DNA from: Hyphomicrobium methylovorum
Lineage (GTDB): Bacteria; Pseudomonadota; Alphaproteobacteria; Rhizobiales; Hyphomicrobiaceae
DNA length: 64,000 bases
Assembly (NCBI RefSeq): GCF_013626205.1
Contig: NZ_QHJE01000001.1
Span: forward strand, 2,894,501-2,958,500
Direction of reading: 5' to 3'
Shown here: positions 1 to 64,000 of the stretch, one piece after another
How the letters are laid out: each line of letters begins with the position of its first letter
How positions within the stretch are numbered: position 1 is the first letter of the stretch
Made by a program: the position numbers and the translations under genes
Notes under the pieces: model-generated
Databases searched by the model: none
What the model saw: the letters and a program-made list of their open reading frames with translations, nothing else
What the model was told of the DNA's origin: nothing

Positions 1-266
1 TGAAGTTCAGAGCCGAGAGCCGTCGCAACAAAGCCGTTGCGGAGTGGGCCGGCGCAAAGCTCGGTTTAAGCGGCGATGAACTCGACGGATACATCCGTGC
101 TGTTCGCAAGGCGGATCTGGAAGAAGCTGGCGACGACGACGTGTTCCGCAAAGTGAAGGGTGACTTCGCTGCGAAGGGCATGGCGATCGACGATGCGGAA
201 ATCCGCAAGGTGATGGCCGAGGCGCTGGCGAAAGCAGTCGTCGAGATCGAAAACTCAAAGAGCTGA
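1..266 (+). CDS. DUF1476 protein (ATPase inhibitor zeta-like), C-terminal part
   Basis: The gene enters from the left edge, so its start is outside the window; 87 codons remain before the TGA. The translation begins KFRAESRRNKAVAEWAG and carries the LGLSGDEL and VRKADLEEAGDDDVFRKV blocks of the DUF1476 family. Alphaproteobacterial members include the zeta subunit, which inhibits F1-ATPase hydrolysis in Paracoccus. The inhibitory N-terminal segment of that family is mostly missing here because of the window edge, so inhibition itself cannot be judged. The remaining part is a charged helical bundle in the cytoplasm. The family call is firm; the ATPase role is taken from the family. Confidence 0.85.
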   Translation, partial: KFRAESRRNKAVAEWAGAKLGLSGDELDGYIRAVRKADLEEAGDDDVFRKVKGDFAAKGMAIDDAEIRKVMAEALAKAVVEIENSKS

Positions 267-361
267 CGATATTGGGCGGCGCGGGCAACCGGGCCGCCCA
301 TCATTTTGTGCAGCGCGTTTGGGCTGACGATCGCTTTCCGTTCGCGTGCAGTGTGCGGCGC

Positions 362-949
362 TCAGCCGAGTCGGCTCAGGAACTGCCCGAACTGCAGCAG
401 GCCGTCGGGCCACGGCCCATGACCGGACGCGATATTGATGTGTCCGCTTTCGCCTGCATCGATCAGGGTTGCGCCCCACTGCTTTGCGAGAAGCTCGGCA
501 CGCGCATAGCTGCAATAGAGATCGTTGTTGGCAACGACCAGATGCGCCGGAAAGGGAAGACGCCGGTCCGGCATTTTGTCGAAGCCGCCTGTGCCTTTGT
601 CGGGCGGCCAGCGACGGCCACCGGTGTCGGGCCAGAATGTTGCGTAGTCCAAATCCGCTGGCGCGACGAGGAAGGCGCCGATGACGCCGTTTCGTTTTAA
701 CTTGTCGGCAGCATAGACCACGGCCGGTACGCCGACGGAATGCGCGACGACCACGACGGGCTGCGTTGCGCCTCCGGCAAATTTTGCCATGCGGTCGCCC
801 CAGGCGCTCACTTCCGGATTGTCCCAATCCTCCTGGATGACGCGGCGCGCGGTCCTGAGGTTTCGTTCCCACCTGGTTTGCCAGTGGTCGTCCCCGGAAT
901 TCTGCCAGCCGGGAACAATCAGAATATCGACTTCAGAGCTTTTCATCAC
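362..949 (-). CDS. RBBP9/YdeN-family serine hydrolase
   Basis: A 195-residue alpha/beta hydrolase of the small RBBP9/YdeN type. The N-terminus VDILIVPGWQNSGDDHWQTRWE is the typical first strand and loop of the family. The nucleophile elbow is AHSVGV, giving the Ser. The acidic residue is probably in VVANNDLYCSYARAELLA, and the His in GESGHINIASGHGPWPDGL near the C-terminus. There is no signal peptide, so it should be cytoplasmic. Natural substrates of the bacterial members are mostly unknown. Two adjacent ATG codons at 949 and 946 could both start it. It stands alone, convergent with the DUF1476 gene. Confidence 0.85.
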   Translation of the reverse strand: MMKSSEVDILIVPGWQNSGDDHWQTRWERNLRTARRVIQEDWDNPEVSAWGDRMAKFAGGATQPVVVVAHSVGVPAVVYAADKLKRNGVIGAFLVAPADLDYATFWPDTGGRRWPPDKGTGGFDKMPDRRLPFPAHLVVANNDLYCSYARAELLAKQWGATLIDAGESGHINIASGHGPWPDGLLQFGQFLSRLG

Positions 950-1135
950 AGATGTGCTTAGCGGAGGTGTCGCGGCTAGGGAAGGCGACAGAGGTGGCGC
1001 GCATCATCTCAATGCAGGCTTTTGGTCGATGCTCCGGTGCGGCGCGGCAACAAAATGTGCCCGATAACTCCGGAACCGGGCGAGCATGCGGACGTTGCCG
1101 AGGGGAATGAGTGCAAGATCAAGGAGACGCCCCCC

Positions 1136-1624
1136 ATGAAAATCGAAAATCTGGAAGACCTTTTCAATCATACGCTTGAAGACATCTATTACGCCGAGGG
1201 CAAGCTGGTGAAGGCACTGCCGAAGATGGCGAAAGCGTCGGATTCCGCTGCCCTTGCGGAGGCCTTTATGGGGCATCTGGAAGAGACCAAAGAACACGTC
1301 GTCCGGCTCGAAGAGGTGTTCAAAGCGCTCGGGCGTAAGCCGAAAGGCACGGAGTGCCCCGCCATCAAGGGTATCCTTGAAGAGGGCGAGGAACTGATGT
1401 CGGAAATCAAAGATGCCGACACGCGTGACGCGGCGATGATCGCAGCCGGGCAAGCCGCTGAGCACTACGAGATTACCCGTTACGGCACGCTCGTTTCTTG
1501 GGCGAAGCTGCTGGGCCACAAGGATGCTGCTGCTATCCTCGAGAAGACACTCAAGGAAGAGTATGCGGCGGACGACAAGCTGACGAAGCTTGCCGAAGGG
1601 CGGCTCAACAAGGAAGCCGCGTAG
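1136..1624 (+). CDS. YciE/DUF892 ferritin-like protein
   Basis: A 162-residue protein starting MKIENLEDLFNHTLEDIYYAEGKLVKALPKM, the usual opening of the DUF892/YciE family of four-helix ferritin-like proteins. Candidate metal ligands (Glu and His) lie in EDIYYAEGKL, GHLEETKEH and AAEHYEI, as expected for a di-iron site. An AAGGAG ribosome site at 1121-1126 fixes the ATG at 1136, although the frame is open further upstream. The family is commonly linked to general stress, but its reaction is unsettled. It is monocistronic and followed by a strong terminator. Confidence 0.88.
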   Translation: MKIENLEDLFNHTLEDIYYAEGKLVKALPKMAKASDSAALAEAFMGHLEETKEHVVRLEEVFKALGRKPKGTECPAIKGILEEGEELMSEIKDADTRDAAMIAAGQAAEHYEITRYGTLVSWAKLLGHKDAAAILEKTLKEEYAADDKLTKLAEGRLNKEAA

Positions 1625-1662
1625 CGGTTCGACGCGACACAGCATTTCTCTACGCTGTTCAG

Positions 1663-1690
1663 AAACGCCTTCCTTCGGGGAGGCGTTTTT
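1663..1690 (+). terminator. Rho-independent terminator after the YciE gene
   Basis: An 11-bp stem (AAACGCCTTCC with GGGAGGCGTTT, one G-U pair) closes on a TTCG tetraloop and runs into a T tract. It lies about 40 bases after the stop codon. Confidence 0.85.
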
Positions 1691-1766
1691 CATTCGTCGG
1701 TAGGCTGACTTTCCACGCGATCGACCGTAGGTTTCCCCGGGTCGTCTCCCGTCGCGGAGGTGTGAG

Positions 1767-2441
1767 TTGGTGCGAGCCGCTGCCAAATCTCTTTTGGTCG
1801 TGTGTGGGGTGTTTGCATTCACCCTAGCGGCTGTTCCGCGTCCAGCACTCGCTCAGTTGTCCGATCCCGTTGAAACGGAAGACGCGGAACGATTTTGTCC
1901 GCTGGTATCGAAAGAGTTGGCCGCCAAGGCTGGCGAAGCCGTCAAACGGATGATTCACTGCGACGTCGCCTGCAAAGGATGCGGATGCAAAGGCGGTCCC
2001 GGATACCGAAGTCTCGCAACGAAGAAATGTGTCGGCTGGAAAGACATCGTTTCGGTTTGCGGGCCGCCGCCGCATCAAGGGTGCAGCAGAGAATGCGAGC
2101 CCGTTGCGCCGGGATGTTCCGGGCGCGCGTGGGTAAAGAAGTTGGCGGCGACGCTCGGGCTTGCTGCGCCGCTTTTTCTTCCGGGTGAGGAAAGGCGCAA
2201 GGACGAAGAGCCGAAACGTCCGGTTACTCTGATGGCTCCGGCGGATGCTGGCGCGGATGAGACTGAGCCTGAAAAGCCGATACCGGTCGAGGCCAGTCCG
2301 CAGGCGTGCGGTGCAAAACGCTTTTGCCGCGAGATGTCGAGTTGCGAGGAGGCAAAACACTATCTCAACGACTGCGGGCTCACGCAGCTCGATGGCGATG
2401 GAGACGGCGTGCCCTGCAATAAGCTTTGCCGGCACCGTTGA
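1767..2441 (+). CDS. Secreted Cys-rich protein with excalibur domain
   Basis: A 224-residue protein with a signal peptide (hydrophobic stretch SLLVVCGVFAFTLAAV, cleavage probably after PRPALA). A Cys-rich segment lies at about residues 65-120. The C-terminus matches the excalibur calcium-binding domain: CREMSSCEEAKHYL, then CGLTQLDGDGDGVPCNKLC. The DGDGDG loop is the putative calcium site. The start is a TTG at 1767, chosen because GGAGG lies at 1756-1760; a GTG follows directly at 1770. The protein should be periplasmic or extracellular. Its function is unknown; the excalibur domain is often found in surface proteins and beside nucleases. Confidence 0.7.
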   Translation: MVRAAAKSLLVVCGVFAFTLAAVPRPALAQLSDPVETEDAERFCPLVSKELAAKAGEAVKRMIHCDVACKGCGCKGGPGYRSLATKKCVGWKDIVSVCGPPPHQGCSRECEPVAPGCSGRAWVKKLAATLGLAAPLFLPGEERRKDEEPKRPVTLMAPADAGADETEPEKPIPVEASPQACGAKRFCREMSSCEEAKHYLNDCGLTQLDGDGDGVPCNKLCRHR

Positions 2442-2497
2442 GAGAACGGAGCCGGCAATCGCATGAGACGGTCAGGTTGCGCTTCGCGCGCGTTCCG

Positions 2498-3805
2498 TCA
2501 GGCTGTGCCGAAAACGCGACGGAATATCGTGTCGACGTGGGCGGTGTGATAATCGAGGTCAAACATGGCGGCCAGTTTGTCCGGTGGAACCTTGGCCGTC
2601 ACATCCTTGTCGGCGGTGAGTTCGGCCAGGAAGTCCTTGCCTTGCTCCCACGTCTTCATCGCGTTGCGCTGCACCAGAGCATACGCGTCCTCGCGGCTGA
2701 CGCCTGCCTGCGTGAGCGCCAGAAGTACGCGCTGGGAATTGTGCAGGCCGCCCAGGCGGTCGAGATTCTTCTTCATCGTCTCGGGATAGACGACCAGCTT
2801 CTCGATTACGCCTGCGAGGCGAACGAGGGCGAAGTCGAGAGTGACGGTCGCGTCAGGGCCGATCATGCGCTCGACGCTTGAGTGTGAGATGTCGCGTTCA
2901 TGCCAGAGCGCGACGTTTTCCATGGCCGGAATCGCATAGGCGCGGACCATGCGGGCAAGGCCGGTCAAGTTTTCAGAAAGCACCGGGTTGCGCTTGTGAG
3001 GCATGGCGGACGAGCCCTTCTGCCCCGGCGAGAAGTACTCTTCGGCTTCCAGCACTTCCGTACGCTGTAAGTGCCGGATCTCGACGGCGAGCCGCTCAAC
3101 GCTGGAAGCCACGACGCCGAGGGTGGCGAAGTACATCGCGTGGCGGTCGCGGGGGATGACCTGCGTGGAAACAGGTTCCGGCGTCAGGCCGAGTTGTTCG
3201 GCGACGTAGGTTTCGATCCGCGGGTCGATGTTCGCGAAGGTGCCGATGGCGCCGGAGATGGCGCAGGTGGCGACTTCCTTACGGGCCTCCATCAGACGGT
3301 GCCGGGCGCGCTCGAATTCGGCGTAGGCGTAGGCGAGCTTAATGCCGAACGTTGTCGGCTCGGCATGGATGCCGTGGCTGCGTCCGATGGTGATCGTATT
3401 CTTGTGTTCGAAGGCGCGGGTCTTGAGTGCAGCCAGAAGTCGATCGACGTCGGCAATCAGGATATCGACGGCGCGCATAAGCTGCACGTTCAAGCAGGTG
3501 TCGAGAACGTCCGACGACGTCATGCCTTGGTGTACGAAACGGGCATCAGATCCGATAAATTCGGCAAGGTGCGTCAAAAAGGCAATTACGTCGTGTTTGG
3601 TGACGGCTTCGATTTCGTCAATTCGCGCAACGTCGAAATTGGCGGCTGATCCCTTTTCCCAGATCGTTTTCGCCGCACTTTCCGGAATTAGCCCGATTTG
3701 CGCACACGCAGTTGCAGCATGAGCTTCAATTTCAAACCAGATACGAAAGCGTGTTTGCGGTTCCCAAATGCGGGTCATTTCTTGGCGCGAGTAACGTGGA
3801 ATCAT
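2498..3805 (-). CDS. purB: Adenylosuccinate lyase
   Basis: A 435-residue fumarase/aspartase-superfamily enzyme. It carries the signature SSAMPHKRNPVLSENLTGLARM with the flexible catalytic serine loop, plus TSSDVLDTC and GRSHGIHAEPTTFG, which hold the substrate-binding residues and a catalytic His. It cleaves SAICAR to AICAR and adenylosuccinate to AMP plus fumarate, two steps of purine synthesis. The start MIPRYSRQEMTRIWEP is that of the short bacterial PurB type and the length is usual for it. It is monocistronic on the minus strand with a long upstream gap. Confidence 0.95.
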   Translation of the reverse strand: MIPRYSRQEMTRIWEPQTRFRIWFEIEAHAATACAQIGLIPESAAKTIWEKGSAANFDVARIDEIEAVTKHDVIAFLTHLAEFIGSDARFVHQGMTSSDVLDTCLNVQLMRAVDILIADVDRLLAALKTRAFEHKNTITIGRSHGIHAEPTTFGIKLAYAYAEFERARHRLMEARKEVATCAISGAIGTFANIDPRIETYVAEQLGLTPEPVSTQVIPRDRHAMYFATLGVVASSVERLAVEIRHLQRTEVLEAEEYFSPGQKGSSAMPHKRNPVLSENLTGLARMVRAYAIPAMENVALWHERDISHSSVERMIGPDATVTLDFALVRLAGVIEKLVVYPETMKKNLDRLGGLHNSQRVLLALTQAGVSREDAYALVQRNAMKTWEQGKDFLAELTADKDVTAKVPPDKLAAMFDLDYHTAHVDTIFRRVFGTA

Positions 3806-4211
3806 AAGCTAAATCCTTGATGCAACGACGGGATGCGTAGCAGAGCGCGAATGGCGCAGCAATCAATCGAGGCGCTATTTCCGCGAACGTCTTTGCCTGA
3901 AGGTCGCTTCGAATAGAGGCCGGGGCTGCTAACGATCTGAAACAATTCGTGAAGCAGAGGCGCAAGTCATCGTCGAGCTTCAGCCATGAAGCGAGCCGCT
4001 AGATACGAGCGTTGCCTGTGGAGAGCGGAATTTCTGTTCAGATTATATTCACAGCGTCAAAGACACACTCAGCGAAATCGTTGATGTTGGGCTTAACAGC
4101 CCATTCTATTCAAACATCGGCGACCATACATTTACGGGGTAATGAGTCGAAAGGTTTGACGAGAGGTAAGGCGTCGCCTTTCGAAAAATGAAAGCGGGAG
4201 ACTAGAAGGAT
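3806..4211. other. Intergenic region between purB and a small gene
   Basis: About 400 bases upstream of both flanking, divergent genes, so it should hold both promoters. It is somewhat richer in A and T than the genes around it. I see no convincing gene, RNA or repeat in it. The short frame on the minus strand from 3965 overlaps the purB start and shows no family features. Confidence 0.5.
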
Positions 4212-4415
4212 ATGGCACAACAGATGGGCAGCGGTGAATTCGCCGAATTGGTCCACCAGATGGAACAGTCAGACGACGATCCGCGCCAATGCTACGCACT
4301 CGTGAAAAAGAGGATCACTGAGTTTCGTCGTTCTGGTAAGGCCGTTCCGGATGAGCTTTCGAGGCTCGAACGGCGCTTTTTGACGGAATGCATGTCGGCG
4401 TCCCAGGGACGTTAA
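4212..4415 (+). CDS. Small hypothetical protein
   Basis: A 67-residue soluble protein beginning MAQQMGSGEFAELVHQMEQ. An AGAAGGA ribosome site sits just before the ATG. The sequence is charged and probably helical, with QCYALVKKRITEFRRSGKAVP and ELSRLERRFLTEC. There is no signal peptide and no known motif. I do not recognise the family. Codon use and the ribosome site make it a plausible gene, but the short length leaves doubt. Confidence 0.5.
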   Translation: MAQQMGSGEFAELVHQMEQSDDDPRQCYALVKKRITEFRRSGKAVPDELSRLERRFLTECMSASQGR

Positions 4416-4655
4416 CTTCAGCCGCCTCACCGGCGGGATCGATTTCAGCACCGGCATTGCGCCGGCGTATATATGGACCGCGCATTGGGATGTGCGATCC
4501 ACCCATCCCTTGATTTCAAAGCCAGCGCTTTTTTCGATTTTCGCGCGGCGTTCTCTACCCGACTTTTTGTTCACTTTTGCTTTGCCGCGTTCGCGCGAAA
4601 GCGGATCCGCGTCCGCTATCGGAATGCGAGATCGACCCCGCGGCGCATCGTCGGC

Positions 4656-4901
4656 TTAGATGATGTTATGTGTGCCGTCGCAGAACGGTTCGTCGTCCGT
4701 CGCTTTGCAGCCGCAGATGTTAAACGTGCCGTTGTGGTCGACGGTGAACTGCATGGGCTGAAAGCTGGTGCCCTCATGCGACCCATCGCAAAAGGGCTGC
4801 GTCTTCGACCGTCCGCAACGGCAGTACCAGTATTCCTCGCCCTGGACCAATTCGACCTGATACGGCCCGGTCTGCGCGACGACCGCCTCATCTTCCGACA
4901 T
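4656..4901 (-). CDS. CDGSH iron-sulfur protein with two motifs
   Basis: An 81-residue protein with two CDGSH-type 2Fe-2S motifs. The first has Cys27, Cys29, Cys38 and His42 (CRCGRSKTQPFCDGSH). The second has Cys63, Cys65, Cys74 and His78 (CGCKATDDEPFCDGTH). The three-Cys one-His ligand set is complete in both, so it should bind two clusters. It lacks a membrane anchor, unlike mitoNEET, and belongs to the small soluble bacterial type. The role is probably electron or cluster transfer; no partner is evident nearby. It is monocistronic. Confidence 0.9.
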   Translation of the reverse strand: MSEDEAVVAQTGPYQVELVQGEEYWYCRCGRSKTQPFCDGSHEGTSFQPMQFTVDHNGTFNICGCKATDDEPFCDGTHNII

Positions 4902-5225
4902 GTCAATCCTCCTGCCCAGTCTCCCGCATGTCCGAGAGGCCGGGTGCCCGACTTTCCGTTCTGGCTATCGGGTTTGGAGGAACGGGGCAAGGCGACAACC
5001 TGGATTTGGGTGTATGGGATCCCAAGCGGCCCGAGGCAATTTTGGGAACCCCCGGATGGATTTAGCTGCGTTGTAGACATCTGGGGGCGGCTGAGCGAAG
5101 CTTCGCGCCGCGCCGGAGGCTGCAAGGGGGGAACCAAGCGGACTCGGGGTTTGTCGATTTTGCGCGGCTTGGCACCGATAGGTCGGAGAGGCTAGCCGCG
5201 CTGGGGACCAGGGGATCCATCGCTG

Positions 5226-6710
5226 ATGCGCCAGCTCTTTCGGAAGAAGCCTGTAGGTTACGACGACTCCGACTTCGGACTGCGGCGCTGCCTCAGTGCG
5301 TTCGATCTCACTCTTCTCGGTGTCGGGGCCATCATCGGTACCGGCATTTTTGTTTTAACGGGACACGCGGCCGCGGTGCAGTCTGGGCCGGGTGTGGTTC
5401 TCTCGTTCATGGTGGCCGGGCTCGCGTGTGCTTTCGCTGCGCTGTCCTATGCGGAGCTCGCTTCCAGTGTCGGCGGTTGCGGCAGCGCCTACGGTTACAG
5501 CTACGCGGCGTTCGGCGAGTTGCTCGCCTGGATTATCGCGTGGGATCTCATCCTTGAATACGGTGTCTCGGTCGCCGCGGTCGCGAACGGCTGGTCCGGG
5601 TATTTGAACAACGGCCTGGAGGCGATAGGCTTCGGGCTGCCTGAGCCTCTAACGCGCGGACCTACGGCGCTGGCCTGGAATGGGTATCTTGGCGGCGCGC
5701 TCGAATGGTTCGGATTCGATCCGCACGCTGATGCAATTCAGAAAGCCGGGATGGGCGGTATCATCAACCTCCCCGCATTCCTCATCATCATCGCTCTGAT
5801 GGTTCTTCTGATTATCGGCGTGAAAGAGAGTGCGCGGATCAACGCGGCGGCGGTTGCGATCAAGCTCGTGGCAATCACGATTTTCATTGCGGTGGCGGTG
5901 TTCAACGTCAATCCGGAGAACTGGTCGCCCTTCCTGCCGTTCGGCTGGTTCAGTCATGACGTAGACGGCAAGCCGATTGGTGTGCTCGCCGGGGCGTCGA
6001 TCGTCTTCTTCGCGTATGTCGGGTTCGATGCGGTGTCGACCGCAGTAGAAGAAGCGCACGATCCTCAACGCAGCGTCCCGAGAGGCATCATTGCGGCGCT
6101 CGTGTTCTGCACGGTCATCTATGTGATCGTGTCGGCCTTGATGACGGGCATCGTGCCTTACACCGTTCTCAATGTGCCTTCGCCAGCATCTGAATCCCTT
6201 CTTCGCATCGGCCACAGCACGGCTGCGGGGCTCGTTGCGGCTGGTGTTATTGCCGGTCTCTCGACGGTGATGCTCGTTCTCTATTATGCGCTGACACGCA
6301 TCATCGTCGGCGTGTCGCGCGATGGGCTGCTGCCGTCGTTCTTCACCGTCGTCCATCCGAAAACGCAGACACCCGTCCGGACGACCGTTATCACCGGTCT
6401 CGTCATGGCAACGATGGCCGGGTTCATTCCGCTCGGTATTCTGGCGGAACTGGTCAACATCGGCACGCTCGCGGCGTTCGTGATGGTGTGCGCGGGTGTG
6501 ATCGTTCTGCGGTCGACCCATCCCGACATGCCGCGGCCGTTCAAGACGCCAGGAGGCATTCTCCTGCCGATTTGCGGCGTGATCTCATGCGGGGCATTGA
6601 TACTGTTCCTGCCGTACGAAACACATCTGCGCTTCCTTGGCTGGCTCGCGGTCGGACTGGTGATCTACTTCGTTTATTCGATCCGCAACAGCAAGCTGGC
6701 CACCGCCTAA
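5226..6710 (+). CDS. APC-family amino acid permease
   Basis: A 494-residue inner-membrane transporter with about 12 hydrophobic segments. Near the N-terminus LTLLGVGAIIGTGIFVLTG is the conserved unwound TM1 of the APC superfamily, where the substrate amino group and carboxylate bind. FFAYVGFDAVSTAVEEAHDPQRSVP (in TM6 and the loop after it) is typical of the cationic amino acid transporter branch (YfnA/CAT type). The substrate cannot be settled from sequence; a basic or small neutral amino acid is likely. It is monocistronic and convergent with meaB. Confidence 0.88.
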   Translation: MRQLFRKKPVGYDDSDFGLRRCLSAFDLTLLGVGAIIGTGIFVLTGHAAAVQSGPGVVLSFMVAGLACAFAALSYAELASSVGGCGSAYGYSYAAFGELLAWIIAWDLILEYGVSVAAVANGWSGYLNNGLEAIGFGLPEPLTRGPTALAWNGYLGGALEWFGFDPHADAIQKAGMGGIINLPAFLIIIALMVLLIIGVKESARINAAAVAIKLVAITIFIAVAVFNVNPENWSPFLPFGWFSHDVDGKPIGVLAGASIVFFAYVGFDAVSTAVEEAHDPQRSVPRGIIAALVFCTVIYVIVSALMTGIVPYTVLNVPSPASESLLRIGHSTAAGLVAAGVIAGLSTVMLVLYYALTRIIVGVSRDGLLPSFFTVVHPKTQTPVRTTVITGLVMATMAGFIPLGILAELVNIGTLAAFVMVCAGVIVLRSTHPDMPRPFKTPGGILLPICGVISCGALILFLPYETHLRFLGWLAVGLVIYFVYSIRNSKLATA

Positions 6711-6729
6711 CGGCGAGGTGGCGGGCCGG

Positions 6730-7704
6730 CTAATCGAAAAGCCGCTTCGCTGCTTCATGTGGCGACAGCGTACCTGACAGAACCGCGTCGGCGAGGGGAT
6801 CGAGACCGCTCGGTCCGCCGACCTTGATGCGTTCGGCGACAATGTCGGAAGCAGCGCGCGCGATCAGGTAGCGGGCGCGTCTACGGCGGCGGCTGACCGG
6901 ATCGGCGGCGTGGACGCGCGTGCCGATGTCGGCGAGTGTCTTCAGGAGTTCGGGAACGCCGTCACCGTTGAGAGCGCTCGTTTTCAGAACCGGCACTTTC
7001 TCTGCCATCGTCGCGCGGATCGACAGAGCGCCCGCGAGTTGATGCATCGTTTGATCGGCGCCGGGCCGATCCCCTTTATTGACGACGATGACGTCGGCAA
7101 TTTCGAGCAATCCGGATTTCATCGCCTGAATGTCGTCACCGAGACCTGGCGCGGCGATGACGACGCGGATATCGGCAACTTCGGCGACGTCGATCTCATT
7201 CTGGCCGGTGCCGACGGTTTCCAGAAGGATGACGTCGAAACCTGCGCCGTCCATCGCATCGATGATGCGGACAGCGGCGGGCGACAGGCCACCGAGATAT
7301 CCGCGCGAGGCGAGCGAGCGGACGAACACGCCATCGTCGTCGAGTGCCGCCGTCATGCGAATGCGGTCGCCAAGTATTGCGCCACCGGAGATGGGGCTCG
7401 ACGGATCGACTGCGATGACGCCGACGGTTTTTCCGTCCTTGCGCATCTCGGCGATGATGGCGTTGACGAGAGTCGACTTGCCAGCCCCTGGGGGGCCGGT
7501 GAAGCCCAGCACAAGCGAATGGCCGAGGTGAGGATTGAGCGCCTTGAGAAGCGCGGGAGCGGAATCGGACAGGCGCTCGAGTTCCGTGATGACGCTTGCG
7601 ATAGCGCGGCGTTCGCCCGCTCGCATGCGTTCGATCGTGTTGGGAACGTCGCCGTTTGGGATGCGCCCAACCGGGGGGCGGATGTCTCTCGTCGTGTCGG
7701 TCAT
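6730..7704 (-). CDS. meaB: Methylmalonyl-CoA mutase-associated GTPase MeaB
   Basis: A 324-residue G3E-type P-loop GTPase (MeaB/ArgK). The P-loop GFTGPPGAGKST lies at residues 67-78, VIAVDPSSPISGGAILGDRIRM follows as the family's switch region, and the base-binding motif is VVNKGDRPGAD. MeaB loads and protects adenosylcobalamin on methylmalonyl-CoA mutase. In serine-cycle methylotrophs the mutase takes part in glyoxylate regeneration by the ethylmalonyl-CoA route, which would suit this organism. The mutase is not in the window. The gene is monocistronic. Confidence 0.92.
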   Translation of the reverse strand: MTDTTRDIRPPVGRIPNGDVPNTIERMRAGERRAIASVITELERLSDSAPALLKALNPHLGHSLVLGFTGPPGAGKSTLVNAIIAEMRKDGKTVGVIAVDPSSPISGGAILGDRIRMTAALDDDGVFVRSLASRGYLGGLSPAAVRIIDAMDGAGFDVILLETVGTGQNEIDVAEVADIRVVIAAPGLGDDIQAMKSGLLEIADVIVVNKGDRPGADQTMHQLAGALSIRATMAEKVPVLKTSALNGDGVPELLKTLADIGTRVHAADPVSRRRRRARYLIARAASDIVAERIKVGGPSGLDPLADAVLSGTLSPHEAAKRLFD

Positions 7705-7861
7705 AAGCGCTGATAAGGGCCGTGTGACTAATAAGCAATGGTCGTGCGCGGACCATGCGCCGCTCTTTGTTTAATTGTGTATAGCGTGAGCATCACACTT
7801 TTGGCGTGTGGCCGCATGCCTCAAGCTCGAACTCGTGTTGAGAGTTGGGGCGGGGGATCGC

Positions 7862-9925
7862 ATGTTGAGTGAAAGCTCCAGCGGGAAGATGGGGCATTAT
7901 CGGCCGGACATTGATGGGCTGCGCGCGCTCGCGGTTCTCGGCGTCGTCGCCTATCATTTCGGCATCGGCGGGATCTCTGGGGGCTACGGTGGCGTCGACG
8001 TCTTCTTCGTGATTTCCGGATTTCTGATTGCTGGGCTTATCAAGGTTGAACTCGAACACGGTACGTTTTCTATCGCGAATTTTTACGTTCGGCGTATGCG
8101 CAGAATTCTCCCGGCGCTCGTCGTGTGCATGCTGGCGACTACTATTGTCGCGTCGCTCATCCTGTTTCCCTCCGATTTTGAAGTCTTCGGCAAAAGCTTG
8201 GCCCGCGTGGCTACTGCAACGTCCAATATCTTCTTTGGTCGCAAGGCGGGTGATTACTTCGGCGACGTTGCCGCCGATAATCCGGTGCTGCATACGTGGT
8301 CGCTCAGCGTCGAGGAACAGTTCTACGCGGGCTTGCCCCTGCTGCTTTTGCTTGTATTCAGATTTCGTCGGGCATCCATTTTGCCGTTGCTATGGGTGAT
8401 TGCTTTGGCATCGCTTGCCTACAGCGTGCGCGGCGTTGCCCTCTTTCCTGAGAAGGCTTTCTTTTCGACGGCGGGCCGTGTCTGGGAGTTGCTGGTGGGC
8501 GTGCTTCTCGCGTTCGGCGCGGTGCCTGTCATACGTCGTCATGCCGCGCGTGAAGCGGCTGCGTTTATCGGGCTCGCACTGATCGCATCATGCTATTTCT
8601 TTTATACTTCGGAAACTTCCTTTCCCGGGTTGGCCGCGCTGCCATTCTGCCTTGGTGCGGGGCTTATCATTCACTCGGGAAGCGCTGAGACGCCGACGAT
8701 GGTTGGGCGGGTGCTGTCATCTCGATTGGCGGTGGGCATCGGGCTCATTTCATATTCCGTCTACCTCTGGCACTGGCCGCTGATTGTTTTCGCTCGCTAC
8801 AGGTTTCCGCTGGAATTTGCCGCGGACGCACCATCGCGCCTCGGGTTGGCGTTGTTTCTGGTCGTGCTGAGCTTGGTTCTTGGCTATCTTTCCTGGCTGT
8901 TCATTGAGCAGCCCTTCCGGCGCAAGCGCTCCAGATCGTCACCGGTCTTCGCGCACCGGCCGCAGCTTACGGTGTTTGCGGCTTCCGCCCTCGCAGTTCT
9001 TCTCTTGTCTGGTACGGCGCGCGCAGTGGTGGCTTGGCCAAAAGCCTTTCAACAATGGTCTCCAGCGGCTGAGCAGATGGCGATGGTTGAGAAGCGATGG
9101 GCCAAAGCAGCCGATATTGCCCGGCCGGTCGATACCGAGAACGGGCGTGCGAGCCGCTTGCATGAGGTGGGCCGCGCAACGACACCGCCGGACACTATTT
9201 TTTGGGGCGATAGCCATATGCTGGCAATGCTTCCTGGTATTGCGCGCTATGCGGAAGAAACTGGTCGGCGCGTTCTTGTGGCGCCGCATCCCGCATGTGG
9301 ACCTCTTATGGGCGTTACGTATTACATTGCCGTCGCCAAGACATGCCGTGAGATCAATGACGCATCGCTGATTGCGGCATCGGCTCCGAACGTCAAGCGC
9401 GTGGTACTTGGAGCGCGTTGGGCCTCTATCGCTGAGTTTGTCCGCCAGGATGAGGACGGCGAAATTTTCTATGGTCGTGGCCGTGGCGACGGCCGCGCGT
9501 TTGCGATCGCGTTAGAGCGAACCGTCCGGCAACTTGCGGACCTTGGGCGCGAGGTCGTGATTTTCGGTCCGGTTCCCGAGCAGAGTTTCAACGTAATGTC
9601 GGCGTACGCGCGGCATCTTGCTTGGGGCCAACCTTTACCGAAGCCAGTGACGCGCAAAATGTTCCTCGAGCATGAGCGCAGCATTCTTCCATTGCTGGCC
9701 CGGTTGGACGAGATCGAGAACGTGCGCGTGATCTATCCGCATGAGAGGTTTTGCGATGGTGACGTCTGCAAGTACATGAAAGGCGATGAGGTTATGTACT
9801 TCGATGACAACCATATCAATGCCGTTGGCGCGGTCCAATTGAACGACATGTATGCAGAAGTGTTCAAGGAATCGGGAACGCGAGACATCGCGACGGGCAG
9901 CACGAAGCGACTGACCGCTGATTGA
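7862..9925 (+). CDS. OafA-type membrane acyltransferase with SGNH domain
   Basis: A 687-residue protein with an N-terminal acyltransferase-3 membrane domain and a C-terminal SGNH hydrolase-like domain. YRPDIDGLRALAVLGVVAYHF holds the conserved Arg and His of the acyltransferase, and GGVDVFFVISGFLI and TWSLSVEEQFYAGLPLLL are typical for it. After about ten membrane segments, FWGDSHMLAMLPG gives the SGNH serine block and FDDNHINAVGAVQL the Asp-His pair. Such proteins O-acetylate LPS O-antigen or other surface glycans. I chose the ATG at 7862; an in-frame start further upstream is possible. The glycan target is unknown. Confidence 0.88.
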   Translation: MLSESSSGKMGHYRPDIDGLRALAVLGVVAYHFGIGGISGGYGGVDVFFVISGFLIAGLIKVELEHGTFSIANFYVRRMRRILPALVVCMLATTIVASLILFPSDFEVFGKSLARVATATSNIFFGRKAGDYFGDVAADNPVLHTWSLSVEEQFYAGLPLLLLLVFRFRRASILPLLWVIALASLAYSVRGVALFPEKAFFSTAGRVWELLVGVLLAFGAVPVIRRHAAREAAAFIGLALIASCYFFYTSETSFPGLAALPFCLGAGLIIHSGSAETPTMVGRVLSSRLAVGIGLISYSVYLWHWPLIVFARYRFPLEFAADAPSRLGLALFLVVLSLVLGYLSWLFIEQPFRRKRSRSSPVFAHRPQLTVFAASALAVLLLSGTARAVVAWPKAFQQWSPAAEQMAMVEKRWAKAADIARPVDTENGRASRLHEVGRATTPPDTIFWGDSHMLAMLPGIARYAEETGRRVLVAPHPACGPLMGVTYYIAVAKTCREINDASLIAASAPNVKRVVLGARWASIAEFVRQDEDGEIFYGRGRGDGRAFAIALERTVRQLADLGREVVIFGPVPEQSFNVMSAYARHLAWGQPLPKPVTRKMFLEHERSILPLLARLDEIENVRVIYPHERFCDGDVCKYMKGDEVMYFDDNHINAVGAVQLNDMYAEVFKESGTRDIATGSTKRLTAD

Positions 9926-9941
9926 GCGTTGGTCCTTTGCG

Positions 9942-10595
9942 TTAGAACTCGGCGAGGACTTTTTGTTCGCTGGCGTTGCTCTGGGGTTGTGCGTGAGCGA
10001 TGAGGGCGGGCAGGATTTCCTCGGCGGTATTGACCACGGTGTAGTGGACGTCGAGCCCTTCGCGAATGAAGGTATCAGACTTCATGCACGCGAGCAGTTT
10101 CAGGAATGGATCCCAGAAGCCGTCGATATTCGCGATCACGATCGGCTTGGTGTGGCGGCCAAGCTGAGACCATGTCAGCTGTTCGACGAGTTCTTCGAGC
10201 GTGCCGACGCCACCCGGCAGAGCGACGAAGGCGTCCGACCGGTCGAACATGAGCTGCTTTCGCGCATGCATGTTCTCAACGACAATCAGCTCGTCGATAT
10301 CCTTCAGCATCTTTTCGCGCGCGCCGAGAAATTCTGGGATGATGCCGCTGACTTTGCCTCCAGCGCCGAGCGCTGCGCGCGCGACTTCGCCCATCAGGCC
10401 AAGGCTGCCGCCGCCGTAAATCAGGCGGATGCCATTGTCGGCGAGGGACTTTCCGAGTTTGCGTGCCGCGATCGCGTAGCTGGGCTTCAGACCTTTGCCG
10501 GAGCCGCAGTAAACGCAGACGCCTTGAATGAGGGAAGCGGAGGGCGTGCCGGAGACGCTTTCAGCGCTTGCCGGTGACTTGATCAATTCGTTCAT
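9942..10595 (-). CDS. LOG-family protein (TIGR00730 type)
   Basis: A 217-residue Rossmann-fold protein. It has the N-terminal VCVYCGSGKGLKPSY block, GLMGEVARAALGAGGKVSGIIP, and the diagnostic PGGVGTLEELVEQLTW motif of LOG phosphoribohydrolases. Characterised members cleave nucleoside 5'-monophosphates (AMP or cytokinin ribotides) to base and ribose 5-phosphate. In bacteria a role in nucleotide turnover is as likely as cytokinin production. It is cytoplasmic and tail-to-tail with the acyltransferase gene. Confidence 0.9.
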   Translation of the reverse strand: MNELIKSPASAESVSGTPSASLIQGVCVYCGSGKGLKPSYAIAARKLGKSLADNGIRLIYGGGSLGLMGEVARAALGAGGKVSGIIPEFLGAREKMLKDIDELIVVENMHARKQLMFDRSDAFVALPGGVGTLEELVEQLTWSQLGRHTKPIVIANIDGFWDPFLKLLACMKSDTFIREGLDVHYTVVNTAEEILPALIAHAQPQSNASEQKVLAEF

Positions 10596-10812
10596 TCGTA
10601 ATCCATTATCGAAACATCAGACATATTATGTAGGCAGAGCCCGTGACACTACCAAGGCGTGCTCAATCTCAGGATGTGCTTCGTCGGCGGTGGCCTTAAC
10701 GGCGCGCTGTAAAAGCGAGGCTTTTCGGCCATACCTTCGGGAGAGCCGTTCCTGCGGCCGTTGGCCGTCTCATGCAGTTGTGCTTAGCTTGGCGCAATCG
10801 GTGGGCGTTGTC

Positions 10813-12219
10813 ATGAAATCTAGTCAAGCTGCTGTTTTCGCGGAAAGGCGCGTCTCTGCTGCTCTACGCAGAGTGGGCCTTGCGGGGCTTGTTGCGACGC
10901 TTGGCGTTCTGACTCCGGTTCAACTCGATACGGTTATCCTCAGCGGATGGAAGGCTGCAGAGCAACGCGCGGCGCTTGGGGTTGAAGGGCGGCTCACGTC
11001 GGCTCGCGATTATCTTCCTGGGACGGTTTTCGAAACCGGCGCCGCAACGGCTGCCGTCACGTCCGCCAGCGCCGATACGCCGACACCCGCTGCGGCTGGC
11101 GATCGCCCGGATGCGTCAGCGTTGGCGCGGCCGCAACCGGCCGATCCGGCGCCCAGTAATCTCGGATTCATGGAGCGGGTTCAGGATTGGCTGGCGCGCG
11201 CGAACCGAGAGTTTCAGTCGACTGTCGTGCCGCGGCTTTCCATTCCATCTGAGAGCGGCCGTTCGCCTAGGGAGATTACCCAGAAGATCGATCAATTGCA
11301 GGATCTCGACGGGGACATTGCCGCTTCGATACGTAGAGCTGAAGACGCGTTGAAAACGGTCGAAGCCAAGCGTGAGGAAGAGGCACGCAAGCGAGAAGCG
11401 GCCCGGGCCGAAGCGGAAAAGGCAAAGGCCTTAGCGGATGAGCAGCGGGCAGAAGCCGTGCGGCAAGAGAAAGAGCACGCCAAGGCGCAAGAAGAACGCG
11501 ACGCCCAGTTGGCGAAGGCAGAAGCTGATGCGCTCGCACGAGAAACCGAACGCATGAAGGCTGATGTCGAGACAGCGCTGCGCGAAGCACAGGATCGCGA
11601 AGCGAAGACCAAAGAGGCGGAAGCGTCCACGTCCAGAACTGCGGAAGATACCACCCAACTTGCGGACGACCTACGCAAGGAGCGCGAGCGGATCGAAGCG
11701 GAAGCGGCGCGGATCGAACGCGAGCGTGTCGCGGCCGCGGAGAAGCGGAAGGCCGATGAAGCTCGGGCGCGGGAGGATGAGCGCGTGCGTGCGGCAGCGA
11801 AGCTGGCAGAAGAGAAAGCCCGTGCCGCGACGCTGGAAAATGAGAAGAATACCGATTTGTCGGTCGAGCTGAAGAGCGAGCCGCTACCGGCTGACGAGAT
11901 ACGGTCTGTTCGGGAGGACGTCGCGCCGGCTCCCGCCCGGGCATCTCGCGTCAGCTACCGCATGGCGCGGGGAACTGCGGTCAAGCGCTGGGCTTGGCGC
12001 TCGGGACGGTATCGTGCGGTCTGTCGGCATGCCGGGCGCAAAATCAGGTTGCCGGGTCGCTACGTTGTCCGGCGCGGCGATACCCTGTGGGCCATCTCGC
12101 GGCGGCACTATAAGGACGGGCGGCGGTATATGCGGATCTTTCGTGCGAACCGGTCGATCCTTCGCAGCCCGCACCGCGTCTATCCGTGCCAGAAGCTGTT
12201 TTTGCCGCGGCGAACCTAA
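10813..12219 (+). CDS. Coiled-coil protein with C-terminal LysM domain
   Basis: A 468-residue protein with three parts. Residues 1-45 contain a hydrophobic segment (VGLAGLVATLGVLTPV), a likely signal or anchor. Residues 154-356 are a long, highly charged Glu/Lys/Arg/Ala coiled coil. Residues 417-464 form a LysM domain (YVVRRGDTLWAISRRHYKDG, then ANRSILRSPHRVYPCQKLFLP), which binds peptidoglycan. It could bridge the inner membrane and the cell wall. The start is uncertain: the ATG at 10813 is preferred, a GTG at 10801 is in frame. I do not recognise a named family for the whole protein. Confidence 0.75.
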   Translation: MKSSQAAVFAERRVSAALRRVGLAGLVATLGVLTPVQLDTVILSGWKAAEQRAALGVEGRLTSARDYLPGTVFETGAATAAVTSASADTPTPAAAGDRPDASALARPQPADPAPSNLGFMERVQDWLARANREFQSTVVPRLSIPSESGRSPREITQKIDQLQDLDGDIAASIRRAEDALKTVEAKREEEARKREAARAEAEKAKALADEQRAEAVRQEKEHAKAQEERDAQLAKAEADALARETERMKADVETALREAQDREAKTKEAEASTSRTAEDTTQLADDLRKERERIEAEAARIERERVAAAEKRKADEARAREDERVRAAAKLAEEKARAATLENEKNTDLSVELKSEPLPADEIRSVREDVAPAPARASRVSYRMARGTAVKRWAWRSGRYRAVCRHAGRKIRLPGRYVVRRGDTLWAISRRHYKDGRRYMRIFRANRSILRSPHRVYPCQKLFLPRRT

Positions 12220-12286
12220 CGCCAAGCGACGGTCTGCGCGCCAAGCTCAATGGACTTTAGAAGCGGCTGCTCTTATCTCGTAGCGC

Positions 12287-14221
12287 ATGCAAGAACCCAA
12301 GTCGCCCGGATACGTTGCGCGAACGCTCGCGCAGCTACGGCCATCCAACGAAACACAGCAGGCTCTTCGCGCGCTCTGGCCCTACGTGTGGCCGCATGAC
12401 CGCCCGGATCTGAAGCGGACGGTTATCTGGTCGCTCGTTCTGATCGTGATTGCGAAAGCGGTTACGGTCGGCGTGCCGTTCACGCTCAAGTGGGCAACGG
12501 ATGCGCTTGTGGCGGTGACGGGCGGCACAGTGCCCGCAAGTCAAACGGTGCCTTGGCTGATCGGAGCGCCGATCCTCGCAAGTGTCCTCTACGGCGTTTC
12601 GCGCATCATCATGGCGCTGCTCGTGCAGGTGCGCGAAGGCATGTTCGCGCGCGTTGCGATGCATGCCGTGCGGAAGCTGGCGCTCGGCACATTCGAACAT
12701 ATGCATCGGCTGTCTCTGCGTTTTCACCTCGAGCGCAAAACGGGCGGGCTGACGCGCGTGCTCGAACGCGGACGGACGGGCATCGAGAACATCAGCCGTA
12801 TGGCGTTGATGACGCTGATCCCGACGGCGGTCGAGTTCGTGATGATTATCGCTGTGTGCGCGATCGAGTTCGACTGGCGCTATATCGTGACGATCGTGCT
12901 GATGATCATCAGCTATCTCTGGTTCACAGTCAGGGCAACGGATTGGCGGCTTCAGATCCGTCGCGCGATGAACGAGAGCGATACCGATGCCAACACGAAG
13001 GCGATCGATAGTCTGCTGAACTATGAGACGGTGAAGTACTTCGGCGCCGAGCAATGGGAAGCGGCGCGATACGACCGGTCGATGGCGCTTTATGAAAAGG
13101 CGAGCATCAAGACCTACACGTCGCTGGCTATTCTGAACTCAGGGCAGGCGGTTATTTTTACGGTTGCGTTGACGGTCTGCCTCGTGATGGCGGCGAATGA
13201 TGTCATCGCAGGCAATCATACTGTTGGCCATTTTGCGATGGTCAATTTGCTGATGCTGCAACTCTTCATGCCGCTGAATTTCATGGGCATGGTGTATCGC
13301 GAGATCAAGCAGGGGCTGACGGACATCGAGCGCATGATGGAGGTGCTCGATCAGACTCCGGAAGTTGCGGATCGTCCGGATGCGACGGAACTCAACGTTG
13401 GCGGCGGAACAATCAGGTTCGAGAACGTGCGCTTTGCCTACGATCCTGACCGGACCATTCTGCATGATGTTTCGTTCGAGGCGCCAGCGGGCAAGATGGT
13501 GGCGATCGTCGGTCCGTCGGGCGCAGGGAAGTCGACGATCAGTCGGCTGCTTCTGCGCTTCTACGATGTGACGTCCGGCCGGATCACGATCGACGGGCAA
13601 GACATTCGGGACGTGACGCAATCTTCGCTGCGTGATGCGATCGGCGTCGTTCCGCAAGATACGGTGTTGTTCAACGATACGATTTTCTACAACGTCAAAT
13701 ATGGCCGCGCGGATGCTACGGACGAAGAGGTGTTCGCGGCGGCGAAACTTGCGCAGATCGATGATTTCGTTCGGCAGCTTCCTGATGGCTACGACACGAT
13801 GGTCGGCGAGCGCGGGCTGAAACTTTCGGGCGGAGAGAAACAACGCGTTGCAATTGCGCGCACGATTCTCAAAGCGCCTCCGATCCTCATTCTTGACGAA
13901 GCGACGAGTGCGCTCGACAGCCATACGGAACGCGAGATTCAGGACGCGCTGGATCAGGTGGCGAAGAATCGTACGTCCATCGTGATCGCGCACCGGCTAT
14001 CGACGATCGTGCATGCCGATCAGATCGTGGTGCTGGAGGAGGGGCGTCTGGTTGAGCAGGGGACGCATACGCAGCTGATCGCCAAGGGCGGGCTTTACGA
14101 GAGCTTGTGGACGCGACAGCGCCAGGCGGAGAAGGCGCGCGAGGAATTGGTGCATGCGCTGGAAGAGGCCGGTGAAGACCGGACGGCAGCGATTGTCGAT
14201 ACGCGCGAAGGTGCCGAGTAA
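12287..14221 (+). CDS. Atm1-type ABC exporter (half-transporter)
   Basis: A 644-residue half-transporter. An N-terminal six-helix membrane domain is followed by a nucleotide-binding domain: Walker A GPSGAGKST near residue 410, signature LSGGEKQRVAIARTIL near 513, Walker B ILILDEATSALD, and the H-loop IVIAHRLSTI. The sequence LLNYETVKYFGAEQWEAARYD is typical of the Atm1/HMT1 branch, which exports glutathione-linked sulfur or metal compounds. It should act as a homodimer in the inner membrane. It appears monocistronic, 67 bases after the LysM gene. Confidence 0.9.
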   Translation: MQEPKSPGYVARTLAQLRPSNETQQALRALWPYVWPHDRPDLKRTVIWSLVLIVIAKAVTVGVPFTLKWATDALVAVTGGTVPASQTVPWLIGAPILASVLYGVSRIIMALLVQVREGMFARVAMHAVRKLALGTFEHMHRLSLRFHLERKTGGLTRVLERGRTGIENISRMALMTLIPTAVEFVMIIAVCAIEFDWRYIVTIVLMIISYLWFTVRATDWRLQIRRAMNESDTDANTKAIDSLLNYETVKYFGAEQWEAARYDRSMALYEKASIKTYTSLAILNSGQAVIFTVALTVCLVMAANDVIAGNHTVGHFAMVNLLMLQLFMPLNFMGMVYREIKQGLTDIERMMEVLDQTPEVADRPDATELNVGGGTIRFENVRFAYDPDRTILHDVSFEAPAGKMVAIVGPSGAGKSTISRLLLRFYDVTSGRITIDGQDIRDVTQSSLRDAIGVVPQDTVLFNDTIFYNVKYGRADATDEEVFAAAKLAQIDDFVRQLPDGYDTMVGERGLKLSGGEKQRVAIARTILKAPPILILDEATSALDSHTEREIQDALDQVAKNRTSIVIAHRLSTIVHADQIVVLEEGRLVEQGTHTQLIAKGGLYESLWTRQRQAEKAREELVHALEEAGEDRTAAIVDTREGAE

Positions 14222-14251
14222 ACCGCTCGAAGCTGGCGAGCAAAAAACTAA

Positions 14252-14285
14252 CCCCGAGACAGGGGTCGGGTAACCTGTCTCGGGG
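14252..14285 (-). terminator. Terminator of the pseudoazurin gene
   Basis: A perfect 12-bp stem, CCCCGAGACAGG at 14252-14263 with its complement at 14274-14285. On the minus strand it is followed by TTAGTTTTTTG, so it terminates the pseudoazurin transcript. It may also stop the ABC exporter transcript from the other side. Confidence 0.85.
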
Positions 14286-14360
14286 CTGTTACGAGCTTCG
14301 GTCTAGGGCAGGTCCAGGTCCGCCGTGACCGAACTCGGTTCGTGAAAGCGTGCGAGACGC

Positions 14361-14816
14361 TTATTCGGTAACTTTCTTGAGTTCTGCTTCGAAGCGCTGC
14401 TTCGAGAGGCCCGTTGCGACGAAGCCTTTGACCTGTTCGAGGTTCACCGGCTTGCCGACTTGAACAAGTGCGACCATGCCCATGCCGTAGTGTGGCAGGC
14501 ACTTGAATACGTAGAGACCGTCTTTCTCAGCCTTGAAGACGACTTCGGCGCTGAACTTGCCCTTTACCTGCTCGACGCCTTCGGGCCAGATTTTCGGAAC
14601 GCTTTCCGCGTTATGGCCTTTATCGGTCGGCTCGAATTTCACGGTGTCGCCCACTTCGACTTTCACGAAGGCTGGTTCGAACACCATCTTGTTTCCGGCT
14701 TCATCCTTGTTGAGCATCTTGATTACATGCTCGGCTGCATTGGCCAGACTTGGCGTTGTTACTGCCGCGGCAAGCGTGATCGCGCCGGCAAACGCAATCT
14801 GGTAAACGAGCTTCAT
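14361..14816 (-). CDS. Pseudoazurin (type 1 copper protein)
   Basis: A 151-residue periplasmic cupredoxin. Residues 1-27 are a signal peptide ending in PSLANA. The copper ligands are His68 (KGHNAESVP), Cys106, His109 and Met114 (FKCLPHYGMGM); the Cys+3 His and Cys+8 Met spacing is that of pseudoazurin. In denitrifiers it carries electrons to copper nitrite reductase or N2O reductase; in methylotrophs blue copper proteins can also serve amine oxidation. No denitrification gene is adjacent, so the partner is unknown. The start is fixed by GAGGAAACATC before the ATG at 14816. Confidence 0.93.
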   Translation of the reverse strand: MKLVYQIAFAGAITLAAAVTTPSLANAAEHVIKMLNKDEAGNKMVFEPAFVKVEVGDTVKFEPTDKGHNAESVPKIWPEGVEQVKGKFSAEVVFKAEKDGLYVFKCLPHYGMGMVALVQVGKPVNLEQVKGFVATGLSKQRFEAELKKVTE

Positions 14817-14849
14817 GATGTTTCCTCGTCGCTTATTCTGTACGTAAAA

Positions 14850-14878
14850 AGTATAGAACAGGCGAGCGCGCATCTCAA
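14850..14878 (-). promoter_or_regulatory. Probable sigma-70-type promoter of the pseudoazurin gene
   Basis: On the minus strand, TTGAGA (14878-14873) and TATACT (14855-14850) are separated by 17 bases, about 35 bases before the ATG. I found no FNR/NnrR-type TTGAT-N4-ATCAA box nearby, so there is no visible sign of oxygen or nitric oxide control. Confidence 0.5.
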
Positions 14879-15067
14879 GCGTCATCCGGGCAAGAACGTC
14901 CGTTTAGGTGAGGTATGCGACGGTATGGCCCAAGCCGCGGCGCGATCGTGAGGGCGGATTTCCGTGTTTTTCAGTTCCAACGTAGAAATTGGAACTAATC
15001 CACGCTTTACGCGGCGCTGCTACACTCCGTTCAGGCGTTCGACTTTTGCATTTGCGGATTATCCCGT

Positions 15068-15796
15068 TTGAGTTGGCAAGACTTCATCAGCGTCGTTCGA
15101 CGGGCTGCGGCAGGCGCGGCGCGCATTGGCGTCATCGCGCTCTGGAGCGCGCGCGAAGTGCTGCGTACCGCCTGGGGACTTGCGCGGGGGCCGCTGATCT
15201 CTGCGTTCAATGTTGCGGCGGCGCTCATCGTTCTGTTCGAAGAGTGGGGCTGGCGTCCGCTCGCTGCGCTGCTTGGACGGCTTGCCGCTTACGCACCGAT
15301 CGCTGCCATCGAGCGGTGGATCGCAGGGCTTCCGCCGTATGGTGCGCTGGTGGTTTTCGCATTGCCGACAACGCTGCTGCTGCCGTTGAAGCTCGTTGCC
15401 GTCTGGCTATTGGCGAACGAATATTTTGCGACCGCTACGTTGGTGTTCTTCGGAGCGAAGGTTGCGTCGACGGCATTGATCGCGCGTGTCTTCATTCTCA
15501 CGAAGCCGTCGCTGATGCGGATCGAATGGTTTGCGCGGCTCTACAACTGGTTCGTGCCGTGGAAGGACGCGCTGTTCGACGAGATCCGATCTTCGTGGGT
15601 CTGGCGTTATGGGCGGATGGTGAAGACGCGCGTCAAGCTGGAGACTGCGCGTGCCTGGGCGCGGATCCGGCCGCGTGTCGCCGTGCTTTGGCAGCGCATT
15701 ACGGGGCGGGAGATGCCCGTTCGGATCGGTAATCGTAGCGGGGCAGGTCTTCAGGGCGATGCCCATCTTGATCGGCGGCCCGGCTCCGATGCATAG
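15068..15796 (+). CDS. Hypothetical membrane protein
   Basis: A 242-residue protein with three likely membrane segments: around LISAFNVAAALIVLFEEWGW, LPPYGALVVFALPTTLLLPLKL and ANEYFATATLVFFGAKVAST. A basic, Arg-rich cytoplasmic tail follows. The frame starts at a TTG at 15068, with no clear ribosome site, so the exact start is doubtful. I do not recognise the family and cannot assign a role. Its 3' end overlaps the start region of miaA, which suggests co-transcription. Confidence 0.65.
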   Translation: MSWQDFISVVRRAAAGAARIGVIALWSAREVLRTAWGLARGPLISAFNVAAALIVLFEEWGWRPLAALLGRLAAYAPIAAIERWIAGLPPYGALVVFALPTTLLLPLKLVAVWLLANEYFATATLVFFGAKVASTALIARVFILTKPSLMRIEWFARLYNWFVPWKDALFDEIRSSWVWRYGRMVKTRVKLETARAWARIRPRVAVLWQRITGREMPVRIGNRSGAGLQGDAHLDRRPGSDA

Positions 15797-16721
15797 CGTG
15801 GATCGTAGCGACGCTGGAGAAAGTACTGCGTTAGACGGTGAGATTTCTTCGGCGCCAATTCTCATTGCGGGGCCAACCGCGAGCGGTAAGTCTGCGCTGG
15901 CGCTGACAATCGCGCGTCAGGTCAACGGCATCATCATCAATGCCGACAGCATGCAGGTCTATCGCGAACTGCGGATTCTCACGGCAAGACCGAGCGCGGA
16001 TGACGAAGCCATCGTTCCTCATGCGCTTTATGGTTCGGTCAGTGCGGCGGAGAGTTATTCCGCGGGCCGTTTCATTCGAGACGTCTCACGCGTGCTCAGT
16101 GATGCGAAAGAGGCAGGGCAGCGCCCGATCATCGTTGGCGGCACGGGACTCTATTTTAAAGCGTTGCTCGAAGGGCTTTCTCCGATCCCAGAGATTGATC
16201 CGGCTGTGCGTGCGCGCTGGCGGGGCGAAGCGGACCGCGCTGGCGAAGGCGAACTTCATCGGCTGCTTGCTGCACGAGACAGCGTCATGGCTTCGAGGCT
16301 GGCGCCTGGGGACACGCAGCGTATCGTCCGCGCACTCGAAGTGATCGAGCAGACTGGGAAGTCTCTGGCGGAATGGCAGGCGCTTCCGAAGCAACCGATC
16401 AGCGGCGCTGAAGGTGCGACCAAGATTTTGGTTCGGCGTGAGCGTTCCGATCTCCTTGCCGATGCAGATGCGCGCTTCGACCGGATGATGGATCAGGGGG
16501 CGATGGATGAAGCCGTAGCGCTCGGCCGGTTGGGGCTCGATCCGGGTTTGCCGGCTATGCGGGCGATCGGCGTCGGTGCTCTCATTGCGGCCAGCGAAGG
16601 TAAGCTTACAGTCGCTGACGCTGTTGCGGCTGCGAAGGTTGAGACGCGCCAATACATAAAAAGGCAGGGAACTTGGTTTCGTCGTCATATGATTTCGTGG
16701 AGTGACGCATTTAAGAAATAA
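15759..16721 (+). CDS. miaA: tRNA dimethylallyltransferase
   Basis: MiaA transfers a dimethylallyl group to A37 of tRNAs that read UNN codons. The protein has the P-loop LIAGPTASGKSALAL, then INADSMQVYRELRILTARPS for substrate binding, VGGTGLYFKALLEGL and QYIKRQGTWFRR, all diagnostic. About 320 residues is normal. The start is uncertain: ATG 15759, with a weak AGGGCG before it, or ATG 15789, which would shorten the overlap with the upstream gene to 8 bases. Both precede the P-loop. Confidence 0.93.
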   Translation: MPILIGGPAPMHSVDRSDAGESTALDGEISSAPILIAGPTASGKSALALTIARQVNGIIINADSMQVYRELRILTARPSADDEAIVPHALYGSVSAAESYSAGRFIRDVSRVLSDAKEAGQRPIIVGGTGLYFKALLEGLSPIPEIDPAVRARWRGEADRAGEGELHRLLAARDSVMASRLAPGDTQRIVRALEVIEQTGKSLAEWQALPKQPISGAEGATKILVRRERSDLLADADARFDRMMDQGAMDEAVALGRLGLDPGLPAMRAIGVGALIAASEGKLTVADAVAAAKVETRQYIKRQGTWFRRHMISWSDAFKK

Positions 16722-16773
16722 ATGGAAAGTTTGAAGCGCGCTATATTCGCTTTTATTCAGCGTTAGCGTTGAC

Positions 16774-16800
16774 GCGGTAGTATGCTCCGCATATTTTTTT
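16774..16800 (+). terminator. Terminator or attenuator between miaA and ilvI
   Basis: A short GC stem (GCGG-T-AG with CTCCGC, loop TATG) is followed by ATATTTTTTT. It may simply end the miaA transcript. A 14-codon frame (16722-16766, starting directly after the miaA stop) precedes it, which would also fit an ilv attenuator, but that peptide has only one Leu and two Ile codons. Confidence 0.6.
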
Positions 16801-16842
16801 GCACTGCGGGCCGTGAAGGCGGTCGCCAAGGGAGCTTATACA

Positions 16843-18609
16843 ATGGCCAGGACGATGACGGGCGCTGAGATGGTTCTTACGGCGCTCGCTGACCAGGGTG
16901 TCGAGTACATCTTCGGTTATCCCGGTGGCGCAGTGCTACCGATCTACGACGAGCTGTTTCAGCAGGACAAGATCCGTCACGTCCTCGTTCGTCAGGAAGG
17001 CGGCGCGCTTCACGCTGCCGAAGGATACGCGCGCTCGACCGGTAAAGTCGGCGTTGTGCTCGTGACGTCGGGTCCAGGCGCGACGAACGCCGTGACCGGA
17101 CTTGCGGACGCGTTGATGGATTCCATTCCCATCGTTTGCATCACCGGCCAGGTGCCGACGCACCTCATCGGCAACGACGCGTTTCAGGAATGCGATACGG
17201 TCGGCATTACGCGGCCGTGCACGAAACACAACACGCTCGTTCGCAGCGTGAACGATCTTGCGCGTGTTCTGCACGAGGCGTTCCATATCGCCAGCACGGG
17301 CCGTCCGGGTCCTGTGGTTGTCGACATTCCGAAGGATGTGCAGTTCGCGACCGGCAATTACGTTGGTCCGTCGAACATCCAGCATAAAACGTATAAGCCG
17401 AAGCTGAAGCCGGAGACGGCCGCGGTACGTGACGCCGTGGATCTGATCGCGTCGGCAAAGCGTCCGGTTTTCTATACGGGCGGCGGCGTAATCAATTCGG
17501 GGCCGAAGGCGAGCCAGCTTCTGCGTGAGTTCGTGCGTCTTACCGGCTATCCGATTACTTCGACGCTGATGGGGCTCGGCGCGTATCCGGCATCCGACAA
17601 GCAGTGGCTTGGTATGCTCGGGATGCACGGCACGTACGAAGCCAATCTCGCGATGCACGACTGCGATGTGATGATCAACATCGGTGCTCGCTTTGACGAT
17701 CGCATCACCGGTCGGGTCGATGCGTTCTCGCCGGGCTCGAGGAAAATTCACGTCGACATCGATCCGTCATCGATCAACAAGAATATCCACGTCGATATTC
17801 CGATCGTTGGCGATTGCGCATACGTGCTCGAAGAGATGCTGCGGCTTTGGAAAGCAAAGGCGCCGACGCTCGATAAGGCGGCCCACAAATCCTGGTGGAA
17901 GCAGATCGATGGATGGAGAGCGAAGAAATCACTCTCCTACAAGAATTCCAAAGACATGATCATGCCGCAGTATGCGTGTCAGAGGCTTTATGAGCTGACG
18001 AAGGATCGCGATACGTATTTCACGACGGAAGTTGGCCAGCATCAGATGTGGGCCGCGCAGTTCCTGCACTTCGAAGAGCCGAACCGCTGGATGACGTCAG
18101 GCGGGCTCGGTACGATGGGCTACGGATTGCCAGCGGCTATCGGTGCGCAGATCGCCCATCCCAAATCGCTTGTTGTCGATGTGGCGGGTGACGCTTCCAT
18201 TCTGATGAATATTCAGGAATGTTCGACGGCGGTGCAGTATCGTCTGCCGGTGAAGGTGTTCATCCTGAACAACGAGTACATGGGTATGGTGCGTCAGTGG
18301 CAGCAATTGCTGCACGGAAACCGGCTCTCGGAAAGCTACACCGAGGCGCTGCCGGATTTCGTCAAGCTGGCGGAAGCTTATGGCTGGACGGGAATGCGCT
18401 GCGACCATCCGGCTGATCTCGACGATGCTATTCTTGAGATGATCAATACCAAAGGGCCGGTGATCTTCGATTGCCGCGTCGCCAAGCTTGCCAATTGCTT
18501 CCCGATGATTCCTTCCGGCAAGGCCCACAACGAGATGCTGCTCGGCGAGCATGTGTCGGATGAGGACGTCGAACGGGCCATCGGCGAAGAGGGCAAGGTG
18601 TTGGTGTGA
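16843..18609 (+). CDS. ilvI: Acetolactate synthase large subunit
   Basis: A 588-residue ThDP enzyme. It joins two pyruvates to acetolactate, or pyruvate and 2-oxobutyrate to acetohydroxybutyrate, the first common step of valine, leucine and isoleucine synthesis. YIFGYPGGAVLPIYDEL and VRQEGGALHAAEGYAR hold the activating Glu. DVAGDASILMNIQE followed by FILNNEYMGMVRQWQQL is the ThDP-Mg motif. The start at 16843 is set by a GGAGC ribosome site; the frame extends further upstream. The small subunit ilvN lies two genes downstream. Confidence 0.96.
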   Translation: MARTMTGAEMVLTALADQGVEYIFGYPGGAVLPIYDELFQQDKIRHVLVRQEGGALHAAEGYARSTGKVGVVLVTSGPGATNAVTGLADALMDSIPIVCITGQVPTHLIGNDAFQECDTVGITRPCTKHNTLVRSVNDLARVLHEAFHIASTGRPGPVVVDIPKDVQFATGNYVGPSNIQHKTYKPKLKPETAAVRDAVDLIASAKRPVFYTGGGVINSGPKASQLLREFVRLTGYPITSTLMGLGAYPASDKQWLGMLGMHGTYEANLAMHDCDVMINIGARFDDRITGRVDAFSPGSRKIHVDIDPSSINKNIHVDIPIVGDCAYVLEEMLRLWKAKAPTLDKAAHKSWWKQIDGWRAKKSLSYKNSKDMIMPQYACQRLYELTKDRDTYFTTEVGQHQMWAAQFLHFEEPNRWMTSGGLGTMGYGLPAAIGAQIAHPKSLVVDVAGDASILMNIQECSTAVQYRLPVKVFILNNEYMGMVRQWQQLLHGNRLSESYTEALPDFVKLAEAYGWTGMRCDHPADLDDAILEMINTKGPVIFDCRVAKLANCFPMIPSGKAHNEMLLGEHVSDEDVERAIGEEGKVLV

Positions 18610-19148
18610 GAACAATCACAGCATTCGGGGGCAACCTGCGTGGAATTTTGAAAGCGCTCATCCTGGTGATGGCGCTTTCCGCGCCGGTGTTCCCGGCGGC
18701 TGCGAAAGAGGACTGGAATAAGGTCGCGAATATTCAGGACGCTGCCAAACGCCTCGCTGTTTTGCATAAACGCGAAGGCTCGGCGGGGGTCATGAAATTT
18801 CTCGATGCTTGTTATCGCACGCACATGCTGTCCAGCACTTTCACGCAAGGTCTCGAAGCCTGCCTGGCGCAGGATTACATGCACACGCAAGTTCTGGCGC
18901 GGATCTATGCGCGTATCCCGCAAAAGGAACGTGTGAAGATGGGTGTGCCGGCGCCGGAAGAATTGGCGAACGGAATGGGACAGCGCTTCGTCGCGGCGTT
19001 CTCGCAGTATAAGATCGGTGTGAAGAAGGCCGAGGCATTCCGCCAGCTTGTCGACAAGAACGGTATGCCGATTTTCGTTCGCGCGGTTTTTCCTGCGGAA
19101 GCTGAAAAGAATAAGCTCGGCGATGAAGGCGCGCAGGGTGAGAAGTAG
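18606..19148 (+). CDS. Secreted hypothetical protein
   Basis: A 180-residue protein with an N-terminal signal peptide (ALILVMALSAPVFPAAAKEDW). Its GTG start overlaps the ilvI stop (GTGTGA) and its stop overlaps the next possible start, so it is translationally coupled inside the ilv operon. The mature part is helical with two Cys residues (LDACYRTH and LEACLAQDY), perhaps a disulfide. I do not recognise the family. A periplasmic protein in this position is odd; nothing in it suggests a role in amino-acid synthesis. Confidence 0.75.
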   Translation: MRTITAFGGNLRGILKALILVMALSAPVFPAAAKEDWNKVANIQDAAKRLAVLHKREGSAGVMKFLDACYRTHMLSSTFTQGLEACLAQDYMHTQVLARIYARIPQKERVKMGVPAPEELANGMGQRFVAAFSQYKIGVKKAEAFRQLVDKNGMPIFVRAVFPAEAEKNKLGDEGAQGEK

Positions 19149-19150
19149 TG

Positions 19151-19822
19151 ATGAAACTGGTTATTGCGAATAAGCTCTATTCGTCGTGGTCGCTGCGCCC
19201 CTGGCTCATATTCAAGAACTTCGACATTCCGTTTGAGGAAATCATCATTCCTCTGCGCGAGGCCGATACGCCGGCGAAGCTCGCCCGCTATTCGCCGAGC
19301 GGGAAGGTTCCCGTGCTTCTCGACGGCGATGTCGTGATCTGGGAAAGCCTCGCCATTATCGAATATCTGGCTGAGACCTATCCGGACCGAGCGATTTGGC
19401 CCCAGGATAAGGCGGCGCGCGCTCATGCTCGCGCGATCTCCAATGAAATGCACGGCGGCTTCATGCCGTTGCGCCAGGGCTGCCCGATGCATCTTGGCGT
19501 GCGTTTCAAAACGCCTGAGATGACGCCGGCTCTCAAAGCGAATATCGACCGTGTCGAGACGATCTGGTCTGAGACGCGCCGTAAATTCGGTGCTGGCGGG
19601 CCGTATCTGTTCGGCGAGTTCACGGCGGCCGATGCCATGTTTTTGCCGGTCGTCACGCGGTTCGAGACATTTCAGGTGCCCGTTCGCACCGAGACTCGCG
19701 CCTATATGGACGCAGCGCTGAAAAATCCGGCGTTCGTTGCGTGGCGCGAAGCAGCACTTAAAGAGACTTGGCGAATTGCCGACTATGCCGCCGGCCATAC
19801 CCTTGTCGAAAACGTCATCTGA
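19151..19822 (+). CDS. Glutathione S-transferase family protein
   Basis: A 223-residue protein with an N-terminal thioredoxin-fold domain (LVIANKLYSSWSLRPWLIFKNF, where the SSWSLRP segment gives the catalytic Ser) and VPVLLDGDVVIWESLAIIEYLAE, the glutathione-binding cis-Pro and ES motif. The all-helical C-terminal domain follows from about residue 85. It is cytoplasmic. The substrate is unknown. ATG 19151 is preferred over the GTG at 19148. It is encoded between ilvI and ilvN. Confidence 0.88.
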   Translation: MKLVIANKLYSSWSLRPWLIFKNFDIPFEEIIIPLREADTPAKLARYSPSGKVPVLLDGDVVIWESLAIIEYLAETYPDRAIWPQDKAARAHARAISNEMHGGFMPLRQGCPMHLGVRFKTPEMTPALKANIDRVETIWSETRRKFGAGGPYLFGEFTAADAMFLPVVTRFETFQVPVRTETRAYMDAALKNPAFVAWREAALKETWRIADYAAGHTLVENVI

Positions 19823-19835
19823 GCGAGCAAGATCA

Positions 19836-20384
19836 ATGACCGAGCCACAGAAGCAATCACACTACCCGAACGCGCCCACGGCGCAGGCGGTGGTATCGCG
19901 CACCCTTTCGGTGATCGTCGATAACGAGCCCGGCGTTCTTGCGCGGGTGATCGGTCTTTTCGCCGGTCGCGGTTACAACATCGACTCGCTGACAGTGACT
20001 GAGGTTGAGCACGAAAAACATCTCTCGCGCATCACAGTCATCACCAGCGGTACGCCGGATGTGCTGCAGCAGATCAAGCATCAGCTCGAGCGTCTCGTGC
20101 CGGTGCATCGCGTGCGTGATCTGACGGAAGAGGGCGGCTCGATCGAACGCGAGCTGGCGCTTGTCAAAGTCGGCGGGCGCGGCGAGAAGCGGATCGAGGC
20201 ATTGCGGCTTGCTGAAATCTTCCGTGCGAAGGTCGTCGATACGTCTGTGGAGCACTTCGTTTTCGAGGTAACGGGCAAGCCTTCGAAGATCGAGACGTTC
20301 ATCCAACTGATGATCGAACTGGGTCTCGTCGAAGTTTCACGCACCGGTATCGCGGCAATCGGACGGGGATCGTCGACGATCTGA
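19836..20384 (+). CDS. ilvN: Acetolactate synthase small (regulatory) subunit
   Basis: A 182-residue ACT-domain protein that activates the large subunit and gives valine feedback inhibition. The ACT domain begins RTLSVIVDNEPGVLARVIGLFAGRGYNIDSLTV, the classic IlvH/IlvN opening. The C-terminal domain includes RELALVKVGG and LVEVSRTGIAAIGRG. The start at 19836 is inferred from length and the family; the frame is open further upstream inside the GST gene. It completes the ilvI enzyme. Confidence 0.95.
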   Translation: MTEPQKQSHYPNAPTAQAVVSRTLSVIVDNEPGVLARVIGLFAGRGYNIDSLTVTEVEHEKHLSRITVITSGTPDVLQQIKHQLERLVPVHRVRDLTEEGGSIERELALVKVGGRGEKRIEALRLAEIFRAKVVDTSVEHFVFEVTGKPSKIETFIQLMIELGLVEVSRTGIAAIGRGSSTI

Positions 20385-20386
20385 CG

Positions 20387-20863
20387 CTAGTTTTTCAGGT
20401 GAGCGTTTTCGTGCGCTAACGCCTGGGCGGACGTCGAGACGGTGTAGGTCTCGCTCTCCACTCCGAACGCGTTTTTCTCGGCGTCTGCGAAGCCGATGGA
20501 GCCGTCGTTCGCCGCATAGAGCGCGGTCGCGCGGGGCTTCTTCGACATCGTTACGAGGAAGGCCTGAATGTTGGCGCGGTAGGCACCGTCAACGGCTTTG
20601 GCGCAGCGGCCCGGGCCCTGGGCTTTGTTGCAAGACGCAAGCGAGCCGTAGGTTGGCGCGTTCTTCTGGTCGAAGGCGACGGCGCGGTCGATTGCCTGGC
20701 CACATTGATCGATCGTCAAGGTTCCCGCGCTGGCGCAATCTCCGGAGGAAACAAAGATGCCTTGCGGGCTTGCCGGTTCTTTCTGGACGGCGGTCGCGTC
20801 CTCGCCACAGCCAGCGAGCAGAGCCACGGTTCCCAGCATTCCGATTACGACTAGCGAACGCAT
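20387..20863 (-). CDS. DUF1190 (YgiB-like) lipoprotein
   Basis: A 158-residue protein with a lipobox (LLAGC) after a short hydrophobic segment, so it is probably lipid-anchored. The pattern of conserved Cys and SSGDCASAG...CGQAIDRAVAFDQKNAPTY...C matches DUF1190, the YgiB family. Function is unknown. The start MRSLVVIGM is at 20863; the frame opens upstream. It is convergent with ilvN, only two bases apart. Confidence 0.8.
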   Translation of the reverse strand: MRSLVVIGMLGTVALLAGCGEDATAVQKEPASPQGIFVSSGDCASAGTLTIDQCGQAIDRAVAFDQKNAPTYGSLASCNKAQGPGRCAKAVDGAYRANIQAFLVTMSKKPRATALYAANDGSIGFADAEKNAFGVESETYTVSTSAQALAHENAHLKN

Positions 20864-20933
20864 GGTTTTTCCGACGTCTGTGAGAATGGCGCGTAGAGGC
20901 AATCCTGCCTATTTCGGGTTAGATTTCAGTTAA

Positions 20934-22139
<1,206 letters not shown>

Positions 22140-22184
22140 GTTTGCTCTTCGTCGGCTAACTTATTCGATCGATCGATATTCTCA

Positions 22185-22218
22185 GCACGCAGCGAATTCA
22201 TTCGCTGCGTGCTTTTTT
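22185..22218 (+). terminator. Rho-independent terminator of ilvC
   Basis: A perfect 12-bp stem (GCACGCAGCGAA with its complement), loop TTCA, then six T residues, about 45 bases after the ilvC stop. Confidence 0.93.
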
Positions 22219-22261
22219 GTGGGATTATTCCTAGGCTCTCTCTTCGCACTCGGGGACGGAG

Positions 22262-23377
22262 ATGAGATTGCCCTTTCCTTCGCATCGCTTTCGGCGTGCC
22301 GGTCTTCGGTTTGCGCTCGCTTCGCTAGCGTTTCTCGCGGTTCTTTTGCTAGCGCTGCAGCCGCGTGTCGCTAATGCGGAGCCTCCGCAGCCCGCTCAAA
22401 CCATGCCGTCATTACAGGCAGCACCAACAGCGCCGGATGCACATGCGGGAAACGCTGGCGGTGAGGGCACGCCGCATCGCGTTGTGGTCGGGCTCTATAT
22501 CAACGACATTCAGGAAGTGAGTTTTCCGACGCACAGCTATGCCATCGATCTCTATGTTTGGTTTCGCTGGAAAGACGCTGCGGCCAATCCATCGAAGTCG
22601 ATGGAATTCATGAACCGCTTCCAGCCCTACGATCACCAGCGCGATCTGCTGACGGAAGAACCGAAGGCGATGCCGGATGGCACATTTTACTCTGTCGTTC
22701 GCGAACAGGGGCAGCTCGCGACCAAGTTCAATCTCGAACGCTATCCGTTTGATCGTCAGAATTTCCGGATCGAAATTGAAGATACGCTGACGACGAACGT
22801 GGATCAGATCTACGTGCCGGATAAGGTGCCGGTTCTTCTGAATCCCAGGATCACGCTGCCCGGATTTCGCGTGGGGCAGCCCGTTATGAAGATCGTCGAT
22901 CACGACTATCACACGAATTTCGGTGATCTGACTTCCGGCGCTGCGGAAAGCTATTCGCGCGTCATCGTGGAGATTCCCGTTGCGCGCGAACTGGTGACGG
23001 TCGCGGTGAAAGCGTTTCTGCCGGTGTTTCTCATCATCGTTTGCTCGACGTTGATTTTCTTCATTATGCCGAGCCGTGTCGACGGACGCATCGGGCTCGG
23101 CATCACGGCGTTGCTGACGCTTGTCGCTTTGCAGCTGACGGCAACATCAACTCTGCCCGAAGTGGGTTACTTAATGCTCATCGATAAGATATATCTCGCG
23201 TCGTACGCATTCATCATCGCCGCGCTCTGGCGCGTGGTGGCGACGAGTTGGAGCGGAGAAGATGGCCAGTCCGTGCAAGCGGTTGCGCGCCGCGACCACT
23301 GGTGGGCTGCGATTCTTCTCTTAGCCTACATCGCTGCGCTCGCTCTTTCGGCTGCCTGGACGTTTCGACTGCTTTAA
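22262..23377 (+). CDS. Prokaryotic pentameric ligand-gated ion channel homologue
   Basis: A 371-residue protein with a signal or anchor at residues 15-39, a beta-rich extracellular domain, and four membrane helices. YPFDRQ at residues 161-166 is the bacterial form of the Cys-loop signature (FPFDxQ) without the flanking cysteines, as in GLIC and ELIC. TM1 is near AFLPVFLIIVCSTLIFFIM. The pore helix TM2 is GRIGLGITALLTLVALQ, followed by STLPEVGYLMLIDKIY, the conserved TM2-TM3 loop. TM4 is at the C-terminus. It should form a pentamer gated by protons or a small ligand. The ligand is unknown. It is monocistronic. Confidence 0.87.
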   Translation: MRLPFPSHRFRRAGLRFALASLAFLAVLLLALQPRVANAEPPQPAQTMPSLQAAPTAPDAHAGNAGGEGTPHRVVVGLYINDIQEVSFPTHSYAIDLYVWFRWKDAAANPSKSMEFMNRFQPYDHQRDLLTEEPKAMPDGTFYSVVREQGQLATKFNLERYPFDRQNFRIEIEDTLTTNVDQIYVPDKVPVLLNPRITLPGFRVGQPVMKIVDHDYHTNFGDLTSGAAESYSRVIVEIPVARELVTVAVKAFLPVFLIIVCSTLIFFIMPSRVDGRIGLGITALLTLVALQLTATSTLPEVGYLMLIDKIYLASYAFIIAALWRVVATSWSGEDGQSVQAVARRDHWWAAILLLAYIAALALSAAWTFRLL

Positions 23378-24034
23378 CGCGCAGTTCGCACGAGACTCAT
23401 TCGTCTGATGACGAAAAGACGAATTGGACTGATCGGGATTGGATTGGATTGGCCCGCGGGCTGATGAAGTGAACCGTCCCGCACTGCCGCGCTCTTGGGG
23501 AGGGTTTATGTGCGGCAGCGCGGGCGGTCCACGTCATAATCCAGCTGTCGCCCTTCGGACGCCAAGCCGGGACTAACGCGGGCGGCAGAGGAGCGGGGAC
23601 CTCTGCCGCCCGTTTCCGAATTCTGCCGCTGACGCGGCTTCCTCGGATAAGTTTGGGCTCAACCACAGCGCAGGCGCTGCGTGAACCCGATGGCTATTCC
23701 ATCGGGAGGCAGGTGATCCGATCCATCACACCTCGCCGTAATGGCTCCTGGCGCAACACCAGAAATGAAACCGGCAATGAGGTGCTGGGAGATCTTGACT
23801 GTCGCCCCCCAGCGACGCTGTCGTGAGTGCGATATGCGTATCGAATCGTGTCCGCCTCATGACCGAAGTTCGCAAAATAAAAGGCCGCACATTTTTTACG
23901 TCGCGACCTTATACGGAAAAAAGCCCGATCATATCAGTGGTTGGAGCATTTCATTCTGTCTCAAATTCGGGCAATTGGCTTTTGGTCAGATCGAGACTTA
24001 ATTGTGACGCGTTATTGCGTGGCTGTTGTAGTGT
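23378..24034. other. Long intergenic region with two GC-rich hairpins
   Basis: About 660 bases without a convincing gene. A long stem at 23473-23528 pairs 15 of 17 positions (left arm ACCGTCCCGCACTGCCGC). A second, perfect 12-bp stem (GGGCGGCAGAGG) lies at 23580-23611, with only a weak T run after it. The rest, from about 23650, is unremarkable; its short frames have no ribosome site or family features. The hairpins could be terminators of the channel gene, a small RNA, or repeat remnants. Confidence 0.5.
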
Positions 24035-24043
24035 GTGAGGTTA

Positions 24044-24805
24044 ATGGTGCGCGGGCAACGGCTTAACGGCAGCGCAACAGCGCAAGATGGCGTCTTCCAT
24101 TGTCGGACTGCGATACTGCGTGTGGGTGACGGCGCGTGGGATTACGCGGCGCGAAACAAAGCCGAGATTGAGTCGCATTGGGATGAAGTGCGGCAATCGA
24201 ATCCGAATTACTTCGATGGTCGCATATTTCTCATCGATGGATTTGAATTCGCGAATGGCGAATTGACCGCGTCGCTGCTGGCGACGAATTTCCGAAATTA
24301 TATCTTTTGGCGCATGCAGGGCTTTCCGGAAGCCGGGGTGCTGGATGGCTTCGGCTCTGCGCTGATCCGTTCGTTGGATGGCGACATCATGCTCGGGCGG
24401 CAACGGGCAGGAAACGTCAATGCGGGTCTGGCTTACGCGCCAGCCGGATTCATCGACGCACAGGATGTCGATGCCGATGGCTATATCGATATTGCGGCGA
24501 GCGCGGCCCGTGAGGCGGTGGAAGAAACGGGCGTCGCGCCGGAATCTCTCGTCCGTGGGGAAGGGTTTTATCTCACGCGATCAGGCGTGCAGTTGTCGCT
24601 CGGCGTGCCGTTTCAAGTGGCGATGACGACGGCCGAGTTTCTTCGCCAAGCGGATGCGCATATCGCGGCGTCTGAAAACTCAGAACTCGAGGCGGTCGTT
24701 GCTCTCCGGCGCCTGAGTGACGCTGACGGTGTTGCGATGCCGGCCTATATGAGACTGCTGATCGAAGCGTTGTTTGCCGACGGCCGTTCCAATCCGCCGC
24801 TGTAG
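24044..24805 (+). CDS. Nudix-like hydrolase
   Basis: A protein of about 253 residues. The core has AREAVEETGVAPESL, matching the REXXEEXG half of the Nudix box; the upstream Gly and Glu of the box are not in register, so the motif is degenerate. The preceding NAGLAYAPAGFIDAQDVDADGYIDI resembles Nudix proteins that have an insertion before the helix. It probably cleaves a nucleoside diphosphate derivative, but the substrate and even activity are uncertain. The start could be GTG 24035 or ATG 24044; neither has a clear ribosome site. Confidence 0.7.
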   Translation: MVRGQRLNGSATAQDGVFHCRTAILRVGDGAWDYAARNKAEIESHWDEVRQSNPNYFDGRIFLIDGFEFANGELTASLLATNFRNYIFWRMQGFPEAGVLDGFGSALIRSLDGDIMLGRQRAGNVNAGLAYAPAGFIDAQDVDADGYIDIAASAAREAVEETGVAPESLVRGEGFYLTRSGVQLSLGVPFQVAMTTAEFLRQADAHIAASENSELEAVVALRRLSDADGVAMPAYMRLLIEALFADGRSNPPL

Positions 24806-24897
24806 AAAATGCTTGGCGAGGGGATTGCGTTGCAGCATGGTACGTGCGCACGCGCGGTCCGTTGCAGACTGAGGCCAGCGGCGGAGACGAGTGCAGA

Positions 24898-25863
24898 ATG
24901 ACGCTTGCTTATCATATTCTCGACGTGTTCACGGAGCGGCCGTTCGGCGGTAATCCGCTCGCGGTGGTGCTGGATGCCGATCATCTGACGACGGCCGAAA
25001 TGCAGACGATCGCGCGGGAGTTCAATCTTTCGGAAACGGTTTTCGTTCTGAAGCCGACGTCGGCCGGGCATACGGCGCGTGTGCGCATCTTTACGCCGAG
25101 CCGTGAATTGCCGTTCGCGGGCCATCCGACACTTGGAGCGGCCATTCTTCTCGCCGAGCTTCGCGCGACGAATGGCAATGGCGATAACGATGCGATCATC
25201 GCGCTCGAGGAAGAAGCTGGGAGCATTCGCGTCGGCGTTCGAATGCGCGCGAATTCGGTGTCGTTCGGAGAGTTCGATGCGCCGAAGATGTCGTCCGCTG
25301 CGGTAGAGGCGATTTCGGAGCCGGAGGAGCTTGCCGCGGCGATCGCTTTAATTCCCGTCGAGCTCGGGTTCGAAAATCACAAGCCGTCACTGATGCGTGG
25401 CCACAGCACCTTTGCGTTTCTGCCGATCTCGAATCTCGATGTCATGTCGCAAGTGAAGGTGATGCCGCAACATTGGGCGCGTGCGTTTACCGATCACGGC
25501 GTGGACGGCGTCTATCTCTATACGCGCCAATGCGTGCGTGCCCATTCCGCGTTCCACGTGCGGATGTTTGCCCCCGACCTTGGTGTGCCGGAAGACCCGG
25601 CTACGGGTTCGGCGGCGGCGAGTTTTGCGTCGATCATTCACCAATTTGACGTTCTGCCCGACGGTACGCACAAGCGCGCCATTGAACAGGGCATTGAAAT
25701 GGGCCGTCCGAGTGCTATCCAGCTCACCATGACGGTGGCTCGGGGCAAGCTGGAGGGGGTGCGGATCGGCGGCCATGCGGTCCGGGTGGCCGAGGGCACG
25801 CTGAGGATCTACGTCCCCTCTGCGGCTGGTCTGCCCTTGGGCGGGCCTTCAGGGCGGTCTTGA
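24898..25863 (+). CDS. PhzF-family isomerase/epimerase-like protein
   Basis: A 321-residue protein of the PhzF fold (two diaminopimelate-epimerase-like halves). YHILDVFTERPFGGNPLAVV opens it, FNLSETVFVL holds the catalytic Glu, FAGHPTLGAA is the conserved loop, and VPEDPATGSAAASFASII is the second-half motif. PhzF itself isomerises DHHA in phenazine synthesis, but there are no phenazine genes here, so the reaction is unknown. The start ATG 24898 follows GGAG in the leader. Confidence 0.9.
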   Translation: MTLAYHILDVFTERPFGGNPLAVVLDADHLTTAEMQTIAREFNLSETVFVLKPTSAGHTARVRIFTPSRELPFAGHPTLGAAILLAELRATNGNGDNDAIIALEEEAGSIRVGVRMRANSVSFGEFDAPKMSSAAVEAISEPEELAAAIALIPVELGFENHKPSLMRGHSTFAFLPISNLDVMSQVKVMPQHWARAFTDHGVDGVYLYTRQCVRAHSAFHVRMFAPDLGVPEDPATGSAAASFASIIHQFDVLPDGTHKRAIEQGIEMGRPSAIQLTMTVARGKLEGVRIGGHAVRVAEGTLRIYVPSAAGLPLGGPSGRS

Positions 25864-25924
25864 TTTGTCCCACTGATTTCGGGTATTGGAACGGCGTCGG
25901 CCGTGAGGCCGTATTTTCGCTTTC

Positions 25925-26095
25925 ATGGACCCTCGGTTCCCAATGGCGCGCCCGATTAAAACGGCCCTTTTTGCCTCTCCCCTGCAGACAGATCCGGTTT
26001 GCGGTGCGGCTGACCGTGCGCTTCCATTTTCGCTGCTCCTTATCGGCCCCTGGGCCGCATGAACCCCGGCTGTCTGCCGGGATCGTGCCCAGGGG
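25925..26095 (+). promoter_or_regulatory. Possible leuA leader peptide and attenuator
   Basis: Within the 312-base gap before leuA, a 45-codon frame (25925-26062) ends in SLLLIGPWAA, with three Leu and one Ile codon in a row near the stop. A 9-bp perfect stem pairs CCCCTGGGC (26047-26055, inside those last codons) with GCCCAGGGG (26087-26095), enclosing a 6-bp stem CCCGGC/GCCGGG (26065-26081). A ribosome stalled on the Leu codons would block the outer stem. No T run follows, so control could be by Rho or by translation. No mapped start or ribosome site supports the peptide. Confidence 0.45.
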
Positions 26096-26175
26096 ATTGG
26101 ACGGCCTCCGAATTGAGCGTAGAGCGAATAGCGGCGGCACCGCATGACGGGCTGCCCAGCGAAGGATAAAGAGCC

Positions 26176-27756
26176 ATGACGTCCGTTAAGGACACTGCGT
26201 CGGCCGAGCCCGAACGCGACGACAACAAGATCATCATTTTCGATACGACGCTGCGCGACGGCGAACAGTGCCCGGGCGCGACGATGACGTTCGAGGAAAA
26301 GCTCCAGGTTGCGGAGCTGCTCGACGACATGGGCGTCGATATCATCGAGGCTGGGTTCCCGATTGCGTCGGAAGGCGATTTCGAGGCCGTCACAGAGATC
26401 TCGAAACTCGTCAAGGAGTCGGTCGTGTGCGGTCTCGCGCGCGCGAACTTCGGCGATATCGACCGGGCGGGTGAAGCGATCAAGCATGCTCGCCGTAGCC
26501 GCATTCATACGTTCATCGGAACGTCGCCGTTGCACCGGCAGCATCAGCTGCAGCTCAATCAGGACGAAGTTTACGAACGCGTCGTGGCGTCCGTAACGCG
26601 TGCGCGCGGGTATACCGACGACGTCGAATGGAGCGCGATGGACGCAACGCGCACCGAGCATGATTATCTCTGCCGGGTCTGCGAAGCCGCCATCAAGGCC
26701 GGGGCGACGACGATCAACATTCCCGACACCGTCGGCTATGCGTTGCCGGAAGAATACTTCGATCTGATCCAGATGCTGAAGACACGCGTTCCGGGCATGG
26801 ACAAGGTCGTGATCTCCACGCACTGCCACGATGATCTCGGTTTGGCCGTTGCCAACTCGCTCGCTGGCGTTCGCGCTGGGGCTCGGCAGATTGAATGCAC
26901 CATCAACGGTCTGGGCGAGCGCGCGGGTAACGCAGCGCTCGAAGAGATCGTGATGGCAGTGCGGACGCGGCACGATCTGTTGCCGCACTTCACCGGCATT
27001 AAGAGTGAGATGCTGTCACGCGCGTCGAAGCTCGTTTCGGCGGTGACGAATTTTCCGGTGCAGTACAACAAGGCGATCGTTGGCCGCAACGCGTTCGCGC
27101 ATGAGAGTGGCATCCATCAGGATGGCGTGCTGAAGCACACCGAGACGTATGAGATCATGACGCCGGAATCGGTCGGCGTTGGAAAGTCGTCGCTGGTGAT
27201 GGGTAAGCACTCGGGCCGCGCCGCGTTCAAGGCGAAGCTGAAAGAGCTTGGCTATGACTTCGGCGACAACGCGATGCAGGACGCGTTCAATCGCTTCAAG
27301 GCGCTCGCTGACCGCAAAAAGCACGTCTACGACGAAGATATCGAAGCGCTTGTCGACGACGGCGTCGCGCATATGAATGATCGCGTACGCGTTGCGGCGC
27401 TGACGGTGATCGCCGGTACGATGGGACCACAGACGGCGACGTTGACGCTCGATATCGAGGGCGAGTCCAAGACCGTGCAGAGCACGGGCAACGGACCTGT
27501 TGATGCAACTTTCAATGCGATCAAGCAGCTGTTGCCGCACAATGCACGTCTCGATCTCTACCAAGTGCATGCGGTGACCGAAGGGACGGATGCGCAGGCT
27601 GAAGTTTCCGTGCGCCTTGAAGAAGACGGGCGCATCGTGACAGGTCGTTCGGCCGATCCCGATACGCTTGTGGCTTCGGCGCGCGCTTATGTCGCCGCGC
27701 TGAGCAAGCTCGTCGTCAAGCGGCAGAAGACGGCTCAAGCGCAGCAAGCCGTCTGA
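26176..27756 (+). CDS. leuA: 2-isopropylmalate synthase
   Basis: A 526-residue class I enzyme that condenses 2-oxoisovalerate with acetyl-CoA, the first committed step of leucine synthesis. IIIFDTTLRDGEQCPGATMTFEEK holds the metal-binding Asp and catalytic Arg. VVISTHCHDDLGLAVANSLAG carries the metal-binding His pair, and IECTINGLGERAGNAALEE follows. The C-terminal LeuA regulatory domain for leucine feedback is present from about residue 400. It is monocistronic, with a structured leader and its own terminator. Confidence 0.96.
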   Translation: MTSVKDTASAEPERDDNKIIIFDTTLRDGEQCPGATMTFEEKLQVAELLDDMGVDIIEAGFPIASEGDFEAVTEISKLVKESVVCGLARANFGDIDRAGEAIKHARRSRIHTFIGTSPLHRQHQLQLNQDEVYERVVASVTRARGYTDDVEWSAMDATRTEHDYLCRVCEAAIKAGATTINIPDTVGYALPEEYFDLIQMLKTRVPGMDKVVISTHCHDDLGLAVANSLAGVRAGARQIECTINGLGERAGNAALEEIVMAVRTRHDLLPHFTGIKSEMLSRASKLVSAVTNFPVQYNKAIVGRNAFAHESGIHQDGVLKHTETYEIMTPESVGVGKSSLVMGKHSGRAAFKAKLKELGYDFGDNAMQDAFNRFKALADRKKHVYDEDIEALVDDGVAHMNDRVRVAALTVIAGTMGPQTATLTLDIEGESKTVQSTGNGPVDATFNAIKQLLPHNARLDLYQVHAVTEGTDAQAEVSVRLEEDGRIVTGRSADPDTLVASARAYVAALSKLVVKRQKTAQAQQAV

Positions 27757-27789
27757 TCGGCGCGTGCTTGCCGACTTCCGAAATTGATT

Positions 27790-27818
27790 ACGGCGCCGGT
27801 GCGATCCGGCGCCGTTTT
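27790..27818 (+). terminator. Rho-independent terminator of leuA
   Basis: A perfect 10-bp stem (ACGGCGCCGG with CCGGCGCCGT), loop of six bases, then a short T run, 33 bases after the leuA stop. Confidence 0.8.
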
Positions 27819-27965
27819 GCGTTTCGATCTGGGAAATCGTGTTCAATCGTTCGCGAATACGCTTACCATATCGCTAGGTGCCACGCTTTCGACAGGCCAT
27901 CGTCCTTGATTGGCGCGGTTCCACCTATAAGCTCAGAACGTTGGTTGGAGGTCGGGACACGCGTC

Positions 27966-29006
27966 ATGTTCGGTTTGGGCGTCAGAGCCGTATTGTCCGA
28001 CAACATCGCCATCGATCTCGGCACAGCTAACACCCTCGTTTTCGTCGAAGGACGCGGCGTCATTATTGACGAGCCGTCGGTCGTTGCTATCCGTTCGCGC
28101 GGCGGCGTGCGCGAGGTCATGGCGGTTGGCGACAAGGCTAAGGAGATGCTTGGCCGGACGCCGGAAAACATCGAAACGATCCGGCCGTTGCGAGATGGCG
28201 TGGTGGCGGACTTCGTGGCAACGGAAGAAATGCTGCGGCAGTTCATCGGGCGAACGAAGTCGCTCGTCGAGTTTGTGCGGCCGCGTATCCTCGTTTGCGT
28301 TCCAGCGGGCGCAACTCCGGTTGAGCGGCGTGCGGTTTATGAGACAGCGCTGTCAGCCGGTGCGCGGCGTGTTTTTCTGGTTGAAGAACCGGTCGCGGCC
28401 GCGATTGGCGCTGGGCTTCCCATCGATGAACCGAAGGGATCGATGATCGTCGACATCGGCGGTGGCACAACGGATATTGCGGTGTTGTCGCTCGGCGGTG
28501 TGGTCGAGGCGCGCTCGCTCCGTTGCGGTGGAAACGCGATGGACGCGGCGATTGTGCGCTATGTCCGCCGCGAGCATCAGCTTGTGATTGGTGACGAGAA
28601 CGCGGAGCGGATCAAAATCGAAGCGGGTTCGGCGTCTCGCATCGTTGATGGTGAGACAGCGGAAATTTTCATTCGTGGGCGCGAGCTCGGCGAGGGCAAA
28701 CCGAAGACGGTGGTGCTCGGGCCGCATCACATCGCGGAGGCGCTTGCTCAGCCTATCGAGCAGATCGCGGAATTCATCCAGCATGCGATCGAGGATCTGC
28801 CGCCGGAGATTTCGACGGACGTTTGTGAGCGGGGCATCCATTTGTCGGGTGCCGGCGCCAAGTTGGCCAAGCTCGGTGAGGAACTTGAGCGTCGCATCGG
28901 CATCACCTGTCATATGCCGCAGAAGCCTGAGCATTGCGTTATTGAGGGCTCTGCGGTTCTGTTGCGCACGCTCAAGGAGCGCGAGCATCTTTTGATCAAG
29001 CCCTGA
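27966..29006 (+). CDS. mreB: Rod shape-determining protein MreB
   Basis: A 346-residue bacterial actin. IAIDLGTANTLVFV is phosphate loop 1, MIVDIGGGTTDIAVLSLGG phosphate loop 2, and GIHLSGAGAKLAKL the adenosine-binding region. It forms filaments under the inner membrane that organise the elongation machinery. ATG 27966 gives the usual MreB N-terminus MFGLGVRAVLSDN. It is the first gene of the five-gene mre-mrdA-rodA operon. Polar-growing Rhizobiales often lack MreB, so its presence is informative about growth mode. Confidence 0.96.
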   Translation: MFGLGVRAVLSDNIAIDLGTANTLVFVEGRGVIIDEPSVVAIRSRGGVREVMAVGDKAKEMLGRTPENIETIRPLRDGVVADFVATEEMLRQFIGRTKSLVEFVRPRILVCVPAGATPVERRAVYETALSAGARRVFLVEEPVAAAIGAGLPIDEPKGSMIVDIGGGTTDIAVLSLGGVVEARSLRCGGNAMDAAIVRYVRREHQLVIGDENAERIKIEAGSASRIVDGETAEIFIRGRELGEGKPKTVVLGPHHIAEALAQPIEQIAEFIQHAIEDLPPEISTDVCERGIHLSGAGAKLAKLGEELERRIGITCHMPQKPEHCVIEGSAVLLRTLKEREHLLIKP

Positions 29007-29021
29007 TCGCGGACAACCGGC

Positions 29022-29960
29022 ATGGCGCGCCTCAGGTATGACTATCTTCTTCTTCGGCGGGGCGATCGCGCCGAGCCGCGGCGGGCTGTTCGCCCGATCG
29101 TCGCGTTGTTGATTTTCCTGTCTCTGTCCCTGCTGCTGTTGAGCCGCCTGCATCACAGTCAAATCGCGGATCTGCGCTGGCGCGTCGCTTCCTTTTTCGC
29201 ACCTCTGCTGCAAGCGGCGACTGTGCCGACCGCGCCCATTCGCGAATTCGCCGGGGCGATTTCCTCGCAGATTGATATGACCGCCGAACTCGAACGCCTT
29301 CGGACTGAAAATCAGAAGCTAAGTGGTTGGGATTGGCGAGCTCAGCAACTCGAAGCCAAGCTTGCCGATCTCGAAGCTCAGATGAAGGTTGTTCCGCAGC
29401 AAGGGTTCGAGTTCGTGACGAGCCGTGTGATCGCCGATTCGAGCGGCGCGTTCGCGCGCAGCGTGATGATCGATTCCGGTGAGAAGCAGCGCGTGAAGCC
29501 GGGCTACCCAGTGGTGAATGCCGACGGGCTGGTTGGGCGGGTGGTGGATGTTGGCCCGAACTCCGCACGTGTATTGATTGCGAGCGATCTCAACAGCCGT
29601 ATCCCCGTCAGCGTTGGCGCATCTGGTGTGCGCGCTATTCTTGCGGGTGACAACGAGCCCGAGCCGCGTTTGCTGTATCTGCCGGAAGGCGCCGAGGTTC
29701 GCGTTGGTGACGCGGTTGGGACATCGGGCATCGGCGGGCTGTTTCCCGCCGGACTAAGGATTGGTGTCGTCAGTGATATCGCGGGCACGCCGCGCGTTGC
29801 GCTGAGGGCGCATCTCGATCGTCTCGCGTATGTCAGCGTGCTTTTGTTTGACGACCCTGCGCGTGCGCTCGCGGAGGATTTGCGTGGCGAAGTGAAAGCC
29901 GAACAGGAGCGTCGCCCGAAGCCTTCTGCGAACAACGCCGCGACGGAGAAAGTGCGATGA
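29022..29960 (+). CDS. mreC: Rod shape-determining protein MreC
   Basis: A 312-residue periplasmic scaffold with one N-terminal membrane helix (VALLIFLSLSLLLLSRL), a coiled coil (LERLRTENQKLSGW, LEAKLADLEAQMKV), and the double beta-barrel domain (VIADSSGAFARSVMIDSGEKQ, then GYPVVNADGLVGRVVDVGPNSARV). It links MreB to PBP2 and RodA and can activate PBP2. It follows mreB by 15 bases and overlaps mreD by an ATGA junction. Confidence 0.95.
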   Translation: MARLRYDYLLLRRGDRAEPRRAVRPIVALLIFLSLSLLLLSRLHHSQIADLRWRVASFFAPLLQAATVPTAPIREFAGAISSQIDMTAELERLRTENQKLSGWDWRAQQLEAKLADLEAQMKVVPQQGFEFVTSRVIADSSGAFARSVMIDSGEKQRVKPGYPVVNADGLVGRVVDVGPNSARVLIASDLNSRIPVSVGASGVRAILAGDNEPEPRLLYLPEGAEVRVGDAVGTSGIGGLFPAGLRIGVVSDIAGTPRVALRAHLDRLAYVSVLLFDDPARALAEDLRGEVKAEQERRPKPSANNAATEKVR

Positions 29961-30472
29961 CGTGGCGGCGGCTCGTGGCGCCGATCGGCTCGGTGGCGGT
30001 CTTGACGCTGATTGCGGCTTTGCCGCTTGGAATCCCGGCGGGCGATCGATTTTTCCTCCCGCTGCTACCTGCCGTTGCCATTCACTACTGGACGCTGAGG
30101 CATGATGCCTGGCTTCCGGAATGGGTTGTTTTTCTTGCCGGGCTGACGCTCGACGTTTTGACCAACGGTCCGCTCGGCTATTGGGCGTTGATCTATCTGC
30201 TGGTGCATCTGGCTGCGACGGTAAGCACGCGCTATGCGCTGGGCGGGACATTCAGCCGGCTCATTCTTCTCGGGCTTGCTATTCTGTCCGTCACTGTCGT
30301 CGCGTGGGCCGTGGCGTCGCTGTATTTCTTTGAGTTTCTCGATTGGCGGCCGTACGCGACCGGAGCGCTGCTCGCCAGTATTGCGTCGCTTTTTGTGCTG
30401 TTACCGATCTTGAGATTTCTCGACAACGCTGCCGCGCGCGATCGCAACGTGCGTCTCGAGCGCGGGAGCTAG
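29957..30472 (+). CDS. mreD: Rod shape-determining protein MreD
   Basis: A 171-residue inner-membrane protein with about five helices. The segment WVVFLAGLTLDVLTNGPLGYWALIYLLVH is typical of MreD, as are the small size and the position between mreC and mrdA. The ATG overlaps the mreC stop by four bases (ATGA), so the two are translationally coupled. It is a membrane partner of MreC; its precise job is not settled. Confidence 0.92.
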   Translation: MTWRRLVAPIGSVAVLTLIAALPLGIPAGDRFFLPLLPAVAIHYWTLRHDAWLPEWVVFLAGLTLDVLTNGPLGYWALIYLLVHLAATVSTRYALGGTFSRLILLGLAILSVTVVAWAVASLYFFEFLDWRPYATGALLASIASLFVLLPILRFLDNAAARDRNVRLERGS

Positions 30473-30475
30473 CGC

Positions 30476-32344
30476 ATGATGACGCGCGGCGAGACGCGAA
30501 GCTCAGATCAAACGCGATTTACGCGCCGTAGTCTTTTGTTTGGTGGCGTGCAGGCTGCGGGATTTGCGCTGATCGGATGGCGGCTCTTCCAGTTACAGGT
30601 GATCGAGCGCGACCGGTATGGGCCGCTTGCGGACGAAAACCGCATCAACGTGCTGATCCTGCCCCCGCGCCGGGGACGCCTGTTGGATCGGTTCGGCCGC
30701 CCCATTGCCGATAACGAAGATCTTTTCCGCGCGACGGTTACACCGGCGTTGGTCAAGAATTTGCCTGCCGTTCTCGCGCGTCTGAAAGAGATCCTGCCGC
30801 TGACGGATGAAGGCATCGCGACCATCATTGCGCGTTCGAAGAAGCGTGCGCGGAACGTGCCGACAGTCGTCGCATCGGATCTCAGCTTTGAGCAGATCGC
30901 GCGTCTCAATCTCTTTGCGCCGAGCCTGCCGGGTGTTGGCACGGAAACATCGTGGCGCCGACGCTATCATGGCGCGGATGCGATTTCGCACGTCGCCGGA
31001 TTTGTCGGCAGTGTCGAGAAGTTCGATCCGAATGACGATGCAATCCTGCGGCTGCCGGATATGCGCATTGGCAAGAAGGGCGCGGAGGCGGGGTTCGAGT
31101 CTGAGCTGCGAGGGGCGGGCGGAACGGCGAAAATCGAAGTCGATGCGCGTGGGCATATCATGCGCCACCTCGAAACGTCCGAACCGAAGAACGGGCGCGA
31201 CGTGCGTTTGTCGATCGATCTCGATTTGCAGCAAGCGATTGCGGCGCGTATGGCGCAGGACGGGAAATCGGCCGCAGTCGTTATCGATGTCGGAACGGGC
31301 GAGATCGCTGCGTCCGTCTCAGTGCCGGGGTTTGATCCGGGGCGGATTGCGAATGGCATTCGCGCGTCCGAGTGGCGCGAGATCCGCGACGGCGAGGGGA
31401 ACCCGCTGCTCAACCGCGTCGTGTCGGCTCTCTATTCGCCTGGCGGGACATTCGAACCTGTTACGGCGCTGGCCGCACTTCAGGCTGGCGTCGTTACGCC
31501 GACGGAGCGTTTCAAATGTACAGGTCACGCCGATTATGATGGACGGCGATACGTGTGTTCGCGCGCCTCAGGGCACGGGGCGTTGACTGTTTCCGAAGCG
31601 CTGCGATCGTCGTGCGATCTATTCTTTCTCGAAATGGCCCGGCGTGCGGGTGTCGATGCGCTTGCCGCCGCAGCGCGCAAACTTGGCCTCGGTGCCGTTT
31701 ACGAGTTCGGTTTGACAGACGAAAAGGCTGGGCGAATTCTCGCCAAGAACACGATGCCTATTCAACCCGGCGAGCAGGGCGCGCGTGAAACGGCGCTGCT
31801 GCTCGGCATGGGGCGCGGCTCTGTTTTGGCCACGCCTCTGCAACTTGCGTTGATGACCGCACGGATTGCGAGCGGAAATAATGTTTTTCCTTCGATCCGA
31901 TCCGAGTCAGAGCCTCGAAGCGGCAGTCGTGCTCCGTTCCCGTTCTCGGTTGAGCATCTCTCGATCGTTCGGGCTGGAATGATTGCGGCGGGCACTGCTG
32001 CTGGTGGTACAGCGCTCGGCGTTCAGCTCGGGAAAGGCCGGCCGCTCGTTGCTGCAAAGACCGGTGAGACGGCGACCGAAACAGCGGAGTCTGGCGCGAG
32101 TTCAGTGGGTGCTGAAGCACGGCGAACCGACGCGCCATTCGTTGCGTTCGTTCCCGCGGAGTCGCCACGGTATGCCATCGCTACGGTCGTTGAACGCGTT
32201 GGCGGCGCGCAAGAAAGCGCAATGTTGTTGGCTCGCGATGTTCTGAATCTGCTTCTTGACCGCAACGCGCGTATCCAGACGAACACCGATCCGTTGCAAC
32301 GGAACGATGCGAAAGATCGCGGCAACTCGGGAACGGCAGGCTAG
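30476..32344 (+). CDS. mrdA: PBP2-like elongasome protein, predicted inactive transpeptidase
   Basis: A 622-residue class B penicillin-binding protein of the PBP2 type. An N-terminal membrane helix is followed by the pedestal domain (LPPRRGRLLDRFGRPIADNE, HVAGFVGSVEKFDPND) and the transpeptidase domain. The active-site SxxK tetrad, normally PGSTFKP, reads PGGTFEP here: Gly324 in place of Ser and Glu327 in place of Lys. The second motif SCD (residues 379-381) and KTG (528-530) remain. Without Ser and Lys it should not acylate, so it is likely a structural activator of RodA. The frame is intact and the gene lies in its normal operon, so decay by drift alone seems unlikely. Confidence 0.9.
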   Translation: MMTRGETRSSDQTRFTRRSLLFGGVQAAGFALIGWRLFQLQVIERDRYGPLADENRINVLILPPRRGRLLDRFGRPIADNEDLFRATVTPALVKNLPAVLARLKEILPLTDEGIATIIARSKKRARNVPTVVASDLSFEQIARLNLFAPSLPGVGTETSWRRRYHGADAISHVAGFVGSVEKFDPNDDAILRLPDMRIGKKGAEAGFESELRGAGGTAKIEVDARGHIMRHLETSEPKNGRDVRLSIDLDLQQAIAARMAQDGKSAAVVIDVGTGEIAASVSVPGFDPGRIANGIRASEWREIRDGEGNPLLNRVVSALYSPGGTFEPVTALAALQAGVVTPTERFKCTGHADYDGRRYVCSRASGHGALTVSEALRSSCDLFFLEMARRAGVDALAAAARKLGLGAVYEFGLTDEKAGRILAKNTMPIQPGEQGARETALLLGMGRGSVLATPLQLALMTARIASGNNVFPSIRSESEPRSGSRAPFPFSVEHLSIVRAGMIAAGTAAGGTALGVQLGKGRPLVAAKTGETATETAESGASSVGAEARRTDAPFVAFVPAESPRYAIATVVERVGGAQESAMLLARDVLNLLLDRNARIQTNTDPLQRNDAKDRGNSGTAG

Positions 32345-33493
32345 ATGGCGCTTTACACAGCATGGTCGAACCGGCGTCCGCTGACGGTCAGCGAAAAACT
32401 CTGGCGCGTGCACTGGCCACTGCTCGCAATCGTTTCTTTGATCGCGGCCGTTGGCGTGGTTACGCTTTACTCGGTCGCGGGTGGTTCGTTTCAACCGTGG
32501 TCAGAGCGTCATGCGCTGCGATTTCTGATCGCGTTTGGAATCGTCGTCGGAATGGCGCTGATCCGGCTCGACGTTTGGGTGAAGCTTGCTTATCCCGCGT
32601 ATGCCATCGCACTCGTCACGCTCGTGCTCGTTCCGCTCATCGGGGTCGAGGCGATGGGCGCGCGGCGTTGGATCGGAGCGGGTTCGATTTCATTTCAGCC
32701 GTCGGAGTTCATGAAGCTCGCGCTGGTGGCAGCGTTGGCGCGCTATTATCTCTGGCTGCCGCGCGAAGATGTGGGGAAGTTGCGCTACGTTCTCGTGCCG
32801 CTCGTAATGGTCGCGGTGCCGGTCGTGCTAACACTCAAGCAGCCAGACCTCGGTTCGGCGATGGTGTTTCTCGCGCTCGGTCTGGCGCTGACGTTCCTTG
32901 CGGGCGTTCCAATGCGCTACTTCGTTGGCGGCGCGCTGACCGCGTTGGCGGCCCTGCCTCTCATCTGGTCTGGCCTGCACGATTATCAGCGTCGTCGCGT
33001 CGAGGTGTTTCTGGATCCGAACGCTGATCCTCTTGGCGCCGGTTATCACATCATGCAATCCAAGATCGCACTTGGTGCTGGCGGGATCACCGGAAAGGGC
33101 TTCGTGCAGGGTACGCAAAGCCAGCTCGATTTCCTTCCCGAGAAGCACACCGATTTCATCGCAGGGATCATCGGCGAGGAATGGGGGTTTGCCGGATTGA
33201 TGCTTCTTCTCATTCTTTACGTGGCATTGATTGCGACGATGATGCGGATGGCGGGAAGGTGCGAAAACCCGTTCGCCCGGCTCGCGATTGCCGGTTCGGC
33301 GATGACGTTCTTCATTTACGTTTTCATCAATCTTGCGATGGTGACCGGGCTTGTTCCGGTCGTCGGCATCCCATTGCCGCTCGTTTCCTATGGCGGGACG
33401 TCCATGATGACGCTGATGGTCGGCCTTGGGCTCGCGATGTCGGCCTACGTGCACGGGCGCGACCGGCCAGCGGCGAGTTTTGGCGCATTTTGA
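32345..33493 (+). CDS. rodA: SEDS peptidoglycan polymerase RodA
   Basis: A 382-residue SEDS protein with about ten membrane helices. GARRWIGAGSISFQPSEFMKLALV and FLPEKHTDFIAGIIGEEWGF are diagnostic; the latter holds the essential periplasmic Asp (Asp270), so polymerase activity should be intact. VPVVGIPLPLVSYGGTSMM near the C-terminus is typical. RodA polymerises glycan strands in lateral growth with PBP2. The ATG directly follows the mrdA stop codon with no spacer, so the two are coupled. It ends the operon. Confidence 0.95.
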   Translation: MALYTAWSNRRPLTVSEKLWRVHWPLLAIVSLIAAVGVVTLYSVAGGSFQPWSERHALRFLIAFGIVVGMALIRLDVWVKLAYPAYAIALVTLVLVPLIGVEAMGARRWIGAGSISFQPSEFMKLALVAALARYYLWLPREDVGKLRYVLVPLVMVAVPVVLTLKQPDLGSAMVFLALGLALTFLAGVPMRYFVGGALTALAALPLIWSGLHDYQRRRVEVFLDPNADPLGAGYHIMQSKIALGAGGITGKGFVQGTQSQLDFLPEKHTDFIAGIIGEEWGFAGLMLLLILYVALIATMMRMAGRCENPFARLAIAGSAMTFFIYVFINLAMVTGLVPVVGIPLPLVSYGGTSMMTLMVGLGLAMSAYVHGRDRPAASFGAF

Positions 33494-33655
33494 GGCCTGT
33501 TAAGCGACACGTTGTGTTTGACGTCGCATTCCGAAAAGCAGGGGTGGACAAGCGCCCCCGGCCGATGCTATTCGCTGCGGGACGGGGCCCATCGGGCCCC
33601 ATCGCCGTCCTTGGGCCCCAGTGGCCATCATCTATTCGACAAGGCGGCAATCGGC

Positions 33656-33731
<76 letters not shown>

Positions 33732-33816
33732 AACAAATCAATGACTTATACAAATCCGGCGATCGTAGAATCTTGAACGGGTGCGAACCCGGTGCGATCC
33801 GGTTTCGGCTGAGACA

Positions 33817-33865
33817 TTAGATTTTCAATCTGAAAAGACGGGTTCGACTCCCATAGGGAGCGCCA
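33817..33865 (+). pseudogene. 3' half of a tRNA (Glu-type anticodon TTC)
   Basis: The spacing of a tRNA 3' half is kept exactly: a 17-base anticodon arm (stem TTAGA/TCTGA, loop TTTTCAA, anticodon TTC), a 4-base variable loop, a T arm with TTCGACT and one mismatched pair, a 7-base acceptor strand AGGGAGC, discriminator G and CCA. The matching 5' acceptor strand GCTCCCT and the D arm are not present upstream. It is therefore a fragment, most likely an attachment remnant of another element, not a working tRNA. Confidence 0.6.
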
Positions 33866-33911
33866 GGACTCTCAACAACTTAAGCCCTAATTTTTTCTGC
33901 CGCAACGCGGC

Positions 33912-34565
33912 GTGCAACAGAATTGCAACCGCCAGGTCGCCGCAGTAAAGGCCCTGCTCGGGTTCGCGCATCAGGTCGGATACACCCGCTTCAACGTCGG
34001 ACCGCTTCTCAAGCTCAAGAAGGCACCTAGGAAGCTCGCACAGCGGATTATGCCGGAAGTCGAAATTCATCTTCTCATCCGCGCCACGGCTGGCTCTCGC
34101 CATCCACAGCGCGATAGGGCCCTGTTCGAGACGGGATACTACGGCGGACTGCGCGTTTCGGAACTTGCGAGCCTAACTTGGGATGAGATCATTCCACGCG
34201 AGAACGGGGAGGCGCAGCTCGCGCTCATCGGCAAAGGCGATAAGCCGCGCCATGTTCTCTTGCCCGCCGACATTGCCGCGCGATTGACGGCGCTCCGATG
34301 TGGCGCTTCGCCCAAGGCGAGCGTCTTCGGGATCAAGGAGCGCGAGATCAATTATCTAATCAAGCGGACGGCAAAGCGCGCTGGGGTGAACGAAGCAGCG
34401 TCCGCCCACTGGTTTCGCCATGCGCATGCAAGTCATGCGATCGACAATGGTGCGCCGATCACGCTCGTTTCGCAGACGCTCGGGCACGCGGACCTCAAGA
34501 CCACGAGCGTTTATACGCACGCGCGGCCGAACGAGAGTTCGAGCCGATTTTTGAAGAAAAGATGA
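33912..34565 (+). CDS. Tyrosine recombinase (island integrase), N-terminally short
   Basis: A 217-residue XerC/phage-type integrase. The catalytic set is present: Arg in GGLRVSELASLTW, Lys in IGKGDKPRHVLL, HWFRHAHASH for the His-x-x-Arg pair, the later His in LGHADLKTTSVYTH and the Tyr nucleophile in VYTH. Only a partial core-binding domain precedes it (VKALLGFAHQVGYT); family members are usually about 300 residues, so the N-terminus seems lost. The start is a GTG without a clear ribosome site. It could still be active if the start is misplaced, but no upstream frame restores the missing part. Confidence 0.85.
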   Translation: MQQNCNRQVAAVKALLGFAHQVGYTRFNVGPLLKLKKAPRKLAQRIMPEVEIHLLIRATAGSRHPQRDRALFETGYYGGLRVSELASLTWDEIIPRENGEAQLALIGKGDKPRHVLLPADIAARLTALRCGASPKASVFGIKEREINYLIKRTAKRAGVNEAASAHWFRHAHASHAIDNGAPITLVSQTLGHADLKTTSVYTHARPNESSSRFLKKR

Positions 34566-34566
34566 G

Positions 34567-34953
34567 ATGGCGCTACGCATGACACCTTACCAGCTTATCA
34601 AAAAAATTGAAAAGCTTCCTGTGCGAGCGCCGCACACCGAAGCGCTGCAAAAGCTTCATTTGAAGAAGCCAACTTGGTATGCCAGTCAAAAAGAGCATTG
34701 GATCGGCTGGCTCAGCGAATACCATGGCCCCGGTGCATATGGCCGTAAAGGTAGAGCTTATGATGCGGCCTTTGCTTACAACCATTGCTGCTGCCCCCCA
34801 ATGGCTTTGTGGCTGGGCGAAGCGGCTGGCGTCGACAAGCGTCTGGTGGCAACAGCAGCGCGGTTAGCAAAACGAAATTCGGGTACGTTCTCCTCGATGT
34901 GCGCAACTATCCGCAGTATCATTCCTTGGGAAGCAATTGAGCACATGCTCTGA
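34567..34953 (+). CDS. Hypothetical protein of the island
   Basis: A 128-residue soluble protein starting one base after the integrase stop codon. It is basic at the N-terminus (LIKKIEKLPVRAPHTEALQKL), with YDAAFAYNHCCCPPMALWLGEAAGVD in the middle and IIPWEAIEHML at the end. It has a run of three Cys but no known metal motif. I do not recognise the family. It may be co-transcribed with the integrase. Confidence 0.55.
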   Translation: MALRMTPYQLIKKIEKLPVRAPHTEALQKLHLKKPTWYASQKEHWIGWLSEYHGPGAYGRKGRAYDAAFAYNHCCCPPMALWLGEAAGVDKRLVATAARLAKRNSGTFSSMCATIRSIIPWEAIEHML

Positions 34954-35200
34954 AGGCGTCGGTCGATATTTTCGAAGAGAATGAACGCGGTGAGTCCGCT
35001 TTGGGCCAATGCGGCCATCGAATCTTGGCCCGTCCGTCAGGACGACCGCGCAATCCCAGAAGCCGACCTTGGCAGTCGTTTCTTGCCCGCCTCGCTGCTG
35101 TTCTGCCTCATGTCTGCTAACTTCGATCCTGCGACCAACTGGAAGAATAGACACATTCCACGAGGTATTCGTAGGGTCTGCCGTTCCACATGCTCGAACA

Positions 35201-37309
35201 CTATCTCATGAGATCCGACATGAACTGTGAGCCCGGCTTAACGCCGCTCACCATCAGCCGATCGCGGGCTCGGGTGCAGGCGACGTAGAAGAGCTGGCGC
35301 TCTGTGTCGAACACATCGTCCAGCTCGGTCTCGTCGGCGACGGCCTCGAGACGGGCCTTAAGAGGCAGGACATCATCGTCACACGCCATCACTGCGACTA
35401 CCTTAAACTCGAGGCCCTTGGCGAGATGCATGACGCCGATGCGCACGGTGCCAACGCCGCCAATCCGATGCAACGTGATCTCGCTTACGTCGCGCCCAGT
35501 CGCATTGACTGCCGCGCGGGCGCGGCTCATCACTTCGCGGGTACGCACGAACACGCCGATCTCCTCCGGCAAGACGCCGTCGGCCAGTGCGGCGTCAATG
35601 AACTTCGCAACGGCTGTCTGCTCGGCAGCTGCGTCGGCCGCCGCAACTACGATCGGCACGGGTCCGTTGAATACCGACACCGTGCCTTTGCGTTCTTCGT
35701 CGCGACCATCGACATCAACGACGGCGCCGGGCAGCAAGCGGTCTGCAGTTTCGCGGATCTGATGCGAGGTTCGGTAGTTGACTTTCAGGGTTGTCGACCG
35801 GCCGGTGACGTTCACGCCGAGCGCCTTCCACGAGAACGGCTGCTGGAAGATACGCTGACCGAGGTCCCCGGCGAAGAACAAGGCATCTGTGCCGGCTGGC
35901 GCGATCGCAATCAGGAAGCGCAGTTCCGGTACGCCAAGATCTTGAGCTTCATCGACCACGATATGGTGAAACGGCTTCTCCGCCTTCGCCGCATAATGAT
36001 CGGTTACAGACTGGAATACGCCAGCTTCGGTCACAAAACCGCGAGCGTTCAACTCGTGGATCACATGTGCGAACACGGGCCAGAGCCTGTCACGCTGCTT
36101 CTTGCCCATGCGATTTTTACGGCCGAGCCGGGGTACGTCCGCGTAGCCTTCGGCAGATTTGAGCTGCCAAGCGTCCACCACGTGCTTCCACTCCGAGAGC
36201 AGAAACCGCTCGTTGATCGGAGGTCCTGGCTCGGCGGCTGCCGCCTTAGTCAACAGGCCGTGGACTAGATCTTCGGATGCGATCTGTGGACTGCGCCCGT
36301 GCACGAGCTGGTAAAGATCGCGCGCGATACCGACGAACGACGCGACGGTAATGCGCGGCACGACGGAGCCAGCGTCACCCGCGAGTACCTTGACTTTACG
36401 TTCAAGTGACGCGGCAAGGGGCTCGGAAAATGTCGTGAGGAGAACGCGCGTACGGTCATTGCTGGCGGCAAGGCGGGCTGCGCGATGAACCGCTACGACT
36501 GTCTTGCCCGTCCCGGCGGAGCCCGCGACGCGGGCTGGACCCGAGAAAGTCCGTGTTACAAATGCGCGTTGAGACGGGTGGAGGAAGATGGCCCACTGCT
36601 CCCATGGCAGCTCTAGCGCACGCTCCAGCTCCTCGACGTTCTCGATGACACGGAAGCGGCGCTGTGCGTCGGGGTGCGCGAAGGGATCAGTGACGACGAC
36701 CGGCTCGGGCTTCTTTAGGATGCCGCTGGATGCGTACTCGAGCAGCGCTTCACCGGCTTCGGCGGGTAGATGCGGAGCGAGATCGAGGAAGCCGTCCTCG
36801 GTGGCGGCCGTGACGTCGGTTAGCCAATCCGGCGGTACGCCGATCGACAGAAGGTCGTCGGGAGCTAGTGCCGCGAATAGTTTGCGGACAGCGAGTGGCG
36901 GTGCGATCGGCAGCGTGGTGATGTCGTCGCCGAGGTCGAATGGAAGTTGCGTCGCGCGGCGCTTGGCGATCTCTTCGACGCGCTCTCGGACCTCAACGAT
37001 TTGAACGGCGCCCGTCCTCGGATGGGCCTCGATCCGACGGCGCTCGGCCCAGGCGTACGCTTGATCGTGATGATCCACATAGGCGAGCAGGAAACTCGAC
37101 GCGGTCTTGTGGATGATGATCCGGATGTCGCGGTTAACTCGGCAGGACCAGAAGTTCGGGTCCTTAGATGCGTCGATCCGATGCAGCTGAAGGCCAGTGG
37201 ACTCAGGGTTCGTCTGCAGATCGAACACCGAGGCCTTTACGGCCTTCTGCTCATCGCGACTGAGACGAGTTAGGGACTTGGTAAAACTGTCGGCGATGCG
37301 GAATTCCAC
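35201..37309 (-). CDS. UvrD-type helicase with RelE/ParE-like N-terminal domain
   Basis: A 702-residue protein. Residues 1-95 look like a RelE/ParE-fold domain: FRIADSFTKSLTRLSRDEQK, FWSCRVNRDIRIIIH and YVDHHDQAYAWAERR. From about 240 it is a superfamily 1A helicase: Walker A GSAGTGKT (263-270), Walker B VVDEAQD (451-457), and late motifs LKVNYRTSHQIRETA and TLHRIGGVGTVRIGVMHLAKGLEFKVV. The GTG start lies one base after the methyltransferase stop codon, so it is the last gene of the Res-Mod operon. The first domain could bind RNA or DNA, or be a fused toxin; no separate antitoxin is visible. Confidence 0.85.
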   Translation of the reverse strand: MEFRIADSFTKSLTRLSRDEQKAVKASVFDLQTNPESTGLQLHRIDASKDPNFWSCRVNRDIRIIIHKTASSFLLAYVDHHDQAYAWAERRRIEAHPRTGAVQIVEVRERVEEIAKRRATQLPFDLGDDITTLPIAPPLAVRKLFAALAPDDLLSIGVPPDWLTDVTAATEDGFLDLAPHLPAEAGEALLEYASSGILKKPEPVVVTDPFAHPDAQRRFRVIENVEELERALELPWEQWAIFLHPSQRAFVTRTFSGPARVAGSAGTGKTVVAVHRAARLAASNDRTRVLLTTFSEPLAASLERKVKVLAGDAGSVVPRITVASFVGIARDLYQLVHGRSPQIASEDLVHGLLTKAAAAEPGPPINERFLLSEWKHVVDAWQLKSAEGYADVPRLGRKNRMGKKQRDRLWPVFAHVIHELNARGFVTEAGVFQSVTDHYAAKAEKPFHHIVVDEAQDLGVPELRFLIAIAPAGTDALFFAGDLGQRIFQQPFSWKALGVNVTGRSTTLKVNYRTSHQIRETADRLLPGAVVDVDGRDEERKGTVSVFNGPVPIVVAAADAAAEQTAVAKFIDAALADGVLPEEIGVFVRTREVMSRARAAVNATGRDVSEITLHRIGGVGTVRIGVMHLAKGLEFKVVAVMACDDDVLPLKARLEAVADETELDDVFDTERQLFYVACTRARDRLMVSGVKPGSQFMSDLMR

Positions 37310-37310
37310 G

Positions 37311-40004
37311 TCACACCTTCCAAACCTTCATAACCTCGTCGCCGAAGTGGTTGATGACCTTGACGGCGATGCGGCCGGTCTTTGGCCGTGGGAAGGGGCG
37401 CGAGGTGTCACGGTACAGTGTTGCCCAGGCTTCCTCGTCGATTTCGGCGCGCAGCGCGGTCTTTAGAGATTTGTACGGATCGTTGGCGCCCAGGAAGTAG
37501 GCGTGGCGCACGAAGAAGCTCTCCTCGTTGTAGTCCGTGTCGATGAACCAAGCAGCGATGCTCTTGGTATCGCCCGAGCGGATGGCGCCTGTGTTCTGGT
37601 CGAACACGTCGACGCCGTTGATTTTCACGGCGATCTGGTCGCCGTCTTGCTCGAGGACGTCGATGTCGGGTTCGCCGAACACGATGAACAGATTGCCCGA
37701 TTAGCACGTCGAAGCGCGCCTCTGTGGCCTCGCGGGCGGCAGCGACGAGATCGACGCGGGACAGTGTGCCGAACTCCGGGCCGATCAGGATGGCGGCACT
37801 ACGCTGTACAGGTCCCTTCCCGTTCTTCTCCATGAAGATGCCTTCGGCACCGATATACTCGCCTGGCCAGCCGCTGATCGGATCGAGTTCGATCCTGTCA
37901 CCCTTTGCACCTTGCTGTACGCCAGACGAACGCAGGTGCTCGATCACCATGGCCGTGAAATCGCTCGGCGGGGCGGCGAGCTTCGCTCGCCGCTTCTTCT
38001 CCGGCTCGCCGATCCCTTCGGCAAGCTCGATGTCACCGGAAGGGATGACGCGATGCGGCGACAGGCTTTCAACCGTGAACGGGCCGGCTACGCGGACGCG
38101 AGTGTTGTCCACGTAGGGGCGGTCGTAGAGGTATTCGACGTCGGCCGCCTTGGCGATCGAGTCATCGATCTCATTCTGCCTGTTGACGCGAGCCTCCCAC
38201 CAAGCCGCGTGGATCTTCTTGACGGCATCTGACCAACCAGCTTCGGCCTCGCGCGGGATCTGCCACTCCTCCCAAGACTGCTTCTGCGCTTTGTTCAGAT
38301 TGGCACGCAACGGCTCCAGCGTCGCCTGCCAGCGTTCCCAGATCTCGTCGATGGCAGCGTTCTTGGCGATGGAACCTAATGTTATGCGAGCGGCGCGCTC
38401 GTAAACGAAGCCCTGTCGGATGTCGCCGTTTGTCGGCGTGCCGGGTTGTAATTTGCCGGAAACTTCCTGCCCCTTGTCGCGACCTTCCTTGCTGTCGGCG
38501 AGCAGGTAATAAGGGTAGCGCGTGCTCATCAGGCGCGTGCGGGCGAGGGCCAACGCAACGCGCGATGTATCGATGGTGATCCAGCGGCGGCCCCACTGCT
38601 CGGCGACTGTCGCGGTCGTGCCTGAGCCGCAGGTCGGATCGAGAACGAGGTCGCCAGGATCGGTGGTCATCAGGATGCAGCGCTCTACGATCCGGGGGTT
38701 CGTCTCTACGACGTATCGGCGATCAGTTGCTCCGCCGAAATCGGTCCAAACATTATTGATTGTGTACCCGGGAAAATCGGACAATTTGCGCATGTAGCGA
38801 AGCGCATTGGCCTGGGGAACTAGGCGGTTTGCGGCAGCCAGACGGCGCATACCTTCTTGGCTAGTTTTCCAAATGCTCTTGGACGTCGGCAAGAAGCTCC
38901 TGCCTACAATTGACACCTCAAACCACGACGCTGCTCCAGCACTCTTCAGACTTCCATGGCTTCCTGTTGATTGGAGCTGGTCAGCTGTAAACAAGTCAGC
39001 GCCCTCTGGAAGCGATCCCGCGCGTTCGTCAGGCGTTGCCGATCGTGTAGCGCCGTCATGCAGCAAAAGCTGATTGTAATGAGCTGATCCTCCGCCCCCA
39101 GCGGCTTTGACCTTGAAGACTGGCGGTATTTTAGTTGCGCACGAGCGCGCGCAAACCAAAGGATATAATCTGCGACGCCTGCAAGATAGTCACCTGTAGC
39201 CGAGCTTGTCTTCGTGAGCGTGATCAATGAAACAAAGTTCTCATCTCCAAAAACTTCATCCATCAAAGCCCGTACACGATGGACATTTTCATCCCCGATC
39301 TGAACGAAAATGCTCCCGCTATCTGACAGAAGTTCGCGCGCCACAGTCAGGCGGTCGCGAAGGTAGGTCAGGTAGGAATGGACACCGTCCTTCCATGTGT
39401 CGCGAAAGGCTTTTACCTGCTCTGGTTCGCGGCTGACGTCTGTCTGCTTGCCATCGACCACCGCCGTGTTCTGCGTCGATACCTGCCAGTTCGAGTTAAA
39501 CTTGATGCCGTAAGGCGGATCGAAATAGATGCATTGCACCTTGCCGCGCAGGCTCTCCCGCTCGGCAAGGCTTGCCATCACCGCCAAGCTGTCGCCGAGG
39601 ATCATTCGGTTCTGCCAATACTGGTCGTGCTGGTAGAACTCCGTGCGCATCTCAGGATCATTCAACCCGTTGAAGTCGTGGAAATGATCCGCGAACATCG
39701 AGAGCTGATCGTCGTCAGCGGTTTGGCCGCCCTTGCGCTTCTCCTGGCTCTGCCGCACGAGATCGTCGATGATCGCCTGCGGATGAATCTTGTCCTGGAT
39801 GTAGAGCGGCGGCGCGGTGACGACGAGGTCGGACCAGTCCTGCTCATCCTTGCCGCGCCAGACGAGCTGCGCATCGCCGATCTCGATCTCGCCCTTTTCC
39901 TTCAGTTGCTCGATCTGCTTGTCCGTCAGGCGGATGCGTGCACCCTTCCAAACGATCTGCGGATCGGCGTCGGTGTTGCGGGCGCGCGTCTCGCCTTGCG
40001 CCAA
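37311..40004 (-). pseudogene. Type III-like DNA methyltransferase (Mod), broken at two places
   Basis: Three frames together make one beta-class DNA methyltransferase of about 900 codons. The first part (to about 39120) carries the catalytic motif IYFDPPYGIKF. The second (to about 37700) carries the SAM motif LVLDPTCGSGTTATVAEQW. The third (37311-37682) is the C-terminal end, including VNGVDVFDQNTG-like and SFFVRHAYFLGANDPY sequence. Near 39120 one base is missing (KYRQ, then VFKVKAAGGGGSAHYN in the next frame). Near 37700 FDVLIG joins directly to GNLFIVFGEPD in another frame, so about 45 codons seem deleted. The start is a TTG at 40004, with a possible earlier start near an AGGAGG at about 40050. 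The first break could be a read error; the second is a real deletion. Confidence 0.85.
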
Positions 40005-40059
40005 GGGGCGCGAGCGACGGAACGAGATAGGCGCGCGGGGATCCAGCTCCTCCTGCTGT

Positions 40060-43000
40060 TCAGCGGCCGACTGGTACTCGGCCGTCGTCGACCAGCTTCG
40101 CGAATGCCTTCTCTATCTCGTACACGTCGCGGAACTCGCCGAACGCCCACCTGCCGTGGGTTTCCAGCGCGTTGACCGCGGGCACCCACATCGCACTCAT
40201 TGTTTCTGCCTTGAGCTGGGCATCGAGTCCCCGAAAGCCCTTGATCTCGATGACGACGTTGAGCGGATCGTCGGACCCGTGTCCATCGGCGACCTGCACG
40301 ATGAAATCCGGCAGGTACTTCTTCTGAATACCGCCGTCTCGATATGGGATCTCGAACTGGAGTCCCTGATTTTTGACGTAGGTGACCACTCTTGGATGCG
40401 CCTCGACGACACGGGCTAGCTCCGCCTCCCACTCGCTGTCGCAGACGACGTAATTGACGTGACACTTGTTGGTTTGCGTCGCGTAAAGCGTTTCCTTTGT
40501 CGTGTTGAAGGATACGTGGTTTGTCGATCCGCGCGGATTGTAGGGGTCGAGGATGGCACGCAGGCTTTTATCCTTGCCGACGGCGCGTTGGCACGCCAGG
40601 TAGATCTTGTCCGCGGCGCGGTCGGCAATCTCGATGTAGGTGACCATGCCCTCCATCGTTCCGCCCGTGCACTCGAAGTAACCCTCATCGAACCAGCGGC
40701 GCGTGACGCTCATGAGGCTCGTCATGAGGTGCATAGGCGCAGGCTCGCCCGGCTCCTTGAAGCGCGTAAAAAGCAGGTGCTTGGCGACGTGCATGACCAT
40801 CGTGCTTCGGCGCATGTCGCCGAACACGCTGCTATGCTTGTCTGGTCCAATCTCGTTGCCCTGGCCAACGATGCCCTCAAGGAGAGTCCGGCATGCGCCA
40901 ACCATCGCGGGGGTGCCCAGCAGCTTGGAGTCAGATGTGAACTCAGCGCGGATCGTCTCATCCGCGAGGTCCCGGCGGTAGCCGGTGACGCGCGGGAACG
41001 AGATCGCCAGCTTCTGCCGCTCCTTGATGGCCTGAATGCGTGTGGCCTTCTTCGGTTTGGTCGGCTTCGGAACGACGGGCGTGGCCGTGAAGTCGAACGG
41101 GATGCCGAGGATGTCGGCGTACTCCACCTCGAACAGGCCCTTTTCGTTGACCTCATAGGACTGGCGGCGTAGCGCGCGGCCGACGACCTGCTCACACAGA
41201 AGTTGCGTGCCGAATGCGCGGATGCCCAAGATATGGGTGACAGTGTTTGTGTCCCAGCCCTCCGTCAGCATAGACACTGACACGACACAGCGTATTTGCT
41301 CGCCTAGACGCCCTTCCTTACCGACGGTGTTCATGACCTCGCGAAGAAGGTCTGCCTCTTCGAGATTGTCGATGTCCTTCTGCGACGCGCCGCGGATGCG
41401 CATCTCGTTCTGGAACTGCGCAATCTCGGCTGCGGCAGCTTCGCGGAAGTCCTTGTCGAGCGCCCCGCCCGAGTCGATCTGCGCGCTATCAATCAAAATC
41501 GTGTTGGGTCGCGCGAGACGATTGCCGAGATTATCATAGTTTCGGAACAGCTCGAGATGTCCCGAGTGCTCGCGCACCTTCTCACCGTCTTCGCTCTCGC
41601 GCTCAAAACCTGCGATCCATTCATAGACGAGCTTCGACGTGGACGTGTTGTTGCACACGACGATGAACACCGGCGGCACCGTGATGCCAGCTCGCTTCCA
41701 CTCTTCGAAAACCTTGACGTAGTGGTCATAGAGAGAATGGAGCGCCGTCTGGATCGGCGGAGGCAGGCTGAGTGGATCGAGCACACCTGCCTTGGCGGTA
41801 CCCTTCTTCGGGAGGCTGTAGCCCTGCTCCTTGAGGTGGTTCCACAGGTCCCGGTAGATCGGCATGTCGCCTTCGGGCAGATTGTCGGCGACGGGCACGC
41901 GGGGCAGCTTAACGATCCCGCACTCGATGGCGTCCATCAGAGAGAAGTCACTGACCGTCCAAGGGAACAGCGTTCCTTCGGCATAGCCTGAACCGCGCAG
42001 GAAGAATGGCGTGGCTGACAGATCGTACGTCGCGCGTACGCCAATCTTGCGATTCAGCGCTTCAATGCCCGAGATCCACAGGCGGGCAGCCACGTTGTTT
42101 TCCTTTGCCTCGTCTTTTTCCTCGCCCTTGAGGTCGCCCTCATCTTCCTTGTCCGGGCGCTCGCGATAGCAGTGATGGGCCTCGTCGTTGATGACCACGA
42201 CGTTCTTCATGGCCAGCAGCTCGGAGCAGACGTCATGGAGCATCTGCCCCTCGGTCTGCAGCGAGCGCAATTTCTCGGGGCGGCCAGGCACGCGCCCTTC
42301 GATGAGGTCCTTCGTCACCTTTGACGCCTGGATCGTGTCGCGCAGCTTGAACGCGTGATAGTTCGTGATGATGATCTTCGCCTTGCCCATATCGGGTAAC
42401 AGGTCGAGCGGCAGGATCTCGCGCGATCGGTAGTAACTTTCGGTGTCGTCCGGCAGCAGCACGCGCAGGCGGTCCTTGATCGTGATGCCGGGCGCGATGA
42501 TCAGGAAACCGCGGCTGAACAGAGGGCTCGTCGGCGAGCGCACAGCGTTGACCGTCTGCCATGCGATCAACATAGACATGACTGTGGTCTTGCCGCTGCC
42601 CGTTGCCATCTTCATCGCGAGCCGCATTAGCTCGGGATTGGCATCGTTGTTGGCGTCGATGATCTGGTCCCAGATCGGCTTGAACTTGCGGTCACCTCGC
42701 GCGACCTCTGTTAGCCAGATCATGGTCTCGACGGCTTCGACCTGACAGAAGAACGGGCGCGGGCCGTTGAACTGGTGCGAACGCCAGTGAGTCAGCAGGC
42801 GGGCCGTCGCGGGCGTCACGCCCCAATCCGCCGGGTTCTTGAGGCTGCGCCAGCCTTCGACATGACGCCGGATTGTGTTGACCAACAGGTTGACGTCGTA
42901 CTTCTGCTTTGACTTGGCGTCCTTATCGCGATCGAAGAGCGACGCATCCTCAGCATCGCCGCGCTTTCGTTTCCGCGGCTTTGGTACAGGCGTCAGCAGC

Positions 43001-43128
43001 TCAGACGGACGGCGGCGCTCGACAGGCGGCCCATCCAACGGTTGCCCTTCTTTGTCTAGCGGATGATGCCGCGTGGGCGGCAGATAGGGCGAGTTCAGAA
43101 TTGGATGGTCGAAAAATGATGAAGCCAC
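40060..43128 (-). CDS. Res-type restriction helicase-endonuclease
   Basis: A 1022-residue type III-like Res subunit. Walker A MATGSGKTT lies at about 174-182 and the DEAH box VVINDEAHHC at 315-318. The later helicase motifs include VSVSMLTEGWDTNTVTHILGI and QVVGRALRRQSYEV. The C-terminus has a PD-(D/E)xK nuclease motif: PD at 940-941 and EIK at 961-963 (VIEIKGFR). It is intact. Such enzymes translocate on DNA and cut, but depend on a partner methyltransferase for recognition, and that partner is broken here. The start is GTG 43128 with no strong ribosome site. It heads the operon. Confidence 0.9.
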   Translation of the reverse strand: MASSFFDHPILNSPYLPPTRHHPLDKEGQPLDGPPVERRRPSELLTPVPKPRKRKRGDAEDASLFDRDKDAKSKQKYDVNLLVNTIRRHVEGWRSLKNPADWGVTPATARLLTHWRSHQFNGPRPFFCQVEAVETMIWLTEVARGDRKFKPIWDQIIDANNDANPELMRLAMKMATGSGKTTVMSMLIAWQTVNAVRSPTSPLFSRGFLIIAPGITIKDRLRVLLPDDTESYYRSREILPLDLLPDMGKAKIIITNYHAFKLRDTIQASKVTKDLIEGRVPGRPEKLRSLQTEGQMLHDVCSELLAMKNVVVINDEAHHCYRERPDKEDEGDLKGEEKDEAKENNVAARLWISGIEALNRKIGVRATYDLSATPFFLRGSGYAEGTLFPWTVSDFSLMDAIECGIVKLPRVPVADNLPEGDMPIYRDLWNHLKEQGYSLPKKGTAKAGVLDPLSLPPPIQTALHSLYDHYVKVFEEWKRAGITVPPVFIVVCNNTSTSKLVYEWIAGFERESEDGEKVREHSGHLELFRNYDNLGNRLARPNTILIDSAQIDSGGALDKDFREAAAAEIAQFQNEMRIRGASQKDIDNLEEADLLREVMNTVGKEGRLGEQIRCVVSVSMLTEGWDTNTVTHILGIRAFGTQLLCEQVVGRALRRQSYEVNEKGLFEVEYADILGIPFDFTATPVVPKPTKPKKATRIQAIKERQKLAISFPRVTGYRRDLADETIRAEFTSDSKLLGTPAMVGACRTLLEGIVGQGNEIGPDKHSSVFGDMRRSTMVMHVAKHLLFTRFKEPGEPAPMHLMTSLMSVTRRWFDEGYFECTGGTMEGMVTYIEIADRAADKIYLACQRAVGKDKSLRAILDPYNPRGSTNHVSFNTTKETLYATQTNKCHVNYVVCDSEWEAELARVVEAHPRVVTYVKNQGLQFEIPYRDGGIQKKYLPDFIVQVADGHGSDDPLNVVIEIKGFRGLDAQLKAETMSAMWVPAVNALETHGRWAFGEFRDVYEIEKAFAKLVDDGRVPVGR

Positions 43129-43641
43129 GCCCGCGCCCCGCCCATAAGCTGCACCCGGCTCAAGAAGAATCCCCAGCCCCCACCTCTATAGAGACCACTG
43201 GTCTTGAACGGAAAGGGCAACTTGTGGAAAACTCGTCCTCGTAACGGTCGGGCAGCAAATTGCAGCGAGCGAGGGCTCCTTTTAAACGATTAGCAGACAC
43301 GGTCTTAGCCGGAGCGCGGCCATTCCGGCCTCCTCCCCAGATGTCAGCAAACTCGGCGAAGCCGAAGCTCTGCTATCGTGCGTTACTGGGAATCCGATAA
43401 TCGCTAAGGGGGGCGAGCGGGTGTCACGACAATTAGCCCTCTAGCGTGACAGCTGACCGCTGCCGTCCTCGAATATCGCCGGATGAGGTTTTGAGAGCGC
43501 AAGTTGCGATCATAGCACTCCCCGATCGTCTGATTTGGCGCATCCTGGCGCGTGCTATTATCGATTTTTAACTGCAGATTCAGAGATGTAAAATTGCGCC
43601 TGAGCGAGCGAGAGTGAGTCTCGACGAGTGCTTGGAACTTC
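43129..43641. other. Intergenic region upstream of the Res gene
   Basis: About 510 bases inside the island, from the Res start to the right attachment repeat. It should hold the promoter of the leftward operon. I see no convincing gene, and the frame on the minus strand from 43661 runs across the repeat and is probably not real. Confidence 0.45.
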
Positions 43642-43683
43642 CTCTTAATCAGCGGGTCCACGGTTCGAGCCCGTGATCACCCA
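43642..43683 (+). repeat. Right attachment repeat (copy of tRNA-Lys 3' end)
   Basis: Exact 42-bp copy of 33687-33728. The 5' half of the tRNA is absent, so it is not a second tRNA gene. After it the sequence reads GCAAA where the tRNA side has CCAAA. Confidence 0.93.
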
Positions 43684-44093
43684 GCAAATATTTCAAGGAC
43701 TTAGCGTTACGACGCATACGTCCTAAAAACTATAAACTCCTATAAACTTTTTGATTGCCACTTACGCAGCGGGCTTCCGTGACTCAGCTTTGACTGATGG
43801 CGGGCGGTATCTACCTCTAATTTTGCGCCTAGGGACGCGAGCCCTCAGCAACCCGCTTCGTTTTACAACTGCGAGCTCTATGCCCTAGGACCGCATTGAA
43901 TGACGCCTCATACCAAGACGTCATTGGTCCACTGGTTCTTCTGTTGACTGTGAGGTTTCGAGAACTGATCCGCCACGGCCAGTGCCGCATCCGATCGGTG
44001 GAGACGACTTATACGGATTGATCGCGTCTAAGCTGAATTGCATAAGCGCCAGGGTTCTTATCCTGGCGCTTTCTTTGTCTGTAGCGCGATGAT
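43684..44093. other. Intergenic region right of the island
   Basis: About 410 bases between the right attachment repeat and the cupin gene stop. It is AT-richer than the chromosome around it at the start. Near 44044-44070 there is a GCGCCAGG...CCTGGCGC inverted repeat followed by TTTCTTTG, a possible terminator on the plus strand. I see no gene in it. Confidence 0.45.
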
Positions 44094-44582
44094 CTATTTT
44101 CGTGGGTCGTCATCAGGGTTGACGTACTTGATGTTCCACGGACCGGTCGCGGTAAGAAGAACGACAGTCTCTTCCTCGTTCCAAAGATAGTGCGGGTGAT
44201 CGGCGGGTAACGTGAAGCTGGCTCCAGCTCCAAGCTTGTCTCCTTTTTGCCGATCCAGTTTTTCCCCCATGCCATTCCAAACCGTGCCCTTCAGCACGGT
44301 AACGACTTCTGCGAAGGGGTGCGTGTGAGAGGGAATTTCGTAGTTCGCAGGGAACTTGAGATAAGCCATGAAAACTCCGGGCTTGCTCGGGTCGCCCGCG
44401 ATGAGAGCACTCTGCGCCTCGCCTGGGAGCAGCGCTTCATGCTTCCACGCGATGCTGTCCAATTCAAAATTTTCCATTTTAGGGACAGTCAACCGATTGA
44501 TTTGATCGTCTTGCGCGAAAGCCAGCACAGGCACCACCGTTAGAAGAGCGCCAATGCAAACCGTTGAAAACCTCAGTCTCAT
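44094..44582 (-). CDS. Periplasmic cupin-domain protein
   Basis: A 162-residue protein with a signal peptide (cleavage after LAFA) and a single cupin barrel. IPSHTHPFAEVVTVLKGTVWNG supplies the His-x-His and Glu metal ligands, and LPADHPHYLWN the last His. It should bind a divalent metal in the periplasm. Many small secreted cupins of this type are of unknown function. It is monocistronic and divergent from the DUF1236 gene. Confidence 0.85.
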   Translation of the reverse strand: MRLRFSTVCIGALLTVVPVLAFAQDDQINRLTVPKMENFELDSIAWKHEALLPGEAQSALIAGDPSKPGVFMAYLKFPANYEIPSHTHPFAEVVTVLKGTVWNGMGEKLDRQKGDKLGAGASFTLPADHPHYLWNEEETVVLLTATGPWNIKYVNPDDDPRK

Positions 44583-45005
44583 CTCGCAGTCCTTTCAATA
44601 TCCCCTAGGCAGTCTGCTTTTGTAGACTCAGCGAAGACGCCTCCAAACGCACCTTTTTGTGAAGAGAGCTGCAAACATAGCCTGCGTAATTCATATCTAC
44701 TTGGCTCCTTCAATCCGGCCAGAATTGCTTCATCGTTCTTCGAAGCCAGTGAAGGTTTTCCGATTTTTCGTCAGCTTTGAATGCGAGCGGGAGCAGCATC
44801 AGAACTCAAACGTTCGAATACGGCGGAAAGCTATATTCCGCGGCGTGGCGCAAAGCCTGTCGCATATCGCGCGTACGTGTCGGTGCGCCGACTTCCTCGC
44901 CCGTTCGTCGATCATCTGCTGAAAATTTTATCTGCGGAACTTCGGCCAAAAGCGCCCGTTGAGACTTTGCTGCTGGGGAGCAACATCGGCTTAGGAGACG
45001 CAACT
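44583..45005. other. Divergent intergenic region
   Basis: About 420 bases between the divergent cupin and DUF1236 genes. It must contain both promoters, but I see no clear promoter, operator or RNA. The frame of the DUF1236 gene is open upstream to 44781 without a ribosome site or signal peptide, so I do not extend the gene. Confidence 0.4.
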
Positions 45006-45803
45006 ATGTTGAAATATTCCTTTGCTATCGGGGCTTTGCTGCTCGCGTCCCCAATGGCATTTGCACAAGGCGCCGGTGATACCGGCAAACAGGGCGGAGC
45101 GGGAATGTCCAGTTCCGCTCCAAGCTCATCCGGACCGGAGTCTTCCGGATCATCGCACGAGCGGTCTGGTGACCGGTCTGGCGCATCCTCCGGCGCGAGC
45201 GAAGGTGCTTCGGGTTCGAACTCGTCTGCTTCTGACGTTGCGCCAGGACATAGAAAAGAGGGCGGGTCTGCAAATTCAGTAGCGCCCGGCCACACAAAGT
45301 CTGGAGACTCGGCAAGCGACGTCGCACCCGGGCATAACAAGAAACTAGATAAATCGGATCGGCGATCGGAGTCGAAATCTAAGGCTACTGATCGGGACAA
45401 TCGCGACCGCGCCGACACAAGTCGAGACCGCAACAGTAGAGAGAGTAACAGAAACGACGCCCGATCGCGTGATCGCGAAGGCGCATCGAGTGGCGCGAGC
45501 GAAGGGACGGAAGGTCGCTCTGGGCGTGATCGGGGATCGATCACGAGCGTAACATCAGAACAAAAGACAAAAGTTCGTTCTGTTTTTTCTCGTCATCACG
45601 TCGAGCCTGCACGCAACCTCAACGTTGCGGTCAGCGTCGGCGCGCGGATCCCACATTCCGTGCACCTGTACCCGGTTCCGGTAGAAATTATCGATATCGT
45701 ACCGGCGTATCGGGACTACGAGTACATTATGCTTGAGGACAATCGCATAGCGATCGTCGATCCTGATACGTTTGAGATCGTCGATATCATCGTGCTCGCA
45801 TAG
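45006..45803 (+). CDS. Secreted DUF1236 protein with low-complexity repeats
   Basis: A 265-residue protein. Residues 1-21 are a signal peptide (cleavage after PMAFA). The middle is Ser/Gly rich, with three VAPGH repeats (SDVAPGHRKEGG, NSVAPGHTKSG, SDVAPGHNKK) and then a charged RD/RS stretch, likely disordered. The C-terminal DUF1236 domain starts near HLYPVPVEIIDIVPAYRDYEYIML and ends EIVDIIVLA. It should be periplasmic or extracellular. The function of DUF1236 is unknown. ATG 45006 is chosen because it begins the signal peptide. Confidence 0.82.
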   Translation: MLKYSFAIGALLLASPMAFAQGAGDTGKQGGAGMSSSAPSSSGPESSGSSHERSGDRSGASSGASEGASGSNSSASDVAPGHRKEGGSANSVAPGHTKSGDSASDVAPGHNKKLDKSDRRSESKSKATDRDNRDRADTSRDRNSRESNRNDARSRDREGASSGASEGTEGRSGRDRGSITSVTSEQKTKVRSVFSRHHVEPARNLNVAVSVGARIPHSVHLYPVPVEIIDIVPAYRDYEYIMLEDNRIAIVDPDTFEIVDIIVLA

Positions 45804-45910
45804 ATCAACCGAACTCCAATTCGGCTTGATCGGATGGAGCTAAAGAATGCCCCGGCGCTTCGTGACTCTGAGGACGTGGCGCCGTTTCCAGATCATTATC
45901 GAGAAGCGGA

Positions 45911-45947
45911 CAAGGAAAAGCCGGCACGGTGCGTGTTCCGTGCCGGC
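45911..45947 (-). terminator. Terminator of xoxF
   Basis: A perfect 10-bp stem (GCCGGCACGG with CCGTGCCGGC) at 45920-45947. On the minus strand it is followed by TTTTCC. It lies about 36 bases past the xoxF stop. Confidence 0.8.
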
Positions 45948-45982
45948 GAAGTTCTCGCAGACCTTCACTATTGGAGGAAGCG

Positions 45983-47806
45983 CTAGGGCAGCGAGAAGAC
46001 TGTCAGCGTACCGCCGAGGTTGGTGTACTGCTTGAGGCCAGCGTAGCCACCCACAGCACCGAGACCATCGGTCGGGTTCGTCAAGCCAGCTGCGAGACCG
46101 ATACCGGCCCAGCCGCCGACACCCGACAACACTGCAACGTACTGCTTACCACCGTGGGTGTAAGTCATAGCGTTGCCGATGATGCCCGAAGGTGTCTTGA
46201 ACTTGAACAGTTCCTTGCCGTCCTTCTGGTCGACTGCTTTGAAGTAGCCTTCAAGCGTGCCGTAGAAGGCGACGCCACCAGCGGTTGTCAGAGCGCCTGA
46301 CCAGACCGAGAACTGCTCGGGCTTCGACCAGACAATCTTACCTTTCGCTGCATCCCAGGCGATGAAGTTACCCATGCCGCCGTGGCTATCGGGAGCCGGG
46401 AACATGGACAGCGTTGCGCCAACGTACGGCTGGCCAGCTGTGTACGAAACCTTGAAGGGTTCGTAGTCCATGCACACGTGGTTCGTTGGAACGTAGAACA
46501 AGCCTGTCAGCTTCGAGAACGAAGATGGCTGCATGTCCTTCGAGCCAAGAGCCGCCGGGCAGATGCCTTGTGTGTTTACGTCGGCACCTTGTCCGTCCTT
46601 GAACGTCGAGTACTTAGCGACGCGGATGGGGCGACCGTAGTTTGGACTTGCCTTATCCATATCGACGCCGCTTGCCCAGTTGACAGCCGGATCGAATTTT
46701 TCGGCGACGAGAAGTTCGCCCGTCTTGCGATTGAGCGTATAGGCAAAGCCGTTGCGGTCGAAGTGGACGACTGCCGGCGTCGATTTCCCTTCGATGTCGA
46801 TATCGACGAGAACGTTTTCATTGACGCCGTCATAATCCCACTCGTCGAATGGCGTCATCTGGTAGGCCCAGGCTGCAACGCCCGTATCGACATCGCGCGC
46901 AATGATCGACATCGTCCACTTCTGGTCGATCGGCTTGCCATCGGGCCCAGCTCTTTGAGATGGGTTCCACGTCGACGGATTGGCCGAGCCGTAATAGACG
47001 AGGTTTGCTTCCGGATCATATGACCATCCGCCCCACGTCGTACCGCCACCGATCTTCCATTGATCGCCATTCCAGGTTTTCAAAGACGAGTCTTTGCCGA
47101 CTGGCTTGCCAAGAGACATTGTCTTTTCGGGATCGAAAAGAATTTGGTCATCCGGGCCGACCGAATAGCCCCTCCAAACGCGCTTGCCGGTCTTGAGATC
47201 ATAAGCCGTTGCATGGCCGTGAACGCCGAATTCGGCACCGGAAATCGCTGCGATAACCTTGTCTTTGGCGATCAGAACGACGTTCGTTGCCGTTTCACCG
47301 ATCTTCGGGTTGCCGTTTGCGACTTTCCAGATTTCTTTTCCGGTCTTTGCATCGAGAGCGACAATATTGGTATCTGCTTGCTGCAGAATAATCTTGCCCT
47401 CGGCATAAGCCAGGCCGCGGTTGACCGTATCACAGCACATCACCGGAATGACCGACGGGTCCTGCTTCGGTTCGTATTTCCAGATGATCTTTTGCTCGTC
47501 CTTCAGGTCGAGAGCAAAGACGATGTTCGGGAACGGCGTGTGAAGATACATCACGTCGCCGATGACGAGCGGCGATCCTTCGTGTCCACGCAACACGCCC
47601 GTCGAGAACGTCCACGCGACTTTGAGATCGGCGACGTTCGAGGTGTTGATCTGGTCGAGCGTCGAGTAACGCGTGGCGCTGTAGTCGCCCGACTGCGAAG
47701 CCCAGTTGTTGGGATTGGCTTGGTTCTTTGTGACGTCTTCATTTGCAAGCGCTGGCGTGACGAGAGTCATGGCAGTAACGCTTGCGGCAAACATGAGTTT
47801 GCGCAT
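45983..47806 (-). CDS. xoxF: Lanthanide-dependent methanol dehydrogenase XoxF
   Basis: A 607-residue PQQ enzyme with a signal peptide (1-21). The adjacent cysteines Cys124-Cys125 form the vicinal disulfide that covers PQQ. The catalytic Asp324 is followed two residues later by Asp326 ([10 protein letters not shown]), the extra metal ligand that marks lanthanide-using XoxF; calcium-type MxaF has Ala there. Glu192 and Asn276 are the other metal ligands. It oxidises methanol in the periplasm and passes electrons to a cytochrome c. No xoxG, xoxJ or mxa gene is adjacent. GGAGGAAG precedes the ATG. Confidence 0.95.
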
Positions 47807-48129
47807 TGTCGACTTCCTCCAACTTGCTTTGTTATCGAACCCTATTGATCAGGGTTCTCACCATTCGCCGGGCGCGTGTTTGGGGCTGCGTATGAGCCGT
47901 TGTGCCTGGTCGATTGGTAAAGTCATGTTGACGCAAAGTTGATCAGATCAGTAGTTCCGGTTCGGGATATTTTGGTAAGGCCACGCCCGACTTGGTTGCG
48001 AGATTATGCAATGTTTCATGATTTCAATGGATGACTCTTCCTCATCTGAGGCATGGCCATATGCAAGCCAACGCGCGTGGACCTATGCGGTCTTGATTTT
48101 CTGGATATATATTAGCTTCTGATGGAGCG
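47807..48129. promoter_or_regulatory. Divergent regulatory region xoxF / MocR gene
   Basis: About 320 bases between the divergent xoxF and MocR-type genes. A perfect inverted repeat GAACCCT-N7-AGGGTTC lies at 47837-47857, some 30 bases before the xoxF ATG; it could be an operator or a leader hairpin. An AT-rich stretch (GGATATATATTAGC) near 48101-48116 could be the -10 region of the MocR gene. No other gene is visible. Confidence 0.4.
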
Positions 48130-49671
48130 TTGTTTGTAGGTCCATTGGAGGATGATTTGCAGCTTCCGCTTGAAGTGGACCGACGCTCGGCACTCAATCT
48201 TCAGACTCAAATTTTTGAACAAATACGCGGCATGATTCTCACCGGGCGGTTGCGTTCCGGGCAACGCCTGCCGAGCAGCCGTCATTTATGCCAGCAGTTG
48301 CGGGTCTCTCGGATCACGATCACGCTCGCTTTCGCGCGCCTTGCAGACGAAGGCTATGTTGAAACAGCAAAATCGCTCGGGACGTATGTTTCCCGCCAAA
48401 TACCAGAACAAGCATTGCACGCATTGCAGGTTGATCCCGAACCCAATGCTGTGCCGGTCGCTTTGGATCACTTTCGGCCAGACCTACTGAAAATCAGATC
48501 CCACAATTTGGTTGATGCGAAACAGCATCGATCTCTGATTGATTTCTGGGTGGGACGCCCGGACGCTCGCTCGTTTCCGCTTCGAACGTGGGCGCGGCTG
48601 ATGACCAAGCGGTTGTTAAGTGCCGGCACCGCCTTGACCGAATATCGCGATCCAACGGGCCTGATCGAGTTGCGGCAAGCTATTGCCGATCATCTGCGTC
48701 CTGCGCGTGGGATCAATGTCGATCCGGAGCAGATCATTATTACCGGTGGGTGTCAGGAAGCCCTTAATCTTGTGTGCCGGATGTTGCTGCCTTCCGGCGC
48801 CGACGCGATCGTAGAGTCGCCGGGGTATGCGGGTGCGTCTTATCTTTTTGAATCATTCGGTGCGCGTATTCACGCCATCGAAGTGGACGAGAGGGGACTG
48901 GACGTTGCACGGCTTCCGGACGTCACCAGGGCCTTGGCTTACGTGACGCCTTCTCATCAATACCCGATGGGTTACACGTTGCCTTTGGATAGAAGGCTCG
49001 AGCTTCTCGCGTGGGCCGTGAAGACGAATTCCTATATTGTCGAAGATGACTACGATAGCGACTTTCGATATGTGGGTTCGCCTCTGGCCGCGTTGAAAGC
49101 TCTCGATCGGGCAAATCGCGTATTCTACGTCGGTACGTTCTCAAAGTGTCTCGGCGCTGGACTTCGCATCGGTTACGTCGTGGTTCCGCCGTCGCTGTTG
49201 CCCGCTGCCCGGCATTACAAGACTCTGATGAACAACGGGCAACCTTGGCTCGAACAGGCTGTTCTTGCGGACTTCATGCATACTGGGAGCTATGCACGTC
49301 ACCTGCGGATCATTCGACAGCACTATCTTGGGAAAAGAGACGCGCTTCTAAAGGCATTGCATTCTCATTTCGGCCACGGGGCCGCGATTGGTGCCGACGC
49401 TGGAATGCATCTCGTATGGCGTATCCCAAAGCACTTTCCTGCAGCTTCGACCGTTGTCTCCAAAGCGTTGGAATATGGCGTTGGCGTCTACGATCTATCG
49501 GCGCGCGCAGCTGTCAGTCCTGCCAAAACGGCGTATGCTGAACGCCATCTCATGTTTGGATATTCGTCTTTGACTGAGAAACAAATCACGGCAGGTGTCG
49601 AGCGTCTGGCGGCCGCTTTGGCTGAACCGGCAACCAAGGACAAGCGTCCTGAAAGCGCTATGTTGTCCTGA
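48130..49671 (+). CDS. MocR-type GntR regulator with aminotransferase domain
   Basis: A 513-residue PLP-binding transcription factor. An N-terminal GntR winged helix (LQTQIFEQIRGMILTGRLRSGQRLPSSRHLCQQLRVSRITITLAF) is followed by a class I aminotransferase-like domain. YIVEDDYDSDFRYVG binds the PLP ring, and the Schiff-base lysine is in GTFSKCLGAGLRIGYVV. MocR proteins usually control PLP, GABA or taurine genes, often divergent ones. Here the divergent neighbour is xoxF, but a role in methanol genes is only a possibility. The TTG start is uncertain. Confidence 0.88.
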   Translation: MFVGPLEDDLQLPLEVDRRSALNLQTQIFEQIRGMILTGRLRSGQRLPSSRHLCQQLRVSRITITLAFARLADEGYVETAKSLGTYVSRQIPEQALHALQVDPEPNAVPVALDHFRPDLLKIRSHNLVDAKQHRSLIDFWVGRPDARSFPLRTWARLMTKRLLSAGTALTEYRDPTGLIELRQAIADHLRPARGINVDPEQIIITGGCQEALNLVCRMLLPSGADAIVESPGYAGASYLFESFGARIHAIEVDERGLDVARLPDVTRALAYVTPSHQYPMGYTLPLDRRLELLAWAVKTNSYIVEDDYDSDFRYVGSPLAALKALDRANRVFYVGTFSKCLGAGLRIGYVVVPPSLLPAARHYKTLMNNGQPWLEQAVLADFMHTGSYARHLRIIRQHYLGKRDALLKALHSHFGHGAAIGADAGMHLVWRIPKHFPAASTVVSKALEYGVGVYDLSARAAVSPAKTAYAERHLMFGYSSLTEKQITAGVERLAAALAEPATKDKRPESAMLS

Positions 49672-49866
49672 AAGCGGGCAGCAGGGTGCCAAAACGCGAC
49701 TCTCCGACCTTAGGCGGCAAAGACTCATCATTTGCGGCGCTTGAAGGCGCTCGGCGGCGATACGGTGTGTGCCGATTATTTGAATGATCGAGTGGTGATC
49801 GTTCGTATTGATTATTTCCCTGAAACTTTGCCATTCTCGCAAAATTCTTTTTTTGCAGAGGATCCC

Positions 49867-50619
49867 ATGAGCGTCAGCCGCAGACTCTTACTGCAGGGAG
49901 CAGCAGGGGGTTTTCTGAGTTTCAGTGCCTCAAGTAGCTTTGCCGCTCTGAACGAACAGACACAGGCGGTCCTGTTTGATGCGTTCGCGATTTTCGATCC
50001 GCGTCCTGTCGGCGTTGCGGCGCAGCGTTTGATTGGAGACCGCAGCCCCGAGTTCATGCGCGTGTGGCGCACGAAGCAGTTTGAGTACACGTGGCTCAGA
50101 AACTCGGGCGGTAGGTATCAGAATTTTTGGGATGTTTCAGCGGATGCTTTGAGCGGCGCGTTAGAGCAGTTGGGGATTTCTCTATCGGTTTCCGATCAGC
50201 AGACATTGCTCAATTCGTATCTAAACCTCCGGCCGTGGCCGGATGTTCCTGACGGCGTCAAGGCGCTTCAGTCGAAGGGCCTGCGGCTTGGGATACTCTC
50301 GAACTTCACAGACGCAATGATGGCGTCGGCGGCGGCAAATGCGCCTGACGTGAAGTTTGACGTTCTTTTGTCGACTGATCGCGTGAGCCGGTTCAAACCT
50401 GATCCAAAAGCCTATGCGATGGGAGAGGAGGCGCTTCAACTGAGCAAGGACAAAATCATCTATGTTGCCTTTGCGGGATGGGACGCCGTCGGCGCGACTT
50501 GGTTCGGCTATCGAACATTCTGGCTCAATCGCACCGAAGCAACCGCGGAGCGTCTCTCAGCTAACATCGACGGCACGGGTTCGCGGTTCGAAGATCTTCT
50601 TGGCTTTGTTCGGGCGTAG
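49867..50619 (+). CDS. Tat-exported haloacid dehalogenase type II
   Basis: A 250-residue HAD-family enzyme with a twin-arginine signal (SRRLLLQGAAGG, cleavage near SSSFA). The nucleophile is Asp38 in VLFDAFAIFD. SNFT supplies the Ser of motif II, RFKPDPKAY the Lys of motif III, and AFAGWDAVGATWFG motif IV. The family hydrolyses L-2-haloacids to hydroxyacids. Most members are cytoplasmic, so export is unusual. The start at 49867 is the one that gives the signal; the frame continues upstream. It may fit the halogenated-compound growth known for some Hyphomicrobium strains. Confidence 0.82.
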   Translation: MSVSRRLLLQGAAGGFLSFSASSSFAALNEQTQAVLFDAFAIFDPRPVGVAAQRLIGDRSPEFMRVWRTKQFEYTWLRNSGGRYQNFWDVSADALSGALEQLGISLSVSDQQTLLNSYLNLRPWPDVPDGVKALQSKGLRLGILSNFTDAMMASAAANAPDVKFDVLLSTDRVSRFKPDPKAYAMGEEALQLSKDKIIYVAFAGWDAVGATWFGYRTFWLNRTEATAERLSANIDGTGSRFEDLLGFVRA

Positions 50620-50741
50620 GGCGATCTTACTGCTTTGATGATGGAACTCCTCGTCGGTTCCATCGCTCGTTTTTGCATTATCTATAGCGCCGGGCGCTCT
50701 GTTTCACTATCTGTTGATTGGGCAGCGCGGACTGGGAAGCA

Positions 50742-51578
50742 ATGAATCATCATCCAATATTTGAGCGTTACGATCGCAAGGAAGTCGTCGGAACGGGCAT
50801 CCATGTGTTTGATTTTCTGGGCACTCGGACAAGGGCTCAGTTTCGAAGTGGTTGGGAAAAATTTGCGACACGGGTAGAGCAAAAAGCTAAGCCTGGTTAC
50901 CCGCCATTGAATGAGCATTATTTCGATTGGATCGCTTTGTTAGACTGCGTGTCACGCGCAGAGGGCACCCTGAGGATGGCTGAACTCGGCGCCGGATGGG
51001 CACCTTGGCTCGTCCGATGTGGATTCGCCGCGGCTCAAATGTCTGCGATAAAGAAAGTTGAGCTTCTCGGTGTAGAGGCTGATCCAACCCACTACAATTG
51101 GATGGTTGACCACTTCAGGGATAATCAGCTCGACCCCCGCGAATATAGCCTAGTCCATGGAGCTGTTACGACCACGTCAGGGACTGTGAAGTTTCCAGTC
51201 GTCCATGAACCCGATCAAAACTACGGAGCGTCAATTCGTGCAGCACTGTCGGCTGATGATATTGTGGAAGTTCCCGCTCGGCGCTTAGAAGACCTCTTCT
51301 CTTACTTTTCCGGCCCCATCGATTTTGTTCATGTCGATGTTCAGGGCGCTGAGTATGACGTCATTCCCGACGGTATTGAATTTCTCTCGGCAAATGTAAA
51401 AGCGCTTATGATCGGAACGCACGAGAACGATCAAAAGCATCAAGCTCTCGTTGAACTATTGAAGGCGAAGGGATGGGAGCCTGTTATCGAGTTTCCGAGG
51501 CGTTCGGAAGTAGACACTGAATTTGGCACCGTCAAATTTGACGATGGATTTCTATACTATCGTAACAGGGCGTCCTAG
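50742..51578 (+). CDS. FkbM-family methyltransferase
   Basis: A 278-residue SAM-dependent methyltransferase. MAELGAGWAPWLVRCGFAAAQ forms the SAM-binding loop, VELLGVEADPTHYNWM holds the acidic ribose-binding residue, and PIDFVHVDVQGAEYDVIPDGIEFL is the FkbM motif. Such enzymes often O-methylate sugars of surface glycans. Its stop codon overlaps that of the glycosyltransferase gene on the other strand, which suggests a shared glycan role. Confidence 0.85.
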   Translation: MNHHPIFERYDRKEVVGTGIHVFDFLGTRTRAQFRSGWEKFATRVEQKAKPGYPPLNEHYFDWIALLDCVSRAEGTLRMAELGAGWAPWLVRCGFAAAQMSAIKKVELLGVEADPTHYNWMVDHFRDNQLDPREYSLVHGAVTTTSGTVKFPVVHEPDQNYGASIRAALSADDIVEVPARRLEDLFSYFSGPIDFVHVDVQGAEYDVIPDGIEFLSANVKALMIGTHENDQKHQALVELLKAKGWEPVIEFPRRSEVDTEFGTVKFDDGFLYYRNRAS

Positions 51579-53566
51579 GCGGGCACTTCGACGAGGTTGT
51601 TAGAATTTCGTGCGGCCTTGGCTGAGATGGGGTTTTCCATTTCTTCGAAGTCATGAGCGCCAAATGCCGTCATGTTGCGCGCAGCAAAGTAGCAATCGAA
51701 GCATGCGCGCATTCGCTCTGCGAGCTCGGCGTCGGGTATTGACCGAAGTCGATCGAAAAGAGTGGGAATGTCGGAGCGTTCAACAAAGAGACACGCATCG
51801 CTCAGATCTCTGCCGTTCAGATTTGGTGGTGCCCAATCGTCTGCAATGATCACCGGAATGGACCCGACCGCGAGGGATTCCCAAGTTCGCAACGTATTTG
51901 GTCCAGCCCCGTCTGGGCAGAGCGAAAAGACGGAATTGGACAGTAAGCGATTGTAGCGTTCGGCGGCCTGCAATTGCTGACTCTGCGAGTCCGCGGATAA
52001 TGTTTTTCCTTTTACCTGCTCGTCGTAGACCGATTGATTGAAGTGCCAGATGGATGTCAACTCGACGAGGATATCCGATCCGCCATCTGCGATGGCCGCA
52101 TGCTCTAGGGCAAGTCGTGTTTCGGATCTGTAGTGCTTCATATGTGATCCGATAAACGACGCGAGGTACGACTTCTTCTTCGGATGGACGCCGACCTGTG
52201 TACCGCGAGACCTGTATGAGTTCTCGATATTGGGTGCGAAAAGTGGCCAGCTGTGGAAGCGGAATGAGGGTCTTGATTCTGCTAACAGCGTCGATGTGCA
52301 ATGTGCCAAATGAAGGTCTGTTACGCCGACCAAAGAAAACGCGCTTTTGAGCCGGTGCCAGGCATAATGTTGGCAAACCGTATGGACGCGCAGTCTGTAT
52401 CCCGCCTGGTGAGCAGTTTTGCGTGCGCTATTAACCCGCTTTCTCACAGTATCTAAGGTTTCATTGATCGGAGCTTGAAGGTCGATGTATGTCGCCCAAG
52501 GAAGCGCGAGGTATGTGTGTACCGTGCGTGTGCGCTCGTCGATGTGGCTTCCGACGGGGATCGTATCGTGGTTCTCGAAAGCTTGCTTCTCAGTGAAGCA
52601 CGGGTACTGCCAAAAGTGCGGATCTCCAGATCCTTTAGAGTATTGCTTAATGGCTATATCGATATCGAGGACCGGTTTAATCGCGGCCAAGTCGCGCTGC
52701 TTTTCAAGCTTCGCGATCTGTACCGTTTGACCATTCGATTTGAGCTTCCCTTGTCGAACGGGTGAAGCCGTCGGCCGAGTTGTTTCTTTAACCGCGGGTT
52801 GAGATCGCGGTTCTGAGTGCCATTGCATCAGCCATTTGTTGATCTTGAGCGATTTGACGTTTGCGTCATCAAGCATCCAGACATCGATATCGATGTCAGA
52901 AGTGCCGGATGGTTCGCAGGGATGCACATATGCAACTCCGCCGATGATCGTCGTGTCTCTCTTCTTGTCGTATGTGCGAATTTGGGTCTCGTGCGCATGC
53001 CCAGCAATGATGGCGCCGAACGGATTCACGACGCGCCAGCCGTTGATCTTAAATATGTAGGCGATCCTGTTATCGCACCGGGGAACGCCAAGGGGTATTT
53101 CGATCGACTGCAAAAAAGAGTCAGACAGATCTACCGGATGGCGAATGGCCCAAACATCCTGCGACCAGTGGGGATCAGGATGCGGCTCAAGTTTGTTGCC
53201 AATCTTTTCGTAGCGTGAAAGCGCAACGAATGATCGGTCGTCCGTCAAACATGTCTCGAATGCCTCAGCGGTATCGTCAAAATAGATGTCGCTGTTGGAC
53301 AGAACGGAGATATGAGGATAGCCGAGCTGCTTCGAAATGTTGATCCAGTGCCGGTATGTCGGCCGTTGGGAGACCCGCACTACGGAAATCTTTTCCGACT
53401 CTATCGGCGGCTCCGAGTCGTCATCGATGACGAGGATGATTTTTGAAATTGCGCGACAATTTACATTCGCCTGGAGGCAGAACTTCAATTCTCGCTGACG
53501 GTCTGCCGAGTTTGCTTCGTAGTATGGTGTAATCAGAACAACCGGCAGATTCTCAGCTTGAGCCAT
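51575..53566 (-). CDS. Two-domain protein: glycosyltransferase-like plus exostosin-type
   Basis: A 663-residue protein. Residues 1-250 look like a GT-A-type glycosyltransferase (VVLITPYYEANSADRQ, LVIDDDSEPP, VLSNSDIYFDD, where DDD and NSDIY sit at the nucleotide-sugar and metal site positions). Residues from about 300 resemble exostosin/GT47: SVFSLCPDGAGPNTLRTWESL and GSIPVIIADDWAPP, the usual acceptor-domain block. There is no signal peptide, so it acts in the cytoplasm on a glycan precursor. The pairing of both domains suggests two sugar additions by one chain. The substrate is unknown. Confidence 0.75.
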   Translation of the reverse strand: MAQAENLPVVLITPYYEANSADRQRELKFCLQANVNCRAISKIILVIDDDSEPPIESEKISVVRVSQRPTYRHWINISKQLGYPHISVLSNSDIYFDDTAEAFETCLTDDRSFVALSRYEKIGNKLEPHPDPHWSQDVWAIRHPVDLSDSFLQSIEIPLGVPRCDNRIAYIFKINGWRVVNPFGAIIAGHAHETQIRTYDKKRDTTIIGGVAYVHPCEPSGTSDIDIDVWMLDDANVKSLKINKWLMQWHSEPRSQPAVKETTRPTASPVRQGKLKSNGQTVQIAKLEKQRDLAAIKPVLDIDIAIKQYSKGSGDPHFWQYPCFTEKQAFENHDTIPVGSHIDERTRTVHTYLALPWATYIDLQAPINETLDTVRKRVNSARKTAHQAGYRLRVHTVCQHYAWHRLKSAFSLVGVTDLHLAHCTSTLLAESRPSFRFHSWPLFAPNIENSYRSRGTQVGVHPKKKSYLASFIGSHMKHYRSETRLALEHAAIADGGSDILVELTSIWHFNQSVYDEQVKGKTLSADSQSQQLQAAERYNRLLSNSVFSLCPDGAGPNTLRTWESLAVGSIPVIIADDWAPPNLNGRDLSDACLFVERSDIPTLFDRLRSIPDAELAERMRACFDCYFAARNMTAFGAHDFEEMENPISAKAARNSNNLVEVPA

Positions 53567-53996
53567 TTCCCCAACTCGTTTCCTGCGTTCCGTGTCGCGT
53601 GGTGATTCACATCAGCTTAGACTTGGTACGTCAAGTGCATGAAACGTGTGCTGATGACTATTCTGATGCCCGCAGTTGTCTAGATTTCCCGTTTTCTCAG
53701 TCTTTGACTTGAAATCGTTCGTGGGAAGATGATTTTGCAGCAGAACATCTTGAACTCCGTTGTGATTGTAGTGAGTTTTATCGGTGGTTGCTGCCTTCGG
53801 ATCCTTGCACGTATTGCTGGATAGCGATGAGAGCGGTGGAGTCGAAGGGCCTTTGACGGGTTTTGTCTTAGCGAGCGCGCAGACTGACGGGCCTTTAATT
53901 CGATTTGTCCCCAACAGCGCGGCATTGCCCCGTTGACTATGCAAGCCAATCGTCTGTCTGTGAGGGTGTGTGTGAGTTTCGTCGGGCCGGATCGGT
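53567..53996. other. Intergenic region, no gene seen
   Basis: About 430 bases between the divergent glycosyltransferase gene and a small secreted protein. It is richer in A and T than its flanks. A minus-strand frame from 54163 crosses it but is low-complexity and lacks a ribosome site and family features. I see no RNA or repeat. Confidence 0.45.
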
Positions 53997-54365
53997 ATGA
54001 AATCGTTTTTGATCTCTCTGGTGCTGCTCGCGTCTTCTGCGCCTGCGGAGGACTGGCAGTTTTTTGCGGTCGTGTCGGACGGGCGATATCTGAGTGACGA
54101 TAATTCTCTTCGCGTGGTTGGTACGGCAGAGAACGACGATGTCAGTGTGGATGTCAGGGTCAAGAACTTTGACTCGGGCGAGAGGTACCGAGTTGCGATC
54201 GGTCTCGCGGATTGCCTTCGCTACGGCAACGGCCCGCTGCTGCTCTTTCGCGAGGAGGGGCCGGCGGAACTGCTTTCCTGGAATACCAAGGGACGCCGAT
54301 GGCTGGACTTTGCCGGCGTTAAACTCTGCGATTGGGCGAAGACACAGGCGACGCTCGTAGATTGA
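53997..54365 (+). CDS. Small secreted hypothetical protein
   Basis: A 122-residue protein with a signal peptide (MKSFLISLVLLASSAPAEDW). The mature part is beta-rich, with two cysteines, LADCLRYGNGP and GVKLCDWAKTQ, that could form a disulfide. I do not recognise a family. It is monocistronic. Confidence 0.6.
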   Translation: MKSFLISLVLLASSAPAEDWQFFAVVSDGRYLSDDNSLRVVGTAENDDVSVDVRVKNFDSGERYRVAIGLADCLRYGNGPLLLFREEGPAELLSWNTKGRRWLDFAGVKLCDWAKTQATLVD

Positions 54366-54620
54366 GAAAGCGCTGTGGCTGCGTAAGGCATTAAGCCCTG
54401 TTGGCCGCCGGGCTCGCCAATCACTTGGTCGAAGTGACAGGTTGATGGTGATCGGCTTTTCTGAGATTCAGGCGGGCGCAGGGTCGAAGCTGAGCGGCTG
54501 AAGCGACGCTTGGGAACATCTCACTGGGCATAGGTGTTGTGGGGGCTGCCTTCAAATTGAAGGGAGCCGGCGCGGCGTCATTCCCATTCCGCCCTTGGCC
54601 GTTTTGGAAGGTTGAGGGTT

Positions 54621-55883
54621 ATGGACCAAGGCGAACCGTCGGGGCAGAAATCCGGCCAGCGGTCGGGTGGCAAGGTCAATGTTTGGCCGCTCGCTTCAGT
54701 AAACTTTTTCATGGCCGACTTCCAAGCGGGTATCGGTCCGTTTCTTGGGGTGTTTCTACTCGCGCACCATTGGCAAAGCGGTCTTATCGGCACCGTCATG
54801 ACGATCGGCGGCGTGGCCGGTATGCTGATGACCATTCCGGCCGGAGCCTTTATAGACGCGACGCGCCATAAGCGCGCCAGCATCATCATTCCCGCCATCG
54901 CAACGATAGCGGCGTCCGCACTTATCCTGATATCGCAAGAATTCTGGCTGGTGGCGACGTCTCAGGTCGCGACAGCCATTGCCGGAGCCATTATTGGGCC
55001 AGCCGTCAATGCGATGACGCTCGGCATTGTTCACCAGGCTGGGTTCAACCGTCAGAACGGGATCAATCAAGCGTTCAATCATGCTGGCAATGTTGTTGGC
55101 GCGGGGCTCTCCGGCTTTCTCGGATGGAAGTTCGGCTACCCGGCCGTTTTTATTCTCGCCGGTGTGTTCGGTGTTTTGACGATCATATCCGTTCTAATGA
55201 TCTCTCCCGCGAGCATCGATCATGACGTCGCGCGCGGGACAGGTGAGGGTAGCGAAGACGGCAAGGTGAGCGGCTTGCAGACTTTGCTCGAATGCAAGCC
55301 CCTTCTTGTGCTGGCGGCCGCATTGGCGGCCTTCCATCTGGGCAACGGCGCCATGCTGCCGTTGTACGGGATGGCCGTCGTTTCCGACGGTTCAACAAAC
55401 GGGCCCGGATTTGTTGCGATTACCGTTGTCGTCGCGCAGGCTACGATGATTGTTGCTTCGATCGTTGCCATGCGCATGGCAGAAGCCGAGGGTTACTGGC
55501 TTGTGCTGCTCATTTCATTTACTGCGCTGCCCGTTAGAGGGCTTGTTGCCGCCGACCTGCTGGTTCCTTGGGGCGTCTATCCAGTTCAGATACTGGATGG
55601 CGTCGGTGCAGGGTTGCAGAGCGTTGCCGTGCCGGGGCTTGTTGCACGCATTCTGAATGGAACGGGACGTATCAACATCGGGCAAGGTGCCGTGATGACC
55701 GTCCAAGGACTCGGCGCGTCCTTGAGCCCGGCCATTGGCGGATGGATCGCGCAGATATTCGGATACAGCGCAATGTTTATGATCCTCGGAAGCTTTGCGC
55801 TTATCTCGGTCGCGCTCTGGATCGCCTATTCCTCGTTATTGAAACCGGCGTGCGCGCCGAAGTTGGCCCCCTCGACCGCATAG
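54621..55883 (+). CDS. MFS transporter
   Basis: A 420-residue inner-membrane protein with twelve predicted helices. NFFMADFQAGIGPFLGVFLLAHHWQSGLIG is helix 1 and its loop, and IPAGAFIDATRHKRA is the conserved cytoplasmic loop between helices 2 and 3 (the G-x-x-x-D-R/K-x-G-R-K position). No substrate group can be recognised. A TTG start at 54612 is possible; ATG 54621 is preferred. It is monocistronic. Confidence 0.85.
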   Translation: MDQGEPSGQKSGQRSGGKVNVWPLASVNFFMADFQAGIGPFLGVFLLAHHWQSGLIGTVMTIGGVAGMLMTIPAGAFIDATRHKRASIIIPAIATIAASALILISQEFWLVATSQVATAIAGAIIGPAVNAMTLGIVHQAGFNRQNGINQAFNHAGNVVGAGLSGFLGWKFGYPAVFILAGVFGVLTIISVLMISPASIDHDVARGTGEGSEDGKVSGLQTLLECKPLLVLAAALAAFHLGNGAMLPLYGMAVVSDGSTNGPGFVAITVVVAQATMIVASIVAMRMAEAEGYWLVLLISFTALPVRGLVAADLLVPWGVYPVQILDGVGAGLQSVAVPGLVARILNGTGRINIGQGAVMTVQGLGASLSPAIGGWIAQIFGYSAMFMILGSFALISVALWIAYSSLLKPACAPKLAPSTA

Positions 55884-56002
55884 TCAGGGAGCAGTTGGCT
55901 CGGCGGTGATACTCATCTGGAACCAATCGTAAAATGAGCGTGCGACGACCGTCGTTGCACGCGAAGATCTTCAACGATGTCTATCGCCAAGGCATTGGTC
56001 TT

Positions 56003-56845
56003 CTAGCGGTGTTCCGCCGGAGGGCCGGGCGGTCGGGGTTGCGATGTCATGTAAGCGGCCACGTCCCACGCCTGCTGATCGCTTAAAAACGGATTGTGAT
56101 AGTCCGTCGTCAGGTAGGGCATCTTTGCGCGAATGAAGGCTGCTGCTGTCGTCATGCGGCTCATGCCGGCCGCCGAATTAAACGACTCTGAGCCCCACAG
56201 CGGCGGCACCGAAAAACCAACTTCCGGTGATTGCTTTTGCTGGCCCTCGCCATTGCTTCCATGACACTTGGAGCATGAATCGGAGAAGATTTTCGCGCCG
56301 CGTTCGCGGTCGGGTGTCTCTGGTGCTGGCCGCAGCGGCATCAATCCCATACCTGCAATCCGAACGTCGTCAGGAGAATCCTTTCCCACGTATCGCATGT
56401 AAGCGATGAGGGCATTCATCTCGTGTCCGTTTTCGGGTAGCGGCTGTCCGTTCATGCTGCGTCTCATGCAGCCATTGATCCGTTCCGTGAGCGTCAGAAC
56501 TTCATCATTCACGATCATCGGAAACGATGTGAACGTTGAAATGAAGGGTGCCGCATACGCTTGCGTTCCGGCCTTGATATGACACTGCGTGCAAGCCAAA
56601 TCGTTTCCGGCATATCGCAGCTTCGGATCCGAGGCGCTCTTGCCGATCAAGCGCGGCGTTTCAGTGACGAGTTGCCAGCCATATTGGATGAGTTCGTTTT
56701 CCGGAGTTGCCGGAAGTTGAAAGACATCGCGAACTTGATACCAGTTTGGAGCGCGCCCCCATAGTACGTAGCCAGTCCCCAGACCGACGAGGCCGGTCAT
56801 GAGTGCTACAAGCAGCGCTATGCCTCGGGTCTTTCGCGTGGTCAT
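56003..56845 (-). CDS. tsdA: TsdA-like dihaem cytochrome c (thiosulfate dehydrogenase family)
   Basis: A 280-residue protein with an N-terminal anchor (LLVALMTGLVGLGTGYVLWG) and two CxxCH motifs, Cys85-Cys88-His89 and Cys191-Cys194-His195. ERINGCMRRSMNG places Cys126 where TsdA has the cysteine axial ligand of haem 1, a family mark. PPLWGSESFNSAAGMSRMTTAAAF and LSDQQAWDVAAYM are also typical. TsdA oxidises thiosulfate to tetrathionate or runs backwards. Here the anchor, not a cleaved signal, seems likely. No sulfur-oxidation genes are nearby, so another donor is possible. Confidence 0.72.
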   Translation of the reverse strand: MTTRKTRGIALLVALMTGLVGLGTGYVLWGRAPNWYQVRDVFQLPATPENELIQYGWQLVTETPRLIGKSASDPKLRYAGNDLACTQCHIKAGTQAYAAPFISTFTSFPMIVNDEVLTLTERINGCMRRSMNGQPLPENGHEMNALIAYMRYVGKDSPDDVRIAGMGLMPLRPAPETPDRERGAKIFSDSCSKCHGSNGEGQQKQSPEVGFSVPPLWGSESFNSAAGMSRMTTAAAFIRAKMPYLTTDYHNPFLSDQQAWDVAAYMTSQPRPPGPPAEHR

Positions 56846-57096
56846 CGGCTCAATCCCGTCTCTCTGCAATTGCACGAATACCTCGGCGGCCCACGGCCAA
56901 GGACTATCAGCAGCGAAAATAGTAAAAATAGAGAGCGATCGACGACTGTTCCTACGGCGCAGGCCCATATTCAAGATCGAAGTGCACTGGACTGATTATC
57001 CCAAGGCGGTTTTTTTTACCCGGCCGCCCAAGTGTCGTGCGGAGCCGGTCAAGTTTGCTCGGAGGCACGCGGCTGGGATCAGTCGAGTGGACCTGC

Positions 57097-58005
57097 TTAA
57101 CCCAACCCGGCCGCTGCGAGGCGTGCCCGCAGACGCGGCGTCATCCAATCGAGGAACGCCCGCACCTTCACCGGGAGCATGCCTTTCCCCGGATAGACCA
57201 GCTGCACGGGGATCGGCTCCGGCGCGTATGCTTCGAGCAGCGGCACGAGCGCGCCCGACTTGATCTCCTCGACGACCTGATAAGAGAGGACGCGCACCAC
57301 ACCAAGGCCTTGGCTTGCGGCATCGATGGCAGCTTCGACAGTGTTTACGGAAACGCGTGTGCGCGGTTCTGCGGTTAGCTCGTCGTTATCGCCGCGATAG
57401 CGCCAGCCGGGAGACGTGGAGAATCCCTGAAGCGTAATCCCATCATGGTTCTGGATATCTTCAGGCACCTTCGGCATGCCAGCGTGCGCGATGTAGGAGG
57501 GACTGGCGCAAATTACGCGGCGAACCGTTCCGACCCGCACCGCTATCAGTGCGCTGTCCTCAAGATGTCCCAGACGCACGCCGACATCGAGATGCTCATC
57601 GATCAGGCTCACGTTGCGATCGATCATGTACATGCGAAGATCGATCTTCGGATGGGCGATAAGAAAATCGGCGGCGATCGGCAGGACGTGCAGGCGGCCG
57701 AACACGACTGGGGCGGTGATGGAGAGCTGGCCTCTCGGTTCGCTGTACTCACCGGTTGCGATCCGCTCGGCTTCGCCCACTTGCTCCAAGATCCGCTTGG
57801 AGGCTTCGAGATAGCCGCGCCCCGCGTCCGTCAGTGCTACGCGGCGGCTCGTTCGGATTAGGAGCTTGGTGCCCAGATGCTCTTCGAGATCCGAGACCTT
57901 ACGGCTGACGGTCGCGAGCGGCGTTCCTAGCTTCCGCGCGCCAGCGGATAAGCTTCCCTCTTCGACCACCGCGACGAGGACAGACATTGCCTCGAACCTA
58001 TCCAT
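57097..58005 (-). CDS. LysR-family transcriptional regulator
   Basis: A 302-residue protein. The N-terminal winged helix (MSVLVAVVEEGSLSAGARKLGTPLATVSRKVSDLEEHLGTKLLIRTSRRVALTDAG in pieces) fits LysR, and the C-terminal domain has the periplasmic-binding-protein fold with LQGFSTSPGWRYRG and ASQGLGVVRVLSYQVVEEI. It is divergent from the PNPOx-like gene at 58212, the usual arrangement for a LysR protein and its target. The effector is unknown. Confidence 0.92.
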   Translation of the reverse strand: MDRFEAMSVLVAVVEEGSLSAGARKLGTPLATVSRKVSDLEEHLGTKLLIRTSRRVALTDAGRGYLEASKRILEQVGEAERIATGEYSEPRGQLSITAPVVFGRLHVLPIAADFLIAHPKIDLRMYMIDRNVSLIDEHLDVGVRLGHLEDSALIAVRVGTVRRVICASPSYIAHAGMPKVPEDIQNHDGITLQGFSTSPGWRYRGDNDELTAEPRTRVSVNTVEAAIDAASQGLGVVRVLSYQVVEEIKSGALVPLLEAYAPEPIPVQLVYPGKGMLPVKVRAFLDWMTPRLRARLAAAGLG

Positions 58006-58211
58006 CTATCCTTCCATATTTTGGGAATAAGGGTTCCGATTTCTCTATCTACCTCTGATTTTTGGAAACATCTACTTATCTGGCTGCGGCGAGCGAATAA
58101 TCGGGATCCCGAGAGCACGAGTTCTGGGAGACGGAGGGGGCAGGCAGCCGCAAATGAGACGTCGTTGGCTGATGTCGAACGACGCCGGCACGCCAGGTTG
58201 GAGTGAACGCT

Positions 58212-58859
58212 ATGAGACACCGGTTTGCAGACCTGATGTTCACACCCCGGGTACAAAAAATTCAGGCGGAGCAGGGCTCGCGCGCGTCCTACGCCCGTAT
58301 GATCGGCCAGCCTCAAGCGGGCAGTGATCCGCTGACCGTTCACGAAGCGGAATTCATCGCGGCGCGCGACAGCTTTTACATGGCTACAGTCTCTGAGACG
58401 GGGTGGCCTTATGTGCAGCATCGCGGCGGACTTCCGGGATTTCTGAAGGTCATCGACGCGCACACGATCGGCTTTGCGGACTATCGCGGCAATCGTCAGT
58501 ATGTCAGCGCTGGGAACCTGAGCGGCGACGATCGCGTGGCGCTGTTCTTGATGGATTACCCAAATCGACAGCGGCTGAAGCTGATTGGGCATGCGTCGAT
58601 CATCGATCCCGAGACCGAGCCTGAAATCGCCGCGAAGCTTCAGGACGGTTATGCCGCCAGGGTTGAGCGCGGCATCATCATCCATGTGGAGGGTTATGAT
58701 TGGAACTGTCCGCAGCACATCACGCCGCGGTTCTCGGTGCCCCAAATCGAGGACATGCTTCAGCCTTTGAAAGAGAGACTGGCGGCTCTTGAGCAAGAGA
58801 ATGCGGCGCTGCGTTTAAAGGTGGCCGATGGGGCGCGCGTCGAAAGCAATCTGGATTAG
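58212..58859 (+). CDS. Pyridoxamine 5'-phosphate oxidase-like flavoprotein
   Basis: A 215-residue split-barrel protein. FIAARDSFYMATVSETGWPYVQHRGG is the FMN-binding block, and QRLKLIGHASIIDPE follows. The C-terminal LPLKERLAALEQEN-like segment is a short coiled coil. Members bind FMN or F420 and reduce various substrates; the exact reaction is unknown. I chose ATG 58212, with GGAG eight bases ahead, over the GTG at 58203. It is probably controlled by the divergent LysR gene. Confidence 0.85.
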   Translation: MRHRFADLMFTPRVQKIQAEQGSRASYARMIGQPQAGSDPLTVHEAEFIAARDSFYMATVSETGWPYVQHRGGLPGFLKVIDAHTIGFADYRGNRQYVSAGNLSGDDRVALFLMDYPNRQRLKLIGHASIIDPETEPEIAAKLQDGYAARVERGIIIHVEGYDWNCPQHITPRFSVPQIEDMLQPLKERLAALEQENAALRLKVADGARVESNLD

Positions 58860-58991
58860 CCTGGAATACACCGCTGGCTAAATGCGATCCGATCGCTATA
58901 TGAAGCGCGAAGCAGGTCTTGCGTGCGTCTGGACGCGTGTGGGGCCTGTTTTTCTCCTCGCCCCTCTAACTCCTAAACAATTGAGTTCGAC

Positions 58992-59900
58992 TTGCTGAAA
59001 GCCTGGACACTTCGCCTGCACCGATGGCTGGCGCTCATATTCTCGTTGCCGTTGCTGGCCGTGTTTGTGACTGCTCTAATTCTATCGTTTGAACCTGCAG
59101 TCGTGGCTTCGGCGCTAAAGCCTAATTCCGTCGACGTTGCTCAAGTCGAGGCGGCGCTGGCCAAGCACGATCCGCAAGGCGCGACGAAGCGCATCTTTAT
59201 TCATGGGCACCTCGGCACGCTCGTTCTCGACAAGCGCGGCGGTTTGGAAATCGATCTCGCGACTGGCGAGCCCGCCAGCCAGACGAGTACCTCGCTTTCG
59301 GTGTTTTCGGTCGCGCGTGATATCCATAAAAGATTACTTCTCGACGGCGGATGGGCGGTGACCGCGTCGACGTTCGCCATGCTGGCGCTGGTTTTGATCG
59401 GCCTTGTGATGGGCACCCGGCCATTGCGTAACACGGCGAGTGGCTGGCACACGGCGTCGGCTTGGATCGCTCTGCCGCTCGTCGTTATTGCGCCGCTTAG
59501 CGGACTGGCGATGGTCTACAAGGTTACGTTTGCCGGACCGCCCCCGCGTATCGCAGCGGATACAGCGCCGGCCACAATTCTTGAAGCGCTTCGTATCGCA
59601 GGGCGGGAAAGAGATTTGTCGACGATGCTTTCGCTCCGTTTGAGGAACAAAGCTATTGAAGCCCGCTTCGTCGAAGACGGGGAGTCCCGAAACTACCTCG
59701 TTTCGACGACCGGTCTCGTGGCCATGCCGCGCAATTGGCCGAAGCTGCTCCATGAAGGCAATTGGGCAGGGCTCTGGTCCGCGTCTATCAACATCGTAAC
59801 GTCTGTGGTTCTCATCTTATTGCTTTTCACAGGCGTTCTTATGTGGTCACGGCGGCATTTCAGACGCCGCCGTCAGATTGCGCAACGCCAAGTAATCTAA
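58992..59900 (+). CDS. PepSY-associated membrane protein
   Basis: A 302-residue inner-membrane protein with four likely helices. TLRLHRWLALIFSLPLLAVFVTALILSFEP opens it (the HRW and EP residues are typical), and the last helix SINIVTSVVLILLLFTGVLMW ends it. The PepSY-TM family is commonly found beside TonB-dependent iron or siderophore receptors and may reduce ferric complexes. Here the receptor gene follows 167 bases downstream. The TTG start at 58992 has a weak ribosome site. Confidence 0.83.
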   Translation: MLKAWTLRLHRWLALIFSLPLLAVFVTALILSFEPAVVASALKPNSVDVAQVEAALAKHDPQGATKRIFIHGHLGTLVLDKRGGLEIDLATGEPASQTSTSLSVFSVARDIHKRLLLDGGWAVTASTFAMLALVLIGLVMGTRPLRNTASGWHTASAWIALPLVVIAPLSGLAMVYKVTFAGPPPRIAADTAPATILEALRIAGRERDLSTMLSLRLRNKAIEARFVEDGESRNYLVSTTGLVAMPRNWPKLLHEGNWAGLWSASINIVTSVVLILLLFTGVLMWSRRHFRRRRQIAQRQVI

Positions 59901-59994
59901 TTATATTTTTCTAAGGGCGCTTGCTTCGAATCGATCTGCAGGCGTTGCATTCTGTGGCAGTTGAGCATCTGCGCATCCCGAATGTGCCTCTTTT

Positions 59995-60021
59995 TTGTAT
60001 ACAATATTGTATACTTATAAT
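59995..60021 (+). promoter_or_regulatory. Palindromic operator over the TonB receptor promoter
   Basis: A perfect 18-bp palindrome GTATACAATATTGTATAC lies at 59997-60014. TATAAT at 60016-60021 is a consensus -10 element, and TTGTAT at 59995-60000 may be the -35 with a 15-base gap. A protein bound to the palindrome would cover the promoter and repress the receptor. The regulator is unknown; the site does not match a standard Fur box and fits GntR-type or Irr/Rir-type sites only loosely. Confidence 0.65.
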
Positions 60022-60067
60022 CGGTGTTTAATTTTCCCGTTCAAGTTTAAGTCTTGGGGGAAATGGA

Positions 60068-62404
60068 ATGACGTGGGATTTGGGGGCTCGCACTGTTTGT
60101 GCGGCGTTGGTTCTGGCTGGCTCGGGCACGCTCGTTTCTGCACAGGATGCGGAAACTTCTCTACCTCCGGTAACTGTTACGGCCGGCGGCGCGGCAAAGC
60201 CCGTAAAAAAAGCGCCGGCCAAGAAGGCAAAGCCCGTCCAGAGCACGTCAACAGCCCCCTCGCAGGCTCCAGCGGCACCCCCTTCCGATCCTTCGACCGA
60301 TAACTCCGCTGCTCATTCCAAGATTGATACCGGCAACGCGATCACCAATTCCACCGTGGGTGCGATGACGGCGCGGTCGGACGCCCCGAATGCCACCGTC
60401 GTGATCGAAGGCGCTCAACTTCAGCAGTTCAACAGCATGAGTATCGGCGACGCGGTGCGGCGCCTGCCCGGCGTTACCTTCCCAGGCGTCAATCGCTCGC
60501 GCGACATCAAGCTTCGCGGTATCGGCAAGGAATACACGCAGGTTCTGCTCGACGGCCGTCCGCTCATCGACGGCGATTCCAGCCGCAGCATGGAAGTGGA
60601 CCGTATTCCGGCGAGCTTCATCGAACGCATCGAGATTACACGCAGCCCGCTCGCCAGCATGGAATCAGGCGGTGCTGCGGGCACCGTCAACATCATTACG
60701 CGCCGCGATTTTGGACCGACGGGCGGACAGATCACGATTGGCAGCGGATACGTTGAAGGCAACGGCACGCCGGGCGAATTCTCCGCGTGGCAAGGCGGGC
60801 AAGCCGGTGCTCTTCGCTATTTCATCGGTGGTGGCTATCAGCGCCGGCTCGTTCAGGAGAGCTCGGACGAGTACGTTTTCGGCGCTAACGGAACAGTCCG
60901 GAGGGGCGGCGAACTCGTCGATCAGCATCGGAAGTTTGACGAGTACACATTCCTGTCTCGCTTCGAACTCGCGATCGACCCGGCGAACACGATTATTTTC
61001 GCGCCGAGCTACCTGCGCACGAACGAATTTCGCGATCAGCACACGCTCCGGCTTGCCAACAACCAGGCCTCGGTTAATCGCGATACGCACGAAATTCGTC
61101 ATCGCACCCGGGAAACCTACGGCAGCTATCTCGAATGGCAGCATGCGTTCAACGGGTATTCCAGCTCGAGCGTATTCTTCGACTATCAACGCGGCCGCGA
61201 GGATACCACGCGCAGGTCCACACGGACGACCTTGCCGGGCGGTTCGCCTGCCGTGCAAGATCCGCGCTTCGTTCCTATCGATCTAGAACGTATTGCCTCT
61301 GGCGGCACGGTGACGACGCGCATCAGCGGGCATCAGCTCGAAGCCGGAATTGGCTGGGCGCAGACGCAGAGAGCCGAGAGCGAAGTGCGCGGCATTGCCA
61401 ATGTCCCGCTTCCGGAACGCAACTACGAGGTTAGCGAAAGCATCTATCACGCTTACGTAAGCGATGCGTTTTCGGTTTTCGGTCGCGATCTGCTGACGCT
61501 CGGTCTGCGGTTTGAATACAGCGTGACCGATACGATGGATTTCACGAGGAACAGTTCGGACAAGGACGCGGCGGATTTGAACCCGTCCATCCAATACAAG
61601 CTTGAGGCGGCTCCCAACGTCGATTTCAGGCTTGGAATTGCGCGCACTCTGCGTCGTCCCGATCTGCGTGAGCTCACTCCGACAGTTATTTCCGGTGCTG
61701 GTTCGATTGCCGATCCGGATATGCGCGGCAATCCTGATGTTTCGCCGGAACGAATTTGGGGACTGGATGTCGGCACCGACGTTTTCCTGTTCCAGCGTAC
61801 AGGCATCGTATCTGCCAACTTCTTCGCGCGGTCCTTCGAGGACAAGATCGAAAGAACATTGACGCGAGAGGGACCGTCAAATCGGTGGATTTCTACGCCG
61901 CGCAACGCCGGTGACGGTGAGCTTTACGGCGTGGAACTCGAAGGCCGCCTGCCGATGCATATGATCGGGCTTCCGGATTTGACGCTGTGGGCCAACGGGA
62001 CCACGATGAAGTCCGAATTGACCGATCAGCAGACCGGACAGACACGTCGCTTCGCCGAGCAGCCGGATTTGATCACGAACATCGGTGCCGACTACTACGT
62101 GCGTGCTTGGTCGACGACGTTCGGTCTTGGTTACAATCGCACCTACGCCTACGATCAAGACATCGAGCAGGTGAATGGTACGTTCCAGCACACGAGCTTC
62201 TCGAATCTCGATCGCCTGGATGCCTCGGTGCGGATTGGGCTGGCTGATCAGGCTGTGCTGACTCTGTCGGCCAGCAACCTCCTGCGCACCGACGACGATC
62301 GCATTCTGACGACGCGCAATGCCGCTGGAACGATCACCGCTCAGACGCACAGCAACGAGCCGTCACCGTCGGTCTATTACGCTCGCTTGTCATACGGCTG
62401 GTAA
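60068..62404 (+). CDS. TonB-dependent outer-membrane receptor
   Basis: A 778-residue receptor. A signal peptide is at residues 1-25 (cleavage near LVSA). LPPVTVTA is the TonB box, followed by a Lys/Ala/Pro-rich linker. The plug domain has SIGDAVRRLPGVTFPG and IKLRGIGKEYTQVLLDGRP, and the barrel ends in ...SVYYARLSYGW with a terminal Trp. It brings a ferric siderophore, cobalamin or other large ligand across the outer membrane. The upstream PepSY protein and a repressible promoter suggest iron control. The ligand is unknown. Confidence 0.93.
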   Translation: MTWDLGARTVCAALVLAGSGTLVSAQDAETSLPPVTVTAGGAAKPVKKAPAKKAKPVQSTSTAPSQAPAAPPSDPSTDNSAAHSKIDTGNAITNSTVGAMTARSDAPNATVVIEGAQLQQFNSMSIGDAVRRLPGVTFPGVNRSRDIKLRGIGKEYTQVLLDGRPLIDGDSSRSMEVDRIPASFIERIEITRSPLASMESGGAAGTVNIITRRDFGPTGGQITIGSGYVEGNGTPGEFSAWQGGQAGALRYFIGGGYQRRLVQESSDEYVFGANGTVRRGGELVDQHRKFDEYTFLSRFELAIDPANTIIFAPSYLRTNEFRDQHTLRLANNQASVNRDTHEIRHRTRETYGSYLEWQHAFNGYSSSSVFFDYQRGREDTTRRSTRTTLPGGSPAVQDPRFVPIDLERIASGGTVTTRISGHQLEAGIGWAQTQRAESEVRGIANVPLPERNYEVSESIYHAYVSDAFSVFGRDLLTLGLRFEYSVTDTMDFTRNSSDKDAADLNPSIQYKLEAAPNVDFRLGIARTLRRPDLRELTPTVISGAGSIADPDMRGNPDVSPERIWGLDVGTDVFLFQRTGIVSANFFARSFEDKIERTLTREGPSNRWISTPRNAGDGELYGVELEGRLPMHMIGLPDLTLWANGTTMKSELTDQQTGQTRRFAEQPDLITNIGADYYVRAWSTTFGLGYNRTYAYDQDIEQVNGTFQHTSFSNLDRLDASVRIGLADQAVLTLSASNLLRTDDDRILTTRNAAGTITAQTHSNEPSPSVYYARLSYGW

Positions 62405-62435
62405 GCCGGTTTGAAGATTGAGATGGACGATTTCA

Positions 62436-62472
62436 TTCCCGCGCGATCTCCGGATCGCGCGGGAATTTTTTT
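62436..62472 (+). terminator. Rho-independent terminator of the TonB receptor
   Basis: A perfect 13-bp stem (TTCCCGCGCGATC with GATCGCGCGGGAA), loop TCCG, then seven T residues, 32 bases past the stop. Confidence 0.93.
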
Positions 62473-62773
62473 AGGGCAAGGACATCTCGTTTGCGGTTGG
62501 CAATCGAGAGACGACAGTGCCGGGGCGGGAGCCGCCGGTGGGGCACGTGTTTGGTTTACCCTGGTGGTGGCTATTGAAATAGCCCGCTTTTTTGAGCCGC
62601 CCGTCCCAGGCGGGTGTAGACAGGCCTAGTTTCCGTGAATTTTACTAGCGCCCATCGGTCGGCGCCGGATATTGCAAAGCCGTCCAAATCTCGACGGTTG
62701 GCCTGATCCAAGACGACGATCATTTTTCAAGTATGCCGTGACGAGTGCGTGCGCGGCGAGGAGAACGCGGCGC
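62473..62773. other. Intergenic region before the DUF4239-like gene
   Basis: About 300 bases between the terminator and the next gene. It contains a short inverted repeat (CCCG/CGGG) near 62600 but no convincing gene or RNA. It probably holds the promoter of the next gene. Confidence 0.4.
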
Positions 62774-63562
62774 ATGGATATCGTGTTTCCTGTTCTCGTG
62801 TTTCTCGTGCTTTTGGCCAGCGCCTGGGCCGGTTGGTTTGCACGGACCAAGCTTCAAGAACGTCACACCAGCCACGAAACGTTCGACAGCATCCGCTTGC
62901 TGATGGGCATGCTCTTGACGTTTTCAGCGTTGGTTCTCGGCTTGCTCACGTCCAACGCCAAAAACCGCTTTGATAATTACGACAAAGAACTGGCGCTATT
63001 GAGCGCGAACTTCATTGATCTCGATCATCGCTTGCGTCTCTACGGCGCGGAGGGCGATCCGATCCGAAAAGATTTGCGGACGTATCTCGCTGCCGCCATC
63101 GCTGACTCTTGGCCGTCCCAGCCACATCCCGCAGGAGACTACCCGACGTTTCCGCAACGGTCGGGATTTGAAAGACAGACCCTCGGCGATCTTCTTTCTC
63201 GAGCCGATCAACAAATTCTACAGCTTAAGCCCGCAGATGATTTTCATCGGGAAGCTGCGACACGCATGCGTGATATTTCGTCGGATATTATTCAAACACG
63301 CTGGCAGATCATCACGTCGACGGGGTCAGATATTTCGTGGCCGTTTCTATTTATTCTCGCCTCGTGGCTGGCGATCATCTTCGGTGTTTTCGGACTGACG
63401 TCGCCAAGGAATGGTCTGGTCTACGTGGCGGTGGTGATGTCGGCGCTTTCCATCACGTCGCCTCTGTTTCTCATCATGGACTATAGCGACGCGATGAATG
63501 GGCTACTGCAATTGTCGAGCGCGCCGATGCGCACCGCGTTAATCCATTTGGATGCGCCTTAA
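62774..63562 (+). CDS. DUF4239-like membrane protein
   Basis: A 262-residue inner-membrane protein with two N-terminal helices (VFPVLVFLVLLASAWAGWFA and IRLLMGMLLTFSALVLGLL), a soluble helical middle with NRFDNYDKELALLSANFIDLD, and two C-terminal helices (SWPFLFILASWLAIIFGVFG and LVYVAVVMSALSITSPLFLI). The layout resembles DUF4239, distantly related to bestrophin-like proteins. The function is unknown. ATG 62774 is chosen because it begins the first helix; an earlier in-frame start exists. Confidence 0.65.
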   Translation: MDIVFPVLVFLVLLASAWAGWFARTKLQERHTSHETFDSIRLLMGMLLTFSALVLGLLTSNAKNRFDNYDKELALLSANFIDLDHRLRLYGAEGDPIRKDLRTYLAAAIADSWPSQPHPAGDYPTFPQRSGFERQTLGDLLSRADQQILQLKPADDFHREAATRMRDISSDIIQTRWQIITSTGSDISWPFLFILASWLAIIFGVFGLTSPRNGLVYVAVVMSALSITSPLFLIMDYSDAMNGLLQLSSAPMRTALIHLDAP

Positions 63563-63743
63563 ATTGCCGATACCTTCCATCCGCGTGGGCTGCTGACCGT
63601 CGCGGCAGTTGCCATCAATCCATGTCAGGCGGTCATGGTTGTGTTAGTGTTTGGCCTTCGCAAAGCTCGATAAGGAACTTGTACCGCTTTTAGCCGTCTT
63701 CCATGTTCTGTTGGTCTGGCCTCGTCCAAGTCTGGAGTTCATC

Positions 63744-64000
63744 ATGGCGCGCAACCCCCATTACGTTTCCGGCCTTGAAAGCGAGCGGCAACAGCAGCGC
63801 CGCGATAACGGCCATCCGTCTCCCGGCGAAACATTCGATCAAAAGCCGAGAATGTCGGAGCAACCCTTCAAGGGTACGCACACCAAAGCAAGTAAGCGCG
63901 CGGTTCCGGGTGTTGAGACGTACTCAGGACCTGCGGGCGGTTGGGGTGCTCTCAAGGCGGTGGCCAAGGCGCTAAGCCATGAGATGGCAGTGTCGCGAGA
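63744..64000 (+). CDS. YdeP/FdhF-type molybdopterin oxidoreductase, N-terminal part
   Basis: The gene runs off the right edge after 85 codons. After an extended N-terminus (MARNPHYVSGLESERQQQRR), YSGPAGGWGALKAVAKALSHEM matches the start of the E. coli YdeP family (FdhF-like molybdopterin oxidoreductases). The full protein should be about 750-800 residues and bind molybdopterin and probably one Fe-S cluster. The real catalytic domain is outside the window. The substrate is unknown; YdeP is linked to acid resistance in E. coli. Confidence 0.75.
   Translation, partial: MARNPHYVSGLESERQQQRRDNGHPSPGETFDQKPRMSEQPFKGTHTKASKRAVPGVETYSGPAGGWGALKAVAKALSHEMAVSR

Follow-up and report, generated by a model that had tools for sequence, protein, structure and literature searches.

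PBP2 (MrdA) is the partner of the SEDS polymerase RodA in the Rod complex. In E. coli, RodA-PBP2 fusions polymerise glycan in the presence of mecillinam and the PBP2(L61R) variant increases RodA polymerisation, according to PMC6207328. The same paper describes the pedestal of H. pylori PBP2 as bound by MreC, and RodA polymerisation without PBP2 cross-linking as toxic to E. coli through a futile cycle. For B. subtilis it is reported that inactivated PBP2b is still required, presumably for FtsW activation (PMC12713402). In Rhizobiales, the loss of pbp2, mreB, mreCD and rodA has been placed at one node (PMC12130487), and Hyphomicrobium or its whole order has been stated to lack MreB and the elongasome (PMC4460556, PMC10259793).

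Here we describe an mre operon of Hyphomicrobium methylovorum, found in a stretch of 64,000 nucleotides (the window, meaning the whole stretch analysed), in which pbp2 sits between mreD and rodA and encodes a protein that lacks both the Ser and the Lys of the SxxK motif.

The window PBP2 and its active site

The codons at nucleotides 31433-31459 (TAT TCG CCT GGC GGG ACA TTC GAA CCT) translate to YSPGGTFEP, starting at Y320. The preliminary description had read PGGTFEP here, with Gly324 and Glu327 in place of the acylated Ser and its Lys, and the codons, read in an intact frame, confirm this loss of the two residues. An active D,D-transpeptidase requires the Ser and Lys of SxxK, for which the window PBP2 has GGTFE; judged by its sequence, the protein would be without transpeptidase activity. 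Every Ser codon differs from GGG at two or more bases, and one read error would therefore not suffice to produce Gly324. The relatives, together with the open frames, rule out sequencing error or a pseudogene as the source of the variant. The claim of an intact frame in a full operon holds as well: the 622-residue frame is open, and mreB, mreC, mreD, pbp2 and rodA stand in a row (Table 1).

Table 1. Positions in the window of the mre operon genes and of the domains and motifs of PBP2
Feature	Position	Strand	Remarks
mreB	27966..29006	+	MreB_Mbl E=3e-123 (domain given from second codon); start assigned by comparison with relatives
mreC	29022..29960	+	PF04085 E=4.7e-34
mreD	29957..30472	+	PF04093 E=8.1e-5, 23.2 bits, slightly below curated cut-off 24; equal place in relatives
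mrdA/pbp2, class B PBP lacking the SxxK Ser and Lys	30476..32344	+	uninterrupted 622-residue frame
Pedestal (PBP_dimer) domain, residues 63-231	30662..31168	+	domain match
Transpeptidase domain, residues 266-582	31271..32221	+	domain match
Gly324 codon GGG, in the position of the nucleophilic Ser	31445..31447	+	
Glu327 codon GAA, in the position of the SxxK Lys	31454..31456	+	
Span of Cys348, Cys361, His367, Cys380 (mapped zinc ligands)	31517..31615	+	alignment and motif spacing
SCD (SxN/D motif), S379-D381, present	31610..31618	+	
KTG motif, K528-G530, present; next residue Glu, not Thr	32057..32065	+	
rodA, SEDS polymerase	32345..33493	+	catalytic Asp270 codon 33152-33154

The SCD and KTG motifs had been described as remaining. 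Both are indeed present in the window PBP2, but KTG is followed by Glu, versus Thr in 53 of 54 other PBP2s, and the motifs are eroded in the clade to which the protein belongs. Both the PBP_dimer and the Transpeptidase domain were matched, after an N-terminal helix that the predicted model places at residues 9-43. The predicted fold (mean pLDDT 79.8) has E. coli PBP2 6g9p as its top structural match, with a TM score of 0.75 by query and 0.86 by target. Cys348, Cys361, His367 and Cys380 map onto the zinc ligands described for A. baumannii PBP2 (PMC9974482). At 476.5 bits, the protein exceeds the cut-off of 455 of the NCBIfam equivalog TIGR03423 (PBP2/MrdA), so this model would give it the plain name PBP2, and annotation by it would carry no hint of the lost site.

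The adjoining RodA retains Asp270, as had been noted. This catalytic Asp, the counterpart of the Asp262 reported as essential in E. coli RodA (PMC10449877), is kept in 14/14 genus genomes with RodA and in 43/43 of the wider set. Downstream of rodA lie a tRNA-Lys and, after it, a gene for a phage integrase (PF00589, E=2e-25); this region (33656-34565) is possibly an integrated island. A UvrD-type helicase is encoded on the minus strand at 35201-37309; Pfam gives its helicase and ATPase parts only, and its first ~90 residues appear RelE/ParE-like by eye.

Distribution of the SxxK change

The genus sample comprised 22 Hyphomicrobium genomes, the window genome (G000) included. An mre-type PBP2 was found in 14 of them, and mreB and rodA are present in the same 14, which qualifies the statements cited above that MreB and the elongasome are absent. 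Of the 14 PBP2s, 12 have lost the SxxK Lys and carry Leu (5), Val (5), Met (1) or Glu (1) instead; the live exceptions are G006 (STFK) and G009 (STVK). Ser is kept in ten of the 12 Lys-less proteins and is replaced by Gly in the window genome only and by Ala in G010. None of the 12 pbp2 frames contains a stop codon. The SCD motif reads SCE in ten of these proteins, and is SCD in the window PBP2 itself. KSG is a usual variant of KTG, and across the clade we observed KTG in four proteins (window, G017, G001 and G012), KSG in five, KAG in two and a broken motif in one. The last belongs to G010 (L018), which has the most eroded site by motif, with Ser replaced by Ala, Lys by Leu and KTG by GTV, in a frame that is open.

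The SxxK change is not private to the window protein and marks a clade of 12 genomes. The Lys-less PBP2s form one clade with a UFBoot value of 100 in a 43-taxon tree and again form one clade in a 65-taxon tree, whereas S..K is kept in 54/54 PBP2 rows outside it (2 of the genus and 52 from the family and order). Among 39 PBP2-like loci, mostly distant, S..K was read in 38, and one ends before the Ser. In the order-wide search at least 30 of 347 sampled genomes matched at E 1e-60, a count that is possibly too low because at most three candidates were scored per genome; genomes already in the sample were counted once in this set. The partial PBP2 of G108 was left out, as was a second fragment of G226, whose first fragment is among the 54 for S..K only. 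A scan of genome contigs with the window protein alone returned no relative, and relatives were found with alignment A2.

Since the 12 proteins fall into one clade, the most plausible reading is a single old loss of the Lys, with loss of the Ser and the other changes as later erosion. That two separate tips went on to lose the Ser, and that KTG eroded, suggests that catalysis is no longer under selection in the clade. The question raised in the preliminary description, whether Gly and Glu are fixed in a clade, thus has a divided answer: absence of the Lys is common to all 12 members, but Gly and Glu each occur in the window protein only.

Rod gene absence and constraint on the retained genes

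Neither an mre-type PBP2 nor RodA was found in eight of the 22 genus genomes, four of which have a high-scoring MreB. The eight include two incomplete genomes in which the absence of pbp2 is provisional, namely G004 (84% completeness, mreBCD present, contig ending inside mreD) and G005 (71% complete, contig ending near mreB). In G011 and G021 mreB lies behind leuA (L206 5718-6758 and L207 6993-8033, respectively). No mreC, mreD, pbp2 or rodA was found beside it in stretches of 12-14 kb (the genomes being 99% and 97% complete), mreC and mreD having been sought within the locus stretches, and no mre-type RodA or PBP2 was found in either genome. In a species tree built from 12 reading frames of the dcw region, the window genome groups with G004, G008 and G018 (UFBoot 98), and mreB, pbp2 and rodA are absent from G008 and G018, both of which are 100% complete. 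This tree is without G009, in which no dcw markers were found, and its UFBoot values are 41 at the node of two outgroups and 82 and 75 at the nodes around G006 and G011/G021. Live, dead and absent states of PBP2 are all present in the genus, and the tree suggests that they arose in that order.

Because two complete genomes of the sister group have neither pbp2 nor rodA, the main rival to a retained function is a slow dismantling. It would hold that the Rod complex is becoming dispensable in these budding bacteria, that PBP2 catalysis was lost by relaxed selection, and that the operon is in the course of being lost, PBP2 having no present role. The eight genomes without the pair, the additional lack of MreB in G008 and G018, and the solitary mreB of G011 and G021 all speak for it, as does a transpeptidase domain that is accelerated most strongly in the window tip. 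We nevertheless regard this explanation as unlikely, given how the individual parts of the operon have evolved.

We defined near-invariant positions as those conserved in 93% or more of the 54 outside PBP2s. On average over the 12 clade members, 96% of these positions are kept in residues 1-240 (n=30) and 78% from residue 241 on (n=76). The window PBP2 keeps 29/30 and 52/76, respectively, so the pedestal domain, which is also matched as PBP_dimer, remains as had been stated. Residue 362 is Ser in all 12 clade proteins versus Trp in 52 of the 54 others; Pro584 is absent in 12/12 and Pro321 in 11/12. Pairs within the clade have a mean identity of 0.755 over the pedestal and 0.646 over the transpeptidase domain, the latter being lower in 98% of 66 pairs; the corresponding values for 33 live rows are 0.472 and 0.544, with the transpeptidase domain lower in 6% of 528 pairs.

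As such pairs are not independent, branch lengths were fitted on fixed trees. The ratio of transpeptidase to pedestal branch length was 1.86 in the clade versus 0.81 in the rest of the 65-taxon tree, and 2.33 versus 1.06 in the 43-taxon tree that includes RodA. The ratio of RodA to pedestal in the latter was 0.59 versus 0.75, indicating that RodA is neither relaxed nor accelerated. Among 18 compared clades (4 to 30 tips, pedestal length >0.8), the 12 without a dead member had transpeptidase/pedestal ratios of 0.75-1.02. Over 41 tips the four highest ratios all belong to dead PBP2s, from 2.32 (window) to 1.83, and the next is 1.13.

The dN/dS ratios of seven close pairs, all taken from the dead clade and without the window gene or live-PBP2 pairs as a control, were 0.10-0.14 for the transpeptidase domain, 0.02-0.08 for RodA and 0.04-0.13 for the pedestal (six values). 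The deep pairs that involve the window gene were saturated or gave no value, with 0.125 for the pedestal at dS 2.2 and none for the transpeptidase domain. The estimated ratios show purifying selection on the clade pbp2 in these seven close pairs, of which the window gene is not a member. Selection is relaxed in the transpeptidase domain alone and yet continues there, as would be expected if the fold is still needed and the active site is not. The zinc ligands point the same way and are kept in all 12 clade proteins; outside the clade the CCHC set was read in 46 of 54 rows, with a gap at the His in six, other residues in one and a fragment in one.

Dismantling therefore has against it the 12 open frames, the low close-pair dN/dS in the transpeptidase domain (with mostly lower values in the pedestal and RodA), the complete zinc sites and an unaccelerated RodA. 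The accelerated transpeptidase domain and the sister lineages that lack pbp2 and rodA are also compatible with slow decay. The argument of the preliminary description against simple decay consequently stands in part: open frames, the operon and close-pair purifying selection uphold it, but the sister lineages without pbp2 and rodA weaken it.

Alternatively, the dead domain could serve as a sensor or brake that binds stem peptides or another PBP unreactively and thereby gates RodA. That the transpeptidase domain was kept rather than deleted, under purifying selection in close pairs, would agree with such a role. However, W362, D381, T531 and Q533 around the site are changed in 10 to 12 of the 12 proteins. 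This speaks against conservation of the former kind of ligand site, and we consider a sensor or brake improbable. It seems highly improbable that PBP2 still cross-links through a remodelled site in which another nucleophile or base has taken over. Ser is kept in 10/12, along with the predicted fold and the Ser of SxD/SxE, but the place of the Ser is taken by Gly in the window protein and Ala in G010, Glu, Leu, Val or Met stands for the Lys, G010 has a broken KTG, no common replacement residue was seen among the clade PBP2s, and Cys380 maps to a zinc ligand that is found in live PBP2s too.

A proposed role and its relation to known systems

It is probable that the non-catalytic PBP2 has been kept as a partner and activator of RodA while other enzymes form the cross-links. 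We propose that the ancestor of the Hyphomicrobium clade lost the SxxK Lys, so that PBP2 would no longer be acylated by a peptide stem or a beta-lactam, and that the window lineage later lost the Ser as well. PBP2 would owe its retention to a membrane helix, pedestal and fold that continue to bind MreC and RodA and keep RodA active. RodA would go on polymerising glycan, and the strands would be cross-linked by class A PBPs, L,D-transpeptidases or both. Binding of RodA by the dead PBP2, activation of RodA through this contact and cross-linking by another enzyme are what we infer from the retained parts. With somewhat less confidence, and at slightly better than even chances, we favour the broader reading of a polymerase-only Rod complex, in which a permanently non-catalytic PBP2 runs RodA, cross-linking takes place outside the pair, and the genus displays living stages of a passage from active to dead to lost.

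Other candidate cross-linking enzymes were also surveyed. The FtsI SxxK is kept in all 21 genus genomes read (all but G009). The window genome has six Transpeptidase-domain matches, namely FtsI, the mre PBP2 and four frames of 751-880 residues with PGSxxK, which by their length and motif are probably class A PBPs. A second, live PBP2 was sought in the window genome and not found, the PBP2 query matching only the mre PBP2 and FtsI. YkuD matches number 17 in the window genome and range from 9 to 18 across the 12 dead-PBP2 genomes (16 to 18 without G015, which is 85% complete); there are 23 and 14 in the live-PBP2 genomes G006 and G009, respectively, and 10 to 20 in the eight genomes lacking PBP2. 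Besides the mre-type PBP2, five Transpeptidase-domain matches occur in each of the 12 dead-PBP2 genomes. Seven of the eight PBP2-less genomes also have five, and G005, which is 71% complete, has four; of the live-PBP2 genomes, G006 has four and G009 five, of which two are partial. The YkuD and PBP counts of the dead-PBP2 genomes are about equal to those of other genus genomes, and no dedicated replacement cross-linker was seen in them. Counting other PBP2 and L,D-transpeptidase genes, a check proposed earlier, came out in two ways in the window genome, with no second PBP2 and with the 17 YkuD matches.

The proposal predicts elongation without a mecillinam target. Given the toxic futile cycle in E. 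coli, Hyphomicrobium would need another way to protect or cross-link the strands made by RodA, which raises the question of how these strands are cross-linked without such a cycle. In the work cited here, as far as its text was available, the service of a class B PBP to its SEDS polymerase apart from cross-linking is studied with engineered mutants and drugs (PMC6207328, PMC12713402). A clade from which catalysis has been removed and in which the protein is kept makes this question testable in nature. Among the literature matches listed, judged by title and the start of the abstract in a collection that covers few subscription journals and preprints, none deals with a PBP2 that is dead by nature or with the PBP2 of Hyphomicrobium.

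The closest described counterpart is PBP2/MrdA itself (TIGR03423), which the window protein resembles in operon place, N-terminal helix, pedestal, transpeptidase fold and zinc ligands, and from which it differs in lacking the SxxK Ser and Lys and in the faster evolution of its transpeptidase domain. In E. coli under mecillinam, as described in PMC6207328, RodA polymerises without PBP2 cross-linking, as proposed here; however, that state is imposed by a drug and toxic, whereas the Hyphomicrobium state would be a permanent one that the cell tolerates. Growth without PBP2 cross-linking is also known from Rhizobiales that have no Rod complex, according to PMC8546619 and PMC12130487, but there the genes are absent, and in the Hyphomicrobium clade they are kept. 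Inactivated B. subtilis PBP2b and C. difficile SpoVD S311A are reported in PMC12713402 as dead class B PBPs that still fill their role, presumably via the SEDS partner, much like the Hyphomicrobium PBP2. Those mutants are engineered, act in division or sporulation and are helped by a second class B PBP. In contrast, the Hyphomicrobium case is natural, clade-wide and concerns the elongation pair, and the search of the window genome gave no second PBP2.
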